The position numbers were made by a program, and so were the translations under genes. The notes beneath the pieces were generated by a model. It did no database searches, was not told where the DNA came from, and saw only the letters and a program-made list of their open reading frames with translations. DNA of 49,599 nucleotides from a virus. Below, one piece after another: positions 1 to 49,599 of this stretch (its first letter is position 1; each line of letters begins with the position of its first letter). The stretch spans positions 1-49,599 of the IMG/VR virus record IMGVR_UViG_3300049432_000046, one strand, 5' to 3'.

Positions 1-49
1 GTTCCGAGCGGTCGTGTAGCGATCATGCTAGCCGGCGAGCATCGCGAGC
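1..49. repeat. Terminal direct repeat, left copy
   Basis: These 49 bases reappear at 49551-49599 with one difference: A at position 30 here, C at 49580 there. This is what a circular or circularly permuted phage genome gives when an assembler leaves an overlap at the contig ends. The mismatch lies in a coding frame and makes a TAG stop only in this copy. A genuine short terminal redundancy is possible but less likely, because a gene reads straight across the joint. Confidence 0.9.
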
Positions 50-225
50 GCGGCGATCGGGTCCACGCTCGCCCCGCAGTCTCGACACTCAACTAGTCGG
101 GCGCGCTCGTCCACCTCAATCCGACGATGGCCGCAGTATCGCTTCACAACACGCGCCCGCCGAACCGGCGCGTCATCGCCGCGCTCGCGTGGGCGCAGTG
201 CGATCACGTCACCCGCCTCGCTCAC
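28..225 (-). CDS. Zinc-finger/coiled-coil protein, cut short at the contig end
   Basis: This is the N-terminal part of a small protein with a C-x-H...C-x2-C zinc-binding pattern (YCGH, then CRDCG). As written it stops at a TAG created by A30. The other copy of the terminal repeat has GAG there, and the frame then continues for 44 codons to 49446, giving a 109-residue protein. The gene at 43368-43718 is a full-length paralogue that aligns along the zinc finger and the following coiled coil (shared YTTA, RNAKA), so the long form is probably correct. The GTG at 225 gives the 4-base overlap usual in this operon; an ATG at 231 is the alternative. Confidence 0.75.
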   Translation of the reverse strand: MSEAGDVIALRPRERGDDAPVRRARVVKRYCGHRRIEVDERARLVECRDCGASVDPIAALAMLAG

Positions 226-548
226 GGGCATGACAGCCCACCCGGAATCTCCCAGCGGTCTAAAACCCGGCAGACGGCCTCCTGAGCATCAACGACACGC
301 ACCGATCCCACCCGCTCGCGGCCCCCGAAGACTTCGCTCAACGCATCACCGATGTCGGTCGTGAGCCTCTGCATCGCAACTTCGGTGCGCTGCTCGTCGC
401 GGTCCCGCTCCCCCTTAGCCGCGCCGGCCCCGAACTCGCGAGCAATGGCAGCAGCGTGAGCGATGATGAGTTGGCGACCAATCGCAGTGGACGCCTTCTC
501 CGCCTCCGCACACAGGAACTCCACGATCTCCGTGACCGGGTCCGTCAC
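222..548 (-). CDS. Small helical early protein, paralogue of the 928-1188 product
   Basis: A 108-residue protein of unknown function, mostly predicted helix. Its first half shares the pattern VTEIVE...IAREFG with the product of 928-1188, and the DNA behind that stretch is similar too, so the two look like an old tandem duplication around the gene at 545-931. The GTG start overlaps the upstream stop by four bases (GTGA), which suggests coupled translation. No catalytic motif is visible. Confidence 0.8.
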   Translation of the reverse strand: MTDPVTEIVEFLCAEAEKASTAIGRQLIIAHAAAIAREFGAGAAKGERDRDEQRTEVAMQRLTTDIGDALSEVFGGRERVGSVRVVDAQEAVCRVLDRWEIPGGLSCP

Positions 549-931
549 GAGGTAACTCCCTCCCCGTGCAAGCGATAGACATTCTCGATCCGCTGCCGGG
601 CGGTGGCGACTTCAGCGGCGGCCGTGGCCCCGTCCTGCCGCTGGTCCGACGCACGGGTGAGCGCCGCATGTGCCTCCTGAAGCTGCCCAACGTAAACGTA
701 TGACAGGGGCATCTGATCCATGATGTTGTCCTTTGGCTTGGTCTCCTGAACGGCGAATAGGCGGCGCGTGAGTCCGTAGGGCAAGGTGATCGACACCCAT
801 CCGGCATCATCGGTCGGATGGTCCGTGCCCTCTCGCGTCTCGGACACCGGGTAACCGCCGACCCCGCGCACGAACTGCGCGATCTCGTCAACCACGGTCA
901 TCGCCTGAATGGGATCGTCTAGGTCGCTCAC
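545..931 (-). CDS. Hypothetical early protein
   Basis: A 128-residue soluble protein without a recognisable domain. The first 60 residues look globular (including GWVSITLPYG) and the last 40 form a likely helix rich in Ala, Arg and Gln. It sits between the two paralogous genes at 222-548 and 928-1188 and overlaps both by four bases. Function unknown. Confidence 0.8.
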   Translation of the reverse strand: MSDLDDPIQAMTVVDEIAQFVRGVGGYPVSETREGTDHPTDDAGWVSITLPYGLTRRLFAVQETKPKDNIMDQMPLSYVYVGQLQEAHAALTRASDQRQDGATAAAEVATARQRIENVYRLHGEGVTS

Positions 932-1188
932 TGGCCCTCCTTAGCCGACCCGAACTCGCGGGCGATCAGTTTTGCCAGATCACGGAACTCCATATCGAGC
1001 TGCATATCGAACGTCTCACTCGCTTCACGCCGAATGCGCTCCACGATCTCGGTGACCGTCCGCTCCCTCTCGTCGGCACGGGCGAACTCGGAGCAGGCGG
1101 CCCAGATGAGGTCGAAGGTGCCTTCGCCAACGCTGCTCGCAACGCGCTCATATGTCCGTCGGCGTGCTTCCCGCTCGGCGGCGTTCAT
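928..1188 (-). CDS. Small helical early protein, paralogue of the 222-548 product
   Basis: An 86-residue, charged, helical protein carrying VTEIVE and IAREFG, shared with the 222-548 product. An ATG also exists at 1206, but 1188 is preferred because it overlaps the stop of the preceding 38-codon gene as ATGA, the rule in this operon. Function unknown. Confidence 0.8.
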   Translation of the reverse strand: MNAAEREARRRTYERVASSVGEGTFDLIWAACSEFARADERERTVTEIVERIRREASETFDMQLDMEFRDLAKLIAREFGSAKEGQ

Positions 1189-1301
1189 CGTGTTACCCCG
1201 ACCCATTCGTAACGTCGCTCACACCGACGGCACCGAGGCTCACCCAGCGCATTCGGCGGCATCTCAACGCACCCAACGAGCCAACAGGCGAGCCGCCTCA
1301 T
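1185..1301 (-). CDS. 38-residue zinc-knuckle microprotein
   Basis: A 38-codon frame filling the space between its neighbours, with ATGA overlaps at both ends (1298-1301 and 1185-1188). This double coupling is the main reason to accept so short a gene. The C-terminal half has CRRCERRY, a single C-x2-C, so it might bind metal as a dimer or be a remnant of a larger zinc ribbon. Confidence 0.6.
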   Translation of the reverse strand: MRRLACWLVGCVEMPPNALGEPRCRRCERRYEWVGVTR

Positions 1302-2032
1302 CGCTCGGCCTCGTCAGGCCCCTGGCCGACCGCTTCGAGGAATCCCCGGGAAAGCTTGCGGTAGTACTCCTGAGTGTTCGTCGTCTGCTTATCCCACGGT
1401 CCCGATCCACCGCCCTCTGCCCACAGCGCCCGTGCGCCCTTCTCCACAGCCTCGTCGGTTACTCCTGGTCGGGCACCCCCAGAAGCCGCCATTAGGACGG
1501 CGCGCACGGCCTTCCGGGTTTCCAGCGGGTGGAATTCGCGATTTGCCCACCCACCTTCAACTAGCGCCGTGATGCCAGCCTCGACAGCGGCCTCCGTCGA
1601 TGGCCCCTCCGGTCGGGCTGGGGTAGCGAGAGCGGCCCGGATGAACTCGCGCCCTGCGTCTGCAAGGCACGCAACGAATAGCCCCGGCTCCCGTTGCTCG
1701 GTGATGAGCACATCGCGCCGAAACAGCTCGTCTAGCTCCTCCTCGCACGCCTCCTCGTCGCCAAGTAGCGTGCCATCCGCAATCGCCGCCACCGCGATCA
1801 ACGCAAGCCGCGCTTCCCGTTCGGGGGCACCAGCCTGCTCCTCCACGACCGTGACCCTGACCATCTGCGGTCGATACTTACGGCCCCGCTCATTCTCGTG
1901 CTCGTGCCGAAGGCAGAACACGTCCGTGCGATCAAGACTCCGTTGGTGCATGTCGCCGCACTCGGGGCACTTCCAAGCGAACAACTCGGGCCGCCGCTCG
2001 CCCGCCCCGCGTGACTCCCCGTGCACGGTCAC
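1298..2032 (-). CDS. Zinc-ribbon protein with two copies of a repeated phage domain
   Basis: A 244-residue protein. An N-terminal zinc ribbon is visible (CPECGDMH about residues 22-29, then C and H near 40-43). The C-terminal third holds two tandem copies of a roughly 40-residue unit of the form VE+GA..L......W......R...R..L.A. The same unit occurs in the products of 2762-3088 and 8340-8663. Such units are common in actinophage early proteins, but no activity is known to me. Confidence 0.8.
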   Translation of the reverse strand: MTVHGESRGAGERRPELFAWKCPECGDMHQRSLDRTDVFCLRHEHENERGRKYRPQMVRVTVVEEQAGAPEREARLALIAVAAIADGTLLGDEEACEEELDELFRRDVLITEQREPGLFVACLADAGREFIRAALATPARPEGPSTEAAVEAGITALVEGGWANREFHPLETRKAVRAVLMAASGGARPGVTDEAVEKGARALWAEGGGSGPWDKQTTNTQEYYRKLSRGFLEAVGQGPDEAER

Positions 2033-2394
2033 GACTGACCCCTGATTTCCGTAACGGTCCCGCCGCCATCGTCAGCCGACTCGACCGCCGTGCACATTGG
2101 GTCCCATTCCTGGCAACCGCACGGTCCGTCGTGGACTAGCTCGCCATAGGTGAACACGGTGATGTGCTGCTCGCAGCCGTCCCAGCCGTGGAGGCGCTTG
2201 CGGTGATCGCAATGGGGGCAGGCCTCGTCAGCGGTTGGCCCTTCCCGCAGGTCGGCCTCCGTGCAAGCGATCGGACCGGCAGCGACCCGCGCCTCCTGAA
2301 GGTGTGTCGGGCACAGCCGCGCGGGACGCAACGCCGGATTGCCGTGAAGCCGCACCCCACATTTCGCGCACAGTTCGGGCCTCGTTTCAGCCAT
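2029..2394 (-). CDS. Cysteine/histidine-rich zinc-binding protein
   Basis: A 121-residue protein with several metal-binding patterns: CAKCG at the N terminus, a C..H pair near residue 30, CPHCDHRKRLHGW in the middle, and CGC near the C terminus. The order suggests two or three zinc sites. It begins directly after the stop of the 2395-2559 gene (TGA-ATG). Probably a DNA- or protein-binding early protein; no enzyme motif is seen. Confidence 0.8.
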   Translation of the reverse strand: MAETRPELCAKCGVRLHGNPALRPARLCPTHLQEARVAAGPIACTEADLREGPTADEACPHCDHRKRLHGWDGCEQHITVFTYGELVHDGPCGCQEWDPMCTAVESADDGGGTVTEIRGQS

Positions 2395-2559
2395 TCAGCT
2401 CTCCTCCACTTCGTCTAGGGACCCACTGGGGGACACGGGCTCGGGGTAGCAAACGGAGCAATGAGGGCAGCCGCCATTGACCCCGGCGTTAGCTCGGAAG
2501 TGGCGCAGGTGGCCGCACACCGTGCAGAGCGCCTCTGGGGTCACTCGCTGCTCAGGCAT
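2395..2559 (-). CDS. 54-residue zinc-ribbon protein
   Basis: A 54-codon frame that starts inside the stop of the gene before it (TGATG at 2559) and ends next to the ATG of the gene after it. It encodes C-x2-CGH followed by CPHC-S-VC, a compact four- to five-cysteine zinc ribbon, then an acidic tail. Fit to both neighbours and the zinc pattern support it. Confidence 0.7.
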   Translation of the reverse strand: MPEQRVTPEALCTVCGHLRHFRANAGVNGGCPHCSVCYPEPVSPSGSLDEVEES

Positions 2560-2765
2560 CACGGATCCTCGGGCGGGTGATCGGGCGCGCGCTCGTCCGC
2601 CGCACTGAACGCCCCGTGCAGAGCATCGTCAAGAAACGAGCCGAGCTTGTAGAGGGTGTGCACCAGCGGCTGCCCCGACTGCTTCTCGGCCTTCACCACA
2701 GCGGCTCGGTACTTCAGCCGTGCGGCTCGGAGGGACTCCCAATCGACGCGGACGTGGTCGCTCAT
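2559..2765 (-). CDS. Small basic helical protein
   Basis: A 68-residue protein starting at ATG 2765, overlapping the upstream stop by four bases. The first half is basic and helical (LRAARLKYRAAVVKAEKQ) and the tail is acidic and proline-rich. No known domain. Confidence 0.75.
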   Translation of the reverse strand: MSDHVRVDWESLRAARLKYRAAVVKAEKQSGQPLVHTLYKLGSFLDDALHGAFSAADERAPDHPPEDP

Positions 2766-3088
2766 TCGCTCGTAGCCTCCTCCGTGAAACCCGCCGCCTT
2801 GAGGACCGCAGAAACCATCGTGCGGAAGTTCTCCCGCCCCTCCTCCGGAATCGTGTCCCACGTCCAGCGCCCCTTGATGTGGCCGCCCATGTCATCGGCC
2901 CAGAAGGCCTCCCGAGCTGCCTTCTCGACCAGCTCGTCAGAGAGCACGGCCGGGATCACGGGGACCGGGACCAGTTCGGGCAGATCGACCCATGCCCCGT
3001 AGTGGCCGCGACACCGTCCCGGCGAGTCCGTGAATTTCGGGGCGCTCGGCCAACACTCTCCGCGCTCGCACTCGTAAATCACTCGCAT
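2762..3088 (-). CDS. Early protein with the repeated VEKAAR unit
   Basis: A 108-residue protein. The N terminus has a small metal-binding candidate (CERGEC, then CRGH). Residues about 45-105 contain one copy of the repeated unit (ELVEKAARE...W.W......RE.FR..V.AVLKAAG), also found in the products of 1298-2032 and 8340-8663. It overlaps the 20-codon frame upstream. Confidence 0.8.
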   Translation of the reverse strand: MRVIYECERGECWPSAPKFTDSPGRCRGHYGAWVDLPELVPVPVIPAVLSDELVEKAAREAFWADDMGGHIKGRWTWDTIPEEGRENFRTMVSAVLKAAGFTEEATSE

Positions 3089-3141
3089 GGCCGGTCACCA
3101 CCCGCCGTGAACTCGCGCTCCACGGTTCCGCGAGGCCTCAT
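3079..3141 (-). CDS. 20-residue coupled micro-ORF (tentative)
   Basis: A 21-codon frame whose ATG overlaps the upstream stop as ATGA (3138-3141) and which runs 10 bases into the next gene. It bridges what would otherwise be a 49-base gap in a gapless operon, so it may exist mainly to carry ribosomes to the next start. The product is too short to judge. Confidence 0.4.
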   Translation of the reverse strand: MRPRGTVEREFTAGGDRPCE

Positions 3142-3500
3142 CGCCGACTGACCACGAACTCGTCGCCGTAGCCGATACCGAGAGCCTCCATCGCCTGCGC
3201 GAGTTCCAGGCCAATCGTCACGCCCGCTGTCGGGCCGGGTGACGGGCGGCGGATCAACACGGCAACCAACCCGTCAGGCCACGGCGGTCCGCCCAAGTCG
3301 TCGCTGCGCACCGCCACCGGTCCGCTCGCAACCGGGTCGTGGGCTGGGCTGGTGCAACGAATGTGCTCGCCGTACTTGTGGGCGTGGCCCGTGCATGGGT
3401 AGTCGGTGCCGTGATGCATCGAGCCGCCGCGCACGATTCCGTCGTCGCCGCAAAGCGTGGCTTCCATCGTGTACGAACCGCCCTTCACCTGCTCACTCAT
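3138..3500 (-). CDS. Hypothetical early protein, Cys/His-rich N-terminal half
   Basis: A 120-residue protein. The N-terminal half has scattered Cys and His (C17, HH, C36, HAHKYGEH, C49) that could bind a metal. The C-terminal half ends in a beta-type segment (GIGYGDEFVVS) resembling the small beta domains of AbrB-like or OB proteins, a weak impression only. ATGA overlap with the mIHF gene upstream. Confidence 0.75.
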   Translation of the reverse strand: MSEQVKGGSYTMEATLCGDDGIVRGGSMHHGTDYPCTGHAHKYGEHIRCTSPAHDPVASGPVAVRSDDLGGPPWPDGLVAVLIRRPSPGPTAGVTIGLELAQAMEALGIGYGDEFVVSRR

Positions 3501-3865
3501 CGCTCACATTCCCCTCTATCGAAAACCCGACCAGCAGCACCGAGGGGCAGCACCCGGGCAAGCTCCCGACGCTGCCGATCCGTCATCCCGCCCAACGTCT
3601 TCGACGGCGAGATACGGCACATCACGAGCGCACGGTTGACCTTCACCCGCCCCACCTTCGGGACCGCGAGCAGCAGGTCACAGACCTTCATCGTCCCGAG
3701 CTCGGCCGGCGGGTCGAGCAGCTGCTTGAGCGGGTCGGTGCGGCCCGCCTTCACGTCGCGCTTCAACCCGGCGCGGTGGGAGCGGATGCGGTTCGCGTTG
3801 GCGAGCGCTTTGAGGCGCTGCTCGATCGTGCGGGGCGGTGTGGTGGGGATCATCGTGGCGGTCAT
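3497..3865 (-). CDS. Actinobacterial-type integration host factor (mIHF-like)
   Basis: A 122-residue basic protein. The central part (about residues 38-105) matches the mIHF pattern: LKQLLD, GTMKVCDLLLAVPKVGRV, CRISPSKTLGGM, then RQRRELA. In mycobacteria mIHF bends DNA and supports integration by tyrosine recombinases such as that of phage L5. A phage copy could assist the integrase at 46577-47737 or shape the replication origin beside the initiator gene. Host homologues begin similarly, with a basic N-terminal helix. The family assignment rests on motif order and is good; the role is inferred. Confidence 0.85.
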   Translation of the reverse strand: MTATMIPTTPPRTIEQRLKALANANRIRSHRAGLKRDVKAGRTDPLKQLLDPPAELGTMKVCDLLLAVPKVGRVKVNRALVMCRISPSKTLGGMTDRQRRELARVLPLGAAGRVFDRGECER

Positions 3866-4092
3866 GGGGTCAGTCCTCCTGGGTTCAGGTCGCGGCGGAA
3901 GTCGGCCGCGTCCTTGTCGGCCAGGTCAAGTACCTGGCGCTGGTTCACGGGCAGCGCGTCCTCGGGCGCCAACCCGCCAAGCTCTGCACGAGGGGTGCGC
4001 CACCAGCCGGGCATCGCCGCGTCGCTCAAGCCGGCGGCTGTCAGGCGAGCCATCGCCCCTGCCGCGGCGGCGGTGTGCGCTCCGGCGGTCAC
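3862..4092 (-). CDS. Small protein resembling the antitoxin Xre/MbcA/ParS C-terminal domain
   Basis: A 76-residue protein from GTG 4092 (GTGA overlap with the initiator gene). The stretch WWRTPRAELGGLAPEDAL resembles the toxin-binding DUF2384 motif (W..TP...LGG..P...L) of Xre/MbcA/ParS antitoxins, but the usual N-terminal HTH is absent and no RES-type toxin lies next to it. It may be a stand-alone adaptor domain. The similarity is short and could be chance. Confidence 0.7.
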   Translation of the reverse strand: MTAGAHTAAAAGAMARLTAAGLSDAAMPGWWRTPRAELGGLAPEDALPVNQRQVLDLADKDAADFRRDLNPGGLTP

Positions 4093-4874
4093 GACGCGAG
4101 CCTCTTCTCGGCCCGGTCCAGTTGGCGCTTGCGCTTCGCGGCCTCGATGGTCTGGTCCTCGCGTTCGGCGACGGACTCCAGGACCGCGACCGCAATCGGC
4201 CTCGCTCTCAGCCGGCTCGCGACGTCGGCGACAGCGACGCCCCACCGCGTCCGGGCCCAGCCGCGGACGTGCTCGGCCTCGGCGGTCACGGCGAGCGTGT
4301 CGTCCTCGAGCGACACTGCGGTCAGCGGGTCGACCCAGGCGCTCATCGTGGACTCGGGCACCCGGGTTCGCAGGTCGGCCTTGACTTGCTCGAGCAGCGT
4401 TTCCGCGTTCCCCCTGGAAGGGGGTCTGGGGGTCTTGTCTGGTGTGGTGTGGGTGGGTGGTATGGAATGGGACGCGTTAGTCACGGCGTTACGCGGCGCC
4501 TCGCCCGCGCCGTCCCAGGCGATCTGGGTTTGCTTGCCGCGTGTCCGGTGACGCTCCTGGCGGCCACGGTTCTGGTTGCGTTTCCCCTCCACCTCGGCGC
4601 GCGAGTCGTTGTAGTCGAGGTAGTCGTGGATGCCGTATGGGCCGGCGCCGTCGGTGCGGAAGAGCAGCCCGCGCTTCAGCAGTTCGTCGAGCGCAGCGCG
4701 CCCGCCGCGTCCGCGCGCGTGGTACTTCACGACCGATTCGGGCACGATTCCGTCGGTCAGATGGTTGGCGGCGTAGCTCACGAGCGTCACGAACAGCCCG
4801 CGGCCGGCGAGGCTCGTCGCCTCCACCTTCGGGTGTGAGTGGAAGCCGTCGTCGATCCGCGCCCAGGGGCTCAT
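4089..4874 (-). CDS. Replication initiator with winged-helix N terminus and DnaA-N-like C terminus
   Basis: A 261-residue protein. The first 100 residues (MSPWARIDDGFHSHPKV, then a helix-rich body and GIHDYLDYN) resemble the winged-helix N-terminal domain of phage replisome organisers. A low-complexity linker rich in Pro, Thr and Arg follows (about 105-150). Residues about 155-215 (AWVDPLTAVSLEDDTLAVTA, then an amphipathic helix around VRGWARTRW) look like DnaA domain I, which in DnaA contacts DnaB helicase. With no phage helicase or polymerase visible, this protein probably recruits host machinery. The ATG at 4874 gives an ATGA overlap with the upstream gene. The origin may lie inside this gene; see the G-rich tract at 4420-4460. 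Confidence 0.8.
   Translation of the reverse strand: MSPWARIDDGFHSHPKVEATSLAGRGLFVTLVSYAANHLTDGIVPESVVKYHARGRGGRAALDELLKRGLLFRTDGAGPYGIHDYLDYNDSRAEVEGKRNQNRGRQERHRTRGKQTQIAWDGAGEAPRNAVTNASHSIPPTHTTPDKTPRPPSRGNAETLLEQVKADLRTRVPESTMSAWVDPLTAVSLEDDTLAVTAEAEHVRGWARTRWGVAVADVASRLRARPIAVAVLESVAEREDQTIEAAKRKRQLDRAEKRLAS
4420..4460 (+). other. G-rich, nearly C-free tract inside the initiator gene
   Basis: The plus strand has G5, TCT, G5, an 18-base T/G spacer, GGG, T, GGG. It lies in the codons for the proline/threonine linker of the initiator. Four G-runs could form a quadruplex, and the strand bias resembles the repeat clusters that mark origins inside initiator genes (as in lambda O). Codon constraint alone may explain it. 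Confidence 0.4.
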
Positions 4875-5158
4875 AGCGCGCCGGCGTCCGCCGCGGCGGC
4901 GGCGGCCCGCCAACTCGGGTCGATGCGGTGCGTCTCGTGGATCCCGCCACGCGAACCCTCCGCGAAGTGCGCCGCAGCCTCGACGTCATTGCCCATGTTC
5001 GCGAGCCGACGTACCCGCGCCCGGTGCTGCGCTTCCTGCCATTCCCGCCCCGCCGGGGTCCGCAGAAACGCCTCATAGTCGAGCCGGGCCTGCAAGGTAT
5101 CGGCGAGGCCGCCAAGCCCCCGGGCGCGAAGGTCCGCGACCTCCCCGGCGCCGGTCAT
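4871..5158 (-). CDS. Hypothetical helical protein preceding the initiator
   Basis: A 95-residue, mostly helical, charged protein ending in an alanine run. It is coupled by ATGA overlaps to the HNH gene upstream and the initiator downstream. That position suggests a replication accessory role, but no domain is recognised. Confidence 0.75.
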   Translation of the reverse strand: MTGAGEVADLRARGLGGLADTLQARLDYEAFLRTPAGREWQEAQHRARVRRLANMGNDVEAAAHFAEGSRGGIHETHRIDPSWRAAAAAADAGAL

Positions 5159-5745
5159 CGCGGCACGATCTTCGACGGGTACTCGCTCGGCAGCAGCCGC
5201 ACGCGGGCGCGCTCGATCGTGCCGAGGTGGAGCACCACCCGCAGTTGTTCAGTTGGAGTCAGTAAGGGCAGCAGGTCGAGCGTGTTGTCGTGGTCCTTGC
5301 CGTGGCAGGTGCTCTTGTCGATCGACGGTCCGCAGAGCGGCACGATGTCGTCGGGGTTGACCCACAGGACGTCCGGGGTCAGCGAGCCGTGGCCCTCGCA
5401 GACCGGGCACGACTCCCCAGCCCTCAGGCCGAGCATCGGTATCTCCGCCTCGATCAGCCCCGGGCCCTTGCAGAGCGGGCACGGCTTCGGCTTGTCGTAC
5501 TCCCTGGCGACGGTGTGGGCGGCCTCGAGCGAGCGGCCGAAGACGAGCCTCCATTCGCCTCCGCAGTTGCGGCAGACGGCCTGCTGGTCGCGCTTCCAGA
5601 TCGCGTCCGCCCAGTCGCGCTCGGGACCCGATGGCTTGTCGTAGCGGCCGGCCTTGGGTGCCGTGCGCTTCATCTCCGTCTTGCGGCGCAGCGGCTTGTC
5701 GGTGTCGACCGAGAGCGTCGAGTTGTGCTGGCGGACCCTCGTCAC
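5155..5745 (-). CDS. HNH endonuclease with an inserted DnaJ-like zinc module
   Basis: A 196-residue protein from GTG 5745 (GTGA overlap with the exonuclease). The HNH frame reads CRNCG (about 58-62), then AAH (75-77), VNPDDIVPLCG (129-139) and a terminal CHGKDHD (147-153). Between the first H and the N lies an insert with two CxxCxGxG-type knuckles (CPLCKGPG and CPVCEGHG, about 89-120), the pattern of the DnaJ cysteine-rich domain. It probably cleaves or resolves DNA. Its place in an exonuclease/annealing-protein module suggests recombination or replication rather than homing. Confidence 0.8.
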   Translation of the reverse strand: MTRVRQHNSTLSVDTDKPLRRKTEMKRTAPKAGRYDKPSGPERDWADAIWKRDQQAVCRNCGGEWRLVFGRSLEAAHTVAREYDKPKPCPLCKGPGLIEAEIPMLGLRAGESCPVCEGHGSLTPDVLWVNPDDIVPLCGPSIDKSTCHGKDHDNTLDLLPLLTPTEQLRVVLHLGTIERARVRLLPSEYPSKIVPR

Positions 5746-6599
5746 GCGAGCACCGCCTCGACGGCCCTTCGATGCTCGCCGGCGGCCTTGCCGATCCGGG
5801 CGCAGCGGCGGTACACGTCGAGCGCCGCCAGGAAGTCGCCATGAGCGGCCGCGACCGGGATCTCGTCGAAGGTGCCGTCCTCGTGCACCTGCAGGATCAC
5901 CATCTCGCTGGCCGGCTCGCCGAGCCCGCACGCGACCGACGCGAAGTCGTAGCCCGCGACCTGCGCGTGCGCCTTCGTCGGGATGAACCCGCCGGTCTTG
6001 AGGTCCATCAGCCCGACGGAGCCCTTGAGGCCGAAGCGGTCGGTGATCCGGTAGCGCAGGTCGAGCCGGCCGGCGCAGCCCTGCTCGTCGGCGAACACGC
6101 ACTGCTCGACCTGGAGCGGCTCGGGGTCGCGCGCGATCCACCAGCGCATCACCGCCTGGCCGTACCCGCGCTGCTCGGGCGGGAGGTCGCCGAGGTCCGG
6201 CACCTCGCCGCCGGCGGCGAGCGCCTGCAGCATACGGGTGTGGATGTTCGTGCCGCGCGCGCCCGCGTCGTCGCGCACCTGGTTCCAGCGCAGGCCGAGG
6301 CCACCCAGAGCCTTGCGCAGCTCGTGCGGGTCCTCGGGGATGACCTCGCCGGAGAGGCCGCGGGCGATCCCCTCGAAGGTGAGCCGCTCGGCCCAGCCGA
6401 GCAGGGCGTCGGGGCGGAAGTCGAACGGCGCGACGACGGTTGAGATCCCGGTCAGGCGACCGGACCCAGACCACTGCGCGGATCCCTTCGCCTTGACCGT
6501 GCGCCAGTAGGAGTGGTCCGAGTCGCGGTAGAAGACGTCGGAGCCGTCCGGGAACGGGTGCCGGATCAGGTCGCCGTAGGTGTCGGTGTCGGTCGTCAC
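5742..6599 (-). CDS. RecB/Cas4-like PD-(D/E)xK exonuclease
   Basis: A 285-residue protein from GTG 6599. RecB-type nuclease motifs appear in order: the helix with GTNIH (H120), GRLD (D180) after a beta strand, DLKTG (D199 and K201), and a following helix with QVAGY (Q213, Y217). This is the layout of phage exonucleases that pair with annealing proteins, and the Rad52-like gene lies directly upstream with a 4-base overlap. It would resect double-stranded ends to produce single strands for annealing. Confidence 0.88.
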   Translation of the reverse strand: MTTDTDTYGDLIRHPFPDGSDVFYRDSDHSYWRTVKAKGSAQWSGSGRLTGISTVVAPFDFRPDALLGWAERLTFEGIARGLSGEVIPEDPHELRKALGGLGLRWNQVRDDAGARGTNIHTRMLQALAAGGEVPDLGDLPPEQRGYGQAVMRWWIARDPEPLQVEQCVFADEQGCAGRLDLRYRITDRFGLKGSVGLMDLKTGGFIPTKAHAQVAGYDFASVACGLGEPASEMVILQVHEDGTFDEIPVAAAHGDFLAALDVYRRCARIGKAAGEHRRAVEAVLA

Positions 6600-7429
6600 T
6601 CGGCACCGGCCGGCTTCTGCTGCTCGGGCTCGCTCTGCTCGGCGAGCCACCCGTCGAGCTCGGCGGCCTGCGCGGGCGTGAGCTTCGCGAGCGCCTGGTT
6701 GACCGAGCCGACGCCCGTGACGCCCATCGCGCCGAGCTTCACCTTCAGCGCGCGCGCCTTCTGCTTCGCGTCACCGGGGATGCGGTCGAAGACGTCGCGG
6801 AGCTTCGCCGCGTCGTCGGCGCTGACCGTGACCAAGACCGTGGGGTTGGCCGCGGGACCCTTGGCCTGCTCCTTGGAGGCGTCCTCGGACACGTCCGGGT
6901 CGAGGTCGGTGATGCCGATGTAGACCTCGTGGCCGACGCCGGCGCGGGCGAAGGCGAGCTTGGCGGCGTTCGTCTCGGTGCCCTTGTGGGTGTTGCCGGC
7001 GGTCGAGCCGCGGTCGACACCGCCCCTGGCCCGCCGGGTGAACAGGCGCTCGGAGCCGCAGAGGACCCAGACCTCGACCTCGGCGAGCGTGCCGGCGTCG
7101 TTGAGGTACTTGGTCTGCCAGTCCCAGCGGCCTTCGCCGAGGACGTTGTCCATGCGGTCGATCTGGACCTGCAGGCTCTTGATGCCCTTCGACGGGTAGG
7201 GCTTGCCGTCGCCGGCCGAGACCTCGGAGATGTAGCCGTCGGGGATCGGCTTGCGAAGCAGCGGCCGCAGCTTGCGAAAGAGCGCCGGGGTGAGGTCGGC
7301 CGCGCCCCCGGCGTCCCAGAGCTTCGCTGCGTCCCGCTCGACCTGGGCCTCGTGCTGGGCTGCTTGGGTGAGCGCGTCGAGTGTCGGCTGGCGCTTGCGC
7401 GGCGGATTCTTCTGGCCTTGGTTAGCCAC
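6596..7429 (-). CDS. Rad52-like single-strand annealing protein
   Basis: A 277-residue protein. Residues about 50-175 carry the Rad52/Sak-type signature: a start helix with PIPDGYI, IDRMDNVLGEGRWDWQ, a strand with EVEVWVL, then RGSTAGNTHKGTETNAAKLAFARAGVG. The tail (about 185-277) has a separate helical region ending in a Glu/Gln-rich end, of the kind that binds SSB or nucleases in other phages. It would anneal strands produced by the exonuclease encoded next. Confidence 0.88.
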   Translation of the reverse strand: MANQGQKNPPRKRQPTLDALTQAAQHEAQVERDAAKLWDAGGAADLTPALFRKLRPLLRKPIPDGYISEVSAGDGKPYPSKGIKSLQVQIDRMDNVLGEGRWDWQTKYLNDAGTLAEVEVWVLCGSERLFTRRARGGVDRGSTAGNTHKGTETNAAKLAFARAGVGHEVYIGITDLDPDVSEDASKEQAKGPAANPTVLVTVSADDAAKLRDVFDRIPGDAKQKARALKVKLGAMGVTGVGSVNQALAKLTPAQAAELDGWLAEQSEPEQQKPAGAE

Positions 7430-7520
7430 GGATGCTCTCCCGCGTGTAGGGGTGGATGAGTCGGAGCTGGTAGAGCGCGACGACGGTGAGGCGGGCTGCG
7501 ATGTGCGTCCAGGGGTTCAC
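7422..7520 (-). CDS. 32-residue micro-ORF between regulator and annealing protein
   Basis: A 32-codon frame starting at GTG 7520 with a GTGA overlap to the gene before it and running eight bases past the GTG of the annealing protein. The product has a short hydrophobic stretch (RLTVVALYQLRLI). It fills a gap in an otherwise continuous coupled operon, so it is likely translated; a function in the peptide itself is uncertain. Confidence 0.5.
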   Translation of the reverse strand: MNPWTHIAARLTVVALYQLRLIHPYTRESIRG

Positions 7521-8080
7521 GCGGCGACGGCCTTCCGGGCGCGGCGGTAGGGGAGGTCCCAGCCGTCCGCGCGCATGCGGTGTATGTCCACGCCGACGCT
7601 GCCAGGCGTCGATCCGATGTCGTCGGCTATCGCGGCGATGGTCGCGCCGTCGTGCCAGAGAGCCGCGATTCGTTCACATCTCGCGCGATGGCTGGTGGTT
7701 ACTGCGCACCGGCCGCATTCGCCTCCGCCGTCGTAGATGCGATTGCCGCACGCGCACGTTCCGGTGGCCTTCGCGTCCAAGCGGGCGACGTCGCGCGCAC
7801 GGTTGCGCTCGCGGTTCTCAGTCTTCCAGCGTCGAGAGAGGACCCGGTCCCGCTCGGCCCTCTGCGGATCCTGCCGATAGCGCCGCTTCTGCTCGGTGGT
7901 GTAGCCAGGATTGCGCGCGACGAACCGCCGTTTGGTCTCCCTGCTGCGCTCCACGTTCAAGGCGCTCCAGACGGCCGCAGCCGACTGTCCCAATCGCCGC
8001 CCGACTTCGGAGTAGTTGCCAAGCTCGGCGTACAGGCGGCGGGCCTCGGCATGCCACGGAATCGGGTTGCGCGCGCTCAC
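7517..8080 (-). CDS. DNA-binding protein with two HTH regions and a central zinc knuckle
   Basis: A 187-residue protein. The N-terminal segment (ELGNYSEVGRRLGQSAAAVWSAL) and the C-terminal segment (LWHDGATIAAIADDIGSTPGSV) both read as helix-turn-helix units of the homeodomain/resolvase or GcrA kind. A basic middle and a four-cysteine knuckle (CACG, CGRC) lie between. It may regulate the recombination module that follows. Confidence 0.8.
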   Translation of the reverse strand: MSARNPIPWHAEARRLYAELGNYSEVGRRLGQSAAAVWSALNVERSRETKRRFVARNPGYTTEQKRRYRQDPQRAERDRVLSRRWKTENRERNRARDVARLDAKATGTCACGNRIYDGGGECGRCAVTTSHRARCERIAALWHDGATIAAIADDIGSTPGSVGVDIHRMRADGWDLPYRRARKAVAA

Positions 8081-8343
8081 GTCTTCCGTCCTCTCGCCCG
8101 GTCACCCAACGCGAGTAGCTCCCGGACGGTGTCGGGGCAGTCGGGCAGCGTGGCCTGAACGTCACCGGGCGGGTAGAGGTTCGCGGCGGCCGCGCGTTCC
8201 TGGTGCCCTGTGCGGGCGGGCTTGCGTGTCCCGGCGATGCGGTCGGCGAGGTGGCGGTAGGCGATCGGGATCCCGACGAGCGTGGCGACGATCGCGATGC
8301 CGTAGCCGAGGTAGATCACGAAGGCGAGTTCCCAGCCGGTCAC
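8077..8343 (-). CDS. Small single-span membrane protein
   Basis: An 88-residue protein with one N-terminal transmembrane helix (about residues 5-27, LAFVIYLGYGIAIVATLVGI) and a basic, probably cytoplasmic tail. GTG start overlapping the upstream stop by four bases. Candidates include an early host-takeover or superinfection-related membrane protein; nothing decides between them. Confidence 0.78.
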   Translation of the reverse strand: MTGWELAFVIYLGYGIAIVATLVGIPIAYRHLADRIAGTRKPARTGHQERAAAANLYPPGDVQATLPDCPDTVRELLALGDRARGRKT

Positions 8344-8663
8344 GCGGGCACCGGCTTTGCGGCACGACGACGCTTGCGCTTCTTAGGGTGGCCGGGCGGC
8401 GGGATGCGCCACGGGACCTCACGACCGAGGTAGGTGTCGATGGTCACGCGAGCGAGCGCGCGGTACATCTCGCGGACCATGACCGGCGCGGTCTCCCACG
8501 GCTCGTGGTCCTTGTGCGGGCCGGTCAGGTTCTCGTGCTCGGCGACCTTGTAGTAGACGACGCGCGCCGCCTTCTCGACGCCCTCGTCGTAGTCGATCGA
8601 CGCCAGGTCGGGGTGGATGATCTCGGCCGTGGTCGGCACGTCGAGGTTGAGGGTCGCGCCCAT
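8340..8663 (-). CDS. Early protein with the repeated VEKAAR unit
   Basis: A 107-residue protein whose core (EGVEKAARVVYYKV...W......VREMYRALARV) is another copy of the unit in the 1298-2032 and 2762-3088 products. It ends in a lysine/arginine-rich tail (KKRKRRRA) that could bind nucleic acid. Its ATG follows the upstream stop without a gap. Confidence 0.8.
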   Translation of the reverse strand: MGATLNLDVPTTAEIIHPDLASIDYDEGVEKAARVVYYKVAEHENLTGPHKDHEPWETAPVMVREMYRALARVTIDTYLGREVPWRIPPPGHPKKRKRRRAAKPVPA

Positions 8664-8915
8664 CTACGCCGCCTTCCGCTTCTTCGAGCGCGCGTACGCA
8701 GCGGCGGGACCGGCGAGCGCGGCCCTCGTGCGGGCAGCCTGCCGCTTGCGTTCACGACGCGCGCGTTCCTCAGCCGACAGGCGGGCCTCGGCGGCGAGCG
8801 CCCGGGCGATGCCCTGCGCCTTCGTGTACTCGTCAGCGTGGCCGGTCGCCAAGCCCTTGCGTAGGTGCTCGATGGCGCGCTCGACCTTCCGGGTGCGTTC
8901 CGTCGTCGCGCTCAC
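8664..8915 (-). CDS. Small basic helical protein
   Basis: An 83-residue, very basic, helical protein from GTG 8915 (GTGA overlap). The C-terminal half is an Arg/Ala-rich helix ending in SKKRKAA, suggesting nucleic-acid binding. No known family. Confidence 0.75.
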   Translation of the reverse strand: MSATTERTRKVERAIEHLRKGLATGHADEYTKAQGIARALAAEARLSAEERARRERKRQAARTRAALAGPAAAYARSKKRKAA

Positions 8916-9337
8916 ACGGACACCGACCATCCGGCGGCCTCAAGCTCTAGGCGCGCGACTCGCCAGGCGGCAGTCTCAGTGACGCCGAGGGCGACGGCAA
9001 GCGCCGAGAGGAGACACTCGCGTTCGAGGCGCAGTCGGACGACCTCACTCCACCACCGGCCCCTGTCGATGGTCCACCGCGTGGCTGCGAGTTGGCGTCG
9101 TCGCGCGTTGGCCGCGCGCATCTCGTCGCGCTGGGTGTAGGCGTTGTCTGCCCGCCGGAGCAGCTGCTCGAAGGCGTGGCACATGATTTCGTACTCGGTC
9201 TTCCAGTCGCCGCCGTCCGACATCTCGCCGTCGCGGCGGTCATGCGCAGCGCGGCAACGGGCAAGCTCATGCTCCAAGGCGGCGATCCGCTCGGCAGCCA
9301 AGTACGGGGGTAGCTGCTTCTCGGCCGTTGCGCTCAT
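8912..9337 (-). CDS. Hypothetical coiled-coil protein
   Basis: A 141-residue helical protein. Heptad-like stretches occur at about 15-35 and 60-115, and the C terminus reads like a helix-turn-helix (LAVALGVTETAAWRVA). ATGA overlap upstream. Possibly a dimeric DNA-binding protein; function unknown. Confidence 0.78.
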   Translation of the reverse strand: MSATAEKQLPPYLAAERIAALEHELARCRAAHDRRDGEMSDGGDWKTEYEIMCHAFEQLLRRADNAYTQRDEMRAANARRRQLAATRWTIDRGRWWSEVVRLRLERECLLSALAVALGVTETAAWRVARLELEAAGWSVSV

Positions 9338-9615
9338 CCGCGCATCCCGTCAAGCTGGCGACCCAACGCCCGGAACCTCGCCGCCATCTGCCGCAACTCG
9401 TTCTCAAGCGCATCCCGCAAAGCCCACGCATCACGCATCGCACGCTCGTTATCGCGGGACCTACGCCGCTCGTACCGGGCGTCCATCCGGTCGGCGTGCG
9501 CTATCGCCCTGTCGAGCTCGGCCTGACGTGCCTTCAGGGTGTCTCGTAGTTGGGCGTGCTGGTTTGCGACGGAGGCGTGGTGGCGGTCGGCGCGGGTGTC
9601 CGTGGCCGGGGTCAC
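9334..9615 (-). CDS. Hypothetical coiled-coil protein
   Basis: A 93-residue, almost entirely helical, Arg/Glu-rich protein with strong coiled-coil character from about residue 20 to the end. GTG start with a GTGA overlap. No catalytic or metal motif. Confidence 0.75.
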   Translation of the reverse strand: MTPATDTRADRHHASVANQHAQLRDTLKARQAELDRAIAHADRMDARYERRRSRDNERAMRDAWALRDALENELRQMAARFRALGRQLDGMRG

Positions 9616-10190
9616 GCGGTGCCTGTCTCGCGCGCGGCCTGCACGTCAGCGAACGCTTCGGGATCCCCGCCGTGGTCCGGGTGGGTCGCCATAAGCGCCT
9701 TCGTGACGGAGCCGTGCTCGCGGATCAGCTCGCGGCCGCGCTCAGGCGACGGGTCGCCAGCGCCCATCGGCAGCGCCTTCCAGCCCGCGTACTGCTCGCC
9801 GCGCTTCGTGACGCCGTAGCGGTCCACGGCGCGGAGCGCTTCGAGGCCCAGAGCGATGGCGCGCACGTTGTCGCGCCAGTCCCAGAAGGTGCTCACCTCA
9901 TAGCGGAGGTGCGGCTTGCCGGGCACGTTGGTCGCCTCGAACGAGAGGACGACGCCGGGCGAGTAGGCGTTGCGGTCGGCGCGGGGCAGCCCGTCGAGCC
10001 GGAAGTCGCTCTCGTGCATGTCCACTTCGAGCACCGCCCGGCGAGCACCGTGGGCGCGTAGCTCCTTCGCGAGCAGCTCCACCGTGGATCCCCATCGCGC
10101 CTTGAATGACGCGGCCTTGTGCGGTCCGCCGACGGGGCGCTCAAGCGGGCGAAAGGTGACCCAACGGGCGAGGTCCTCGTACGCGCTCAT
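9612..10190 (-). CDS. Protein with a C-terminal J-domain-like segment
   Basis: A 192-residue protein. The last 45 residues (RELIREHGSVTKALMATHPDHGGD, then a helix) contain the HPD tripeptide at about 170-172 and the following GG-D of J domains, which stimulate DnaK-type chaperones. The first 140 residues form a separate alpha/beta region of unknown function. Similar HPD-tailed proteins occur in other actinophage early operons. It may borrow host DnaK for replication-complex remodelling. Confidence 0.8.
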   Translation of the reverse strand: MSAYEDLARWVTFRPLERPVGGPHKAASFKARWGSTVELLAKELRAHGARRAVLEVDMHESDFRLDGLPRADRNAYSPGVVLSFEATNVPGKPHLRYEVSTFWDWRDNVRAIALGLEALRAVDRYGVTKRGEQYAGWKALPMGAGDPSPERGRELIREHGSVTKALMATHPDHGGDPEAFADVQAARETGTA

Positions 10191-10375
10191 ACCGTCGCCT
10201 CAACCGGCACGGCAGTGAAATGGCGCTCCGTCTTCTCGTCTACCGGCTCGACGGTCTCCGCGACGAACCCGAGTTCCTCACCGAGAACGACCCACGCATG
10301 GGCAGCATTCGACAGCCGCGATTCGGTCAGCAGGCGGGCCAGCTGGTCGGGCGTCATCACGAACTCGCGCCTCAC
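10187..10375 (-). CDS. Hypothetical small early protein
   Basis: A 62-residue protein. Its first half is helical (TPDQLARLLTESRLSNAAHAWVVLG) and the second half is acidic with beta tendency. GTG start with a four-base overlap on each side. Function unknown. Confidence 0.72.
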   Translation of the reverse strand: MRREFVMTPDQLARLLTESRLSNAAHAWVVLGEELGFVAETVEPVDEKTERHFTAVPVEATV

Positions 10376-10614
10376 GACAGGCCCCGCTCACGAGGAAGCA
10401 GCCGCGCGATCCCCGCATCAAGCTCCGCGCACAGTTCCTCCGCACGCGTCAGACCAGCGTCGATCCGCTCGAGACACTCGGCGTGCCGCTCACCCAACGT
10501 CAGGGGCGTGAAATCCGCGAGCCCGTCCTCGCGCTGCTCGCGGCGGTAGTCCTCCCCCGCCTGGTCGTCGCCCCGGCGGTTGGCCACGTCACGGGGCTCG
10601 TCGGCGTAGCTCAC
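10372..10614 (-). CDS. Hypothetical acidic helical protein
   Basis: An 80-residue charged helical protein from GTG 10614, chosen because it forms GTGA with the stop of the gene before. The segment LGERHAECLERIDAGLTRAE suggests a helical hairpin. Function unknown. Confidence 0.72.
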   Translation of the reverse strand: MSYADEPRDVANRRGDDQAGEDYRREQREDGLADFTPLTLGERHAECLERIDAGLTRAEELCAELDAGIARLLPRERGLS

Positions 10615-10805
10615 GAGGACGCGTCCATCTCGTGGAGGCCTCGGCAGTCGGTGGTCTCGCCGGTCTCGCGGTCGAGCAGAACGAAGCACTCACCGGCCTT
10701 GTGCTGATCGCACGCGAGCGCGATGGCTGCGGCCTGGCTCTTGCGCTCGCGGGAGTACTCGCGGCGGCCGCCAGGGAACGGGTTGACGGTGAGCAGGTAG
10801 CTCAC
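10611..10805 (-). CDS. Hypothetical small early protein
   Basis: A 64-residue protein with a beta-rich start (SYLLTVNPFPGG) followed by a helix and a mixed C-terminal half containing three cysteines. GTGA overlap upstream. Function unknown. Confidence 0.72.
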   Translation of the reverse strand: MSYLLTVNPFPGGRREYSRERKSQAAAIALACDQHKAGECFVLLDRETGETTDCRGLHEMDASS

Positions 10806-10990
10806 GAGGACGCTCCCTCATCGGCAGGCGGTTCCTCGCCGATCCACCAGACGTGCTCACTGTGGTGGACGCGGCCGTGCCCGGTCGCCTCGTCGCAGCG
10901 CTCGGCGGGGAAGAGATTCGTCGTGGTCGCGCGGCACTGGTCCTCGCGCGCGCCGGGGATCTGACGGGCGGCTTCTTTAGACTCGGCCAC
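10802..10990 (-). CDS. Hypothetical small Cys/His-containing protein
   Basis: A 62-residue protein from GTG 10990 (14-base overlap with the gene before). It has two cysteines and a His-rich stretch (HGRVHHSEHVWW) that might bind metal. Acidic C terminus. Function unknown. Confidence 0.68.
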   Translation of the reverse strand: MAESKEAARQIPGAREDQCRATTTNLFPAERCDEATGHGRVHHSEHVWWIGEEPPADEGASS

Positions 10991-11204
10991 GACCGCTCCC
11001 GCACGAGCTGTCTTGGACCCCGGCCGCGCCGCCCGCGCGGTCGGAGTCGTTCAGGGGCCTGACGTTCGCCGCGACCACCGCAACAGCGGCAATGACGAAC
11101 AGCACGAGGCCGAACAGGAAAGCGGCCCCGTCGATGTGCAGGCGTCCGCAGAGGATCGCCCACGCGAAGACGGCGAGGACGATGATGAAGAGCGCGAGCC
11201 TCAT
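10977..11204 (-). CDS. Small two-span membrane protein
   Basis: A 75-residue protein with two hydrophobic helices (about residues 3-20 and 28-48) joined by a short loop, then a polar, glycine-rich tail. Its place in the early operon argues against a holin; an early membrane-acting or exclusion protein is more likely. Confidence 0.75.
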   Translation of the reverse strand: MRLALFIIVLAVFAWAILCGRLHIDGAAFLFGLVLFVIAAVAVVAANVRPLNDSDRAGGAAGVQDSSCGSGRGRV

Positions 11205-11740
11205 GCCGCCGCGACCGTCTGTCCGGCAGCTGCCAGGGCGCTCGGCGCGAGAGTGAGCACGTCGGCCTGCCTGCCGTTGGGCGTCGAGCGGGTCTCGCCC
11301 GTCCGCACGAGCAGGCCCTTGCCTTCGAGCTCGGTGATCCGCGTCGAGGCGCTCGGGTAGAACACGTCGGCGGCTTCGCTCGCGGCGGCGGCGGTCAGGC
11401 CTTCGGGCGTGGCTTTGAAGGCGTCGAGTAGGCGGGCCTGCTGCGGGGTGATGTGCGGGGCGATCGCGGCGGCGGCTGCCTTCGCGGTCGCGGGGTCCGT
11501 CTTGCGGGCCTTGTGCTCCGGCGCCCGAGCTGGCGTCAGGGGTGGCTCGGACGCCGGAACATCAAGAGGTACCGGCACGCTGACGCCGCGCACACCGAGC
11601 ATCCGCCGGCAGAGGTCCGCTGCGTACCCGTCGCCCTGCTCGATCGCCATCTCGAGGCGGCGGCGGAGTTGGGCGTCGGTCGGCCAGGTGACTTTCTGGA
11701 CCGAGTCGTCGGGGTAGCGGGCGAGGAACGTGAGCGTCAC
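11201..11740 (-). CDS. Winged-helix protein
   Basis: A 179-residue protein. The C-terminal 90 residues read as a winged helix: a helix (PQQARLLDAFK), a recognition-type segment (AASEAADVFYPSASTRITELEGKG) and a wing (LVRTGETRSTPNG). The N-terminal 60 residues form a small charged region and a Pro/Ala linker joins the two. Probably a regulator or a factor binding phage DNA. Confidence 0.8.
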   Translation of the reverse strand: MTLTFLARYPDDSVQKVTWPTDAQLRRRLEMAIEQGDGYAADLCRRMLGVRGVSVPVPLDVPASEPPLTPARAPEHKARKTDPATAKAAAAAIAPHITPQQARLLDAFKATPEGLTAAAASEAADVFYPSASTRITELEGKGLLVRTGETRSTPNGRQADVLTLAPSALAAAGQTVAAA

Positions 11741-11967
11741 GGGGTGGCCTCTCGAACCTTGTCGCGGGGCTGAACCTCAACGAAGTGGGGACCGTGGCTG
11801 ACGCGCGGGCGGCAGTCGCACGGCTTGGTGATGAAGGTGCTGGCGGAACGCGCGCGGCGAGCCTTCCGGCGCGGTCCGCTCAGGAGGTCCAGCCGCTTGC
11901 TCGATACGGGCTCGGCCGCGAGTCGCTCACGGTTCAACTTCGCGCGCCGCTTCGACTGGTCGCTCAC
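11737..11967 (-). CDS. Small basic protein
   Basis: A 76-residue, Arg/Lys-rich protein, largely unstructured at the N terminus (KRRAKLNRERL, PRRKARRARS) with C-D-C near residue 50. The GTG start overlaps the upstream stop. Likely nucleic-acid binding; function unknown. Confidence 0.7.
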   Translation of the reverse strand: MSDQSKRRAKLNRERLAAEPVSSKRLDLLSGPRRKARRARSASTFITKPCDCRPRVSHGPHFVEVQPRDKVREATP

Positions 11968-12176
11968 GAGCGCCTCCCGGCAGCCGCTCGCTGGGCGCGG
12001 AAGACGCGAGCGATGATCGCGAGCCGCATGCAGTGCGCGCGGTGGAGGTCACCCTTGACTCGTGCCCGGGCGGCTTCGCGCTTGAGGTCCATGAGCGAGG
12101 GGCGGTGCTCGACCTCTTGCATGTCCTCGTCGCTGGGGACGATGCGCTCCGTGCGGTTGGCGGGCCGGGTGGTCAC
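11964..12176 (-). CDS. Hypothetical small basic helical protein
   Basis: A 70-residue protein from GTG 12176, which forms GTGA with the stop of the 53-residue membrane protein. The second half is a continuous basic helix. Function unknown. Confidence 0.7.
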   Translation of the reverse strand: MTTRPANRTERIVPSDEDMQEVEHRPSLMDLKREAARARVKGDLHRAHCMRLAIIARVFRAQRAAAGRRS

Positions 12177-12334
12177 GCGGCAGCCGTTCTGACGAGTTGC
12201 GCGCCGACTATGCCCGCGAGCCCGCCGCCAAGTGCGAGCACGACCCACTGCCAAGATGTGGAGGGCTGTCCCCACGCGGCGGCATGGGCGAGCCCCCAGA
12301 TGAAGCCGCCGACGGCTGCCCCGATGAGCCTCAC
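12173..12334 (-). CDS. 53-residue two-span membrane microprotein
   Basis: A 53-codon frame from GTG 12334 with GTGA overlaps at both ends (12331-12334 and 12173-12176). It encodes two short hydrophobic helices (IGAAVGGFIWGLAHAAA and WVVLALGGGLAGIVGAQLV) in a holin-like hairpin. Its early-operon position favours a membrane modulator rather than a late holin. Confidence 0.68.
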   Translation of the reverse strand: MRLIGAAVGGFIWGLAHAAAWGQPSTSWQWVVLALGGGLAGIVGAQLVRTAAA

Positions 12335-12618
12335 GCGACCAGGTCCCTGAACACGTCCGCGAGCGACCCCTCGTCAATCAGCACGTTCAGCGCCGCGTGA
12401 AGGTGGGAGCAAGCCCCGTTGGCCGGGCACGTACACGTACACGCCGGGGGCCGCTCACCCGTATGGCCATCCGGCACGAGCGACTCGGCGGGCGCCAACG
12501 TCACCAAATACGCGGCCGAGTCGCCGAACACGGTGTAGATCCCGTCGGCTACCCGGTGGACGCGGCCCTCCGCGAACAGCCGGCGGCCTTTCGCCTCGAT
12601 GCGCTGCTGGCGGTTCAC
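12331..12618 (-). CDS. SWIM-type zinc-finger protein
   Basis: A 95-residue protein with the SWIM pattern C-x-C-x5-C-x-H (C62, C64, C70, H72) after a beta-rich segment (VHRVADGIYTVFG). SWIM domains bind DNA or proteins and occur in small phage and transposon proteins. It is the third gene of the leftward operon, next to two HTH regulators, so a regulatory or recombination role is plausible. Confidence 0.82.
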   Translation of the reverse strand: MNRQQRIEAKGRRLFAEGRVHRVADGIYTVFGDSAAYLVTLAPAESLVPDGHTGERPPACTCTCPANGACSHLHAALNVLIDEGSLADVFRDLVA

Positions 12619-12842
12619 GCCGCTGCGCCTGTCTGCTCGGAGTCGTCCGAGTCATCGGCCGGCTGAGCGGCGCGCATCCACTCTTCGACCTCGGACACCC
12701 GGAAGCGCAACGTCGAGCCGCGCAGGTAGTGCGGCATCCCATCGTCGCGCCAGCGGCGTAGCGTGCGCGGCGTGACGTTCAGGTGCGCCGCAAGCTCGTC
12801 GGCCGTGACGAACGGCTCCGGGGTGGCGGTCGGCGTCGTCAC
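12615..12842 (-). CDS. MerR/AlpA-type helix-turn-helix protein (possible excisionase)
   Basis: A 75-residue protein from GTG 12842 (GTGA overlap with the Cro-like gene). Residues about 13-58 have the winged HTH of AlpA/excisionase-type proteins: TADELAAHLNVTPRTLRRWRDDGMPHYLRGSTLRF. These act as recombination directionality factors or small regulators. A second protein of this type lies beside the integrase (47721-48008), so which is the true excisionase is open. Confidence 0.85.
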   Translation of the reverse strand: MTTPTATPEPFVTADELAAHLNVTPRTLRRWRDDGMPHYLRGSTLRFRVSEVEEWMRAAQPADDSDDSEQTGAAA

Positions 12843-13153
12843 GCAAGAGCCTCGCGCTCGAGAGGCATGAGGCCCGCGGACTCGCCGTCCGACCAGATGG
12901 AGCGCACGGTCCGGTCGTGGAAGCGCGCGAGCCCGAAGCGGTAACGCTCGCACGGGATGGTGCCGAGGTGCTCAATCCGCCAGAGCGTCTTCGCGCCCGG
13001 CACGTAGTCCTCGGGGATCTTCGCCTTGCGCATCGCGCGCGGCATCTCGTCGCGGGACAGGAAGAGGTCTTCGCGTAGCTCGCGCAGCAGTCGGCCGGCT
13101 TCGAGGTCGCGCTTTACGCCCTCTGCTTCTGGGGTCCGTGTTTGGGAGGCCAC
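12839..13153 (-). CDS. Cro-like regulator, first gene of the leftward early operon
   Basis: A 104-residue protein starting at GTG 13153. It carries an HTH-like core (LSRDEMPRAMRKAKIPEDYV, GAKTLWRIE) resembling Cro/Xre proteins with an extended turn. It is transcribed away from the repressor-like gene at 13245-13736 across a short control region with three repeats. The start follows the -10 box TAAGCT by seven bases, so the message is probably leaderless. By position it is the lytic regulator of the switch. Confidence 0.8.
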   Translation of the reverse strand: MASQTRTPEAEGVKRDLEAGRLLRELREDLFLSRDEMPRAMRKAKIPEDYVPGAKTLWRIEHLGTIPCERYRFGLARFHDRTVRSIWSDGESAGLMPLEREALA

Positions 13154-13160
13154 GTCCCGC

Positions 13161-13190
13161 AGCTTAGACCCGGTGTCCCTCCAATGTCAA
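13161..13190 (-). promoter_or_regulatory. Leftward early promoter (PL-like)
   Basis: On the minus strand, TTGACA (13190-13185) is followed after 18 bases by TAAGCT (13166-13161), which fits the actinobacterial TANNNT -10. Seven bases further is the GTG of the Cro-like gene, so the RNA would begin at or next to the start codon. One operator-like repeat lies between the two boxes and another abuts the -35. Confidence 0.72.
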
Positions 13191-13220
13191 GCGGTGTCCT
13201 CAAATTTCCCCCGGCGTCCC
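13171..13220. promoter_or_regulatory. Three operator-like direct repeats in the immunity switch
   Basis: The motif CGGYGTCCYTC-like occurs at 13171, 13192 and 13212 in the same orientation, 21 and 20 bases apart (two helical turns). It sits over and behind the leftward promoter and in front of the repressor gene. This is a plausible set of binding sites for the repressor and/or the Cro-like protein. The sites are direct rather than palindromic, which would be unusual for a dimeric repressor. Confidence 0.55.
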
Positions 13221-13231
13221 TCTGGAATGCC

Positions 13232-13244
13232 TACGGTCCCAGTC
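13232..13244 (+). promoter_or_regulatory. -10 box for the repressor-like gene (leaderless)
   Basis: TACGGT at 13232-13237 is followed by seven bases and then GTG at 13245. The same spacing precedes the GTG starts at 13153, 16833 and 43005. No clear -35 is seen, so the promoter may need activation or depend on the adjacent repeats. It decides the start of the repressor in favour of GTG 13245 over ATG 13227. Confidence 0.5.
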
Positions 13245-13736
13245 GTGGACAGGGAAGCGATCGGCCGCCGCATCCGCGCAGCTCGCGCGCTGGGCGTCCC
13301 ATCTGAGGCAGAACTTGCGCGGCGGAAGCGCCCGCAGCCCGGCCTCACGCACGATGATGTGGCCGACCGAATCGGGCTCGACGGCTACAGCGCGAAGACG
13401 ATCGGCAACATGGAGCGGGGCGACACGCCTGCCCTCAGGCCGGCGCTAACCGAGATCGCGAAAGCGTGCGGAATCGACCCGGCGTTCTTCGACCTGGACG
13501 TGGCGCATATCGGAGCCGACGGTGACGGCCGCGTCGATCAGCTCGAACAGCGGCTAGAGACGCTCGCGCAGGATCACGCGGAGCGTCTGGACCGTATCGA
13601 CGAGGTCATTCGACGGGACGTGGCCCCGCTGATGGGTCAGCGCGAACCCCAAAGAACGGCGCCAGCCGACGAACCCGCTCCAGTGCGGCCTGGAAAAACT
13701 CAGCGACGCCAGAGTGGTGGGCGGCGAGGAAAGTGA
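13245..13736 (+). CDS. Repressor-like Xre-family protein
   Basis: A 163-residue protein. Residues about 5-85 form an extended Xre-type HTH: a first helix with GRRIRAARALGVPSEAELARR, then LTHDDVADRIGLDGYSAKTIGNMERG, then a closing helix. A coiled-coil-prone segment follows (about 95-125, DQLEQRLETLAQDHAERLDRIDEV), probably for dimerisation, and the basic tail is disordered. No LexA-like protease domain is seen, so induction would not be by self-cleavage. It is the likely lysogeny repressor by position opposite the Cro-like gene. A frame from ATG 13227 would add six residues; neither start has a ribosome site. The last 131 bases overlap a gene on the other strand. Confidence 0.82.
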   Translation: MDREAIGRRIRAARALGVPSEAELARRKRPQPGLTHDDVADRIGLDGYSAKTIGNMERGDTPALRPALTEIAKACGIDPAFFDLDVAHIGADGDGRVDQLEQRLETLAQDHAERLDRIDEVIRRDVAPLMGQREPQRTAPADEPAPVRPGKTQRRQSGGRRGK

Positions 13737-13884
13737 TGTCCGCCCGGTTCTCCGCGAACCAATCGAGGGACGAGCGTAGGACCCGCTGCTCCACCTTTCG
13801 GACCTCCTGCTCGTCCACGTCCCGAGTCTGCCTAGCGCCCGACACAAGCGCCAGCCGCGTGGACGAAATGACTGCTCCTGGCAT
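13606..13884 (-). CDS. Hypothetical protein antisense to the repressor 3' end
   Basis: A 92-residue protein with natural composition (EQEVRKVEQRVLRSSLDWFAENRADITFLAAHH), in contrast to the Ser/Arg-rich opposite frame. The ATG at 13884 has a good ribosome site (GGGAGG, six bases spacing). It overlaps the repressor gene tail to tail by 131 bases, so its transcript would be antisense to the repressor message. Function unknown. Confidence 0.55.
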   Translation of the reverse strand: MPGAVISSTRLALVSGARQTRDVDEQEVRKVEQRVLRSSLDWFAENRADITFLAAHHSGVAEFFQAALERVRRLAPFFGVRADPSAGPRPVE

Positions 13885-13960
13885 TCCCTGCCTCCCTGGC
13901 GTTCCTCGCACCCGACAAGCGTCCCGATGGTCCGCCGCCCGGCGCGCTGGCGAAGACGAA

Positions 13961-13989
13961 ACCGTAGTGGCCTCTTTCACAATTCGCAA
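13961..13989 (-). promoter_or_regulatory. Candidate promoter for the 13606-13884 gene
   Basis: On the minus strand TTGCGA (13989-13984), a 17-base spacer and TACGGT (13966-13961) lie about 80 bases upstream of the ATG at 13884, in one of the few locally AT-rich patches of the genome. Confidence 0.4.
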
Positions 13990-14129
13990 ATCCCAGCAGT
14001 CCGTCACGGCGCGGAGGCACAAACGGTCCCACGGCCGGGGGAATACCTCGAACCCGTTCTGGCCAGTCAGCCTGGTTGAACGGGTGGGAACTGACGCGGG
14101 CGGCACCTTTAGGGGGCGGTGAGCGCGCC

Positions 14130-14567
14130 GTGAGCGCCCAACTCGAACCTGAGCTACTAGCCGACGGCGCGCTCCTGGTCCCGGTCACCCAGCAGGATGG
14201 CACGCAGACGATGGTCCGCCTCGAGCCCGGCGAGCAGGAGCACGCAGCGTGGCTCGGCTACATGCAGCGCCAGCGCCAGGGTGGCCCGCCTCCCGTCGCT
14301 TCAACGGACCGGGCATGGTGGGCGCCACGCGACGTGGGGATGCCGCTCAGCCGGAAGATATCCATTGGCCTCGGTGTCCTCTCGTTCATCATCGCCGGCC
14401 TCTGGTACGCCGGGTCTCTTGACGAGCCGCTGTCGCATGTCGGGCTGAACAAGAACACCTGCGGCCAGAACGCCTTCGGGGCGACGTTCTGCGGTGACGA
14501 CCTTCGCGACTACTGCGAGCGCTTCGAGATCAGGAACAGCGAGGCCTGCGATGACGTACGGCCCTAG
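14130..14567 (+). CDS. Single-span membrane protein with a cysteine-rich tail
   Basis: A 145-residue protein. The N-terminal 75 residues are soluble and Gln/Glu-rich, a transmembrane helix lies at about 78-98 (ISIGLGVLSFIIAGLWYAGSL), and the C-terminal 45 residues contain four cysteines (CGQN, FCGDDL, YC, AC) likely to form two disulfides outside the cell. It is read with the repressor strand and ends at a terminator, as expected of a gene expressed in the lysogen. Superinfection exclusion is a reasonable guess. GTG 14130 follows a GGGGGCGG-type ribosome site; an upstream TTG at 14076 is possible. Confidence 0.75.
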   Translation: MSAQLEPELLADGALLVPVTQQDGTQTMVRLEPGEQEHAAWLGYMQRQRQGGPPPVASTDRAWWAPRDVGMPLSRKISIGLGVLSFIIAGLWYAGSLDEPLSHVGLNKNTCGQNAFGATFCGDDLRDYCERFEIRNSEACDDVRP

Positions 14568-14577
14568 ACGCGCGAAA

Positions 14578-14610
14578 GGCCCCCGACCCGCCGAAGCGGG
14601 GCCGAGGGCC
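14578..14610. terminator. Terminator between convergent membrane-protein and lysin genes
   Basis: An inner stem CCCGC/GCGGG with a CGAA tetraloop is flanked by an outer GGCCC/GGGCC stem with an internal loop. It lies between two genes that converge here (stops at 14567 on plus and 14668 on minus) and could serve both. No U tract, as is common in high-GC actinobacteria. Confidence 0.65.
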
Positions 14611-14667
14611 GGGGTACCTATTCGCGCCTGGCCGGAGAGAGGTGGCCAAGCTGTGTGCTGCGGGCGG

Positions 14668-15693
14668 CTACCGGCGGGCGATCTTCCCGCGCTTGCCGGG
14701 AGCGCCGACGGTGCAGCGGTACCCGCCGCGGTGGAGGCTCGCGCGGAGCGCCTTCGCTCGAGCGGCCTGCCCCTTCGGCAGCCGGCCGACGGGCTTGAGG
14801 TGGTGCGCCCGGTGGTAGCTCGCGGAGTGCCGGCGGATCGTGTTCAGCTCCGTGCATTTCGCGCGCGCCGTCTTCGAGATCGGCTGCGGCGCCGCCCCGG
14901 AGTCGGTGAGTTGGCGTTGGAGCACGTCGAACGGGAACGTGGGTGCCACGTCGGTGTGGTTGTTGAGGCATTCGAGGTGGTTGTGGTCGGTGTAGCCCGG
15001 CGGGAAGTTGCAGCCGACGGGGTCCACGAACCTGAGCGGGATGCCGTTCGCGCGCATCGTGTCGCGCATGAGCGCGGCGAGGGTGCCGTGCTGGAAGATG
15101 CCCGCCTTCAGCCAGTCGTCGCGGGAGAGGTTGTAGCCCGTGGTGACCAGCTCGATCGAGATGGCGTACGAGTTCGCGCCGAGCTGCGTCCACGGCTTCT
15201 CCGAGATTGGGACGGCCTGGATGCAGTCCTTACCGTCGAGCGACATGATGAACGTCGCGTTCGCGGCGCGGGTGCGGGCGAAGTAGTCGAGGATCGACCG
15301 CGGCGTGCCGTTGCCCGCCGTGTAGTGGAGGATCCATTCGGTCGGCTTGATCCCGTTGCGCGACGAGTAGAGGTGGTCGGAGAAGTCCTTGCGGCACGAG
15401 TAGGTCTGCGCGCCGGCGGGCGGGATCGGCGCGACGAGCGCCAGTTCGTTGCCGATGTTGCCGAGCACGGTGGCGGGGGAGGGCGAGCCCTTCAGTGGCC
15501 CTTCGGTGTTGAGGTCGCCCTGTGGGGCCTGCGAGACGATCGGCACGGTGATCGTCACGCGGTCGGGGCGGCCGTCGCCGTCGTCGTCGAGCAGGGCGAT
15601 GCCGAGCCCGAGCGTCGGGAGCAGGCAGGCGAGGACGACGAGCGCGGTCTTGCTCGTCAGGGCAGCGAGAAGCGCCCTCAGGCGGGGTGGCAT
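14668..15693 (-). CDS. Endolysin: N-acetylmuramoyl-L-alanine amidase with N-terminal membrane signal
   Basis: A 341-residue protein. Residues about 12-35 form a hydrophobic helix after a basic N terminus, a signal-anchor or signal-peptide type start, followed by a Ca-loop-like DDDGDGRPD. The Amidase_2 domain spans about 95-260: ILHYTAG with H123, a strand with SIELV, TDHNHLEC (H237, H239) and NNHTDVAP (H246, D248), giving the zinc ligands. The C-terminal 75 residues are basic with a repeat-like helical pair and two cysteines and may bind the wall. The N-terminal helix suggests host-exported lysin activated on membrane depolarisation. A few bases downstream is the shared terminator. Confidence 0.88.
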   Translation of the reverse strand: MPPRLRALLAALTSKTALVVLACLLPTLGLGIALLDDDGDGRPDRVTITVPIVSQAPQGDLNTEGPLKGSPSPATVLGNIGNELALVAPIPPAGAQTYSCRKDFSDHLYSSRNGIKPTEWILHYTAGNGTPRSILDYFARTRAANATFIMSLDGKDCIQAVPISEKPWTQLGANSYAISIELVTTGYNLSRDDWLKAGIFQHGTLAALMRDTMRANGIPLRFVDPVGCNFPPGYTDHNHLECLNNHTDVAPTFPFDVLQRQLTDSGAAPQPISKTARAKCTELNTIRRHSASYHRAHHLKPVGRLPKGQAARAKALRASLHRGGYRCTVGAPGKRGKIARR

Positions 15694-15747
15694 GTGTCTC
15701 TCCTATTCCGCCGACCCGAACGGTCGACTAGAGGTTCAGCGTTGGGG

Positions 15748-16146
15748 CTACTTGGCGAACAGCGCGGCGAACAGCGCGGCGGCGGCGATCGTGAGCGACG
15801 GCGCCTGGTTCCAGAGCCACGCCTTCAGGTCTCGTTTGCCGCCTTCGATCGCGGTCAGGCGCCGCTCGACTTCGATCGCGACGGCGACCTTGTCTTCGGT
15901 CTCGTTCAGGCGCCGCTCGTGCGAGCTGATGAACGTCTCGGCGGCGATCACGCGCGTGTCGATGCCGTCGACGGTGGTCTCGAGCGCGTCGACGCGGGAG
16001 AGCCGCTGGTTGATCGCGCGCAGCTCGGCGCCGATCGTGCGGAGCTCTGCGCTGAGCAGCTTCTCGAAGCCCTGGAAGGCGCGGTCGATCGCGGTGTCCA
16101 TTTGTTCGTGGTCGACGGGGGGGCCGTCGCGTGCGGGTTCGGGCAT
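15748..16146 (-). CDS. Coiled-coil protein with C-terminal membrane anchor (holin or spanin-like candidate)
   Basis: A 132-residue protein from ATG 16146, which has a GGAGAG ribosome site. A long coiled coil (about 15-105, with many hydrophobic/charged heptads such as LRTIGAELRAINQRLSRVDALE) ends in one transmembrane helix at the very C terminus (PSLTIAAAALFAALFAK). It lies next to the lysin, so a holin or holin regulator is likely. The tail-anchored layout recalls the phage haemolysin XhlA type. Confidence 0.7.
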   Translation of the reverse strand: MPEPARDGPPVDHEQMDTAIDRAFQGFEKLLSAELRTIGAELRAINQRLSRVDALETTVDGIDTRVIAAETFISSHERRLNETEDKVAVAIEVERRLTAIEGGKRDLKAWLWNQAPSLTIAAAALFAALFAK

Positions 16147-16313
16147 GGGCGTGTCTCTCCGAGTTGGTGGGTCGGCCGCGATGCTCAGCGCTCGGTGAGT
16201 TCGTGGGTGCTCGTGACGACCGTCGTCGGTCATTCCGGCACCGCGCCCTCGGCTGTGGTTTCCACGGGTCGCTCCCGTGTGGCATGGCGGCAGGTTTCGT
16301 CTGTCGCTGTGGA

Positions 16314-16346
16314 GGCCGGCGGCGGGTGTAGAGCCCGCCGCTGGCC
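16314..16346 (-). terminator. Terminator after the 16366-16797 gene
   Basis: A near-perfect 13-base-pair stem (GGCCGGCGGCGGG with its complement, one G-T pair) with a seven-base loop begins 20 bases beyond the stop codon of the minus-strand gene. The 150 bases between it and the next gene (start 16146) hold no convincing frame. Confidence 0.7.
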
Positions 16347-16365
16347 GCTGTCTGCTGCGAAGTGC

Positions 16366-16797
16366 TCAGCCCCCGAACGCGATCACCACGACCGCGACGA
16401 CTCCGAGGAATGCCACGACCACCGCCGCGAGCGCGATCGCCTGTCCGGTCGTGATCTCCTGCCGCCGCGTCGTCTCAGCCACGGCCGTCTCCTGCCCCGC
16501 CATCCGCAGGCCCGCGTCTTCGAGCAGCTTCAGGCGGGTGGCGAGAGCGCTCATGGCCGTCTCGACCTCACGGCGGGACGGGAGGTTCTTGTCGCGGTCG
16601 TCCATCGCGCCGCGCCACTCGTTTGCGTTCTCCCGCCACTTCTCAGCGTTCGCCTCGGCCTTCGTGATCGCCTTGTCCGACGACTCCAAGGCAGCCGCCA
16701 CGGCCTTCTCCTGGGCGAGCAGCGCGGCCTGGAGCGCCTTCTCTTTCTCGGCGAACATGGTGTCCACGTAGTCGCGGAGATCTACGCCTTCGGCCAT
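16366..16797 (-). CDS. Coiled-coil protein with C-terminal membrane anchor (second lysis candidate)
   Basis: A 143-residue protein from ATG 16797 (AGAGGA ribosome site). Residues about 10-110 are a charged coiled coil (FAEKEKALQAALLAQEKAVAA...) and the last 25 residues form one transmembrane helix (AIALAAVVVAFLGVVAVVVIAFG). It has the same architecture as the 15748-16146 product but little visible sequence identity. Together they may form a holin and a partner. Separate transcription is suggested by the terminator after it. Confidence 0.72.
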   Translation of the reverse strand: MAEGVDLRDYVDTMFAEKEKALQAALLAQEKAVAAALESSDKAITKAEANAEKWRENANEWRGAMDDRDKNLPSRREVETAMSALATRLKLLEDAGLRMAGQETAVAETTRRQEITTGQAIALAAVVVAFLGVVAVVVIAFGG

Positions 16798-16819
16798 CGG
16801 TGCTGTCCTCTCGCTGGCG

Positions 16820-16832
16820 TACGGTCGGTCGC
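16820..16832 (+). promoter_or_regulatory. -10 box for the secreted HExxH gene (leaderless)
   Basis: TACGGT at 16820-16825 is followed by seven bases and the GTG at 16833. This repeats the arrangement at 13245 and 43005. Only 35 bases separate this start from the divergent gene start at 16797, so the -35 region would lie inside that gene's leader. Confidence 0.45.
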
Positions 16833-17414
16833 GTGAAGCGGTGCGCGTTGCTGGCCGTGGTGGTGGTGCTCTTGGGGGCCGGGCCGGTGGAGGCGGTGAC
16901 GCTGGTGACACCGGACGGCGAGGTCGCGCAGCCGTACCAGCGGTGGGCGAACCGGGCGAAGGTGCCGACACCGCAAGGCGTGGTCACTGTCTATCCAGAG
17001 CGGTGCCCAACCGGGCCGCGGGTCTGCTATTACCGCGACGGTCGGCGCATGTACCTAGATTCCGCTGTGGAGGCCGTGACGGGCGGCAACAAGGACCAGC
17101 GGCTCTCGGTGCGCCTCAGCTTCTTTCACGAGCTGTTCCACGACTTCGACGAGGCCGGGCCACTCACCGACGCCGACCGGGCGGAGTTCATGAGGATCAT
17201 GCGTCTGCGTGGCCCGTGGCGGCAGGATGATCACGACGCCTCACCTAACGAAGCCTTCGCTGATGGTGCGGCGGCGTGTGCGAAACGGGATCGCGTGCGG
17301 ACGTTCGAAACGTCCATAGCCTTCAGCGGCAGCTACCAGCCGACGGCTCGGCAACACCAAGCCGTTTGCGCGCTGATCAGACGCGCCGGCCATTGGATCA
17401 TGTGGCGCCGCTAG
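16833..17414 (+). CDS. Secreted HExxH zinc-metallopeptidase-like protein
   Basis: A 193-residue protein with a classical signal peptide (MKRC, a hydrophobic core, cleavage likely after VEA at about 21). The mature part has FFHELFHDF, an HExxH zinc motif (H99, E100, H103), and NEAFAD 36 residues later, whose E140 is a good third zinc ligand (gluzincin-like arrangement). Paired cysteines (C58/C65 and C149/C179) suggest disulfides. It is read against the late genes, between the last fibre gene (stops overlap at 17411-17414) and the lysis genes, with its own leaderless-type promoter. This is typical of a lysogenic-conversion (moron) gene. Substrate unknown. Confidence 0.78.
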   Translation: MKRCALLAVVVVLLGAGPVEAVTLVTPDGEVAQPYQRWANRAKVPTPQGVVTVYPERCPTGPRVCYYRDGRRMYLDSAVEAVTGGNKDQRLSVRLSFFHELFHDFDEAGPLTDADRAEFMRIMRLRGPWRQDDHDASPNEAFADGAAACAKRDRVRTFETSIAFSGSYQPTARQHQAVCALIRRAGHWIMWRR

Positions 17415-18229
17415 GCCCCGACGTACTCGGCCTCGAAGTGGTTGGCCGCAGGTGTGGTATTGATAGCCACGCTCCCGCCTTGATCGTGCGTTATGACGAT
17501 CTTCGCTGTGTCGGTCGTCCCGTTGAATGGGAGCAGAGTGGAGCCGACGGAGACAGGGCCGGCCCCCGCTGCGGCGGCTTGATAGAAGGCCGAGCCAATC
17601 GGGTCGAGGCTGGAGTGGTCGCACTGGGAAAGCAGGAACTTGTCCACCGACAGTTCTCCAGGGAATAACGCCACCCCCCACGACACCCGATAGGTGCCCG
17701 CCACGGTGGGCAGGAAGATGCCCGTAGTCGTGTTGTACCAACCGTTCGGGTCTGTCTCCGTGTTGAATATGACCGTGGCCCCGGTCGCGTAGCTCGCGGC
17801 CGACGAGCGGTAGGCGCGGAAGTAGGGCGAGGCGCCGATGCCCTTCTGGCTCACCCCGTTCGGGAAGTCCACCACGCCCGTGTTGTGGTCGAACGTGAGT
17901 CCCGTCTTCTTCGCCGCGAGCGCGTCCGTGACGGACTTCAGCGACGTGACGCCCGCTGTCGTCTGGAGCCGAGAGTTCTTCAAGTTCGCGCCCGCAGACG
18001 TGTCCTTCAAACCGAGCGGCCCCAACCCCCCAGCCGAACTGACAAGGATGCCGCCATTCGTGACGAACAGATCGCCGTCGGTGGTCAGCGACGAACCGAG
18101 CACCACCGGCGCGTCCATCATCGCCTCGATCGAGTCGGCCAGCGCCTTCAGATGTGCAGGAACATCCGCCGCCGAAGTGTCACCCGGATAGGCCAGCCCT
18201 CGTGAAGTCGTGCCCGCAGTCGTCGCCAT
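17411..18229 (-). CDS. Tail fibre / receptor-binding protein with C1q-like C-terminal domain
   Basis: A 272-residue protein, last gene of the tail module. The N-terminal 40 residues (ending AHLKALADSIEAMM) are the short helical segment usual for baseplate attachment, the middle is repetitive and beta-rich, and residues about 130-272 resemble a C1q/TNF-type jelly roll (SPYFRAYRSSAASY, TGIFLPTVAGTYRVSW). Such domains trimerise and bind receptors at fibre tips. No separate fibre-assembly chaperone is seen. Confidence 0.82.
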   Translation of the reverse strand: MATTAGTTSRGLAYPGDTSAADVPAHLKALADSIEAMMDAPVVLGSSLTTDGDLFVTNGGILVSSAGGLGPLGLKDTSAGANLKNSRLQTTAGVTSLKSVTDALAAKKTGLTFDHNTGVVDFPNGVSQKGIGASPYFRAYRSSAASYATGATVIFNTETDPNGWYNTTTGIFLPTVAGTYRVSWGVALFPGELSVDKFLLSQCDHSSLDPIGSAFYQAAAAGAGPVSVGSTLLPFNGTTDTAKIVITHDQGGSVAINTTPAANHFEAEYVGA

Positions 18230-18243
18230 GCCTCAAGTCCTCT

Positions 18244-18882
18244 CTAGGTCACCGACGGATCGGCGCGCAACTCGTCGTAATCGGTGAACTCGGCCTTCAC
18301 GTCCGCGTAATCCACGTGGGTCGACTTCAACGTCGCGTAGTCCCCGCCGACCACCGTCGTGTAGGTGAGCGTGATGCCGGCGGGCTTTTGCTCACGAATG
18401 GCGGCCTCCACGATCGCCGTGTCAGCAGTCTCGGAAACGAGCGTCGCGACGCCCAGCTTGTACGCGCCGCCCTGCCGCTCATTCAGGTACACCGTCGCCG
18501 TCGCGCCCGTCCCATCCGGACCCGTCAAGTGCTGCCTCGCGGCTCCCTGGATAGCGGCCACGGTGCCACGCTTGAAGCCGTCCGTCTCCTTGATCCTGAG
18601 CCGCTGCCCAGCCTCATCGAGATTCGGGGGCAACACGACCCCGACGAACTGCGCGAGCCACGGCAACCAAGCCGCGGGGCAGTTGTCCGGGTCGAAGATG
18701 ACCGTCCACCCCGGCGAGCCGTCCTCACCATCCAACACCACGTCCGCGATCGGGTCGAGCGGGGCACAGAGCGCGGCGCAGAAGTACGCACCCGCCCAGC
18801 CGTTGTCCTCGTCGAGCACCATCAGCGGGCCCATCGAGTCGTACAGCCTCTGCGCGGTCCGGCTCAGCGTCGGCTGGGCCAT
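18244..18882 (-). CDS. Baseplate protein, P2 gpI-like
   Basis: A 212-residue protein placed directly after the gpJ-like gene, the P2 order J-I. The start (TAQRLYDSMGPL...), the segment PAAWLPWLAQFVGV, and KETDGFKRGTVAAIQGAARQHLTG fit the gpI-type pattern, which joins the baseplate wedge to the fibre. Its ATG overlaps the gpJ stop by one base. Confidence 0.82.
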   Translation of the reverse strand: MAQPTLSRTAQRLYDSMGPLMVLDEDNGWAGAYFCAALCAPLDPIADVVLDGEDGSPGWTVIFDPDNCPAAWLPWLAQFVGVVLPPNLDEAGQRLRIKETDGFKRGTVAAIQGAARQHLTGPDGTGATATVYLNERQGGAYKLGVATLVSETADTAIVEAAIREQKPAGITLTYTTVVGGDYATLKSTHVDYADVKAEFTDYDELRADPSVT

Positions 18883-20051
18883 CAGGAGACCGTCACCGCG
18901 ATGCCGGCGCCCGGCGTCGGCAACCCCACCGGGTGCGCGTTATCGACCGGCAGCGTGTAGTCGGCGGCCGACAGCGCGCCGCCCTGCAACCCGAGCGTCA
19001 ACGCCGTGACCGACTTCACGCCCTCCACCGAATACAGCGCGTCGTAGGCGCGGCCGAGGCGGACCTTCGTCTCGAGCTCCCATGCGCGTTCCTCACCGAA
19101 CGTCGGCTGCCCGTGCAACGACGGGTCCGTCAACGCCTGGAGCGCAGCCGTAGCGGCAGCATCGACATCGGCCGAGAGGAACCCGTCCCACATCGTCACC
19201 GTGGCGTGAATCTCGACGGCCGTGTACTTCGCGTCCGCGACGTTCACCACGAAGTTCACCTCGCGCATCGCCTGCAACAACGTGTCGAGGTCCGTCTTGT
19301 CGCCGGCCGACAGGGCGGTGCCGTCGTCCTGTCGGCCGATCACGGTCACCATCCGGTCGTTGTTCGACGTGCCGTCCGAGGGGTTGTAACCGTCGAGGGT
19401 GATCGCCGAGTCGACGGCGGCGATCCGCTTCGCGAGCTGCGAGAAGTCGCGTGGCAGGATCGGCCGCGGCGCCTGCAACCGTAGCTCCTGGGTGAGGCGC
19501 TCGAGGTACACCTCGTCGTCCTCCGCGTCAGACCCGCCGGACGTAGCCGCGTCGAGCGTGACCGTGTCGACGAACGCGAGCGAATCGACCCGCTCGACCG
19601 TCCCGGACAGGTCATTCCCCGCCTCGCCCGCCTCGACCGCTATCACCGGCACCCCGGCCTCCGTGCCGGCCGCGGCCAGCGTCACGGCCTGGGTTGTCTG
19701 GAACGCCACCAGCTGGTCGTCGAGACCTGTCAACGCGATCGTGAAGCCCGCGTCGACGGTGCCGCCCACCGTGGCGGAAGCGGCGATCGTGATCGTGGAG
19801 GATGCAGCGACAGCCTCGATCGGCGGGACGCCATGTAGAAACGCGCCGGCGTAGCGGTAGATGGACGTGTCGACATCGGCAGCGGTCTCCGCCACCTGCG
19901 CCGTGATCGACGCGAACCCGAGCCCCACGTTCGTGTCGGCCTGCGGGTCCGAGGGCAGCCAGCCGGGGAACGCGGCCTGCATCTGCTCGACGAAGATCGC
20001 GAAGTGGTCCTCGGGATCGACCGTGATCGGGTCGGTGATCGGTGTCGCCAC
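18882..20051 (-). CDS. Baseplate wedge protein, gpJ-like
   Basis: A 389-residue protein with the baseplate-J pattern: an N-terminal region, a beta domain (about 85-160), and the conserved stretch GGSDAEDDEVYLERLTQELR (about 174-193). It forms the wedge ring around the hub in contractile tails. It lies between gp25-like and gpI-like genes, in canonical order. Confidence 0.9.
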   Translation of the reverse strand: MATPITDPITVDPEDHFAIFVEQMQAAFPGWLPSDPQADTNVGLGFASITAQVAETAADVDTSIYRYAGAFLHGVPPIEAVAASSTITIAASATVGGTVDAGFTIALTGLDDQLVAFQTTQAVTLAAAGTEAGVPVIAVEAGEAGNDLSGTVERVDSLAFVDTVTLDAATSGGSDAEDDEVYLERLTQELRLQAPRPILPRDFSQLAKRIAAVDSAITLDGYNPSDGTSNNDRMVTVIGRQDDGTALSAGDKTDLDTLLQAMREVNFVVNVADAKYTAVEIHATVTMWDGFLSADVDAAATAALQALTDPSLHGQPTFGEERAWELETKVRLGRAYDALYSVEGVKSVTALTLGLQGGALSAADYTLPVDNAHPVGLPTPGAGIAVTVS

Positions 20052-20052
20052 C

Positions 20053-20388
20053 TCAGTCCTCCGAGACGTAGATGTTCAGGCGGCCGAGCGTCGGCTCGAG
20101 CGCGTCCGGGTTGTTCTGCACGAGCAGCGCCCCGCGCGCCTCCCACGCCTCGATCAGCGCCACCAAGCCGTCGGGGGAGATCGGCGACGGCAGCCCGTCC
20201 TGCGACTGCATCTCGCGGAACGCCAGGTCAGGCGAGCCGAACCGGGGGTGGAAGTCAAGCTCGCCCGGCCGCGTGCGCAGGACGACCTCGACGCACTCCG
20301 CGACGTCGTCCACGGAGTCCTGCTCGACGGTCGCGAGGTGGCCCGTGTTCGCGAGTCGCAGCGGCCACGAAAGGTGCGGGGTCGCCAT
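20053..20388 (-). CDS. Baseplate protein, gpW/gp25-like
   Basis: A 111-residue protein with the lysozyme-like gp25 pattern (a strand with V..VLRTRPGELDFHPRFGSP, then DLAF). In P2 and T4 this protein locks sheath to baseplate. It starts inside the stop of the previous gene (TGATG at 20388). Confidence 0.9.
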   Translation of the reverse strand: MATPHLSWPLRLANTGHLATVEQDSVDDVAECVEVVLRTRPGELDFHPRFGSPDLAFREMQSQDGLPSPISPDGLVALIEAWEARGALLVQNNPDALEPTLGRLNIYVSED

Positions 20389-20657
20389 CAGGCCGGGTCC
20401 CACGCGACGATCACCGGGTCGCGCTCGTCGTTGAAGCCGACCCACGCCTCGTCGCCGACAGCGATGTCGGTGGCGCCTCGAGGCATGAACAGCACGCCCG
20501 CGTACTCGTGTCGGCCCGAGTAGCCGGGAACGATCACGCGCGCCCTCGTGCCAGACACGTCGAGGACGTGCGCCTTGTAGAGGGCGGGAGTGTGGGCCGG
20601 GTCGCCGGAGCGTTCATGGATGTCGCGGCCGAGGACCGCGGAGCTTCTGGTGGCCAT
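20388..20657 (-). CDS. Baseplate spike-base protein, OB-fold (gpV/gp5 N-terminal type)
   Basis: An 89-residue, beta-rich protein (KAHVLDVSGTRARVIVPGY, GDEAWVGFNDERDPVIVAW) that reads like the OB domain at the base of gpV/gp5 tail spikes. It lacks the long beta-helix spike, so the spike tip must be short or supplied by another protein. AGGGGG ribosome site before ATG 20657. Confidence 0.75.
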   Translation of the reverse strand: MATRSSAVLGRDIHERSGDPAHTPALYKAHVLDVSGTRARVIVPGYSGRHEYAGVLFMPRGATDIAVGDEAWVGFNDERDPVIVAWDPA

Positions 20658-20674
20658 TCGGTCCCCCTTCCGGG

Positions 20675-22648
20675 CTAGAGGCCGCGCGGGTGGCGCGGAG
20701 TGAAACCGGCGGTCGTCCTGCCGCCCCACTTCACGAGCCGTGGCCCGGAGCCGGGGTGCTGGGAAGTGTCGAACCGGAGGCTCGGCTTGCCGGGCAGGTC
20801 GATCTGGATGAAGACGTGGCCGGAGTGCGCCCACACGGTGATGTACTTGCCGCGCCCCGCCTGCCCGTAGGTGGCGGCGAACTGGCCCGACACCCAAGCG
20901 AGCTTCTCGTCGAACAGCCCGGCGCGGTACAGCGCGAGCGAGGTGGATGAGGAGCAGTCGAGGCCCTGCCCGCTACGGAGGCGCGACAGCGGGGTGCCGT
21001 GGCCGCCGCCGTAGACGTAGGTGCCGCCGGCCTTGCTGATCTGCTTCGCGGCGAGGTAGAGCGCGTAGGCCTTCGCGAGCGGTCCGCCCTGCGCCTTCAG
21101 CGAACCGGCGCTTGTGGCGATCGACAGGTCGACCGTGTCCGCCGCGGGCTCGAGCTTTTTCGGGAGCGACTTGTTCAGCGTCACCGTGACGAGGTCGTCC
21201 GAAAGCTTCCCCTCGATCTGGTGCACGAGCCAGCGGCCGTCGGCGGGACCTTGCGTCCCGGCTGGCACGCGGGCGGTCATGCCGGGCTGGGCGGTCCACA
21301 TCGCCGCACGGGCCGTGACGGTCAGGTCATTGACGAGGTCGCGCGCCTCGAGGTCGATCCCGAACGTGATCTCCTCGACGCCGTCCTCGCCCTCGCGCAG
21401 GGTCAGCACGGGGTGCTGGTCGAACAGGTAGGCCTCGGACGCGTACCAGACGACGTTCTTGCGGGCGAACGCACGCCACTGCACGTCGCCAGCGAGCCGC
21501 AGTTCGGCGTCCCATGAGTTCTCGTCCTTGCCGCGCGCGAACGCAAACGGCTTCTCGACGGTCGTCGTGAGGGTGCCGGTCGAGTCGAAGCCCGGCTTGT
21601 AGGCGGCCAGCACCTTCTGCGCGTCACGGAGATGCTCGCCGTAGCGGGACCCGAACGCCGAGCCCTGGCACTGCTGCGCGATCTCGCCGGACGACAGGCC
21701 CGGCTGGGTGCGGGCCAGGTGGATCGCGCCGCCGCGCCCCCAGAACCCGCGCGTCAGGAACAGCCGGCACACCTTCTCCACGTCACGCGGGTCGACGTGC
21801 AGTCCCTTCGCGGTCGAAGCGAGCAGCTGCAAGATGCCCTCACTCGAGGCGTCGCCGCCCGGCGGGTTGTCGAACGGGTGGTACTGGCGGCCGTTCACCA
21901 CCCCGGCGGGCTCGACGATGCACGCCTCGAGCAGCGCCAGGATCGCCTTCTCCGGCGCCTTCTCCTCCGACGCGGTGTCGAGCGCGATCTCAGCGTTCTT
22001 GATCTGCCCGGGCCCGAGTCGCCTGCCGTTCACGGTCAGGTCGGCGGAGCGGTCGAGGCCGCGCTCGCGCTTCGACTTGGTCGACGACGTCTGGCCGGTG
22101 CGTGCTTGCGCGATCGGCTGGTCCGCGTTCAGTTCCGGGATGTGGTCGTCGACGTCGGCGGCGCGGTTGAGGGCGTGGACAAACTCGGCCCGGTTGAACT
22201 GGTCGCGGTAGACCTTGCGCGCCCCCTCGTGCGCCTTCAGCTTCGCCACCGCCAAGTCGGCGAAGGTGAGCTTGAGCTGGTCGACCGACAGCTTCTCGAC
22301 CTTCACGAGCCGCAGTTCCCAGTCGTCGAGCGTGGCGTCGACGACCTGGCCGTCGAGCATCCAGCGCGCCTCGTCACGGTGGTCAGCGTTCTTGCCCCAC
22401 GCCCAGCCCGTGAGCATCGCTGAGCGCAGCAACGTGAGGCCGGAGTCCTGCACGGTCAGCTCAAGGAACGGCTCGCCCTCGATCGTGAACGTGAACGCGT
22501 CGTCGATGATCGCTTCGGCGATGTCGATCGACGCGAGCCGCTTCGCCACCGGGTCCAGCTTGAAGTGCTCGAGCCGGTAGTCGACGTTCTGCCCGGAGGA
22601 GGGCTTCGTGAGGGTGCGGGAGGCGAGCATCGCCTGCGCGGCCGGCAC
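20675..22648 (-). CDS. Tail hub protein with lysozyme-like middle and NlpC/P60-type C-terminal peptidase
   Basis: A 657-residue protein. The N-terminal half and the region at about 380-540 (including FGIDLEARDLVNDLTVTARA and RWLVHQIEGKLSDDLVTVTLN) look like hub domains (gpD/gp27 type). A middle segment (about 265-350, including LARTQPGLSSGEIAQQCQGSAFGSRY) resembles helical inserts found in other actinophage tail hubs. The last 110 residues are NlpC/P60-like: GLDCSSST with C565 as nucleophile and HSGHVFI with H608/H611. It would cut peptidoglycan peptides during DNA injection, useful against a thick actinobacterial wall. Confidence 0.87.
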   Translation of the reverse strand: MPAAQAMLASRTLTKPSSGQNVDYRLEHFKLDPVAKRLASIDIAEAIIDDAFTFTIEGEPFLELTVQDSGLTLLRSAMLTGWAWGKNADHRDEARWMLDGQVVDATLDDWELRLVKVEKLSVDQLKLTFADLAVAKLKAHEGARKVYRDQFNRAEFVHALNRAADVDDHIPELNADQPIAQARTGQTSSTKSKRERGLDRSADLTVNGRRLGPGQIKNAEIALDTASEEKAPEKAILALLEACIVEPAGVVNGRQYHPFDNPPGGDASSEGILQLLASTAKGLHVDPRDVEKVCRLFLTRGFWGRGGAIHLARTQPGLSSGEIAQQCQGSAFGSRYGEHLRDAQKVLAAYKPGFDSTGTLTTTVEKPFAFARGKDENSWDAELRLAGDVQWRAFARKNVVWYASEAYLFDQHPVLTLREGEDGVEEITFGIDLEARDLVNDLTVTARAAMWTAQPGMTARVPAGTQGPADGRWLVHQIEGKLSDDLVTVTLNKSLPKKLEPAADTVDLSIATSAGSLKAQGGPLAKAYALYLAAKQISKAGGTYVYGGGHGTPLSRLRSGQGLDCSSSTSLALYRAGLFDEKLAWVSGQFAATYGQAGRGKYITVWAHSGHVFIQIDLPGKPSLRFDTSQHPGSGPRLVKWGGRTTAGFTPRHPRGL

Positions 22649-23461
22649 CTACGACCCCTTCTGCAAGTCGCGCTTCCACTCCGCCAGAGCGGTCGATGAC
22701 GGCAGCGTGACCTTCTGTCCCTCGTCGAGCCTGGTGGTCGGGTCGCGCTTGCCGTTCAGCTTCGCGAGCCGGCGGCCAAGTCGTTTCGTGTCGAGCTCGC
22801 GCGCCGCGATCTTCTCGTACGTGTCTCCCTTGTGCGCGTGGATGACTCTGCTGGCAGGTTTCGGCTGGCGCGGCTTGACGCGCTCGATCTGCTCTGACTC
22901 CTCGGCCACGAACAGCGTGAGCGAGATCTGCTGGCGGGTGCGGTCACCGTCCTCGCGACGAGAGACGGGCGGGTCGTCCCCCCACGAAGGCGTCTCGGAG
23001 ATCAGCCAGCGGTGCCGGAACGCCTCGGCTCCCGAGCAGTGGGGGACGGCCTTGCCTTGGACGATCAGGCGCTGGGGGCCGGAGTCGTCGGGCACGAACA
23101 TGCCCGCCATCCGCTCGACCACCCGGCATTCCTTCTCGACCGACTCCCCGTAGGCGTAGCCGTCGAGGATGAAAGAGACCACGATGCCCATCGCGTCGGG
23201 CGAGTGGTAGGGAGTCAGGGGCCTGCGCTGGTGGCGTGCTTGCGGGTCGATCCCGCCGCCGCCGATGGGTACTGGCACGGCGTTGTCGAGCAGCGCGACG
23301 AACCCGCCCGAGTTCGGTCCGAACAGCGCCTCGGTCCTGATCGACACGAGCCGAGCGTCGTCGGGCTCGAGGCCGACCTGCGACTGGTTGAAGCGGCGAA
23401 TCCTCGGCCCGTGCGGGGAGCGCTGCTGGGCGCGGCCGCCGGTTGCGAACGGTGTGGCCAT
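22649..23461 (-). CDS. LysM-containing tail protein (tube-to-baseplate connector, gp53-like)
   Basis: A 270-residue protein. The N-terminal 190 residues are a beta-rich tail domain and the last 60 form a LysM module (HAHKGDTYEKIAARELDTK, LAKLNG, LDEGQKVTLP). In other contractile tails such a protein caps the tube and contacts the hub. The order tape measure - LysM - hub supports this. Overlaps the tape-measure stop by one base. Confidence 0.85.
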   Translation of the reverse strand: MATPFATGGRAQQRSPHGPRIRRFNQSQVGLEPDDARLVSIRTEALFGPNSGGFVALLDNAVPVPIGGGGIDPQARHQRRPLTPYHSPDAMGIVVSFILDGYAYGESVEKECRVVERMAGMFVPDDSGPQRLIVQGKAVPHCSGAEAFRHRWLISETPSWGDDPPVSRREDGDRTRQQISLTLFVAEESEQIERVKPRQPKPASRVIHAHKGDTYEKIAARELDTKRLGRRLAKLNGKRDPTTRLDEGQKVTLPSSTALAEWKRDLQKGS

Positions 23462-25236
23462 CAGCGGTTCCGGTCCGCGTTGACGTGGCGGGTCACGGAG
23501 TCGGTGAGGACCTTGCCGTCAAGGATCGTCTGGTGGTGGATCACGGTTTCGCCGTTGAGCGCGCCCCTCGGGACGGTCAGCTTCGGTCGCCTCGTCGGTC
23601 CCTGGTGGCCCCGCGTCGACCGGTTCGGCGCGTGCGGGTGCGTGAGGATCGGGTTATACGGGAGCTGGACACCGCCGAGCGCGGTCACTCCCCTGCCCGC
23701 CGTGTCGTCCACGAACTGGCCGGCGCCGCCGCCGGTGAGCGCCGACGCCTGCGTGAGCGGGTTGGTGAAGCGGGTGATGTCAATGCCCGACTTGAACGGC
23801 TCGGGCACAAGGTCCTTGATCTTGCGCATGAACTCGTCCGCGAACCTGCCCGCCACGTAGGAGACGCCCGCGAGCGCTGCGAGTCCGAACGCGCCGACCA
23901 GTGCCCTGCCCGCCACCGACCCGATCTTCCCCATCGGCCCCGCGCCGAGAGAGGTACTGAGCGCACTCGCGGCCTGCGCGCCCGCCTTGGTCTTCCCGAC
24001 CCTCCCGAGCAGGCCGAGAAGCGTCCTCGCCCCGCCGATCGCGCGGCCGAAGCCGAGGAACTTGAGTGCCTTGTGGACGGCCCAAATCTCGACCGCCACA
24101 CGAGCGATGTCCGGGTGCTTGTCGGCGAACCTGCCGATCGCCCTAGCCAGCCCGCCGCCCAGCTTCACCAGCGGCGCCAGGTCGTGCGCCATCCCCCGGA
24201 AGTCGTCGATGATGTGCTCGATCTGCTGCTCGGTCTTGTCGCCGAACAGGCGCGTCAACACCTGGTGGAACTTGTCGGCCGCCGAGTAGTTCTTGTCACC
24301 AAGGATCTGGCCGACGTCCTTGCCCAAAGCACCGAGCCACCGGGCGCCCTTCTTCGCGTACGGCAGCAACTCCATGCCGAGCACCTCGGCCACGTTGTGC
24401 CAAATCACCGACAGCTTCTTGCCCGCGTCGGCCTGCGACTTCGCCTGCCCCCCGAACTCCTTCTCGACCTCGCGCAAGATCACGGCCTGCGCCTTGTGCA
24501 TCTTGCCCTGCTTCGTGAACGCCGCGACCTGCTTCTCCTGCTGCTTCGTGAACGTGATCCCGATCCGCGTCAGGCGGGTCATGCCCTTCACCGGGTCGTT
24601 CACGGCCTTGCCGAGCTGCAGCGCCGCGTCCGTCGGGGTCATCGCCTTCCCGGCGGCGGTCATCCCGGCCGACAGGTCGAGCGCCGCGCGGGTCGTGCGG
24701 TCGAAAGTCTTCTTGCCCCGGCGCGACCCGTTCTCGATGTTCCGGAACGTGAGCAGCATGTTCTCGGACTTCTGGATCACTTCGTCGTCGACGCCCGCCA
24801 TCTCCGACAGCGACCCGGCGAGCCCCTCGATGTGCTTCTTCGAGGTCCACGCTTTCGCGCCCGTCGACTCCAACGCCGCCCCGGTGGCCTTCCCGGCGAG
24901 GGTCGCCTCGCGCGCCTCCCCGTACAGGAGCTTGACGCCGGAGATCAGCCCGACGCCGCCGAACAGGGCGGCGGAGGTCGTGACGATCCCGGCCCTGAGC
25001 CCACCGACCCCGGTGCGGGCCGACACGAACGTGCGGGCCATCCGCTTGCCCTGCTTGTCCGCCGACTTCGCGGCCCTCCCGAACCGGTCGACGCCGGTCG
25101 CGCCTCTGCGTGACTGCTTACCCGCCTGCTCCGCCTGGTCACCGACGTGGTCGAAGCCGGTGGCAACACCCTCCGCGCCGCGCGCGGCCTCCCGCGCGCC
25201 GTGCAATCTCGTGTAGATGTCGACGTTTTCGCTCAC
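23461..25236 (-). CDS. Tape measure protein
   Basis: A 591-residue protein: a basic helical N terminus, hydrophobic helices near 85-105 and 400-470, and long Ala/Lys/Gln-rich helical stretches. Position after the chaperone pair and before the LysM and hub genes is canonical. At about 0.15 nm per residue the tail would be near 85-90 nm. It has Mu/P2-type modest length and no lytic domain; that function is in the hub. Confidence 0.9.
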   Translation of the reverse strand: MSENVDIYTRLHGAREAARGAEGVATGFDHVGDQAEQAGKQSRRGATGVDRFGRAAKSADKQGKRMARTFVSARTGVGGLRAGIVTTSAALFGGVGLISGVKLLYGEAREATLAGKATGAALESTGAKAWTSKKHIEGLAGSLSEMAGVDDEVIQKSENMLLTFRNIENGSRRGKKTFDRTTRAALDLSAGMTAAGKAMTPTDAALQLGKAVNDPVKGMTRLTRIGITFTKQQEKQVAAFTKQGKMHKAQAVILREVEKEFGGQAKSQADAGKKLSVIWHNVAEVLGMELLPYAKKGARWLGALGKDVGQILGDKNYSAADKFHQVLTRLFGDKTEQQIEHIIDDFRGMAHDLAPLVKLGGGLARAIGRFADKHPDIARVAVEIWAVHKALKFLGFGRAIGGARTLLGLLGRVGKTKAGAQAASALSTSLGAGPMGKIGSVAGRALVGAFGLAALAGVSYVAGRFADEFMRKIKDLVPEPFKSGIDITRFTNPLTQASALTGGGAGQFVDDTAGRGVTALGGVQLPYNPILTHPHAPNRSTRGHQGPTRRPKLTVPRGALNGETVIHHQTILDGKVLTDSVTRHVNADRNR

Positions 25237-25239
25237 GCG

Positions 25240-26009
25240 CTACTCCTCCGCCCCGAACGCGCGGGCCGTGCCGATCTGGACGTGTCCCTGGACCGCGACC
25301 TCGGCGAGGTCGGCGAGTGCTCTCATCACGAGGCGGCGGAACGGATCGCGCTCCTCGAGCCACGCCATCCCGTCACGGACCCCGCCGCCGACAGCGGCGA
25401 TCCGGGCGGCGACCTGAACGTCAGGCCGCCTCGCTATTCCCCCAGGGCCTCCTCGGCCGCGAGACCAACCTCGGCGCCGCCCTTCATCCACATGCCGAAC
25501 ACGCGATGGACGGTCTCGATCAGGTGGTCGGCGCGCTCGAGCGCCTGCTCCCAGTGCTCCTCCTGCGACACGCCGTCCTCCGGCGCCGAGAGGCCGCCGG
25601 CGGCCGCGGCGAACAGGCCGCGGCAGATGACGTGCGTGTCCGCCGTGCCTTCTACTGCGCCATCGGGGACCCCGAGGTTCGCCGCGAGCGTCGCGTCGAA
25701 ACGGACCTTGCGGCCCTCGTGCAGCAACGGCACCCACCTCCCGCCCTCCCGGACGAGCAGCGAGTCGCACGCGTTGATCAGGTGGTCCATCAGCATCAAC
25801 AGCCGCGCGTCGGGCGCGTCCGCCTCCTCGTAGCGCTCCCTGATCGCCTCCGACTTCTCCCAGCTGATCGCGTGGTAGCGGACCGCGAGGTGCCCCTCGA
25901 GCGCGCCGGGCAGCTCGAGGTCCATCGTCGTCTTAACCTGCTTCGCCTCGACCGCCTGCCGGATCGCCGCGAGCGGCGACCCCTCGACCGTCCCGTTCGC
26001 GGGTGCCAT
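25240..26009 (-). CDS. Tail assembly chaperone, G-T frameshift product
   Basis: A -1 shift on the G5 run at 25443-25439, just before the TAG that ends the shorter frame, joins the 191-residue chaperone to a second frame of about 65 codons ending at 25240. The extension (GIARRPDVQVAARIAAVGGG, then a helical region with WLEERDPFRRLVMRALADL) is too conserved-looking to be noise. No independent start lies well placed for it. G and G-T products at a fixed ratio help load tube subunits on the tape measure in most long-tailed phages. Confidence 0.75.
25434..26009 (-). CDS. Tail assembly chaperone, G form
   Basis: A 191-residue acidic helical protein from ATG 26009, which overlaps the tube stop by one base. 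It starts with a disordered segment and continues with MDLELPGALEGHLAVRYHAISWEKSE, a pattern seen in tail assembly chaperones located between tube and tape measure. It ends ALGE-stop right at the slippery site. Confidence 0.8.
   Translation of the reverse strand: MAPANGTVEGSPLAAIRQAVEAKQVKTTMDLELPGALEGHLAVRYHAISWEKSEAIRERYEEADAPDARLLMLMDHLINACDSLLVREGGRWVPLLHEGRKVRFDATLAANLGVPDGAVEGTADTHVICRGLFAAAAGGLSAPEDGVSQEEHWEQALERADHLIETVHRVFGMWMKGGAEVGLAAEEALGE
25437..25448 (-). promoter_or_regulatory. Programmed -1 frameshift site
   Basis: Reads CTG GGG GAA TAG in the chaperone frame (TAG at 25436-25434). With GGG in the ribosomal P site, sliding back one base re-pairs perfectly with GGG and reading continues as GGA ATA GCG. 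A stop codon directly after the slip site is known to promote shifting. Confidence 0.65.
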
Positions 26010-26455
26010 CAGGACCTCACCACCTGCGAGTCGCAGGACATGACGAGCACGACTTCCGCCTCGTCGGTCGAGGTCGTGTCGGCCTCGACGGTGTCGACCG
26101 ACATCAGCACCCCGGTCCACGTGTCGAGCTCGCCGGTCGGGTTCTCGTGCTTGTCGAGCACCGCCTGCGAGACCGACATGTCGGCCTTGCCCCTCGCCGC
26201 GCGGAGCGCCGAGATGATCGCCGAGTCGCGCGTCAGGTCGTAGAGGCGCGACACCGTCACGTCCTCCGCCGTCTGGACGCCGCCGAGGGCGATCTCACCG
26301 AGCCCTGCGGGCCTGACCTTCGTGTCCTCCGACCCGGCGAGGCCACCCTCGCGCTTGTCCCACCGGCCGAGGTTCCCGAGCGTGCCCCACGACTCGTGCG
26401 ACTCGACGTTTGTCGTGACGGAGGTGCGCTGCTTAGTTGCGTAGTTTCGAGCCAT
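26009..26455 (-). CDS. Tail tube protein
   Basis: A 148-residue protein located directly after the sheath gene, the fixed order in contractile tails. Beta-rich character with GEIALGGVQTAEDVTVSRLYD and a C-terminal VEADTTSTDEAEVVLVMS fit a tube protein (P2 FII-like class). Confidence 0.85.
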   Translation of the reverse strand: MARNYATKQRTSVTTNVESHESWGTLGNLGRWDKREGGLAGSEDTKVRPAGLGEIALGGVQTAEDVTVSRLYDLTRDSAIISALRAARGKADMSVSQAVLDKHENPTGELDTWTGVLMSVDTVEADTTSTDEAEVVLVMSCDSQVVRS

Positions 26456-26467
26456 TCAGCAGCCCTC

Positions 26468-27952
26468 CTAGGCCAGAGTGGCGCTGAGCGGCGCCTTGAC
26501 GATGGTCAGTTCCACCCGGCGTGCGCCCGGGCTCATCTTCACCGCGAGCGTCGCGAGGACCTTCTTCGCGGCGATCGTGGTGACGGTGTTGCCCGACAGG
26601 TCGATCAGGCACGCGTCCGAGAACGTCGTGCCGAACAGCGACCCCGGGAAGTACGGCGCCACCACGTCGGTGAGCGCCGACCTGACCCTGGTCCAGATGT
26701 GGCCCTGCGGGTAGGGGCCATCGATCTCCTCGAACTCGAACTGCTCGAGCGCGACCTGCGCCCGCGCGCGGATCAGCGAGAAGAACCGCGCGTTCCCGAG
26801 CTCGGTCCACTCCACGTCGACGAGCGGGTCGGCAAGCGTCACGTTGTCGTACAGCTCGTAGCCGCCCGCGAACGGGCGGAACACGTTCACCCCGGCGTCC
26901 GACAGGGTCGCGCGCTGCGTGTCCGTCCACGCGAGCTGTGACAGCCCCGTGGACCACTGCAGCCTGCCGTTGTCGGCTGCGGCCGCGCGGTTCGGGGTGT
27001 TGCCCGCACCGTCCGACCTCGCCATCAGCGCCGCCGCGACGATCGCGGGAGGCACCGTCCTGATCGAGGCGCCCGGGGTCAGTGGCGGGACGGTCACCCA
27101 GGGGGCGAACAGCGCCGACGACCTCGCGCCGGTGACGGCACGGTCCGAAGCGGCGACACCGGTGACGGTGCCGACGGTCGCCGAATCGGGGGCCGACAGC
27201 AGCCCGACGCGGCCCATGTCCTCGACGTGCGACTCCACGAGCGCGTGGGTGGTCGCGTCGGTGGCGCCGGCGTAGGCGACCTGGCCGGGGCCGAGGTCCC
27301 TCGTGAACAGCGCCAGCGCCGCCGCCTTCTCGGTGACCGTGATGCTTGCGCGGTCGTCGGCGCCGGAGGTGGTGTTGCCGAGCACCGACGCGGCGAGGAC
27401 GGCGGGGTCGAGCGCTGAGGCGCCCTGCGTGAGGGTGATCAGCGTGAACCCGGTGGTGGCGGTCGAGCTGCCCCACGTCACCGCGTCCGCCGTGGTGGCG
27501 AACTCGGGCGATGTTTCGGTGAGGGCGGTGCCGTCGCCGTTGGTGCCGACGACGATCAGCTGGAACGTCGAGCCGGTCGGGTGGGTGACCTGCACGGTGA
27601 TCGCGTTGCCGTACGAGCCGACTCCGCGGGCGGTGGCGACGATTGCGACGGCGGACGCGCCGTCGAGCAGGTTGCGGACGGCCTTCGCGGCGGACGGCCC
27701 GCCGACCCTGGCGTACAGGAGCCTGGCGCCGCCTTCGCGGAAGTACGTCTCGATGGCGTCGTAGTCGACGACGGTGGAGTCGCGGGTACCGTGCTGCGAG
27801 ACCCACTCGGCGAGGGAGTGCGACTCGGTGGCGCGGTCGATCGGGCCGCGGAGGGACAGGCCGGCCATCATCAGCTTGCCGGTGTCGATGTCCGACGAGC
27901 GGGGCGGGGGGAGAGTGCCGCGGGTGACCACGACATCGGGAGCTGCGCTCAC
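26468..27952 (-). CDS. Contractile tail sheath protein
   Basis: A 494-residue protein from GTG 27952 (GTGA overlap). Sheath hallmarks: an N-terminal arm, DSTVVDYDAIETYFREGGARLLYARVGG-type region near 55-85, a variable insertion domain, and the C-terminal GYELYDNVTLADP...RARAQVALEQFEFE followed by a segment ending in IVKAPLSATLA. Sheath proteins drive tail contraction; this identifies a myovirus. Confidence 0.93.
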   Translation of the reverse strand: MSAAPDVVVTRGTLPPPRSSDIDTGKLMMAGLSLRGPIDRATESHSLAEWVSQHGTRDSTVVDYDAIETYFREGGARLLYARVGGPSAAKAVRNLLDGASAVAIVATARGVGSYGNAITVQVTHPTGSTFQLIVVGTNGDGTALTETSPEFATTADAVTWGSSTATTGFTLITLTQGASALDPAVLAASVLGNTTSGADDRASITVTEKAAALALFTRDLGPGQVAYAGATDATTHALVESHVEDMGRVGLLSAPDSATVGTVTGVAASDRAVTGARSSALFAPWVTVPPLTPGASIRTVPPAIVAAALMARSDGAGNTPNRAAAADNGRLQWSTGLSQLAWTDTQRATLSDAGVNVFRPFAGGYELYDNVTLADPLVDVEWTELGNARFFSLIRARAQVALEQFEFEEIDGPYPQGHIWTRVRSALTDVVAPYFPGSLFGTTFSDACLIDLSGNTVTTIAAKKVLATLAVKMSPGARRVELTIVKAPLSATLA

Positions 27953-28242
27953 TGGTTCGTCTCCTTCGCCCGTGCGGGCTTGCGCTTCGGCTCTTCGATC
28001 GGGAGCAACTTGCCCTCGTCGATGAGCGCCTGGTCGTGGGGGTGGAGCTGGTCGTCGTCGATGCGGGTGAGCGCGTCGGCGGGGACTTCGTCGAAGGGCG
28101 CGATGTGGCGCCCGCTTGCGAGGCTGTCTCCGTGTGTCAGGACAGCCTTGTAGGCGTCGGGCACGGTGCCCTCCTTGATCGGGTTTACGATGTGCGGCAT
28201 GGCCTTGCGACGGTCGGACGTGCAGATCAGTGCGTGGGTCAC
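27949..28242 (-). CDS. Hypothetical neck/tail protein
   Basis: A 97-residue protein (or 83 residues from ATG 28200). It has an acidic middle (IDDDQLHPHDQALIDEG) and a Lys/Pro-rich tail. It lies between the tail terminator and sheath genes, so a minor neck protein is likely. The 133 bases upstream (28243-28375) hold no convincing minus-strand gene. Confidence 0.7.
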   Translation of the reverse strand: MTHALICTSDRRKAMPHIVNPIKEGTVPDAYKAVLTHGDSLASGRHIAPFDEVPADALTRIDDDQLHPHDQALIDEGKLLPIEEPKRKPARAKETNQ

Positions 28243-28375
28243 GGGACCCGACCGGTTTCGGTGCGTGCGTCTCAGGCATGTGCCCAGCGGCCAAAGAGCG
28301 GAGGCGGCGGCGCGCTCGTACTCGAAGGCGCTAGAACTGGCAACCGAGCGCTTGCGCGCCGCCCTGCGTGACTAG

Positions 28376-28978
28376 CTAGTCCTGGTGCTCGACGGTCAGC
28401 TCGACCGTCTCCACCACCGGCCAGTCCTCCGGTGCCTCGCGCGGATCGTCAGGGACCGCGTCGATCCCGACGCCGCGCTGCAACACGCCTCCGACCGTCA
28501 CGGTGAAGAAGTTCGTCGCCGACACCAGTAGCGAGTTCTCATCCTTGCCGACCGGCACGTACTCGTCGCGGTCCCAGGTGATCTGCTCGACAGGGTCGCC
28601 CGGCAGCTGGTTCACGACGCAACCCGCAATCGCGGCGCCATAGGTCTTCGCGAGCTTGTCCGAGGCATCGAAGTCGCGGGCCGACACGACGACGGTCGCT
28701 TCCATCGCCCACCACGCGCGGTACTCGCGCTCACCGTCGAGCTTCGGCGGCGCGTTCATGCCGGGGGAGGTGATCGCGACGAACGGTGTCTGGTCGGCGG
28801 CCTGCTTGTCGAACCAGCCGCGCGGGACGCCCCAGCCACGCACGTCCGGGAGGGTGTTCTTGTCGCGGTCGGTGGCGCGCTCCGCAGCGCCGAGCCACGC
28901 CGGGAGGTAGAGCTTCAGCTGGTCGAGCAGGAGCCGCTCGACGACGGTCACGGGGATCATCTCGCCGAACGGGGCCAT
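28376..28978 (-). CDS. Tail terminator-like protein
   Basis: A 200-residue protein. The mixed alpha/beta pattern (a first helix with VVERLLLDQLKLYLPAWLG, a strand with AWWAMEATVVVSARD, a helix with KLAKTYGAAIAGCVVNQLPG, then TNFFTVTVGG) fits the tail terminators that cap the tube in Mu/HK97-type phages. Position between tail completion and sheath genes agrees. Confidence 0.75.
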   Translation of the reverse strand: MAPFGEMIPVTVVERLLLDQLKLYLPAWLGAAERATDRDKNTLPDVRGWGVPRGWFDKQAADQTPFVAITSPGMNAPPKLDGEREYRAWWAMEATVVVSARDFDASDKLAKTYGAAIAGCVVNQLPGDPVEQITWDRDEYVPVGKDENSLLVSATNFFTVTVGGVLQRGVGIDAVPDDPREAPEDWPVVETVELTVEHQD

Positions 28979-29400
28979 CAGTCGAACGCCCCCATCAGAT
29001 ATGCGGTCACGCGGCCGGCGATGGCGCGGCGGTCGGTGGCCGTGACGTTGAAAAGCGGCCTCCGCTTCGCCGCGAAGCGGAGGTAGTAGATGCTCGTGCC
29101 GAACTGGAGCGTCGCCCCGGTGATGCGAGCAACCGACCCGGGGGCGCCCTTGCGTGTGAGCGACGCCATGCCGCGGCCCGTGTCGAACAGGATGCGCGCG
29201 TGGCCCTTCCGCTTCACCGTCGACTCGGCGAGCGGCTGCCAGGTGCCGTCACCGGCCGTCGTGAACCTACGCTGCTCCCGTTGGCGCCAGTAGTCCGCGA
29301 CGTCGTCGAGCGCCGGCTTCGGCTGCGCGAGCCGGCGGTGCATCTCCACGAAGTGGCTGGCGGTCCGGGTCGCGCCCCGGACGTCGATATCGATCCGCAT
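28978..29400 (-). CDS. Mu gpG-like virion morphogenesis / tail completion protein
   Basis: A 140-residue protein. The segment DYWRQREQRRFTTAGDGTWQPLAESTVKRKG, then LFDTGRGMASLT, is the signature of Mu gpG-like virion morphogenesis proteins, which join head and tail. Overlaps the next gene by one base. Confidence 0.88.
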   Translation of the reverse strand: MRIDIDVRGATRTASHFVEMHRRLAQPKPALDDVADYWRQREQRRFTTAGDGTWQPLAESTVKRKGHARILFDTGRGMASLTRKGAPGSVARITGATLQFGTSIYYLRFAAKRRPLFNVTATDRRAIAGRVTAYLMGAFD

Positions 29401-30177
29401 CTACCACCCCGGCCAGGTGGTCGTCCAGTCGTCCCACGGGGTCGGCACCGGGTTCGACACGAACGCGCTCCGCGTGGGTGACATCACGGCCACCGACCCG
29501 TAGCCCTGCCGGTCGCCCGGGTCGTCACGGACCGTCGCGAGCAGCGCCGCGATGTCCTCGTCCCACATCTCCTTGAGGCGCTGATACGAGGACTCGCCGT
29601 CAGCGATCTGCGACGGGAAGTAGGCCTGCTCGACGTACATCGCCGTGCGTAGGGCGGCCAGCCGCCGCGCGGAGTCGAGCATGTCCTCATCCTCGGTCGT
29701 GTCGAGCGACGGGCCGACCCTGCGCCGCACGTCGCGGACGCCGTCGGCGATCAGCGCCTCGACCTCCGTAGCGGTCGGCCGCGTGTCGGCCGTGAAGGTG
29801 CCCAGCTCGTTGCTCACGTCGTCGGTAGTGCGGGAGTGGATCAGCACCCCAACATCGGCGACGGACGGCGTCAGGCCCTCGGAGGTGACGAACCCGGCGA
29901 CGTGGAGGTCCTCGGTGGCGCGCTCGACGGCGGAGACGAGCCACACCACCTCGTACTGGGTGCTGTCGTCGCTGACAACGGCCGGCGCGGTGCGGGTCGC
30001 TACGTAGTTGCTCGTCGCCCCGACGTCCGTCTCGACGATGCCGGTGGACACCGCGGCGCTGACCATCGTGCCGGACGGCAGTTCGCGGATCCCGCATGTC
30101 AACGTCACTCCCAGAGCGTTCGGCGCCCCGGTCAGTATCGCGGTGAAGGTGGTGGAGGGGCGGGCGGTGATGCTCAC
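29401..30177 (-). CDS. Head-tail connector with an Ig-like N-terminal extension
   Basis: A 258-residue protein. Residues about 110-225 are helical (TATEVEALIADGVRDVRRRVG, RRLAALRTAMYVEQAYFP) in the manner of gp6/gp15-type connectors. The first 100 residues are beta-rich and Thr/Val-rich, like an Ig-type domain, unusual for a connector; it may project from the neck and contact the fibre encoded just upstream. Confidence 0.75.
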   Translation of the reverse strand: MSITARPSTTFTAILTGAPNALGVTLTCGIRELPSGTMVSAAVSTGIVETDVGATSNYVATRTAPAVVSDDSTQYEVVWLVSAVERATEDLHVAGFVTSEGLTPSVADVGVLIHSRTTDDVSNELGTFTADTRPTATEVEALIADGVRDVRRRVGPSLDTTEDEDMLDSARRLAALRTAMYVEQAYFPSQIADGESSYQRLKEMWDEDIAALLATVRDDPGDRQGYGSVAVMSPTRSAFVSNPVPTPWDDWTTTWPGW

Positions 30178-31430
30178 GTCAGCGCCACCTCCCCAGCGAC
30201 GACGGTGCCGTTCGCCTGCTTCGCCTTGATCTTGAACTTCGCAGCGCCGTTCGTAGCGTCAAGCCAGTAGGCGGCTTCGCCGGCGACGAGTTCGGCGTCG
30301 GCGGGCGCGGTGGTCTTCCGCGTCGTGAAGTAGCCGTTCTCGGTGAACGTGCAGCCGACGACGTTGTCCGGATCGCGCGCCTCGAGGAGGTTCGCCGTCT
30401 GCGACGTAGCGCCCCTCAAGACAACGCCCGTGTTCGCGGCCTTCGGGCGCAGCGCAAGGCAAGCGGCCGCGTCCACCACCGCCGCGCCGAACTGGTCGAC
30501 GTTGAGGCCCCGGGGCGTGATGACGCCCCCGTCTGCCCCGATCGTCCACTGGACGATTGCGTTGTTCGACGTGTCGCGCAAGGTGATGAGCGGCGCCGTC
30601 TGCCCCGCTATCGGCGCGATGTTCAGGGCCGCGCCGCCGGTCGGCTGCGAGCGAACGTCGAGCGTCCCGAGCGGTGAGGCCGGGGCGGCCGGGCCGCCGA
30701 GCAGCATCCGCCCGGCGTGCCACGAGTCGCCGCCCTCGCAGTAGAGCGCGTACGCCGCCGCGATCCCGGTGACGCCGGCGAAGCTCTCAATGTGCAAGCC
30801 GTAGGCGACGTCCACTGTGCCGCCGCCGTCATTCACGGGGGTGCGGACCCGCAAGCCACGCATCAGCGGCACGTTCCCCGTGCCCCGGTTGCGTTGCAAC
30901 GTCTGGAGCCCCAGCAGTTCCGCGACGGACCCGTTGCCCGTGTTGTTCGCGAACAGATAGCCCGCCACGAGCCTGCCCATCGAACCCGACCCCGAGTACT
31001 GGGCGTTCGACTCGAACGGGTACAGCCCCACGCTCGGCAGCGCGAGCGAGCCCGCGCAGTCCATCACCAGGTCTACGCCGTGGTAGTCGACCGCCAGCCC
31101 CGGCACGGACGCCGGCGCGGCGGTGAAGTGCATGTGGTTCGCGACGGGGCGCGTCTGCACGATCGACGTTTCGGAGTAGTCCTGCGTCGAGCGCGAGTTG
31201 ACCGCGAGCGCGACCGCCCCTGCCGTGTCGGGAGTGAAAGCCTGGCCCTTCGTGAACGTCTGGTTCACGCTCAGGCGCGCGAGCTGGGCGGTGTCGGAAA
31301 TCCCGTGGACGTTCGTCGTGTCCGCCTCGTGGGCGGTCAGTTCCGCGTCGGAGGCGTCCGTCGCCACGTGTGCGGCGAGGGCGGCGGCAGCTACCGGGTC
31401 CGCCTCCGGTGCCCTGTAGGCGGTGCTCAT
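30174..31430 (-). CDS. Fibre-like protein encoded in the head module
   Basis: A 418-residue, Gly/Thr/Asn-rich, beta-repetitive protein with a helical start (DPVAAAALAAHVATDASDAELTAHEAD) of the kind that anchors fibres. The middle (LQTLQRNRGTGNVPLMRGL, VAYGLHIESFAG) looks like trimeric fibre or spike sequence. It sits between capsid and connector genes, not with the tail fibre, so a head fibre or neck whisker is more likely than a second tail fibre. Confidence 0.7.
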   Translation of the reverse strand: MSTAYRAPEADPVAAAALAAHVATDASDAELTAHEADTTNVHGISDTAQLARLSVNQTFTKGQAFTPDTAGAVALAVNSRSTQDYSETSIVQTRPVANHMHFTAAPASVPGLAVDYHGVDLVMDCAGSLALPSVGLYPFESNAQYSGSGSMGRLVAGYLFANNTGNGSVAELLGLQTLQRNRGTGNVPLMRGLRVRTPVNDGGGTVDVAYGLHIESFAGVTGIAAAYALYCEGGDSWHAGRMLLGGPAAPASPLGTLDVRSQPTGGAALNIAPIAGQTAPLITLRDTSNNAIVQWTIGADGGVITPRGLNVDQFGAAVVDAAACLALRPKAANTGVVLRGATSQTANLLEARDPDNVVGCTFTENGYFTTRKTTAPADAELVAGEAAYWLDATNGAAKFKIKAKQANGTVVAGEVALT

Positions 31431-31433
31431 CGT

Positions 31434-31991
31434 CTACTCGCTGACGTAGATGTAAGCGGTCGATCCGAGCGCCACGACAGACCCGAGCGACGACGGGATC
31501 GTGTCCCCGACAGCGAGCTGCACGCCCGTCTCCCGTACCCCTGCGCCAGCACCGAAGACCTCACCAAGCGGGTTTGTGGACGTGGACGCGCGCAACACGG
31601 CGGCCGTCCCGCCGAACGTGGCCTTGAGCGACAACGCCGCGTAGTAAATGACGCCGGGAGCGCACAGGTAGGGGGCCGTGAGCGAGACGGCTTTCTGTCC
31701 TACGGCGCTGTTCAGCTTCCCCGCCACCGCCCCACCAGCGGACCGCAGCCGGTTGTAGGCCGAGTCGAGGACCGCCACATCAACTGTGTCATCGGCCTGG
31801 GCAGGCGTCGATGTGAAGAACCCGATCGTCGCCACGTTGAACGGGCGTGGCACCACGAAGCGGTACACGTAGCACCACCCCGCCGTAGCCGTCTGTGTCG
31901 ACACCTGAGTGATGTCGTCGTAGCCGGGAAGGATGAACCCGACCTGCTTGTTCAGCCGATCCACCGCGGGGGGCCGCGCGCTAACCCTCAT
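31434..31991 (-). CDS. Structural protein of the head/neck module, beta-rich
   Basis: A 185-residue protein from ATG 31991 (inside the preceding stop, TGATG). Beta-rich jelly-roll-like pattern (TATAGWCYVYRFVVPRPFNVATIGFF). Probably a capsid-attached or whisker protein working with the fibre encoded next. Confidence 0.65.
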   Translation of the reverse strand: MRVSARPPAVDRLNKQVGFILPGYDDITQVSTQTATAGWCYVYRFVVPRPFNVATIGFFTSTPAQADDTVDVAVLDSAYNRLRSAGGAVAGKLNSAVGQKAVSLTAPYLCAPGVIYYAALSLKATFGGTAAVLRASTSTNPLGEVFGAGAGVRETGVQLAVGDTIPSSLGSVVALGSTAYIYVSE

Positions 31992-32290
31992 CACGCCTCC
32001 CCATACGTGTACGTCACGCCGTCGCCGCTGACGATCGAGTCGAGCCACACGTCCGACAGCTCGTCAACGCCATCGTCGTTCTTTGTGAGTGTCATCGTCT
32101 GCCCCGCCGCGAGCGGCGTGCCCTCCCGTGTCGCGAGCGCCGCCACGACCGTGGAGCCGCCGATCACGACGTCGCCCGTGTTGTCGGTCTCCGCCGTCAG
32201 CGCCACCGAACGGATCGGGACCGACACCGTTGTGAGCTGCACCCTGGTGCCTGTCGTCGTGACGACCTTGCGGCCGTTCTTCAGCGCCAT
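31991..32290 (-). CDS. Small structural protein of the head module
   Basis: A 99-residue beta-rich protein (RVQLTTVSVPIRSVALTAETDN, GDVVIGGSTVVA). Similar short beta proteins accompany head fibre genes in other phages. Overlaps its neighbours by one base on each side. Confidence 0.65.
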   Translation of the reverse strand: MALKNGRKVVTTTGTRVQLTTVSVPIRSVALTAETDNTGDVVIGGSTVVAALATREGTPLAAGQTMTLTKNDDGVDELSDVWLDSIVSGDGVTYTYGEA

Positions 32291-32736
32291 CAGCTACCCC
32301 GCTTAGCGCCGCAGCCCTGGCACACGTCGAAGTCCCCGACGCGCTGCGAGTGGTCGCAGTAAGGGCACCACCACACCCCGCCGCGGACCTTCTCGACCAC
32401 GCGCTCGTGGCCCGTCTTCGTGACCGTCTCCGGGGGCTCCGCGGGCTCCACCGCGTCGATGACGCCCGGCTCCTCGGCCGCGATGTCCGCCGCAGTAACG
32501 GGCTCCGGCTCGACCGGCCCCTGGTCGGGCACGTCGTCTGCCGGCGCCTCGTCCGCCGCCGGCTCCTCTGGCGGCGGCTCCTGGGCCTGCGCGTCGGCGG
32601 CCTTCTCCTCGGCAGCCTTCACGAGCTTGACCAGGTCCGGGTGCTTCGCGCGCTTCGGGTCCGGCACGTCCTCGACGCCCAACTCGGTCAGGCGATCAGC
32701 GAGCTGCTGCTTCGTGGGCTCGGCGGTCTTCGTCAT
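32290..32736 (-). CDS. Zinc-ribbon protein with acidic linker
   Basis: A 148-residue protein. The N terminus (TKQQLADRLTELGVEDVPDPKRAKHPDLVKLV) resembles a small SAP/HeH-like helical unit, the middle is a long Glu/Pro/Ala linker, and the C terminus is a zinc ribbon (CPYCDHSQRVGDFDVCQGCG). HeH-ribbon proteins of this sort lie near capsid genes in other actinophages; role unknown. Confidence 0.72.
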   Translation of the reverse strand: MTKTAEPTKQQLADRLTELGVEDVPDPKRAKHPDLVKLVKAAEEKAADAQAQEPPPEEPAADEAPADDVPDQGPVEPEPVTAADIAAEEPGVIDAVEPAEPPETVTKTGHERVVEKVRGGVWWCPYCDHSQRVGDFDVCQGCGAKRGS

Positions 32737-32921
32737 GTGGTCTGCTCCTCGCGCTTCCAGGGGAGATCGGGAACGACGATGCCGCGATTACGGCCCGTCC
32801 GCGCGTGCGTCTGGCGCTCAGTCTTGAACGCCAAACGCTCCGCACGCTCCTGCTTCTGAGCGCCACCGACCCCCGTCTCGGGGTAGCGGCGCTCGTACTC
32901 GTCCACGGCCCTCGCCGACAC
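32733..32921 (-). CDS. Small charged protein of the head module
   Basis: A 62-residue, very hydrophilic protein without recognised domain. ATGA overlap with the next gene and three bases from the gene before, so it is part of the late operon. Function unknown. Confidence 0.65.
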   Translation of the reverse strand: MSARAVDEYERRYPETGVGGAQKQERAERLAFKTERQTHARTGRNRGIVVPDLPWKREEQTT

Positions 32922-32924
32922 CGG

Positions 32925-33449
32925 CTAGACCTTTGTGGCCGCCGCCGTGTCGGCCGCGACCGGCAGGCTGTAGATGACCGTCAGCCGGGTGCGGCCCGTA
33001 GAGCCGCCCGTCGACGCCGTCGTGATGATGCCGCTGACCACCCGGGCCGCGGCGGAGTATCGGGGGCTGACCTGCGAGTTCGCGATGTACGCGCCCGCCT
33101 TGCCGCCCGCCAGCGCGAACGAAAGCGACTCGCCTGCGAGCAGGTCCGTCGCCTTCAGGTCGACGCCGGTGAAGTAGCCGTCGTCGTCGGTGACGTCGCC
33201 GACTTTCAGCGTGCACGCGCCCGCGTTGTTCCACAACGCGACGCCGTTGACGATGACGTCCTCGATCGTCGCCCCAGCCGGGACCGACACCGATCCCGTG
33301 TACGTGCCGGCGCCGGACGTCTCGGTGAACGTCCGCTCCACCGCCACTACGGGTGTGCCGCCAACACTCGCGAGCCTGTTCAGCTCAGCCGCCGTTGGAA
33401 TCTGGGTGCCGTCGATCGCGACGCCCCCGTTGAAGTTCGTCGCTGCCAT
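32925..33449 (-). CDS. Structural protein downstream of the major capsid protein
   Basis: A 174-residue, beta-rich, Gly/Ala/Thr-rich protein (RTFTETSGAGTYTGSVSVPAGATIEDVIV...). Composition and place suggest a capsid-surface or accessory head protein. It is the first gene after a strong hairpin, so it should be less abundant than the capsid protein. Confidence 0.7.
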   Translation of the reverse strand: MAATNFNGGVAIDGTQIPTAAELNRLASVGGTPVVAVERTFTETSGAGTYTGSVSVPAGATIEDVIVNGVALWNNAGACTLKVGDVTDDDGYFTGVDLKATDLLAGESLSFALAGGKAGAYIANSQVSPRYSAAARVVSGIITTASTGGSTGRTRLTVIYSLPVAADTAAATKV

Positions 33450-33497
33450 CTGGTGGCCTCGTTTCTGTCAGAAGAGGAAGAAGAGGAGGACGGGGAA

Positions 33498-33523
33498 GCG
33501 GCGGGGCGTCGTGGCCCCGCCGC
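33498..33523 (-). terminator. Terminator or attenuator after the major capsid gene
   Basis: A perfect 10-base-pair stem (GCGGCGGGGC and its complement) with a six-base loop lies 15 bases beyond the capsid stop. On the RNA it is followed by a pyrimidine-rich run with many U residues. It would lower read-through into the next genes and raise the relative yield of capsid protein. Confidence 0.75.
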
Positions 33524-33537
33524 GCTCACCCGCTAGG

Positions 33538-34494
33538 TCACGACGGGTTCTGCCCGTAGACCCACGCCCAGCTCGAGAAGCCGCGCGAGTACCGGCTGTA
33601 ACCGGTGAAATACGCGATCATCGTCGACTCGTCGAGCTTGCCGTCCAGGAACTGCGGCGCCACCCGCGTGAGCCACACGAGGTGCTCATCCTTCAGCGGC
33701 GAGTCGATCAGGAACCACGCGTTCGCGTCGGTCAGGTAGTCCCAGGACACCACGTTGTAGCGGCCCCGGACCGTGTTGATCGTGTTGTTCGCCGACGTCG
33801 GATCGAGCGTCGAGCCGACGATCTCGAGCGCCGTGTCCTCCAGCTCCGGCGGCACCAGCAGCGTGTCCGGCTTCATCGACACGAGGTTGCTCTTGTCGTC
33901 GGTGAACTCACGCATCAGCAACGCCGTCGTCTGGAGGTTCGCCTTCGTCAGCGAAAGCGTCCCCTCGTTCGACTGCGTAGCCGTGTTCGACGCCGAGTGC
34001 TTGTGCGCCGTCGAGCACAGCCCGACGCCGTCAGCGCCCGCGATGTCGAACCCCTCGTCGTCCACCCCCGAGTCGGTGAACGCGTTGATGAACACGTTCG
34101 CAGCCGACTTCTCGTGGTGGATCGCCAGCGACGACGCGAGCCCGGCCGCCTGGCCGTTCACGCTGTTCGGCAGCTCCGCGCCGGGGTACATGTTGTCCTC
34201 GATCAGCTTCCGCCGGATCTCCATGCCGCCCGTGAACTCGCGCGGCTCGAGCCGCGTCTTCCACGTCAGCTCCTTCTCGCCGTACGTGGTCCGGCCCGTC
34301 TTCTCGAACTCGTTCCACATCTCGGTGCCGAACTCCCCGACGCCCTGGTAATCCTCGTAGGCGCGAGTCGTCGTGTCCTGCGGGAAGATCTGCCTCCCCT
34401 TGAACAGCTCCTCGCGAGCGCGGAGCCGGGTGTGGAAGACCTTGCGAAGGCCGGGGGCGAGCAGGCTCGCCCAGTTCTCAGAAATCAGTGGCAT
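33538..34494 (-). CDS. Major capsid protein, Mu gpT-like
   Basis: A 318-residue protein. The N-terminal region (HTRLRAREELFKGRQIFPQDTTTRAYEDYQGVGEFG) and the C-terminal VVSWDYLTDANAWFLID...WLTRVAPQF match the gpT-like class of HK97-fold capsid proteins. No long N-terminal delta domain is present, consistent with the separate scaffold gene. Located after scaffold and decoration genes and before a terminator. Confidence 0.88.
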   Translation of the reverse strand: MPLISENWASLLAPGLRKVFHTRLRAREELFKGRQIFPQDTTTRAYEDYQGVGEFGTEMWNEFEKTGRTTYGEKELTWKTRLEPREFTGGMEIRRKLIEDNMYPGAELPNSVNGQAAGLASSLAIHHEKSAANVFINAFTDSGVDDEGFDIAGADGVGLCSTAHKHSASNTATQSNEGTLSLTKANLQTTALLMREFTDDKSNLVSMKPDTLLVPPELEDTALEIVGSTLDPTSANNTINTVRGRYNVVSWDYLTDANAWFLIDSPLKDEHLVWLTRVAPQFLDGKLDESTMIAYFTGYSRYSRGFSSWAWVYGQNPS

Positions 34495-34508
34495 CTGTCA
34501 TCGCCTCC

Positions 34509-34925
34509 TTACTGGGCCTTGTTGTGGACGTGCTTGCCCACGTTGAATTTCACGAGCGTCTCCTGCGTCGCCGTTGACTCGGCGACCACGACGAACTCCT
34601 TGTTCGAGCTCGCCGCCACCGCCTGTGCGCCCGTGGCGCCGGCGATGTCCAGCGTCGCCCCGACCAGCCGGGCGTTCGCGTCGGCGACGCCGTAGACGGC
34701 GTCCGCGTCGGTGATCACCTGGTAGCGGGTCGTCGAGTCGGTGCCGGCGGCGGTCTCGAGGATCACGCCGAGGAAGTTCGTGTCGGATGTCGCGCCGAGA
34801 TCGATCTCCCCCGTCTCGAGGTTCGCCATGTCGCCCTTCGTCAGGGTCTCCGTGTCCTTGCAGAGCAAGTCCTGGATCGTCGGCCTGGCACCGCACAGCC
34901 GATAGCGGAAAGTAAATCCGGCCAT
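34509..34925 (-). CDS. Head decoration (capsid-stabilising) protein
   Basis: A 138-residue beta-rich protein. The pattern CKDTETLTKGDMANLETGEIDLGA...FLGVILETAAGTDS...VITDADAVYGVAD fits capsid cement proteins found directly before major capsid genes. Probably binds three-fold or pseudo-three-fold sites on the shell. Confidence 0.8.
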   Translation of the reverse strand: MAGFTFRYRLCGARPTIQDLLCKDTETLTKGDMANLETGEIDLGATSDTNFLGVILETAAGTDSTTRYQVITDADAVYGVADANARLVGATLDIAGATGAQAVAASSNKEFVVVAESTATQETLVKFNVGKHVHNKAQ

Positions 34926-34953
34926 TTCGTGGCCCTCCTATGTTGCGTTGAAA

Positions 34954-34967
34954 GGGCCACGCGGCCC
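34954..34967 (-). terminator. Short hairpin between scaffold and decoration genes
   Basis: GGGCC and GGCCC flank a four-base loop five bases after the scaffold stop, and the RNA continues with UUU. It may attenuate transcription or punctuate message processing between scaffold and shell genes. Confidence 0.45.
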
Positions 34968-34971
34968 CATG

Positions 34972-35628
34972 TCACTTCGGTGGTGGACCCGCGTACGTGG
35001 GGTCCTTGTAGGCGGCGTATTCCTCGGGCGTCATGCCGCTGCTCTTCGCCATCGCCAGCTCTTCGTCCGTGAGCCGGACGTTTGAGATGGCGCCCTGGCC
35101 GGCCCCGCCGTTCAGGCCCGGGCCCTGCTGTGGCGTGCCCTTCAGGAACGCGTTCGCCTCGAGGAACCCGGGCAGCAGGGTGTCGAGGTTCGTCGGGACG
35201 CCGTCCTCGGCGTACTCGACGCTGTCGATCAGCTTCGCCGCCGCCTGCGCGTTGACGATGCCGTGTTCGGGCTTCGACAGCTCCGCGATCAGGTTGGCCC
35301 TGCGCAGAGCCTCCGTCGCCTTGGCGAGATTCGCCTCCGCGTCCGTGGCCCGCTTCGCGGCCTTCTCCGTCTCCGACAGCTTCTCGGCTTCGATCGCGTC
35401 GAGCTTGTCCTTCGCCTCCTTGGCGACCTTCTCGGCGTCGCGCCGAGCCTTGCGTTCCTCGGCCAACGCCTTCTGACCGGCGTCTCCGAGCTTCGCCTCG
35501 TCGTCCGCCTTCTGCTTCGCGGCCGCCGCGTCAGCGTCGGCCTTTACCTTCTCCGCAGCGGCCGTCGCGGCTGCTGCCTCTTCCTGCGCCTTGGCCTCGG
35601 CCGCAGCGGTCTCGTCGGGTTCGGGCAT
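34972..35628 (-). CDS. Scaffolding protein
   Basis: A 218-residue protein: an Ala/Lys/Glu-rich coiled coil through about residue 110, then LSKPEHGIVNAQAAAKLID and a Gly/Pro-rich C terminus. This is the usual composition of phage scaffolds, which fill the procapsid and leave. Between MuF-like and decoration genes. Confidence 0.85.
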   Translation of the reverse strand: MPEPDETAAAEAKAQEEAAAATAAAEKVKADADAAAAKQKADDEAKLGDAGQKALAEERKARRDAEKVAKEAKDKLDAIEAEKLSETEKAAKRATDAEANLAKATEALRRANLIAELSKPEHGIVNAQAAAKLIDSVEYAEDGVPTNLDTLLPGFLEANAFLKGTPQQGPGLNGGAGQGAISNVRLTDEELAMAKSSGMTPEEYAAYKDPTYAGPPPK

Positions 35629-35664
35629 CGCGCCGTCTCCTTCGTGTGGCCCCCGCCGTCGCGG

Positions 35665-36492
35665 CTAGGAGCGGTTGAGAAGCGCCTCGAGCGGCGCCTC
35701 GGTGATCCCGTCCGCGACCTCAACCATCGGGTCGCGCTGGATCAACGCTTGTAGGGGCACAGCGCCGGAGCGGATCAACTCGGCCTTGTCCGGGCCGAGC
35801 AACTGGTCCTGCTCCTGGGCCGACAGCCCCTTGAAGATTTCGCCGCCCGTGGGCCGCGTGACGTGGTCGGGCGCGTCCTTGACCACCGGCTCCTTCGAGC
35901 ACTGACAGAACGGGTGCACCTCGAGCACCTCGTCATCCGCCTGAACAGCCCCTGTCGCCGCGGCGAGACACGCGCCGCAGCCGCCGCCCGTCACCCGGCG
36001 CCACCCGACGATGCCGCCCTCCTGCCGGATGCCCTCGGCGAGCGACTCCCTCGCCGGCGCGATCGACTCCTCGCCGACCGTTCGGACCGCGCGGTTCAGG
36101 CCCTCCGTGAGCGCCGCCGACGTGTCCTTGCCGTCGCCGATCGCCTGCTTCACCGTGAACAGCGTCGGCACGAGCGCCTCCGCGAGCGGCCTACCGGAGC
36201 GCGCCTCGCCGACATGGGCCGACAGATCGACCGGCACCGCGGCGAGCGGCCTCCTGGTCTCTGAGCGCAGGTACGCGGTCAGGTAGGCGTGCGAGAGGCG
36301 CGCTCCGGCGCGCTGCAGCTCCGTGGTCGTGATCGCGACCTTCTGCACCCACGCTGCGTGGGAGCGGTCAAGGTCGCCCGGGTCGAGCGCCGCCCACTGC
36401 TCGCGGGCGTAGCTCACGCCACGCGCGCGGAGCGCTCTCAGGTGGAGGCGGTACATGTCCGTGATCCGCAGCGAGCCGGCGTGCGCTGGCAT
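35665..36492 (-). CDS. MuF-like minor head protein
   Basis: A 275-residue protein following the portal gene. The helical body ends in CGACLAAATGAVQADDEVLEVHPFCQC (about 172-198), the cysteine/histidine signature at the end of MuF-type head morphogenesis domains. It acts in head assembly, often packaged with the genome. No toxin domain follows the MuF core. Confidence 0.85.
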   Translation of the reverse strand: MPAHAGSLRITDMYRLHLRALRARGVSYAREQWAALDPGDLDRSHAAWVQKVAITTTELQRAGARLSHAYLTAYLRSETRRPLAAVPVDLSAHVGEARSGRPLAEALVPTLFTVKQAIGDGKDTSAALTEGLNRAVRTVGEESIAPARESLAEGIRQEGGIVGWRRVTGGGCGACLAAATGAVQADDEVLEVHPFCQCSKEPVVKDAPDHVTRPTGGEIFKGLSAQEQDQLLGPDKAELIRSGAVPLQALIQRDPMVEVADGITEAPLEALLNRS

Positions 36493-36495
36493 CCG

Positions 36496-38031
36496 CTACG
36501 TCGTCGCCTGCGTCCCGGCCGCCCGGGTCGCGGCCGCCACCTGCGATGCGATGGCCTGCGCCTGCGCGTCGGCCTCCACTCGCCGCGACGCCGCGGCTGC
36601 CAGGTCCGCCTCCGGCCCACCGAAGGCGTCGTCGGCCATCCGCAGCGCCTGGATCCGCTCGATCTTCTGCGGCGAGTAGCCGAGGTCTTCCAAGATGATG
36701 TCGAGCGGAATCCCCATCGCCTGCTTCTTCGTCGCCGCGTCGACGAGCTCAGCCTCGGTCCTGGCCTCGAGCGGCCGCCAGAGCACCTCGGCGGTCACGG
36801 CCGTCGCCTGCTCCCTGTTCCCCATCGCGCGGTGCGCGAGGCGCATCGTGTCCTCATGCCCCGTGTCGAAGCCGGGGAGCTTCATCTCGCAACGCGAGTA
36901 GAGATTCTTCTCGGCGGCCCTGAGCGCGTCAGCGGAGATGTTCGCGAGCTGCCCGCGGGCGTTGTAGTTGATCGGCAGCCGGCCCTTCGAGAACATACCG
37001 TCGAGCAGGTGGTTACGCGCCTTGACGTAGTTTTCGAGGTCGACCGCGTCCCACTGGTCGATCTTCGGCTCTGCCCCCTGCTCACCAGCCGGCAACCTGA
37101 GCAGCCTTGACCGACTCACCGCGAGCTGGGCCTCCGCAGCGGTCAGCGGCGTCTTCCCGTCGGGGCCGACCATCTCCTCGATGCCGAGCAGCACCCGCTG
37201 CGGAAACGCCATGTACTCCGACGTCAAGAGCATGTCGGCGAGCAGCTTGTTGATGTTCGTCTGGTCGCCCGCGACGTCCTTCAGGTCGGAGATCCCTTGA
37301 CCGCCGAGCCGCGGCGTGTTCGGCACCGGCACCACCGGCACATACCCGGGCGTGGCGTGCGCGCCAGAATCGCCCGCGTCGAGGACCCAAGTGTCGGCCT
37401 TCACCCCGTAGGGCAACTCCACCGAGCCGGCCGCCGGGCGGCGCCACTTGAACACCTTGTCTCGCGTGTACAGGTTGCAGTGCACGAAACCGTCCGGCTC
37501 GGCCCACATCTTGAACGCCGCCTCTCGGACCCGCGGGTTCGCCGCCGAGCACTGCACGATCACCTGGTTCGGCTGCTCCGGCGTGATCAGCGGCGCGTCA
37601 CCGCGCGCGGGTGGCCTGTCGACCATCCAGTACGCGAAGCCGAGCTTCCCCGCCTCGCGATGGAGCTGGTCGGACCCGAGGTCCATGTCGTTCGCCTGCC
37701 AAATCTCGTTCGTCGCGTCGTCCGCGCCCGTCGCCTTGCCCCACCGGAAACCCAGCACCCGGAGCCGCTCGACCGCGGCGTCCACCACCAGCGGCATGAA
37801 GTTGTCGGCCGTTGCCGCGAGATACGGGCCGAACGCCTCCCAGTACGCGGCAGTCGCGAACCCGAGCTCGTGGTCGCCCTCGTACAGCGCGTCGTAGTAG
37901 CCGAGCCCGGGCCGCCACCTGGAGAGAGCGCCCTTCGTCGCGTTGCGGTGATACGACTCGAACGAACAGCCAACCCACCGGGCCGTCAGGCGCGCCTCGA
38001 GGCGGTCGCGCAGATCGTCTTCCTGCGCCAT
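36496..38031 (-). CDS. Portal protein
   Basis: A 511-residue protein from ATG 38031 (GGAGG ribosome site). Portal signatures of the SPP1 gp6 class: YYDALYEGDHELGFA near the start, NFMPLVVDAAVERLRVLGF, a central DLKDVAGDQTNINKLLADMLLTSEYMAFPQRVL and a helical C terminus. Dodecameric channel for DNA entry and exit. Canonical place after the large terminase. Confidence 0.93.
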   Translation of the reverse strand: MAQEDDLRDRLEARLTARWVGCSFESYHRNATKGALSRWRPGLGYYDALYEGDHELGFATAAYWEAFGPYLAATADNFMPLVVDAAVERLRVLGFRWGKATGADDATNEIWQANDMDLGSDQLHREAGKLGFAYWMVDRPPARGDAPLITPEQPNQVIVQCSAANPRVREAAFKMWAEPDGFVHCNLYTRDKVFKWRRPAAGSVELPYGVKADTWVLDAGDSGAHATPGYVPVVPVPNTPRLGGQGISDLKDVAGDQTNINKLLADMLLTSEYMAFPQRVLLGIEEMVGPDGKTPLTAAEAQLAVSRSRLLRLPAGEQGAEPKIDQWDAVDLENYVKARNHLLDGMFSKGRLPINYNARGQLANISADALRAAEKNLYSRCEMKLPGFDTGHEDTMRLAHRAMGNREQATAVTAEVLWRPLEARTEAELVDAATKKQAMGIPLDIILEDLGYSPQKIERIQALRMADDAFGGPEADLAAAASRRVEADAQAQAIASQVAAATRAAGTQATT

Positions 38032-38051
38032 GCGACCTCCGGCCCTAGGGA

Positions 38052-39509
38052 TCAATACACCTGCGCGACTGCCTTCTTGCGGGGCGCGATCGTCTTCAGT
38101 CCCCAGTGCGCCAGCGTCACCGCCACCAGCGGCGAGATGTCGATCGTCGAGTCCTTCCGCGACCACGCCCACGCATCGCCCAACGGCCGCGACATGGCGC
38201 CGCCGATCGCAGTCGTCATCTCCTGCGTGCCGAGGTGGCGGACCTCGCGCTGGTCGACGCCGTCAAAGAACATCCCACACGCCTGCGCGTGCTCCCCGGC
38301 GCTCACCGGAATCACCTTCACACCGCGAGCCTCGAGCGCCGGCACCAGCGACCCGGCCGGACCCCTCGCGTCACAGATCACGCCGACGTTCACGTGTGAC
38401 CCCACCAGCCCCACCACGCGATCGACGATCCATCCCGTTCCACGCTTGCGCTCCACGATCTCGACATGCGCAAGGCCATCGCGACGGGCGCCGGCGGCCC
38501 CAATCGACGCGGACGAGCGATCGGGCGTCACGTCGAACGCGAACGCCACCGGGTCCCGCGGCCGCGAGTGCTCGTCCTTCAACTTCGCCCACGCGTCCGG
38601 CGCGATCTTCCGCTGCCCCACCTCGTCCGTCCGTGGCCAGTCGCCGACGCCGAGCCGCTCCACCGCGAACGTGCGGGCCGACAGTGACCGCTGCTCGAGT
38701 GCGACGATCTCCGCCGACACGCGGATCCCCAGCCCCGGGTTCGCCTCGGCCCACGCAGCCGGGTCGGTCACCACGGACTCGGGGACCGCCTCCGGCACGT
38801 CGAAGTCGAGCGACCAATCGAAGTAAGCGAGCCGCGGGTCGCCCTTCAGCCCCCGCTCCCGCACACGGGCGAAAACCACCCCGTGCTCGTGAACCTCCTG
38901 GTCGACCGCCGAGCCCGTATACAGCACCTGCGGATTAGGGCGGGCCGACAGCGTCGGCAACACCGCGCCCTGAGCCGTCTCCGGCAGGATCATCGCCTCA
39001 TCGAAGATCAGGCAGTCGCACGAAAACCCACGGCCGCCGCCCTTCGTCCGAGTGCGGAACCTGATCCGCTGGCCGGACTTCAGCTCGATGCCCTCCTCGC
39101 CATGCGAGTGCGTGTACCGCCGCACCCGCCGATCAAGAGCGGGCGTGTTCTGGATCAAGTCCTTCAGCCGGCGGAACGCCTCAAGCGAAGTAGGGAACTC
39201 GTGGGCCGAGTGAATGATCAGCCGCTCGCCGAGCAGGAACAGGCCAGCCAACTCGCGCGCCTCGAGGATCGCCCCCTTGCCGTTTTGGCGCGACACCATG
39301 AGGCCGACCTCGAACGCCGCCCACGACCCGTCCGCCCGCTCGCCGAGCATCCCCTCGAGCACCAACTCCTGCCACGGGTCCAGCTCGAGCCCCGCCATCC
39401 GCGCGAGGTCGACGGCCTCCGCGCCGGCCGACGAAACGTACTCGGGTACAGATACGACCCTAGGCGTTTGCCTTCCGACGACGGTCGGCGCGGCGGGAGG
39501 CGAGATCAT
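38052..39509 (-). CDS. Terminase large subunit
   Basis: A 485-residue protein. Walker A-like SRQNGKG (73-79), coupling region, Walker B LIFDEA (167-172) and, in the C-terminal nuclease part, FAFDVTPDRSS (about 330-342), DARGPAG and a final ISPLVAVTLAHWG supply acidic residues. Packages DNA into the prohead. It overlaps the small-subunit gene by 50 bases; a start at one of the later GTG codons would shorten the overlap. Confidence 0.93.
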   Translation of the reverse strand: MISPPAAPTVVGRQTPRVVSVPEYVSSAGAEAVDLARMAGLELDPWQELVLEGMLGERADGSWAAFEVGLMVSRQNGKGAILEARELAGLFLLGERLIIHSAHEFPTSLEAFRRLKDLIQNTPALDRRVRRYTHSHGEEGIELKSGQRIRFRTRTKGGGRGFSCDCLIFDEAMILPETAQGAVLPTLSARPNPQVLYTGSAVDQEVHEHGVVFARVRERGLKGDPRLAYFDWSLDFDVPEAVPESVVTDPAAWAEANPGLGIRVSAEIVALEQRSLSARTFAVERLGVGDWPRTDEVGQRKIAPDAWAKLKDEHSRPRDPVAFAFDVTPDRSSASIGAAGARRDGLAHVEIVERKRGTGWIVDRVVGLVGSHVNVGVICDARGPAGSLVPALEARGVKVIPVSAGEHAQACGMFFDGVDQREVRHLGTQEMTTAIGGAMSRPLGDAWAWSRKDSTIDISPLVAVTLAHWGLKTIAPRKKAVAQVY

Positions 39510-39762
39510 CGACCTTGTCCCCCTTCTTGGCCGCCGGCTTCTTCGTCGGCTCGGACGATGGGGTCAGCTCGCGCACCTTCTCGAACGACCGAATCAGCGC
39601 CCGGGCACACGTCGCCTTCGCCGACGCCGGCGTCTCTGAGTTGTCGAGCTCGCGGGCCAACGCCAACGCGGTCGCGCCGAGGGCTGAGCCCTTCAGGCGA
39701 AGTTGGCCGAGGTCCGTCTCGACGGCCTTCTCGACATCGCCCTTTGTCTTCCGGGCTGGCAT
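39460..39762 (-). CDS. Terminase small subunit
   Basis: A 100-residue protein from ATG 39762 (GGAGGTGG ribosome site). Helical core (LGATALALARELDNSETPAS, CARALIRSFEKVREL) resembles small terminase subunits of mycobacteriophage-type packaging modules, with a Lys-rich tail. It should bind the packaging site, whose position is not known; the repeats at 42.5-42.7 kb are candidates. Confidence 0.8.
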   Translation of the reverse strand: MPARKTKGDVEKAVETDLGQLRLKGSALGATALALARELDNSETPASAKATCARALIRSFEKVRELTPSSEPTKKPAAKKGDKVDDLASRRADRRRKANA

Positions 39763-39766
39763 TCGG

Positions 39767-40543
39767 TCACCACCTCCGCGAAGTCCGCCGGGGACGGGCG
39801 GCCGCCAGTTGCGCCGCGCGCGCGGCCTGGCCTGCGGCGCGCCGATTGCACGTCGCGTGCTCGGGCCCCTTGTACTTCGACCGGTTGTGATCGTCGTGGC
39901 CCAGGTCCCAGTCCGCGTCGGGCGCGATGAACTTCCCGCACCGCGCGCACCGGACCGTGCCCTTCTTGACCTCGCGCGCCCACTCGGTGCGGAGTCGCCG
40001 ATGCCGCTCGCCGTAGCCCCGCTCACGAGGGCTCGGGCGGCGCTTCTTGGCTGCGGGGAGAGAAATCCGACCACCCGGCTGGTCCCCCCCTCGGGGCGCT
40101 GGGGGGCGCCCCCCACCCGCTACGCCGCGGTGTAGCGCCTTGCGCACGATGGCGTCTAGGTCTGGCGCCGTCAGCGGGCTGTCGCCTCTCACGAGCGCGT
40201 GGGCGTGCGCAGCGTCGTCGTAGATGCGTCGCGACGGGTACCGCGTGGCTCGTGCGTTGAGTCGGGCCTGGCGTGTGGCTTCGTCGCACTCGACCCAGAC
40301 GAGCAAGCCGCGGCGCTGGTCGAGCAGGGTCCGGTATGCGGCGGTTAGGGCGATGCTCTCGGCGAGCAGCGGAGATGGTGCGGCGCGGATGGCGCGGAGG
40401 TAGTCGGGCCAGTCGCCGCCGGCCTGGCGGAAGGTGTCGATCGTCATGTGCTGCCACTCTGGGTGGCGGGCGATGACGGCTCTTGCTAGGTGGCTCTTAC
40501 CGGAGCCCGCTGGGCCGAGCAGCGCAATGAGTGGCTGGGCCAC
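39767..40543 (-). CDS. P-loop kinase-like domain fused to an HNH packaging endonuclease
   Basis: A 258-residue protein from GTG 40543. Residues 1-140 form a P-loop NTPase (GPAGSGKS at 10-17, D36 in a TIDTF strand, a lid-like Arg cluster) of the AAA_33/polynucleotide-kinase kind. After a Gly/Pro/Arg linker, residues 195-235 are an HNH unit (CARCG at 199-203, GHDDHN at 215-220, PEHATC at 227-232). HNH proteins beside terminase are needed for cos cleavage in HK97-like phages. The linker DNA has long C and G runs (about 40083-40114), so a sequencing indel could have joined two genes; the frame is open throughout. Confidence 0.8.
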   Translation of the reverse strand: MAQPLIALLGPAGSGKSHLARAVIARHPEWQHMTIDTFRQAGGDWPDYLRAIRAAPSPLLAESIALTAAYRTLLDQRRGLLVWVECDEATRQARLNARATRYPSRRIYDDAAHAHALVRGDSPLTAPDLDAIVRKALHRGVAGGGRPPAPRGGDQPGGRISLPAAKKRRPSPRERGYGERHRRLRTEWAREVKKGTVRCARCGKFIAPDADWDLGHDDHNRSKYKGPEHATCNRRAAGQAARAAQLAAARPRRTSRRW

Positions 40544-40546
40544 GCG

Positions 40547-40693
40547 TCATCCGCCTGGCCATCCGCCTTGGACCATGGCCCGGAGCCTGGCGAGCTTCTC
40601 TTTGGGCCAGTGGTCGAAGGGCGTGCCCCATGGGCAGCGGCAGGTGCGGTAGTCGCGGTCGCCGCACATGGAGCAGCGGTTCTCGACGGCCAT
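40547..40693 (-). CDS. 48-residue zinc-knuckle protein
   Basis: A 48-codon frame with CSMCGDRDYRTCRCPWG, a four-cysteine zinc site, then a basic helix. It fits between the stop at 40699 and the GTG at 40543 with gaps of only a few bases. Probably a small nucleic-acid-binding protein. Confidence 0.65.
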   Translation of the reverse strand: MAVENRCSMCGDRDYRTCRCPWGTPFDHWPKEKLARLRAMVQGGWPGG

Positions 40694-40698
40694 CACGG

Positions 40699-40989
40699 TC
40701 AGTCGCCGAGCAGCGTGAGGTAGCGCTTCTCGATGCGCTTCATGAACTTGGGGAGCCGCTTGCCGAGGTGGTCTTTGACGGCGGCCTGGTCGAGGATCGA
40801 GGCGTCTTGGGTGACGAGGCCGATGCGTCCCTTGTACTGGTCTCGGCCGGTCTTGGCGAAGTGGGCCTTGAGGACGGTGGCGGCTTCCTCGAGGAGCGGC
40901 TTCTGCTCGTCGGTGATGCGCTTGGCCTTCTCCCACTGGTCGGCCGCTTCGGCGAGGGTGAGCGGCTTCTTCTGCGTGGCCGTGGTCAT
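40699..40989 (-). CDS. Hypothetical helical protein
   Basis: A 96-residue protein of long helices (LAEAADQWEKAKRITDEQK, EEAATVLKAHFAKTG) with an intervening strand (GRIGLVTQ). Small proteins of this shape are common in actinophages and resemble Gam-like or exonuclease-associated helices only vaguely. Function unknown. Confidence 0.75.
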   Translation of the reverse strand: MTTATQKKPLTLAEAADQWEKAKRITDEQKPLLEEAATVLKAHFAKTGRDQYKGRIGLVTQDASILDQAAVKDHLGKRLPKFMKRIEKRYLTLLGD

Positions 40990-41237
40990 CGCTTCTTCCC
41001 TGTGACCCAGGACAGTGCCCAGAGTGAGCAGGCGAGGATGGTGATGTAGAGGCGGGTGGCGGGGTCGAGGCGTCGGTAGGTCAGCATGCGGGCCTCCTGC
41101 TCGGCTGCTTCGAGGGCGTCCGCCTGGTCGGCCATTCCGGGGGTCATCGCGATGCCGTGGCGTTCAGCGGTCAGCGGTGTGGCGCACTCGTCGAGCAGTG
41201 CGAGCGCGGGGTAGGCGTTGCGCAGGTCCTGGTTCAT
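40986..41237 (-). CDS. Small protein with C-terminal membrane helix
   Basis: An 83-residue protein from ATG 41237 (ATGA overlap). An acidic helical start is followed by one transmembrane stretch near the C terminus (LYITILACSLWALSWV) and KKR. Tail-anchored membrane protein of unknown role. Confidence 0.7.
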   Translation of the reverse strand: MNQDLRNAYPALALLDECATPLTAERHGIAMTPGMADQADALEAAEQEARMLTYRRLDPATRLYITILACSLWALSWVTGKKR

Positions 41238-41428
41238 GCGGCCTCTCTCCTGTCGCTGGTGGCCATGTCCAACATCTCGCCGAGCGCGCGGTCCTTGTCC
41301 CGACCAGCCCGCTCGTGCTCCGCCGGATCGCCGTCGCTCTTGCCAGCGAGGATCCAGCGCGTGAAGGCCTCGAGGTAGAGGTCCGACCCGGCGGGCATCG
41401 GCTCCGGCTCCCGGCGCGGCCAGCTCAC
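41234..41428 (-). CDS. Hypothetical small charged protein
   Basis: A 64-residue protein from GTG 41428, chosen for its GTGA overlap with the gene before. Acidic/basic helical C-terminal half (AEHERAGRDKDRALGEMLDMA). Function unknown. Confidence 0.68.
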   Translation of the reverse strand: MSWPRREPEPMPAGSDLYLEAFTRWILAGKSDGDPAEHERAGRDKDRALGEMLDMATSDRREAA

Positions 41429-41640
41429 GCCCACCCCAGCGACACGATCTGCCCCGGGTCGTGATGACAACACCGCATCCGCAGCGTCCGACCGTTCTCC
41501 ACCTCGGCGAAGTACACGACGAACGCCGGCTCCTCGTGCTCACGGAAATAGGCGCGTCGGGCCCGCTTCACGTCGGGCTCGGTGAGGCCGATGTCCTGGG
41601 CCGAACGGCGGGCCGCGTCCGAGAGAGTCACGTTGCACAT
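41425..41640 (-). CDS. Hypothetical protein with beta-rich C terminus
   Basis: A 71-residue protein. A helical start (SDAARRSAQDIGLTEPDVKRA) is followed by strands (AFVVYFAEVENGRTLRMRC) and HHDPGQIVS, a layout reminiscent of small RelE/DUF4258-like folds, though no partner antitoxin is recognised. First gene after the serine recombinase. Confidence 0.68.
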   Translation of the reverse strand: MCNVTLSDAARRSAQDIGLTEPDVKRARRAYFREHEEPAFVVYFAEVENGRTLRMRCCHHDPGQIVSLGWA

Positions 41641-41648
41641 GCCGCCGA

Positions 41649-42338
41649 CTATCTGACGCGCTTCGGGGTCGGGAGGTCCGGTGTGCGCCGCCGGGCGGGC
41701 GGGCGCTCGTAACCGCAGATGGTCGACACCGAATTCGGCCGCCACTGCGACCCGCCGCGGATCGTCGGCACACCCTCGGCGTTCAGCGCGTCGGCGACAC
41801 CTTGCAGGGTCATGGTCTGGCGCATCTCCTTGATCCGCTCCGCGAGCTCGGGGTCGTCGGCGACGGCGGGGCGGCCGGCGCGCTTGCCCCTCGCCCTGAG
41901 CGCGGCGAGAGCTGACACGGTGCGCTCGGCGGTCGTGCCGCGCTCCCACTCGGCGACGGCGACGATCACCGTGGCGATCATCCGGCCCGTGGCCTTCGAG
42001 GTGTCGAGGCCGTCGAAGTCGAGGGCGATCAGACCGGCCTTGGCGTGGAGGAACCAGTCGATCAGCGCGCCGAGGTCGGCGCTCGAGCGGGTGAGGCGGT
42101 CGAGCTTCATCACGGCGATCGCGTCGGCTTTGCCGTCGGCGATGCGTTGCAGCGCGTCCATGAGGGCGGGGCGCTTGAGGTCCTTGGCGGAGTAGCCCTC
42201 GTCGGCGACGATGGTGATGAGGCGTTGTCCGTCGCGGTGCTTGAAGGCCTGCTTGAGGGCGTGGCGTTGGGCTTCGAGGCCGAGGCCGGAGAGGGCCTGT
42301 TCCTCGGTGCTCACACGGACGTAGCCGATGACGCGCAC
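41649..42338 (-). CDS. Serine recombinase, resolvase/invertase family
   Basis: A 229-residue protein from GTG 42338, with a strong ribosome site (GGGAGG). The catalytic domain shows YVRVSTEEQ with nucleophile S10, DEGYSAKDLKRPAL, and KLDRLTRSS; a long E helix and a C-terminal HTH (MTLQGVADALNAEGVPTIRGG) follow. It may catalyse resolution or inversion at a nearby site. The phage already has a tyrosine integrase, so this enzyme is extra. It has no transposase beside it. The 440-bp repeat-bearing non-coding region directly upstream is a candidate for its site. Confidence 0.9.
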   Translation of the reverse strand: MRVIGYVRVSTEEQALSGLGLEAQRHALKQAFKHRDGQRLITIVADEGYSAKDLKRPALMDALQRIADGKADAIAVMKLDRLTRSSADLGALIDWFLHAKAGLIALDFDGLDTSKATGRMIATVIVAVAEWERGTTAERTVSALAALRARGKRAGRPAVADDPELAERIKEMRQTMTLQGVADALNAEGVPTIRGGSQWRPNSVSTICGYERPPARRRTPDLPTPKRVR

Positions 42339-42512
42339 GGCGGCCTCCCGTCCGGCCTCGGTGGGAAGATCGGCCTACATAGCCATGTTCCTAGTGGCGC
42401 TCTACGGAATCCCGCCTGATCGGACAGACCGTCAGCGACCCGCCTCGCCAGAAGGACCCAGGGCGGGTCGTTGTCGTTCTCGGACCCGTTTTCGTCAGGT
42501 CGAGGCGCCCGG

Positions 42513-42539
42513 TGGCGCGTGCTGGCGCGCTATGGCGCG
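42513..42539. repeat. Three TGGCGCG iterons at 10-base period
   Basis: TGGCGCG begins at 42513, 42523 and 42533, one per helical turn, with a further copy at 42700. Same-face iterons suit cooperative binding, for example by a terminase small subunit, an initiator or a recombinase. Confidence 0.6.
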
Positions 42540-42580
42540 AGAGCGCGGGCGCTGCGAACTCTTGAAAAGTTCCCGACCCG

Positions 42581-42631
42581 TTTCCGCAAACGCCCGTGTG
42601 CGGCATGGACGGGCGCGCGGAGTTGCGGAAA
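42581..42631. repeat. Inverted repeat TTTCCGCAA / TTGCGGAAA
   Basis: Nine-base arms at 42581-42589 and 42623-42631 are perfect complements 33 bases apart, each preceded outward by a CCCG-like flank. The spacing is compatible with two half-sites of a dimeric or tetrameric DNA-binding protein such as a resolvase. Confidence 0.5.
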
Positions 42632-42781
42632 TCGCGGGCTGCGAACCCGCCGAATGCGCTGGTTTCACCGTGGCCGGGGCGCTCCCGGGGTGAGCGCTCT
42701 GGCGCGCTCGCCTTGCGGCTGCCCCTACTGCCCGGGCACCGTTGGCCACCGTTCGAGGCGGGTCCTGCGAAGGTGAGTCAG

Positions 42782-43012
42782 CTACGTCGGCTCCCACGGT
42801 TGCCGGATGCGTGGCGGTGCCGTGAACGGTCCGGCCTTCGCGCGCGTCACGTCGATGCAGCGTGGGCAGATGCAGCAGTTGGCTCGTCCGTGGCAGGGTG
42901 GCTCGTCGCGGTGGAGGCCGGTGACTGCGAGCCGTTGGGCGACTGCGCGGGCGAGCGCGGGGTTATCGGGCGGCGCGTCGGTGGGCACAGGTACGCTCCC
43001 TCTCGTGGCCAC
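42782..43012 (-). CDS. Small zinc-binding protein
   Basis: A 76-residue protein with CHGRANCCICPRCIDVTRAK: four to five cysteines spaced as a zinc knuckle. Similar short Cys-rich proteins occur in other actinophages. Its GTG (43012) overlaps head to head with the GTG of the plus-strand gene at 43005; a later start would avoid this. Confidence 0.7.
   Translation of the reverse strand: MATRGSVPVPTDAPPDNPALARAVAQRLAVTGLHRDEPPCHGRANCCICPRCIDVTRAKAGPFTAPPRIRQPWEPT
42992..43004 (+). promoter_or_regulatory. -10 box for the 43005-43253 gene (leaderless)
   Basis: TACGCT at 42992-42997, seven bases, then GTG at 43005. This is the fourth case of the TANNNT-N7-GTG layout in the genome. No clear -35 is seen. 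Confidence 0.5.
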
Positions 43013-43253
43013 GACGGCTGAAGCACTTGGGGCGATGCGCGAGATGCAGCACGCGTTCGGTGGCGATCCGTACGGCGTTCGGACAATCGCTGGCGCGCGA
43101 GCGGCCTACGTGCGGGGCGACATCGAGGTCGACGAGTTCGAGCGGCGCGTCGAGCTGTTCCTGAGCGGCAAGCCGATCGCCGTGCTGTCTCCTGGTGAGC
43201 GAGTCCTCGTTCCCACCGAGAGCTACGGCGTGCTCCAGGCCATCCGCCCCTAG
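43005..43253 (+). CDS. Small SHOCT/DUF1707-like protein, plus strand
   Basis: An 82-residue protein read against all neighbours. The middle (RAAYVRGDIEVDEFERRVELFL) matches the short helical SHOCT/DUF1707 pattern (A...Y..G.I...EFE.R...L) of membrane- or oligomer-associated actinobacterial proteins; the rest is helical then beta. Isolated plus-strand position and a leaderless-type promoter suggest expression in the lysogen. Confidence 0.72.
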   Translation: MATTAEALGAMREMQHAFGGDPYGVRTIAGARAAYVRGDIEVDEFERRVELFLSGKPIAVLSPGERVLVPTESYGVLQAIRP

Positions 43254-43367
43254 AAAGTCGAATGCCGCCCCCGGAGGAACGGCGTTGTCGGTGCGGCGGC
43301 GTAGTTCTCCTACCAGCGATCGACCGGCCCAACGTAGCACGCGGCTGGTTGCATGCGCAAGCGGTGA

Positions 43368-43718
43368 CTAGCTCGCACGGCGGCGGGCACGCGCCTTGGC
43401 GTTGCGTTCCTCGCGCTTCAGCTCGGCCAGATTCGCCTCAGCGACCCGCGTTTGCCTCTTGGCCTCGGCTAGTGCAGTGGTGTACTGCTCGAACTTCCGG
43501 GCGAGCTTCTTCAGATAGTCGAAGGGCGGAACCTCGCGGCCGCATTGGCGGCAGTAGACGCGACGGGCGTCCGTGTCCAGTTCGACGCGATCATGCGAGC
43601 AATACGTCTGGCGGGGGCCCTTGCCCGTTCCCTCGCGGGTCAGGATCGGGCTTGCCTCGGTGCCCTCCTCGTCGAGCGGGAACAGCGGCACGACCTCGGC
43701 TGTTGGCTCATCTGCCAC
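43368..43718 (-). CDS. Zinc-finger/coiled-coil protein, full-length paralogue of the contig-end gene
   Basis: A 116-residue protein from GTG 43718. A variable N terminus, then YCSHDRVELDTDARRVYCRQCG (zinc ligands C, H, C, C) and a long coiled coil ending in RNAKARARRR. It aligns with the protein broken at the contig ends (28-225 plus 49446-49580) over its whole length. Proteins of this kind are frequent in actinophage early regions; function unknown. Confidence 0.8.
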   Translation of the reverse strand: MADEPTAEVVPLFPLDEEGTEASPILTREGTGKGPRQTYCSHDRVELDTDARRVYCRQCGREVPPFDYLKKLARKFEQYTTALAEAKRQTRVAEANLAELKREERNAKARARRRAS

Positions 43719-44367
43719 CCGTTGATTCTCCCACTGCGCCCGGACGTGGATTGGCCTCCGCCAGCCGTTGCAGCGTGCCCCTCGGGATCCCCGTCGCCTC
43801 ACTAACCCGACGCTGCGACAACCCCACGCCCAGCATCCCGCGCGCGACGTCCAGCGCGTGTTCCTTCTCGCGCGCGACCGCAGCGGCGGGCAGCTGCGCG
43901 ACGCGCTCCCGGTCCGGCCAGACCCACGGATCGCCCGTCTCCGGGTCCAACCGGTTCCTGAGCCGGACGGTCCGCATGTAGCCCATCGTCACCGTGAACC
44001 GCGCGGCCGCCTCAGCGACCGAACCGCGGAACGCCAGAATCTCGCCCTCCGTCGCCTCGCGGGCTCCACGCATCCCGGGGTGATGGCGACACGCCAGGTC
44101 CTCTTCCGCGAGCAGCACGAAGTAGTAGAGCCGCTCGGGCTTCTCCCATGCGGACCGGAAGCGCATTTGCCAATGGCCGTGGGGGTCGTCCCAGCGGGAG
44201 GGCAGTCGGCCGGCTGGTTGGTCGGTGACGCGCTCGAGCGAGAGGGGCGGCCGCGAGTCGGGTGCCTCGTGCGACCCGTCGGTGTCCATGCTGGTGGTTG
44301 AGCCTTCGGCGACGATGGAGAGTTTGGCGAGCACGTCGCGGGCACGCTGGTGAAGGTCGCCGGTCAC
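43708..44367 (-). CDS. HTH-containing protein
   Basis: A 219-residue protein from GTG 44367 (GTGA overlap). The C-terminal 55 residues contain a clear helix-turn-helix (GLSQRRVSEATGIPRGTLQRLAEA). The middle has WEKPERLYYFVLLAEEDLACRHH and a second helix-turn-helix-like run (SVAEAAARFTVTMGYMRTVRLRNRL). Likely a DNA-binding regulator or packaging-associated protein. Confidence 0.75.
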   Translation of the reverse strand: MTGDLHQRARDVLAKLSIVAEGSTTSMDTDGSHEAPDSRPPLSLERVTDQPAGRLPSRWDDPHGHWQMRFRSAWEKPERLYYFVLLAEEDLACRHHPGMRGAREATEGEILAFRGSVAEAAARFTVTMGYMRTVRLRNRLDPETGDPWVWPDRERVAQLPAAAVAREKEHALDVARGMLGVGLSQRRVSEATGIPRGTLQRLAEANPRPGAVGESTGGR

Positions 44368-44699
44368 AGGCGGGGATCCCGCCGAAGGCCAGGCGGCGGG
44401 GGCTTCTCGTTCCCGGGCCACACGGAGCTGTCTTCGACCGTCCCGTCCGCGAACAGGTGCAGCTCGCGGTGATGGCGGGGCAGCACGCACGGGTTCGGGT
44501 CCGTCGTGTGGCCGCACCGGGGGACGTAGCACGCCGAGCAGATCACCATCCGCTCGTCGGGGTCGCTCAGCCGGTCCGGTTCGATCACGTCGCCGAGCCG
44601 GAACTCCCACCAGCGGTGGTCGGGGTGGTGCGGGCAGGCCTCTACCGACTCGCGGTCGTAGCCGCCGTCGAGCCAGAAGGGCTTCGTCGCGAGCGCCAC
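44364..44699 (-). CDS. Cys/His-rich zinc-binding protein
   Basis: A 111-residue protein with CPHHPDHRWW, CSACYVPRCGH and CVLPRHHRELH, enough for two zinc sites. GTGA overlap with the next gene. Function unknown. Confidence 0.75.
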   Translation of the reverse strand: MALATKPFWLDGGYDRESVEACPHHPDHRWWEFRLGDVIEPDRLSDPDERMVICSACYVPRCGHTTDPNPCVLPRHHRELHLFADGTVEDSSVWPGNEKPPPPGLRRDPRL

Positions 44700-44951
44700 C
44701 TACCCGGCCCTCCCGTGTCGCGCGTCGCGCCGCTTATCGAACGTCCCGCGGCTGATCCCCAGCACATCCGCGAGCCGCCCGATCATGCCCGAGCGGCGAC
44801 GGGCGCGGGCGTTATCGTCCGCGATCAGGTCAGCGAGTCGGCAGGTCTCGGCCTCCCACTCGTCAGCCCGGCCGCGGTACCGGCGCGACTCGCACGCAGC
44901 ATGGAGCGCTGCCGAACGCAGCTCGTCGCCGGTCGGCTCCCAGTCGCGCAC
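44700..44951 (-). CDS. Small HTH protein
   Basis: An 83-residue protein from GTG 44951, directly after the preceding stop. The C-terminal part (RLADVLGISRGTFDKRRDAR) is a helix-turn-helix; the first part is a helical dimerisation candidate. Possible transcriptional regulator of the accessory block. Confidence 0.75.
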   Translation of the reverse strand: MRDWEPTGDELRSAALHAACESRRYRGRADEWEAETCRLADLIADDNARARRRSGMIGRLADVLGISRGTFDKRRDARHGRAG

Positions 44952-45191
44952 CTAACCGGCCTCCCCGACGAACGCCTCAACCACCGCTCGGTCACCATCC
45001 GAAAGCGACCGCCAATACCCCTGCTGATCCTCATCGTTGAAACCCCAGTAGCCCAACATCCGCGACCAGATCGCAGCTATGTGCTCAGTGCCGTCACGCT
45101 GGCCGTGGACGACGATCGTCGAGAGCGAGTCGGCCTCGTTGCGCTCGACGCGGGTGAGGCGGATGCCCCGGATGGACGGCGGGTCGATCAC
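44952..45191 (-). CDS. Hypothetical small protein
   Basis: A 79-residue protein from GTG 45191 (GTGA overlap; GTG 45206 is an alternative). A beta-rich first half (IRLTRVERNEADSLSTIVVHG) and an acidic helical second half. Function unknown. Confidence 0.7.
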   Translation of the reverse strand: MIDPPSIRGIRLTRVERNEADSLSTIVVHGQRDGTEHIAAIWSRMLGYWGFNDEDQQGYWRSLSDGDRAVVEAFVGEAG

Positions 45192-45364
45192 GCGCGCTCC
45201 GGCCACCGGTCATTCGGGCAGCCCTGCTGGTGCCATTCCTCGTCCTCGCGGAAGCACTCGCGGCACGGCTTGCCGCTGACGCGGACGAAGCCGCAGTTGC
45301 CGCCCTCGCCACGAAGGTAGGGATCGGCATGCCGAGGCAGGGGAACGAACGCCTGGTCGGCCAT
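45188..45364 (-). CDS. 58-residue cysteine-containing protein
   Basis: A 58-codon frame starting directly after the stop of the preceding gene (TAG-ATG at 45365/45364) and overlapping the next GTG by four bases. It encodes NCGF, PCRECF and a later GCPND, a likely zinc site of four cysteines. Fits exactly between its neighbours. Confidence 0.68.
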   Translation of the reverse strand: MADQAFVPLPRHADPYLRGEGGNCGFVRVSGKPCRECFREDEEWHQQGCPNDRWPERA

Positions 45365-45739
45365 CTACGCCGCCCGCTCCTGCGCCCTGCGCTCAGCAGT
45401 CACACACCGAACATGCCGACACCGATACCGGCCATCGAACGTCGCCACCGGCTCACCCGGCAACTCGCCCTCACAGAAGCAACACGTCCCGCCCCCATAG
45501 AACGCCCCGAGCACCGTCTCGAACAGCGGCAGCTGCTTCGCCGCGGTCAGCCGAATCTCCCGCGCGCCAGCACCCGGATCGGCGCCACACAGAAGCGCGC
45601 TGATCCGCCGGCGCTCCTCCGGCGTCGTCCTCGCCTTGTACGCCGCGAGCGCACGGCGCTGCTCGATCACGTGTGGCGGGACCGTCCGGTTAGGACGCCG
45701 ATTGCGGCCCTGCGGTCTGCCGTGGTCGCGCATATGCAC
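45365..45739 (-). CDS. Zinc-binding HNH-like protein
   Basis: A 124-residue protein (GTG 45739 or ATG 45733). The basic helical first half is followed by CCFCEGELP, then YRCRHVRC, a C-x2-C...C-x-H-x2-C pattern like the metal core of compact HNH/recombination-endonuclease-VII folds, though the catalytic His is uncertain. The 112 bases upstream contain the AT-richest patch of this region and may hold its promoter (TAGACT about 45 bases before the start). Confidence 0.7.
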   Translation of the reverse strand: MHMRDHGRPQGRNRRPNRTVPPHVIEQRRALAAYKARTTPEERRRISALLCGADPGAGAREIRLTAAKQLPLFETVLGAFYGGGTCCFCEGELPGEPVATFDGRYRCRHVRCVTAERRAQERAA

Positions 45740-45851
45740 CTGCTCGGTAAGGGGCGCGGCAACCGGGGAGGACGGTGCCGCACAGCGAGTCTACAGCCAG
45801 AATGCGACGTTTGCGCGCTTTGTTACTTATGGCAACGCGCGCGGCGATGCG

Positions 45852-46259
45852 CTACGCGTTAGGCGACCGGGCCGCGCCCTTGACGGGGCGGGTGAATAGC
45901 CGGTGACCGCGCCACATCCACGTCCACTTGGTGGGTCGTTCACCTACCCGCGATATCTGCACCTTGCGAGGCCAGAGCGCCGCCTTCATCCGCTGTGTTG
46001 CGAGCTTCAGCATCGTGTCGCGCCGTGGCCGATGGATGATCGTTGCGCCGCACGTCCGACACGTCTTCGGGTAGACGGTGAACTGGATGCCACCGGGTCC
46101 GGGGTCACTCAGCGTGTGGTCGTCGGGATCGACTTGATGACGCGCGCCCCGACACTCCACATGGTCACGCTCGTCACACTCGCGTAGCGCGTACCACGCC
46201 ATGCGCGCCCCGCTCCAGAATGACTCGAACTGCCTTCGGTCGTTCCGCCGTCGTGCCAT
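45852..46259 (-). CDS. Hypothetical basic protein with a zinc knuckle
   Basis: A 135-residue basic protein with CRTCGATIIH near residue 68 and Trp-rich segments (ESFWSGARMAWYALRECDE, WTWMWRGHRLF). It lies just beyond attP, so in the prophage it would sit at one end next to the host tRNA junction. Function unknown. Confidence 0.72.
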   Translation of the reverse strand: MARRRNDRRQFESFWSGARMAWYALRECDERDHVECRGARHQVDPDDHTLSDPGPGGIQFTVYPKTCRTCGATIIHRPRRDTMLKLATQRMKAALWPRKVQISRVGERPTKWTWMWRGHRLFTRPVKGAARSPNA

Positions 46260-46398
46260 GGCCTACTCCTCTGGTCGTGTTGCGATTGTCGCGCGCGCAC
46301 CGGTCGGCGGCCGCTTCGCTTGGTCCTTGCTCGCACCCCGGGTGGTTCTGGGCGCGTCGGCGGTTGCCAGGGAAAAGCGAAACCGCTGGAAACGGGGA

Positions 46399-46442
46399 GG
46401 TGGGCGGTCCCGGGCTCGAACCGGGGACCTCCTGCTTGTAAG
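46399..46442 (-). other. attP: attP core: 3' half of a tRNA-Val gene
   Basis: On the minus strand the 44 bases read as a tRNA from the anticodon loop (CTTACAA, anticodon TAC) to the end: a T arm CCCGG-TTCGAGC-CCGGG, an acceptor strand ACCGCCC, the discriminator A and CC. The 5' half is missing: the bases before the loop cannot form the anticodon stem. Integration would therefore occur in a host tRNA-Val(TAC) gene and rebuild its 3' end. Confidence 0.85.
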
Positions 46443-46461
46443 TTCGGCGCACCCCTTCCCA

Positions 46462-46554
46462 GCACGTCGCGGCACGTTGCGAACGGGCTGCTCACGGGTC
46501 GAATCGGACGCACGCGAGTCGTGGCACGTCGCGGCCCGTTCTGGCGGACTGCTC
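46462..46554. repeat. Direct-repeat pair beside attP (integrase arm-site candidates)
   Basis: GCACGTCGCGGC-CGTT...CTGCTC occurs at 46462-46493 and again at 46524-46554, 62 bases apart, between the core and the integrase stop. Paired same-direction repeats on this side are typical arm-type binding sites for tyrosine integrases. Confidence 0.55.
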
Positions 46555-46576
46555 GCCCCCCTGCTTGACCCCGCGC

Positions 46577-47737
46577 TCACGCGTCGTGACCTCGGAGCAT
46601 GTGGCCGTACTCGCCCTCGAGCGCGTCCTGCGCCTCCCTGGCCTGCTTCGCCGCACGGAACAGGTGCGCGTACGTCCTCAGCGTCACCGACGGGTCGGTG
46701 TGGCCGAGCTGGTCCGCGACGAACACCGGGTCGCGGCCCTGCGCGATCAGCATGCTCGCAAACGTGTGCCGCAGCGTGTGGTTCGTGACGCCCTCGAGCC
46801 CCGCGCGCTCGACCGCCTTCTCGAACGCACGGGTCGCGTTGCGGGTCGAAAGCGCCGTGCGGTTGGCGGTGGCGAATACCGGGTCGCGCGGGCGGCTGTA
46901 GGGCGCGGCGAGCTTCGCGCGCCGGAGCATCGCCGCGAGCGAGTCCATCAGGATCACTTCGCGCCGAGCGGCCGGCGTCTTGATCGTCACGCGCCTGCCG
47001 TCGCGGCCCAGCTGCCACCGCACCCGCACTCGCCCCGCGTCGAAGTCGACGTCCTCCCACCACAGCCCGAGCGTCTCCGAGATCCGCAGCCCGCCGAACA
47101 GGCACACCGCGGCGAGCAGCCGGTAACGCGGAGCGCTCGCAGCGAGCAGAGCGCGCATCTCGTCGTCGGTCAGGAACCGCGGCCTCGGGTTGCCCGCGCT
47201 CGGCCGCTCGCGCCGCTCGAGCAGGTCGGCAGGGTTCTGCTCGAGCGGGCCGTAGCGCGCAGCGTGCGCGAGGATCAGCCGCAGCGCCGTCCAGCGGCCC
47301 TTGATCGACCACGCGGCCGCGCCTTGGATGCGCTGGTCGGCGTGCCAGTCCATCAGGTCATCGGGGGTGAGCGAGCGAACGCGTCGCGAGCCCAGGAACG
47401 GCTTGAGATGGAGCCGCGCCGCGGACTCGTAGGCGTCGTAGGTGCGCGGCGCGATCTCCCCGACGGCGAGCAGCTGCGCCTGCCGCTTCAGCCACGCGTC
47501 GGCCGCCTCGCCGAACGTCATCCGTGTGCTCACGCCCTCGCGCGGCGCGCGGCTCGAGCGGACCTCCTGGCGGAACTCGTCGCGCAACGCACGGGCGCGC
47601 ATCAGGCCGACCTCGCCGAGCGTCTTCCACCTTGGCCGCCGCTGCCCCGGCGCCGTCGCGCACGCGATGTACGTCTTGCCAGCCAGATACAGGCCCTGCT
47701 CCACGCGCACGCGCTGCGCCTTACGCGGCATTCGCAC
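46577..47737 (-). CDS. int: Tyrosine integrase
   Basis: A 386-residue protein. An N-terminal arm-binding segment (about 1-60), a SAM-like core-binding domain (about 72-165, TFGEAADAWLKRQ) and the catalytic domain with R218 (GGLRISE), K253 (KTPAARRE), H320/R323 (HTLRHTFAS), H346 (LGH) and nucleophile Y356 (YAHLF). All catalytic residues are present. It integrates the genome at attP just downstream, with help probably from mIHF. It overlaps the HTH gene upstream by 17 bases. Confidence 0.95.
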   Translation of the reverse strand: MRMPRKAQRVRVEQGLYLAGKTYIACATAPGQRRPRWKTLGEVGLMRARALRDEFRQEVRSSRAPREGVSTRMTFGEAADAWLKRQAQLLAVGEIAPRTYDAYESAARLHLKPFLGSRRVRSLTPDDLMDWHADQRIQGAAAWSIKGRWTALRLILAHAARYGPLEQNPADLLERRERPSAGNPRPRFLTDDEMRALLAASAPRYRLLAAVCLFGGLRISETLGLWWEDVDFDAGRVRVRWQLGRDGRRVTIKTPAARREVILMDSLAAMLRRAKLAAPYSRPRDPVFATANRTALSTRNATRAFEKAVERAGLEGVTNHTLRHTFASMLIAQGRDPVFVADQLGHTDPSVTLRTYAHLFRAAKQAREAQDALEGEYGHMLRGHDA

Positions 47738-48008
47738 TCCTCAGCCTTGGGGGCGCAACATACCCGAGCGCGCGATCGAGCTCGGCGCGGTGGTAGAGCT
47801 TCGTGCGGCCGCCGTGCGCCGGCAGCTTTCCCTCGGCCGACCACTGGCGGAACGTGCCGGCGGGGATCCGCGTGTACTCGATCGCCTCCTCGGTCGTCAT
47901 CCACGGGGTCGCCGCTTGCTCGCGCTGCTCGAGCTGCTGCGCGACGCGTTCGGTCACGGCGTCGGCGATCGCGTTCACGAGCGGCTCGAGGTTCAGCGTG
48001 TCGCTCAC
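47721..48008 (-). CDS. MerR/AlpA-type HTH protein next to integrase (possible excisionase)
   Basis: A 95-residue protein from GTG 48008 (GAGGGG ribosome site). The C-terminal 55 residues (TTEEAIEYTRIPAGTFRQWSAEGKLPAHGG-type, then KLYHRAELD) form the winged HTH of helix_turn_helix_17/excisionase proteins; the N-terminal half is a dimerisation helix (ADAVTERVAQQLEQREQ). Coupling to the integrase gene suggests a directionality factor or regulator of integration. Confidence 0.82.
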   Translation of the reverse strand: MSDTLNLEPLVNAIADAVTERVAQQLEQREQAATPWMTTEEAIEYTRIPAGTFRQWSAEGKLPAHGGRTKLYHRAELDRALGYVAPPRLRSANAA

Positions 48009-48060
48009 TGCGTGTCGTCCCCTCGGGCCGGGGCGGTAGGGGAACACTCGGATACGGGGG

Positions 48061-48744
48061 TCATGCGGCTCTCGATTCGGTGCGGATGTGCTGTATGAGT
48101 TGGGTGCCGATCAGTTCGGTGAAGGCAGGAGGGATCGCCTGCGTCAGTTCGCGCCACGTCATCCAGTCGATGTCCATCGCCTCGCTCCCCGCGAGTAGCC
48201 CGCTGGGCCGAGACCACCGGGACGAGCGCTCAGTCAGCGTTACGCCTCGGCTCGTCTTCGCGCGATCGCCGTAGATGCCGATGACAGGGCGGCCACCGCA
48301 GCAGCACGGCGGCACCGAGAACAGGGCCATCGGCCAGTTGGTCTCAAATAGCCGGTGGCGGGCCAAGTCGTGGCCGTCGGCGCCGAGTCCGAGCGATGTT
48401 CCGCAGATCGGCGTCGGGTTGAGCAACGCCGCGCCGACTACGTTCTCGATGACATACGGGAGCCCGGCCGAGTCGAGCAATTCGCGGGTGGCCGCGATGC
48501 TGTCTACGTGCTCCCCCGATCCGGGCATGTGCCGACCGGCCGAACTGACCTGGCACGGCGGGCTGGCGTGGGCTGCGTCGAAGCCCGCCAGGTCGAACGT
48601 CAGCGCGTCGGCCTGCACGAACTCGAACGGGTAGTTCGGCTGCGGCTCGACGTCGACGCCGACGACCTCGAAACCCGCACGGTGGTAGCCCACAGCAGCC
48701 CCGCCCGCTCCGGCGAACAAATCGAGCAGCCGCGGCCCGCTCAT
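48061..48744 (-). CDS. DNA (cytosine-5) methyltransferase
   Basis: A 227-residue protein from ATG 48744 (ATGA overlap). C5-methylase motifs: DLFAGAGG (8-15) for AdoMet binding, SPPCQ with catalytic C64, IENV (99-102) and RHRLFE (129-134), the reduced QxRxR-type motif. The target-recognition region is short. No restriction enzyme lies near, so it probably protects phage DNA from host restriction. It is much shorter than bacterial Dcm (about 470 residues) but usual for actinophage versions. Confidence 0.92.
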   Translation of the reverse strand: MSGPRLLDLFAGAGGAAVGYHRAGFEVVGVDVEPQPNYPFEFVQADALTFDLAGFDAAHASPPCQVSSAGRHMPGSGEHVDSIAATRELLDSAGLPYVIENVVGAALLNPTPICGTSLGLGADGHDLARHRLFETNWPMALFSVPPCCCGGRPVIGIYGDRAKTSRGVTLTERSSRWSRPSGLLAGSEAMDIDWMTWRELTQAIPPAFTELIGTQLIQHIRTESRAA

Positions 48745-48962
48745 TCGCCTGTCCGATCCGAGGGGCCGGCCTGTTCCCCCTTGTCGCTGCCCACGGGAGC
48801 CGGGCTGATCGCTAGGGACCCCGGGCCAAGTTCCGGGCAACGGCCGAGTGAGACGCATTCCTGGCAGCGACTGAACAGAAGCAGGCGAGTAAGCCGCCCG
48901 CAGCACGGGCAGGTGTCGGCATTGGCGTGATGCCGCACCGGGAATTGAATGACCGCGTTCAT
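48741..48962 (-). CDS. 73-residue zinc-ribbon protein
   Basis: Starts at ATG 48962 with an ATGA overlap and ends in another ATGA with the methyltransferase. CPCCGRL followed by CQECVSLGRC gives a four-cysteine zinc ribbon. Likely a small nucleic-acid-binding early protein. Confidence 0.75.
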   Translation of the reverse strand: MNAVIQFPVRHHANADTCPCCGRLTRLLLFSRCQECVSLGRCPELGPGSLAISPAPVGSDKGEQAGPSDRTGE

Positions 48963-49168
48963 TCGCTCTCTCCCGTTTCGGAACGGGCCGAGGCCGCGTA
49001 CTTGTGGGGCACCCAGATCGCATACCGCTTGCAATGACGGCAGCGCGTCTGGCGGTGCGTCTTGGTCTTCTCCTCCACCCACTCGTACCACCCCAAGAAG
49101 CCGTGCGGCTCGCCCGGTTCGTACTCCGGGTGTTCGCATTTCGGCGTCATCGATCGTTGCCCGCTCAT
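48959..49168 (-). CDS. 69-residue zinc-binding protein
   Basis: ATGA-coupled on both sides. It has CEHPEYEPGEPHGFLGWYEWVEEKT-type start and CRHCKRYAIWVPHKY: a C-x-H...C-x2-C site, with an aromatic loop between. Function unknown. Confidence 0.75.
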   Translation of the reverse strand: MSGQRSMTPKCEHPEYEPGEPHGFLGWYEWVEEKTKTHRQTRCRHCKRYAIWVPHKYAASARSETGESE

Positions 49169-49449
49169 GCGGTGCCTCCAGGGGCGCTGCCCTCGGCCAA
49201 GACCGCACGGGCCCGGTCGCCTCGGTCAATGAGAACGAGCACCCCGCCGCTCCGATGCACGTACTGCTTCTCGGCCGCGTAGAACTCAAGCGCCTCGCGT
49301 GCCTCCTTGAGTCTTTCCGTGACCCCATCCCGCTCGGACTCGGCCCGGTTTGCGCGGTCACGTTCGCGGTCGATCTCAGCGTCGAACTCGGCCACCGTGT
49401 AGTCGAACGGATGCAGGCCGCACGACGCGCACACGCCTACCTTGGTCAT
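49165..49449 (-). CDS. Coiled-coil protein with N-terminal CxxC
   Basis: A 94-residue protein: CASCGLHPFDY at the start, then a continuous coiled coil (about 22-65, EIDRERDRANRAESERDGVTERL). Its ATG overlaps the stop of the contig-end gene as ATGA, which supports the continuous reading across the joint. Function unknown. Confidence 0.78.
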   Translation of the reverse strand: MTKVGVCASCGLHPFDYTVAEFDAEIDRERDRANRAESERDGVTERLKEAREALEFYAAEKQYVHRSGGVLVLIDRGDRARAVLAEGSAPGGTA

Positions 49450-49599
49450 TTCGCACCCTCCGTTCGGCGCAGTTGAGCTTTCGCATTACGTACCTGCCGC
49501 TTCAGGTCGTCTAGGTCCCCTTGCGCCCGAACGGCGGCCGCCTCGGCAACGTTCCGAGCGGTCGTGTAGCGATCATGCTCGCCGGCGAGCATCGCGAGC
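49446..49599 (-). CDS. C-terminal part of the contig-end zinc-finger/coiled-coil protein
   Basis: Continues the frame of 28-225 when the terminal repeats are merged with the C allele at 49580 (GAG codon). It adds 44 residues of coiled coil (EHDRYTTARNVAEAAAV...RNAKAQLRR) and ends at 49446, overlapping the next ATG. The first codons lie within the repeat. Confidence 0.75.
   Translation of the reverse strand, partial: LAMLAGEHDRYTTARNVAEAAAVRAQGDLDDLKRQVRNAKAQLRRTEGAK
49551..49599. repeat. Terminal direct repeat, right copy
   Basis: Copy of bases 1-49 with C at 49580 in place of A at 30. Merging the copies closes a circle of about 49,550 bases. Confidence 0.9.

Follow-up and report, generated by a model that had tools for sequence, protein, structure and literature searches.

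Several described exported proteins resemble the product of the phage gene considered here. The Pro-Pro endopeptidase PPEP-1 (Zmp1) of Clostridioides is secreted, is about 195 aa long and carries an HExxH motif with the third-ligand glutamate about 40 residues further on. It cleaves and frees surface adhesins of the bacterium that makes it (PMC6447587), and its targets are the producer's own surface proteins (PMC6447587, PMC9147577). For peptidase family M34, the active-site pair is given as Tyr174/Glu181 (PMC9147577). Listeria Mtz is a Sec-exported HExxH peptidase of phage origin that acts on the envelope of its producer; it has the metzincin motif HExxHxxGxxH/D and a Met-turn, and is paired with a TIMP-like lipoprotein (PMC8235301). 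The exclusion lipoproteins of the type of Llp of T5 are small exported phage proteins that block the receptor, and in related coliphages they are encoded beside the host-specificity gene (PMC9586334). An antisense placement to the lytic genes is described as characteristic of prophage accessory loci (PMC7067206).

The locus lies in the IMG/VR record IMGVR_UViG_3300049432_000046, the whole of which (49,599 nt, hereafter the window) was analysed. This 49.6-kb viral record has the genes of a tailed phage, namely those for terminase, portal, capsid, tape measure, Baseplate_J, Tail_P2_I and amidase. A 49-nt direct repeat is found in near-identical form, with one mismatch, at its two ends (1-49 and 49551-49599), so that the genome is probably complete, either circular or permuted. 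The host is probably an actinobacterium, since relatives of the terminase were found, in addition to other viral contigs, in contigs of Streptomyces lycii and Rothia nasimurium; among bacterial genomes, those with the nearest relatives of the peptidase belong to one class of the same phylum. The temperate lifestyle implied in the first-pass annotation is supported by a tyrosine integrase and a serine recombinase in the window (Table 1) and by a relative of the peptidase in an apparent prophage: an integrase lies about 3.4 kb away from locus L097 of genome G713 and has a host-type gene after it, and the same genome carries a chromosomal peptidase copy on another contig. Integrase or recombinase genes were present in eight carriers, including the window and the G713 locus. 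Among the 14 viral carriers, five had a tyrosine integrase and one more a serine recombinase (6/14); more than half were without a visible integrase, and many of these contigs are fragments.

Table 1. Features of the window around the peptidase gene, and the recombinase genes. Strand "." denotes a palindromic feature.
Feature	Coordinates	Strand	Basis or remark
Amidase_2 endolysin	14668..15693	-	Domain match
Second coiled-coil/membrane protein, lysis side	15748..16233	-	Features by inspection
Coiled-coil protein with C-terminal membrane segment, divergent from the peptidase gene, 35 nt between starts (ATG)	16366..16797	-	Features by inspection
TACGGT, -10-like box ending 7 nt before GTG; putative leaderless promoter	16820..16825	+	Sequence only
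CDS of exported gluzincin-like protein, 193 aa, GTG start, TAG stop	16833..17414	+	ORF, homologs, model
Predicted Sec signal peptide, residues 1-21 (MKRCALLAVVVVLLGAGPVEA; mature start VTLV)	16833..16895	+	Putative cleavage VEA/V by the AXA rule; pattern repeated in 16/16 aligned relatives
Cys58 and Cys65, probable disulfide 1	17004..17027	+	Conservation
HELFH, residues 99-103; H99 and H103 putative zinc ligands, E100 putative catalytic base	17127..17141	+	Invariant H, E, H; model helix 87-108
NEAFAD, residues 139-144; E140 putative third zinc ligand, D144 putative second-shell acid	17247..17264	+	Conservation; model helix 138-151
Cys149 and Cys179, probable disulfide 2	17277..17369	+	Among aligned members, absent from L096 only
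CTAG, palindromic stop common to the peptidase gene (+) and the fibre-position gene (-)	17411..17414	.	4-nt stop overlap also in L102, L105, L107, L108, L110, L111
Fibre-position gene, 272 aa, convergent with the peptidase gene	17411..18229	-	Weak C1q-like match only, E=0.024
Tail_P2_I family tail protein	18244..18882	-	E=2e-5
Baseplate J-like protein	18882..20051	-	Family match
Serine recombinase	41649..42338	-	Temperate lifestyle
Tyrosine integrase	46577..47737	-	Temperate lifestyle

The reading frame of the peptidase is open, the other five frames across it contain 2-9 stops, and the coding score was positive in this frame only; the chance of an open frame of that length in a given frame is about 1% from base composition alone. 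Its synonymous codon usage is unlike that of the late genes (-0.02, against 0.16 to 0.39 in 26 training genes). The signal peptide, HELFH, NEAFAD and paired cysteines read from the sequence in the first-pass annotation are all present, and the motif, the signal peptide and the cysteine pairs are conserved in relatives. HExxH by itself is weak evidence, and it is the existence of a homologous family that makes the gene firm and the explanation of a chance HExxH untenable. Since a full-length relative and 14 viral contigs carry the conserved features, the doubt whether this is a gene is removed: 16833-17414 is a real gene, encoding an exported-type protein with a conserved zincin motif and a predicted zincin fold.

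The window protein used alone found no relatives in Pfam or PHROG, in exact-peptide scans of viral and genome contigs, in tblastn searches of phages and plasmids or in a phmmer search of the PDB. Similarly, no relative was seen in 44 related viral contigs (many of which are fragments), and a search of 396 Actinomycetota genomes gave chance matches only, in which the motif was absent. The two matches of a first motif scan of viral contigs were unrelated zincins and were discarded. The first true relative (IMGVR_UViG_3300036851_000739; 34% identity over most of the length, pairwise E=1e-17) was obtained with a broader DNA motif scan, as follows: HExxH, then an FD-like pair, then ExFA at the right spacing. 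A two-row profile detected relatives in 6 of 349 genomes of one class, and a seven-row profile detected 14 IMG/VR viral contigs as well as chromosomal relatives (L086-L088, L116, L118 and L119; E from 1e-24 to 1e-81) in six genomes that belong to a single bacterial family. Besides a chromosomal branch, the family thus has members in the 14 IMG/VR contigs and at two phage or prophage loci of bacterial genomes, with at least 16 phages and prophages in all. In 12 further Actinomycetota genomes, the profile matched what seem to be secreted HExxH proteins more remote from the family. Four members used as tblastn queries found no relative in the GenBank phage set. The family is absent from Pfam, NCBIfam and PHROGs, and no member had a convincing Pfam, NCBIfam or PADLOC match (PADLOC: none for the window protein, weak capP match in 2/16 members, E=0.0085). 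These results establish a new phage-borne family of exported-type proteins with a predicted zincin fold.

The chromosomal relatives have the domain, signal peptide and cysteine pairs of the window protein, but differ by an extra Pro/Thr-rich C-terminal tail and a common chromosomal neighbourhood. The genomes that carry them are large and, by inspection, at least three copies lie in a common neighbourhood with HemW-like and PurH-like genes. In the tree, whose root is open, the phage copies are deeply diverged on long branches, whereas the chromosomal copies form one shallow clade. The peptidase is therefore an old phage gene family, and a recent capture of a host gene by the window phage was rejected on the same grounds.

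Other proteins came up beside the family. L113 encodes a 401-aa relative (L113:253-1458), possibly a double zincin, in which a second motif, LHEASH, precedes the LHELGH domain. The peptidase of L103 bears a C-terminal LSCxEAxxAI...PxGxC module in common with three neighbouring small secreted-type ORFs; the region (L103:6893-12418, within a viral contig of 39.6 kb) forms an island of genes for exported cargo. A separate family of HELGHHVD proteins (CAYYRP...DRTPYG), with no evident signal peptide, recurs in viral contigs (L076, L077, L078, L080-L082 and L084). Lipoprotein-like HELGHV(I/V)D proteins (L121-L124), encoded by the same host genomes, make up a second, distant chromosomal family.

That the protein is of an exported zinc-metalloprotein type, as first annotated, agrees with the conservation of its residues and with its predicted fold. 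In all 16 aligned relatives, a hydrophobic segment at the N-terminus leads to an AXA-like site, and the mature part is free of membrane segments; these calls were made by simple hydropathy and not with SignalP. Across 16 members, H99, E100, H103, D106, R116, W129, F142, A143 and C65 are invariant, and E140, C149 and C179 nearly so. Counting all 17 members, H99, E100 and H103 are kept in every one and the third-ligand glutamate in 16, with aspartate in L111. The HELFH spelling is unique to the window protein, the remaining members reading HELGH or HEIGH. The structure prediction suggested at first annotation as a check for a gluzincin fold was carried out with AlphaFold2 from 14 sequences, and gave a confident model of zincin type (pLDDT 83.7, pTM 0.81): three strands, a long helix (87-108) with HELFH and a helix (138-151) with E140, in the zincin order. 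In the model, the features of the broad gluzincin group, clan MA(E), are present, with HExxH on the active-site helix and the third-ligand glutamate on the following helix.

Matches of the family to known peptidases were not significant by themselves. The best PDB matches in Foldseek were gluzincins, among them the lethal-factor catalytic domain and minigluzincins, with non-significant E-values (E>=0.19). In a PDB profile search, M34 proteins came first (lethal factor, PPEP-1/Zmp1 and an ATLF-like protein) at E-values of 0.05-0.4, below significance; PPEP-1/Zmp1 and the M34 catalytic core, the nearest among solved proteins, scored 0.05-0.14. The catalytic domain of anthrax lethal factor (M34, ATLF) came top in both searches, at E=0.05 and 0.19 only, and has the HExGHxxD...ExFAxA core in common with the window family, which lacks its delivery domains. 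This core is common to many gluzincins, so no toxin function is implied. The minigluzincins (selecase and jannalysin) likewise have a minimal sheet, an HExxH helix and a glutamate helix, but scores were weak (TM about 0.2) and these are archaeal proteins for which export is not known. The HExxHxxD and ExFAE-like motifs of PPEP-1 align with the window family, at a non-significant profile E of about 0.1, and the family may work like PPEP-1 by analogy; it differs in having two cysteine pairs, in being phage-borne and in lacking the M34 active-site tyrosine seven residues before the glutamate ligand. Because this tyrosine was absent in 17/17 members, the family was not filed in MEROPS family M34; nor did Pfam ATLF match in 16 members. 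Assignment to the metzincins was also rejected: the window protein reads HELFHDFDEAG, with a conserved Asp three residues after the second His and without Gly or His/Asp at the HExxHxxGxxH/D spacing. In contrast to Listeria Mtz, no TIMP-like partner was seen beside the window gene. An endolysin was rejected in the absence of a peptidoglycan-cleaving domain or lysis family in Pfam and PHROG.

The gene was first described as lying between the fibre and lysis genes, against the late genes. This holds for the window, and the antisense orientation holds in 12/17 phage loci (window, L097, L100, L101, L102 and L105-L111), where the 3' neighbour is a convergent fibre-position or virion/fibre-like gene; across the family, however, the association is with the fibre-position gene and not with lysis, because in L106 and L110 the pair sits between portal-like and terminase-like genes (by inspection). 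In seven phage loci the two stops overlap by exactly 4 nt; tight convergent pairs are rare elsewhere in the same contigs (7/239). The fibre identity is based on PHROG matches in L106 (tail fibre, 5e-19) and L111 (virion structural, 5e-8), on Tail_P2_I neighbours in the window and L097, and on position and mutual similarity in other loci; the model of one fibre-position protein (pLDDT 55) was too poor for a fold search. At least three unrelated fibre groups are found beside the peptidases. A test for co-inheritance between the type of fibre and the type of peptidase was negative: the L105 and L106 peptidases are sisters (100/98) beside unrelated fibres, which argues against tight co-inheritance. 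The exceptions to the arrangement are L096, convergent with an amidase endolysin related to that of the window, L085, which lies in the late operon and in its direction, flanked by a tail-tip gene and a weakly XhlA-like gene, L103 and L112, not antisense to a fibre, and L113, which also differs. In the related phage G001 (L052:9725-10306), a different ORF occupies the stretch between fibre and lysozyme, which suggests that variable cargo is taken up there.

The sequence upstream of the GTG fits the leaderless-type start of the first-pass annotation: it has no Shine-Dalgarno and places TACGGT 7 nt before the start. A TANNNT box 6-8 nt before the start was found in 6/16 members (window, L100, L102, L109, L096 and L097) against 12/407 (3%) for long-ORF starts as background, in a test framed after the sequences were inspected; such boxes are compatible with leaderless promoters. 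A scan for sigma-70 promoter and terminator consensus gave no matches. The orientation and the -10-like box fit a putative transcription unit of its own, antisense to the lytic genes. With regard to close phage relatives, the gene was absent from the 44 viral contigs mentioned above, and no peptidase relative was found in the fibre-lysis stretch of two long related phages. Together, the tight antisense convergence, the TANNNT boxes and the integrase genes support an independently transcribed accessory (moron) gene, an arrangement that is not universal, given L085, L103 and L112.

We consider it probable that a temperate actinophage carries this gene as an accessory (moron) gene for an exported gluzincin that is expressed in the lysogen and cleaves a host-surface protein. 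Lying opposite the late genes with a putative promoter of its own, it could be expressed in the lysogen while the late genes are silent. Sec would export the product, the signal peptide would be removed and two disulfides would form, as their conservation suggests. Judging from the conserved residues and the predicted fold, the product would be a small gluzincin-type metallopeptidase, in which H99, H103 and E140 hold zinc and E100 activates water. By analogy with the Clostridioides enzyme, it would most likely cut a protein on or close to the surface of the cell that makes it. The outcome would be a lysogenic conversion of the surface, by which adhesion or the access of other phages may be changed.

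An unlikely rival reading makes the fibre and the peptidase a functional pair: the exported peptidase would remove or clip the surface protein bound by the phage's own fibre, so that the lysogen is protected and progeny are kept from sticking to debris. The recurrent position after the fibre-position gene, even away from the lysis genes, speaks for such receptor-directed superinfection exclusion, as does the existence of receptor-blocking exclusion lipoproteins, which in coliphages are noted downstream of gpJ, the gene for host specificity (PMC9586334); these, however, are not peptidases and have no sequence relation to the window protein. The peptidase type does not match the fibre type, as the sister peptidases and the unrelated fibre groups show, several fibres are assigned by position only and the receptor is hypothetical. 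More doubtful still is the phage-wide form of this idea, in which receptor-clipping exported peptidases, with an antisense fibre partner across unrelated phages, make lysogens of Gram-positive hosts shed their receptor in a proteolytic superinfection exclusion.

Less probable again is a late envelope-weakening factor, which would be made with the lysis genes and cut a surface or wall-associated protein, helping the endolysin to release progeny. In favour of a lysis role, one relative (L085) is codirectional in the late operon; the endolysin neighbour of L096 also fits, and the secreted Listeria metzincin, itself of phage origin, makes cells more sensitive to phage lysins (PMC8235301). Most carriers, including the window, nevertheless have the gene facing the late genes, so that co-transcription is impossible, and the window has an amidase endolysin of its own. 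A very improbable reading is that of an exported zinc-protein scaffold that needs no peptidase activity, or of a nutritional exoprotease without surface target: the aspartate of L111 and the missing N-terminal part of L112 would suit it, but the HExxH residues and, with one exception, the glutamate have been kept despite long branches.

If the preferred reading of a lysogen-expressed surface peptidase is true, many actinophages carry a member of a deeply diverged family of exported peptidases, by which the surface of their lysogens would be reshaped. To our knowledge, few phage examples connect receptor binding and surface proteolysis, and the recurrent convergence with a fibre-position gene makes this link testable. 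The combination of profile and position would also serve as a search handle for lysogenic-conversion genes in poorly studied actinobacteria.
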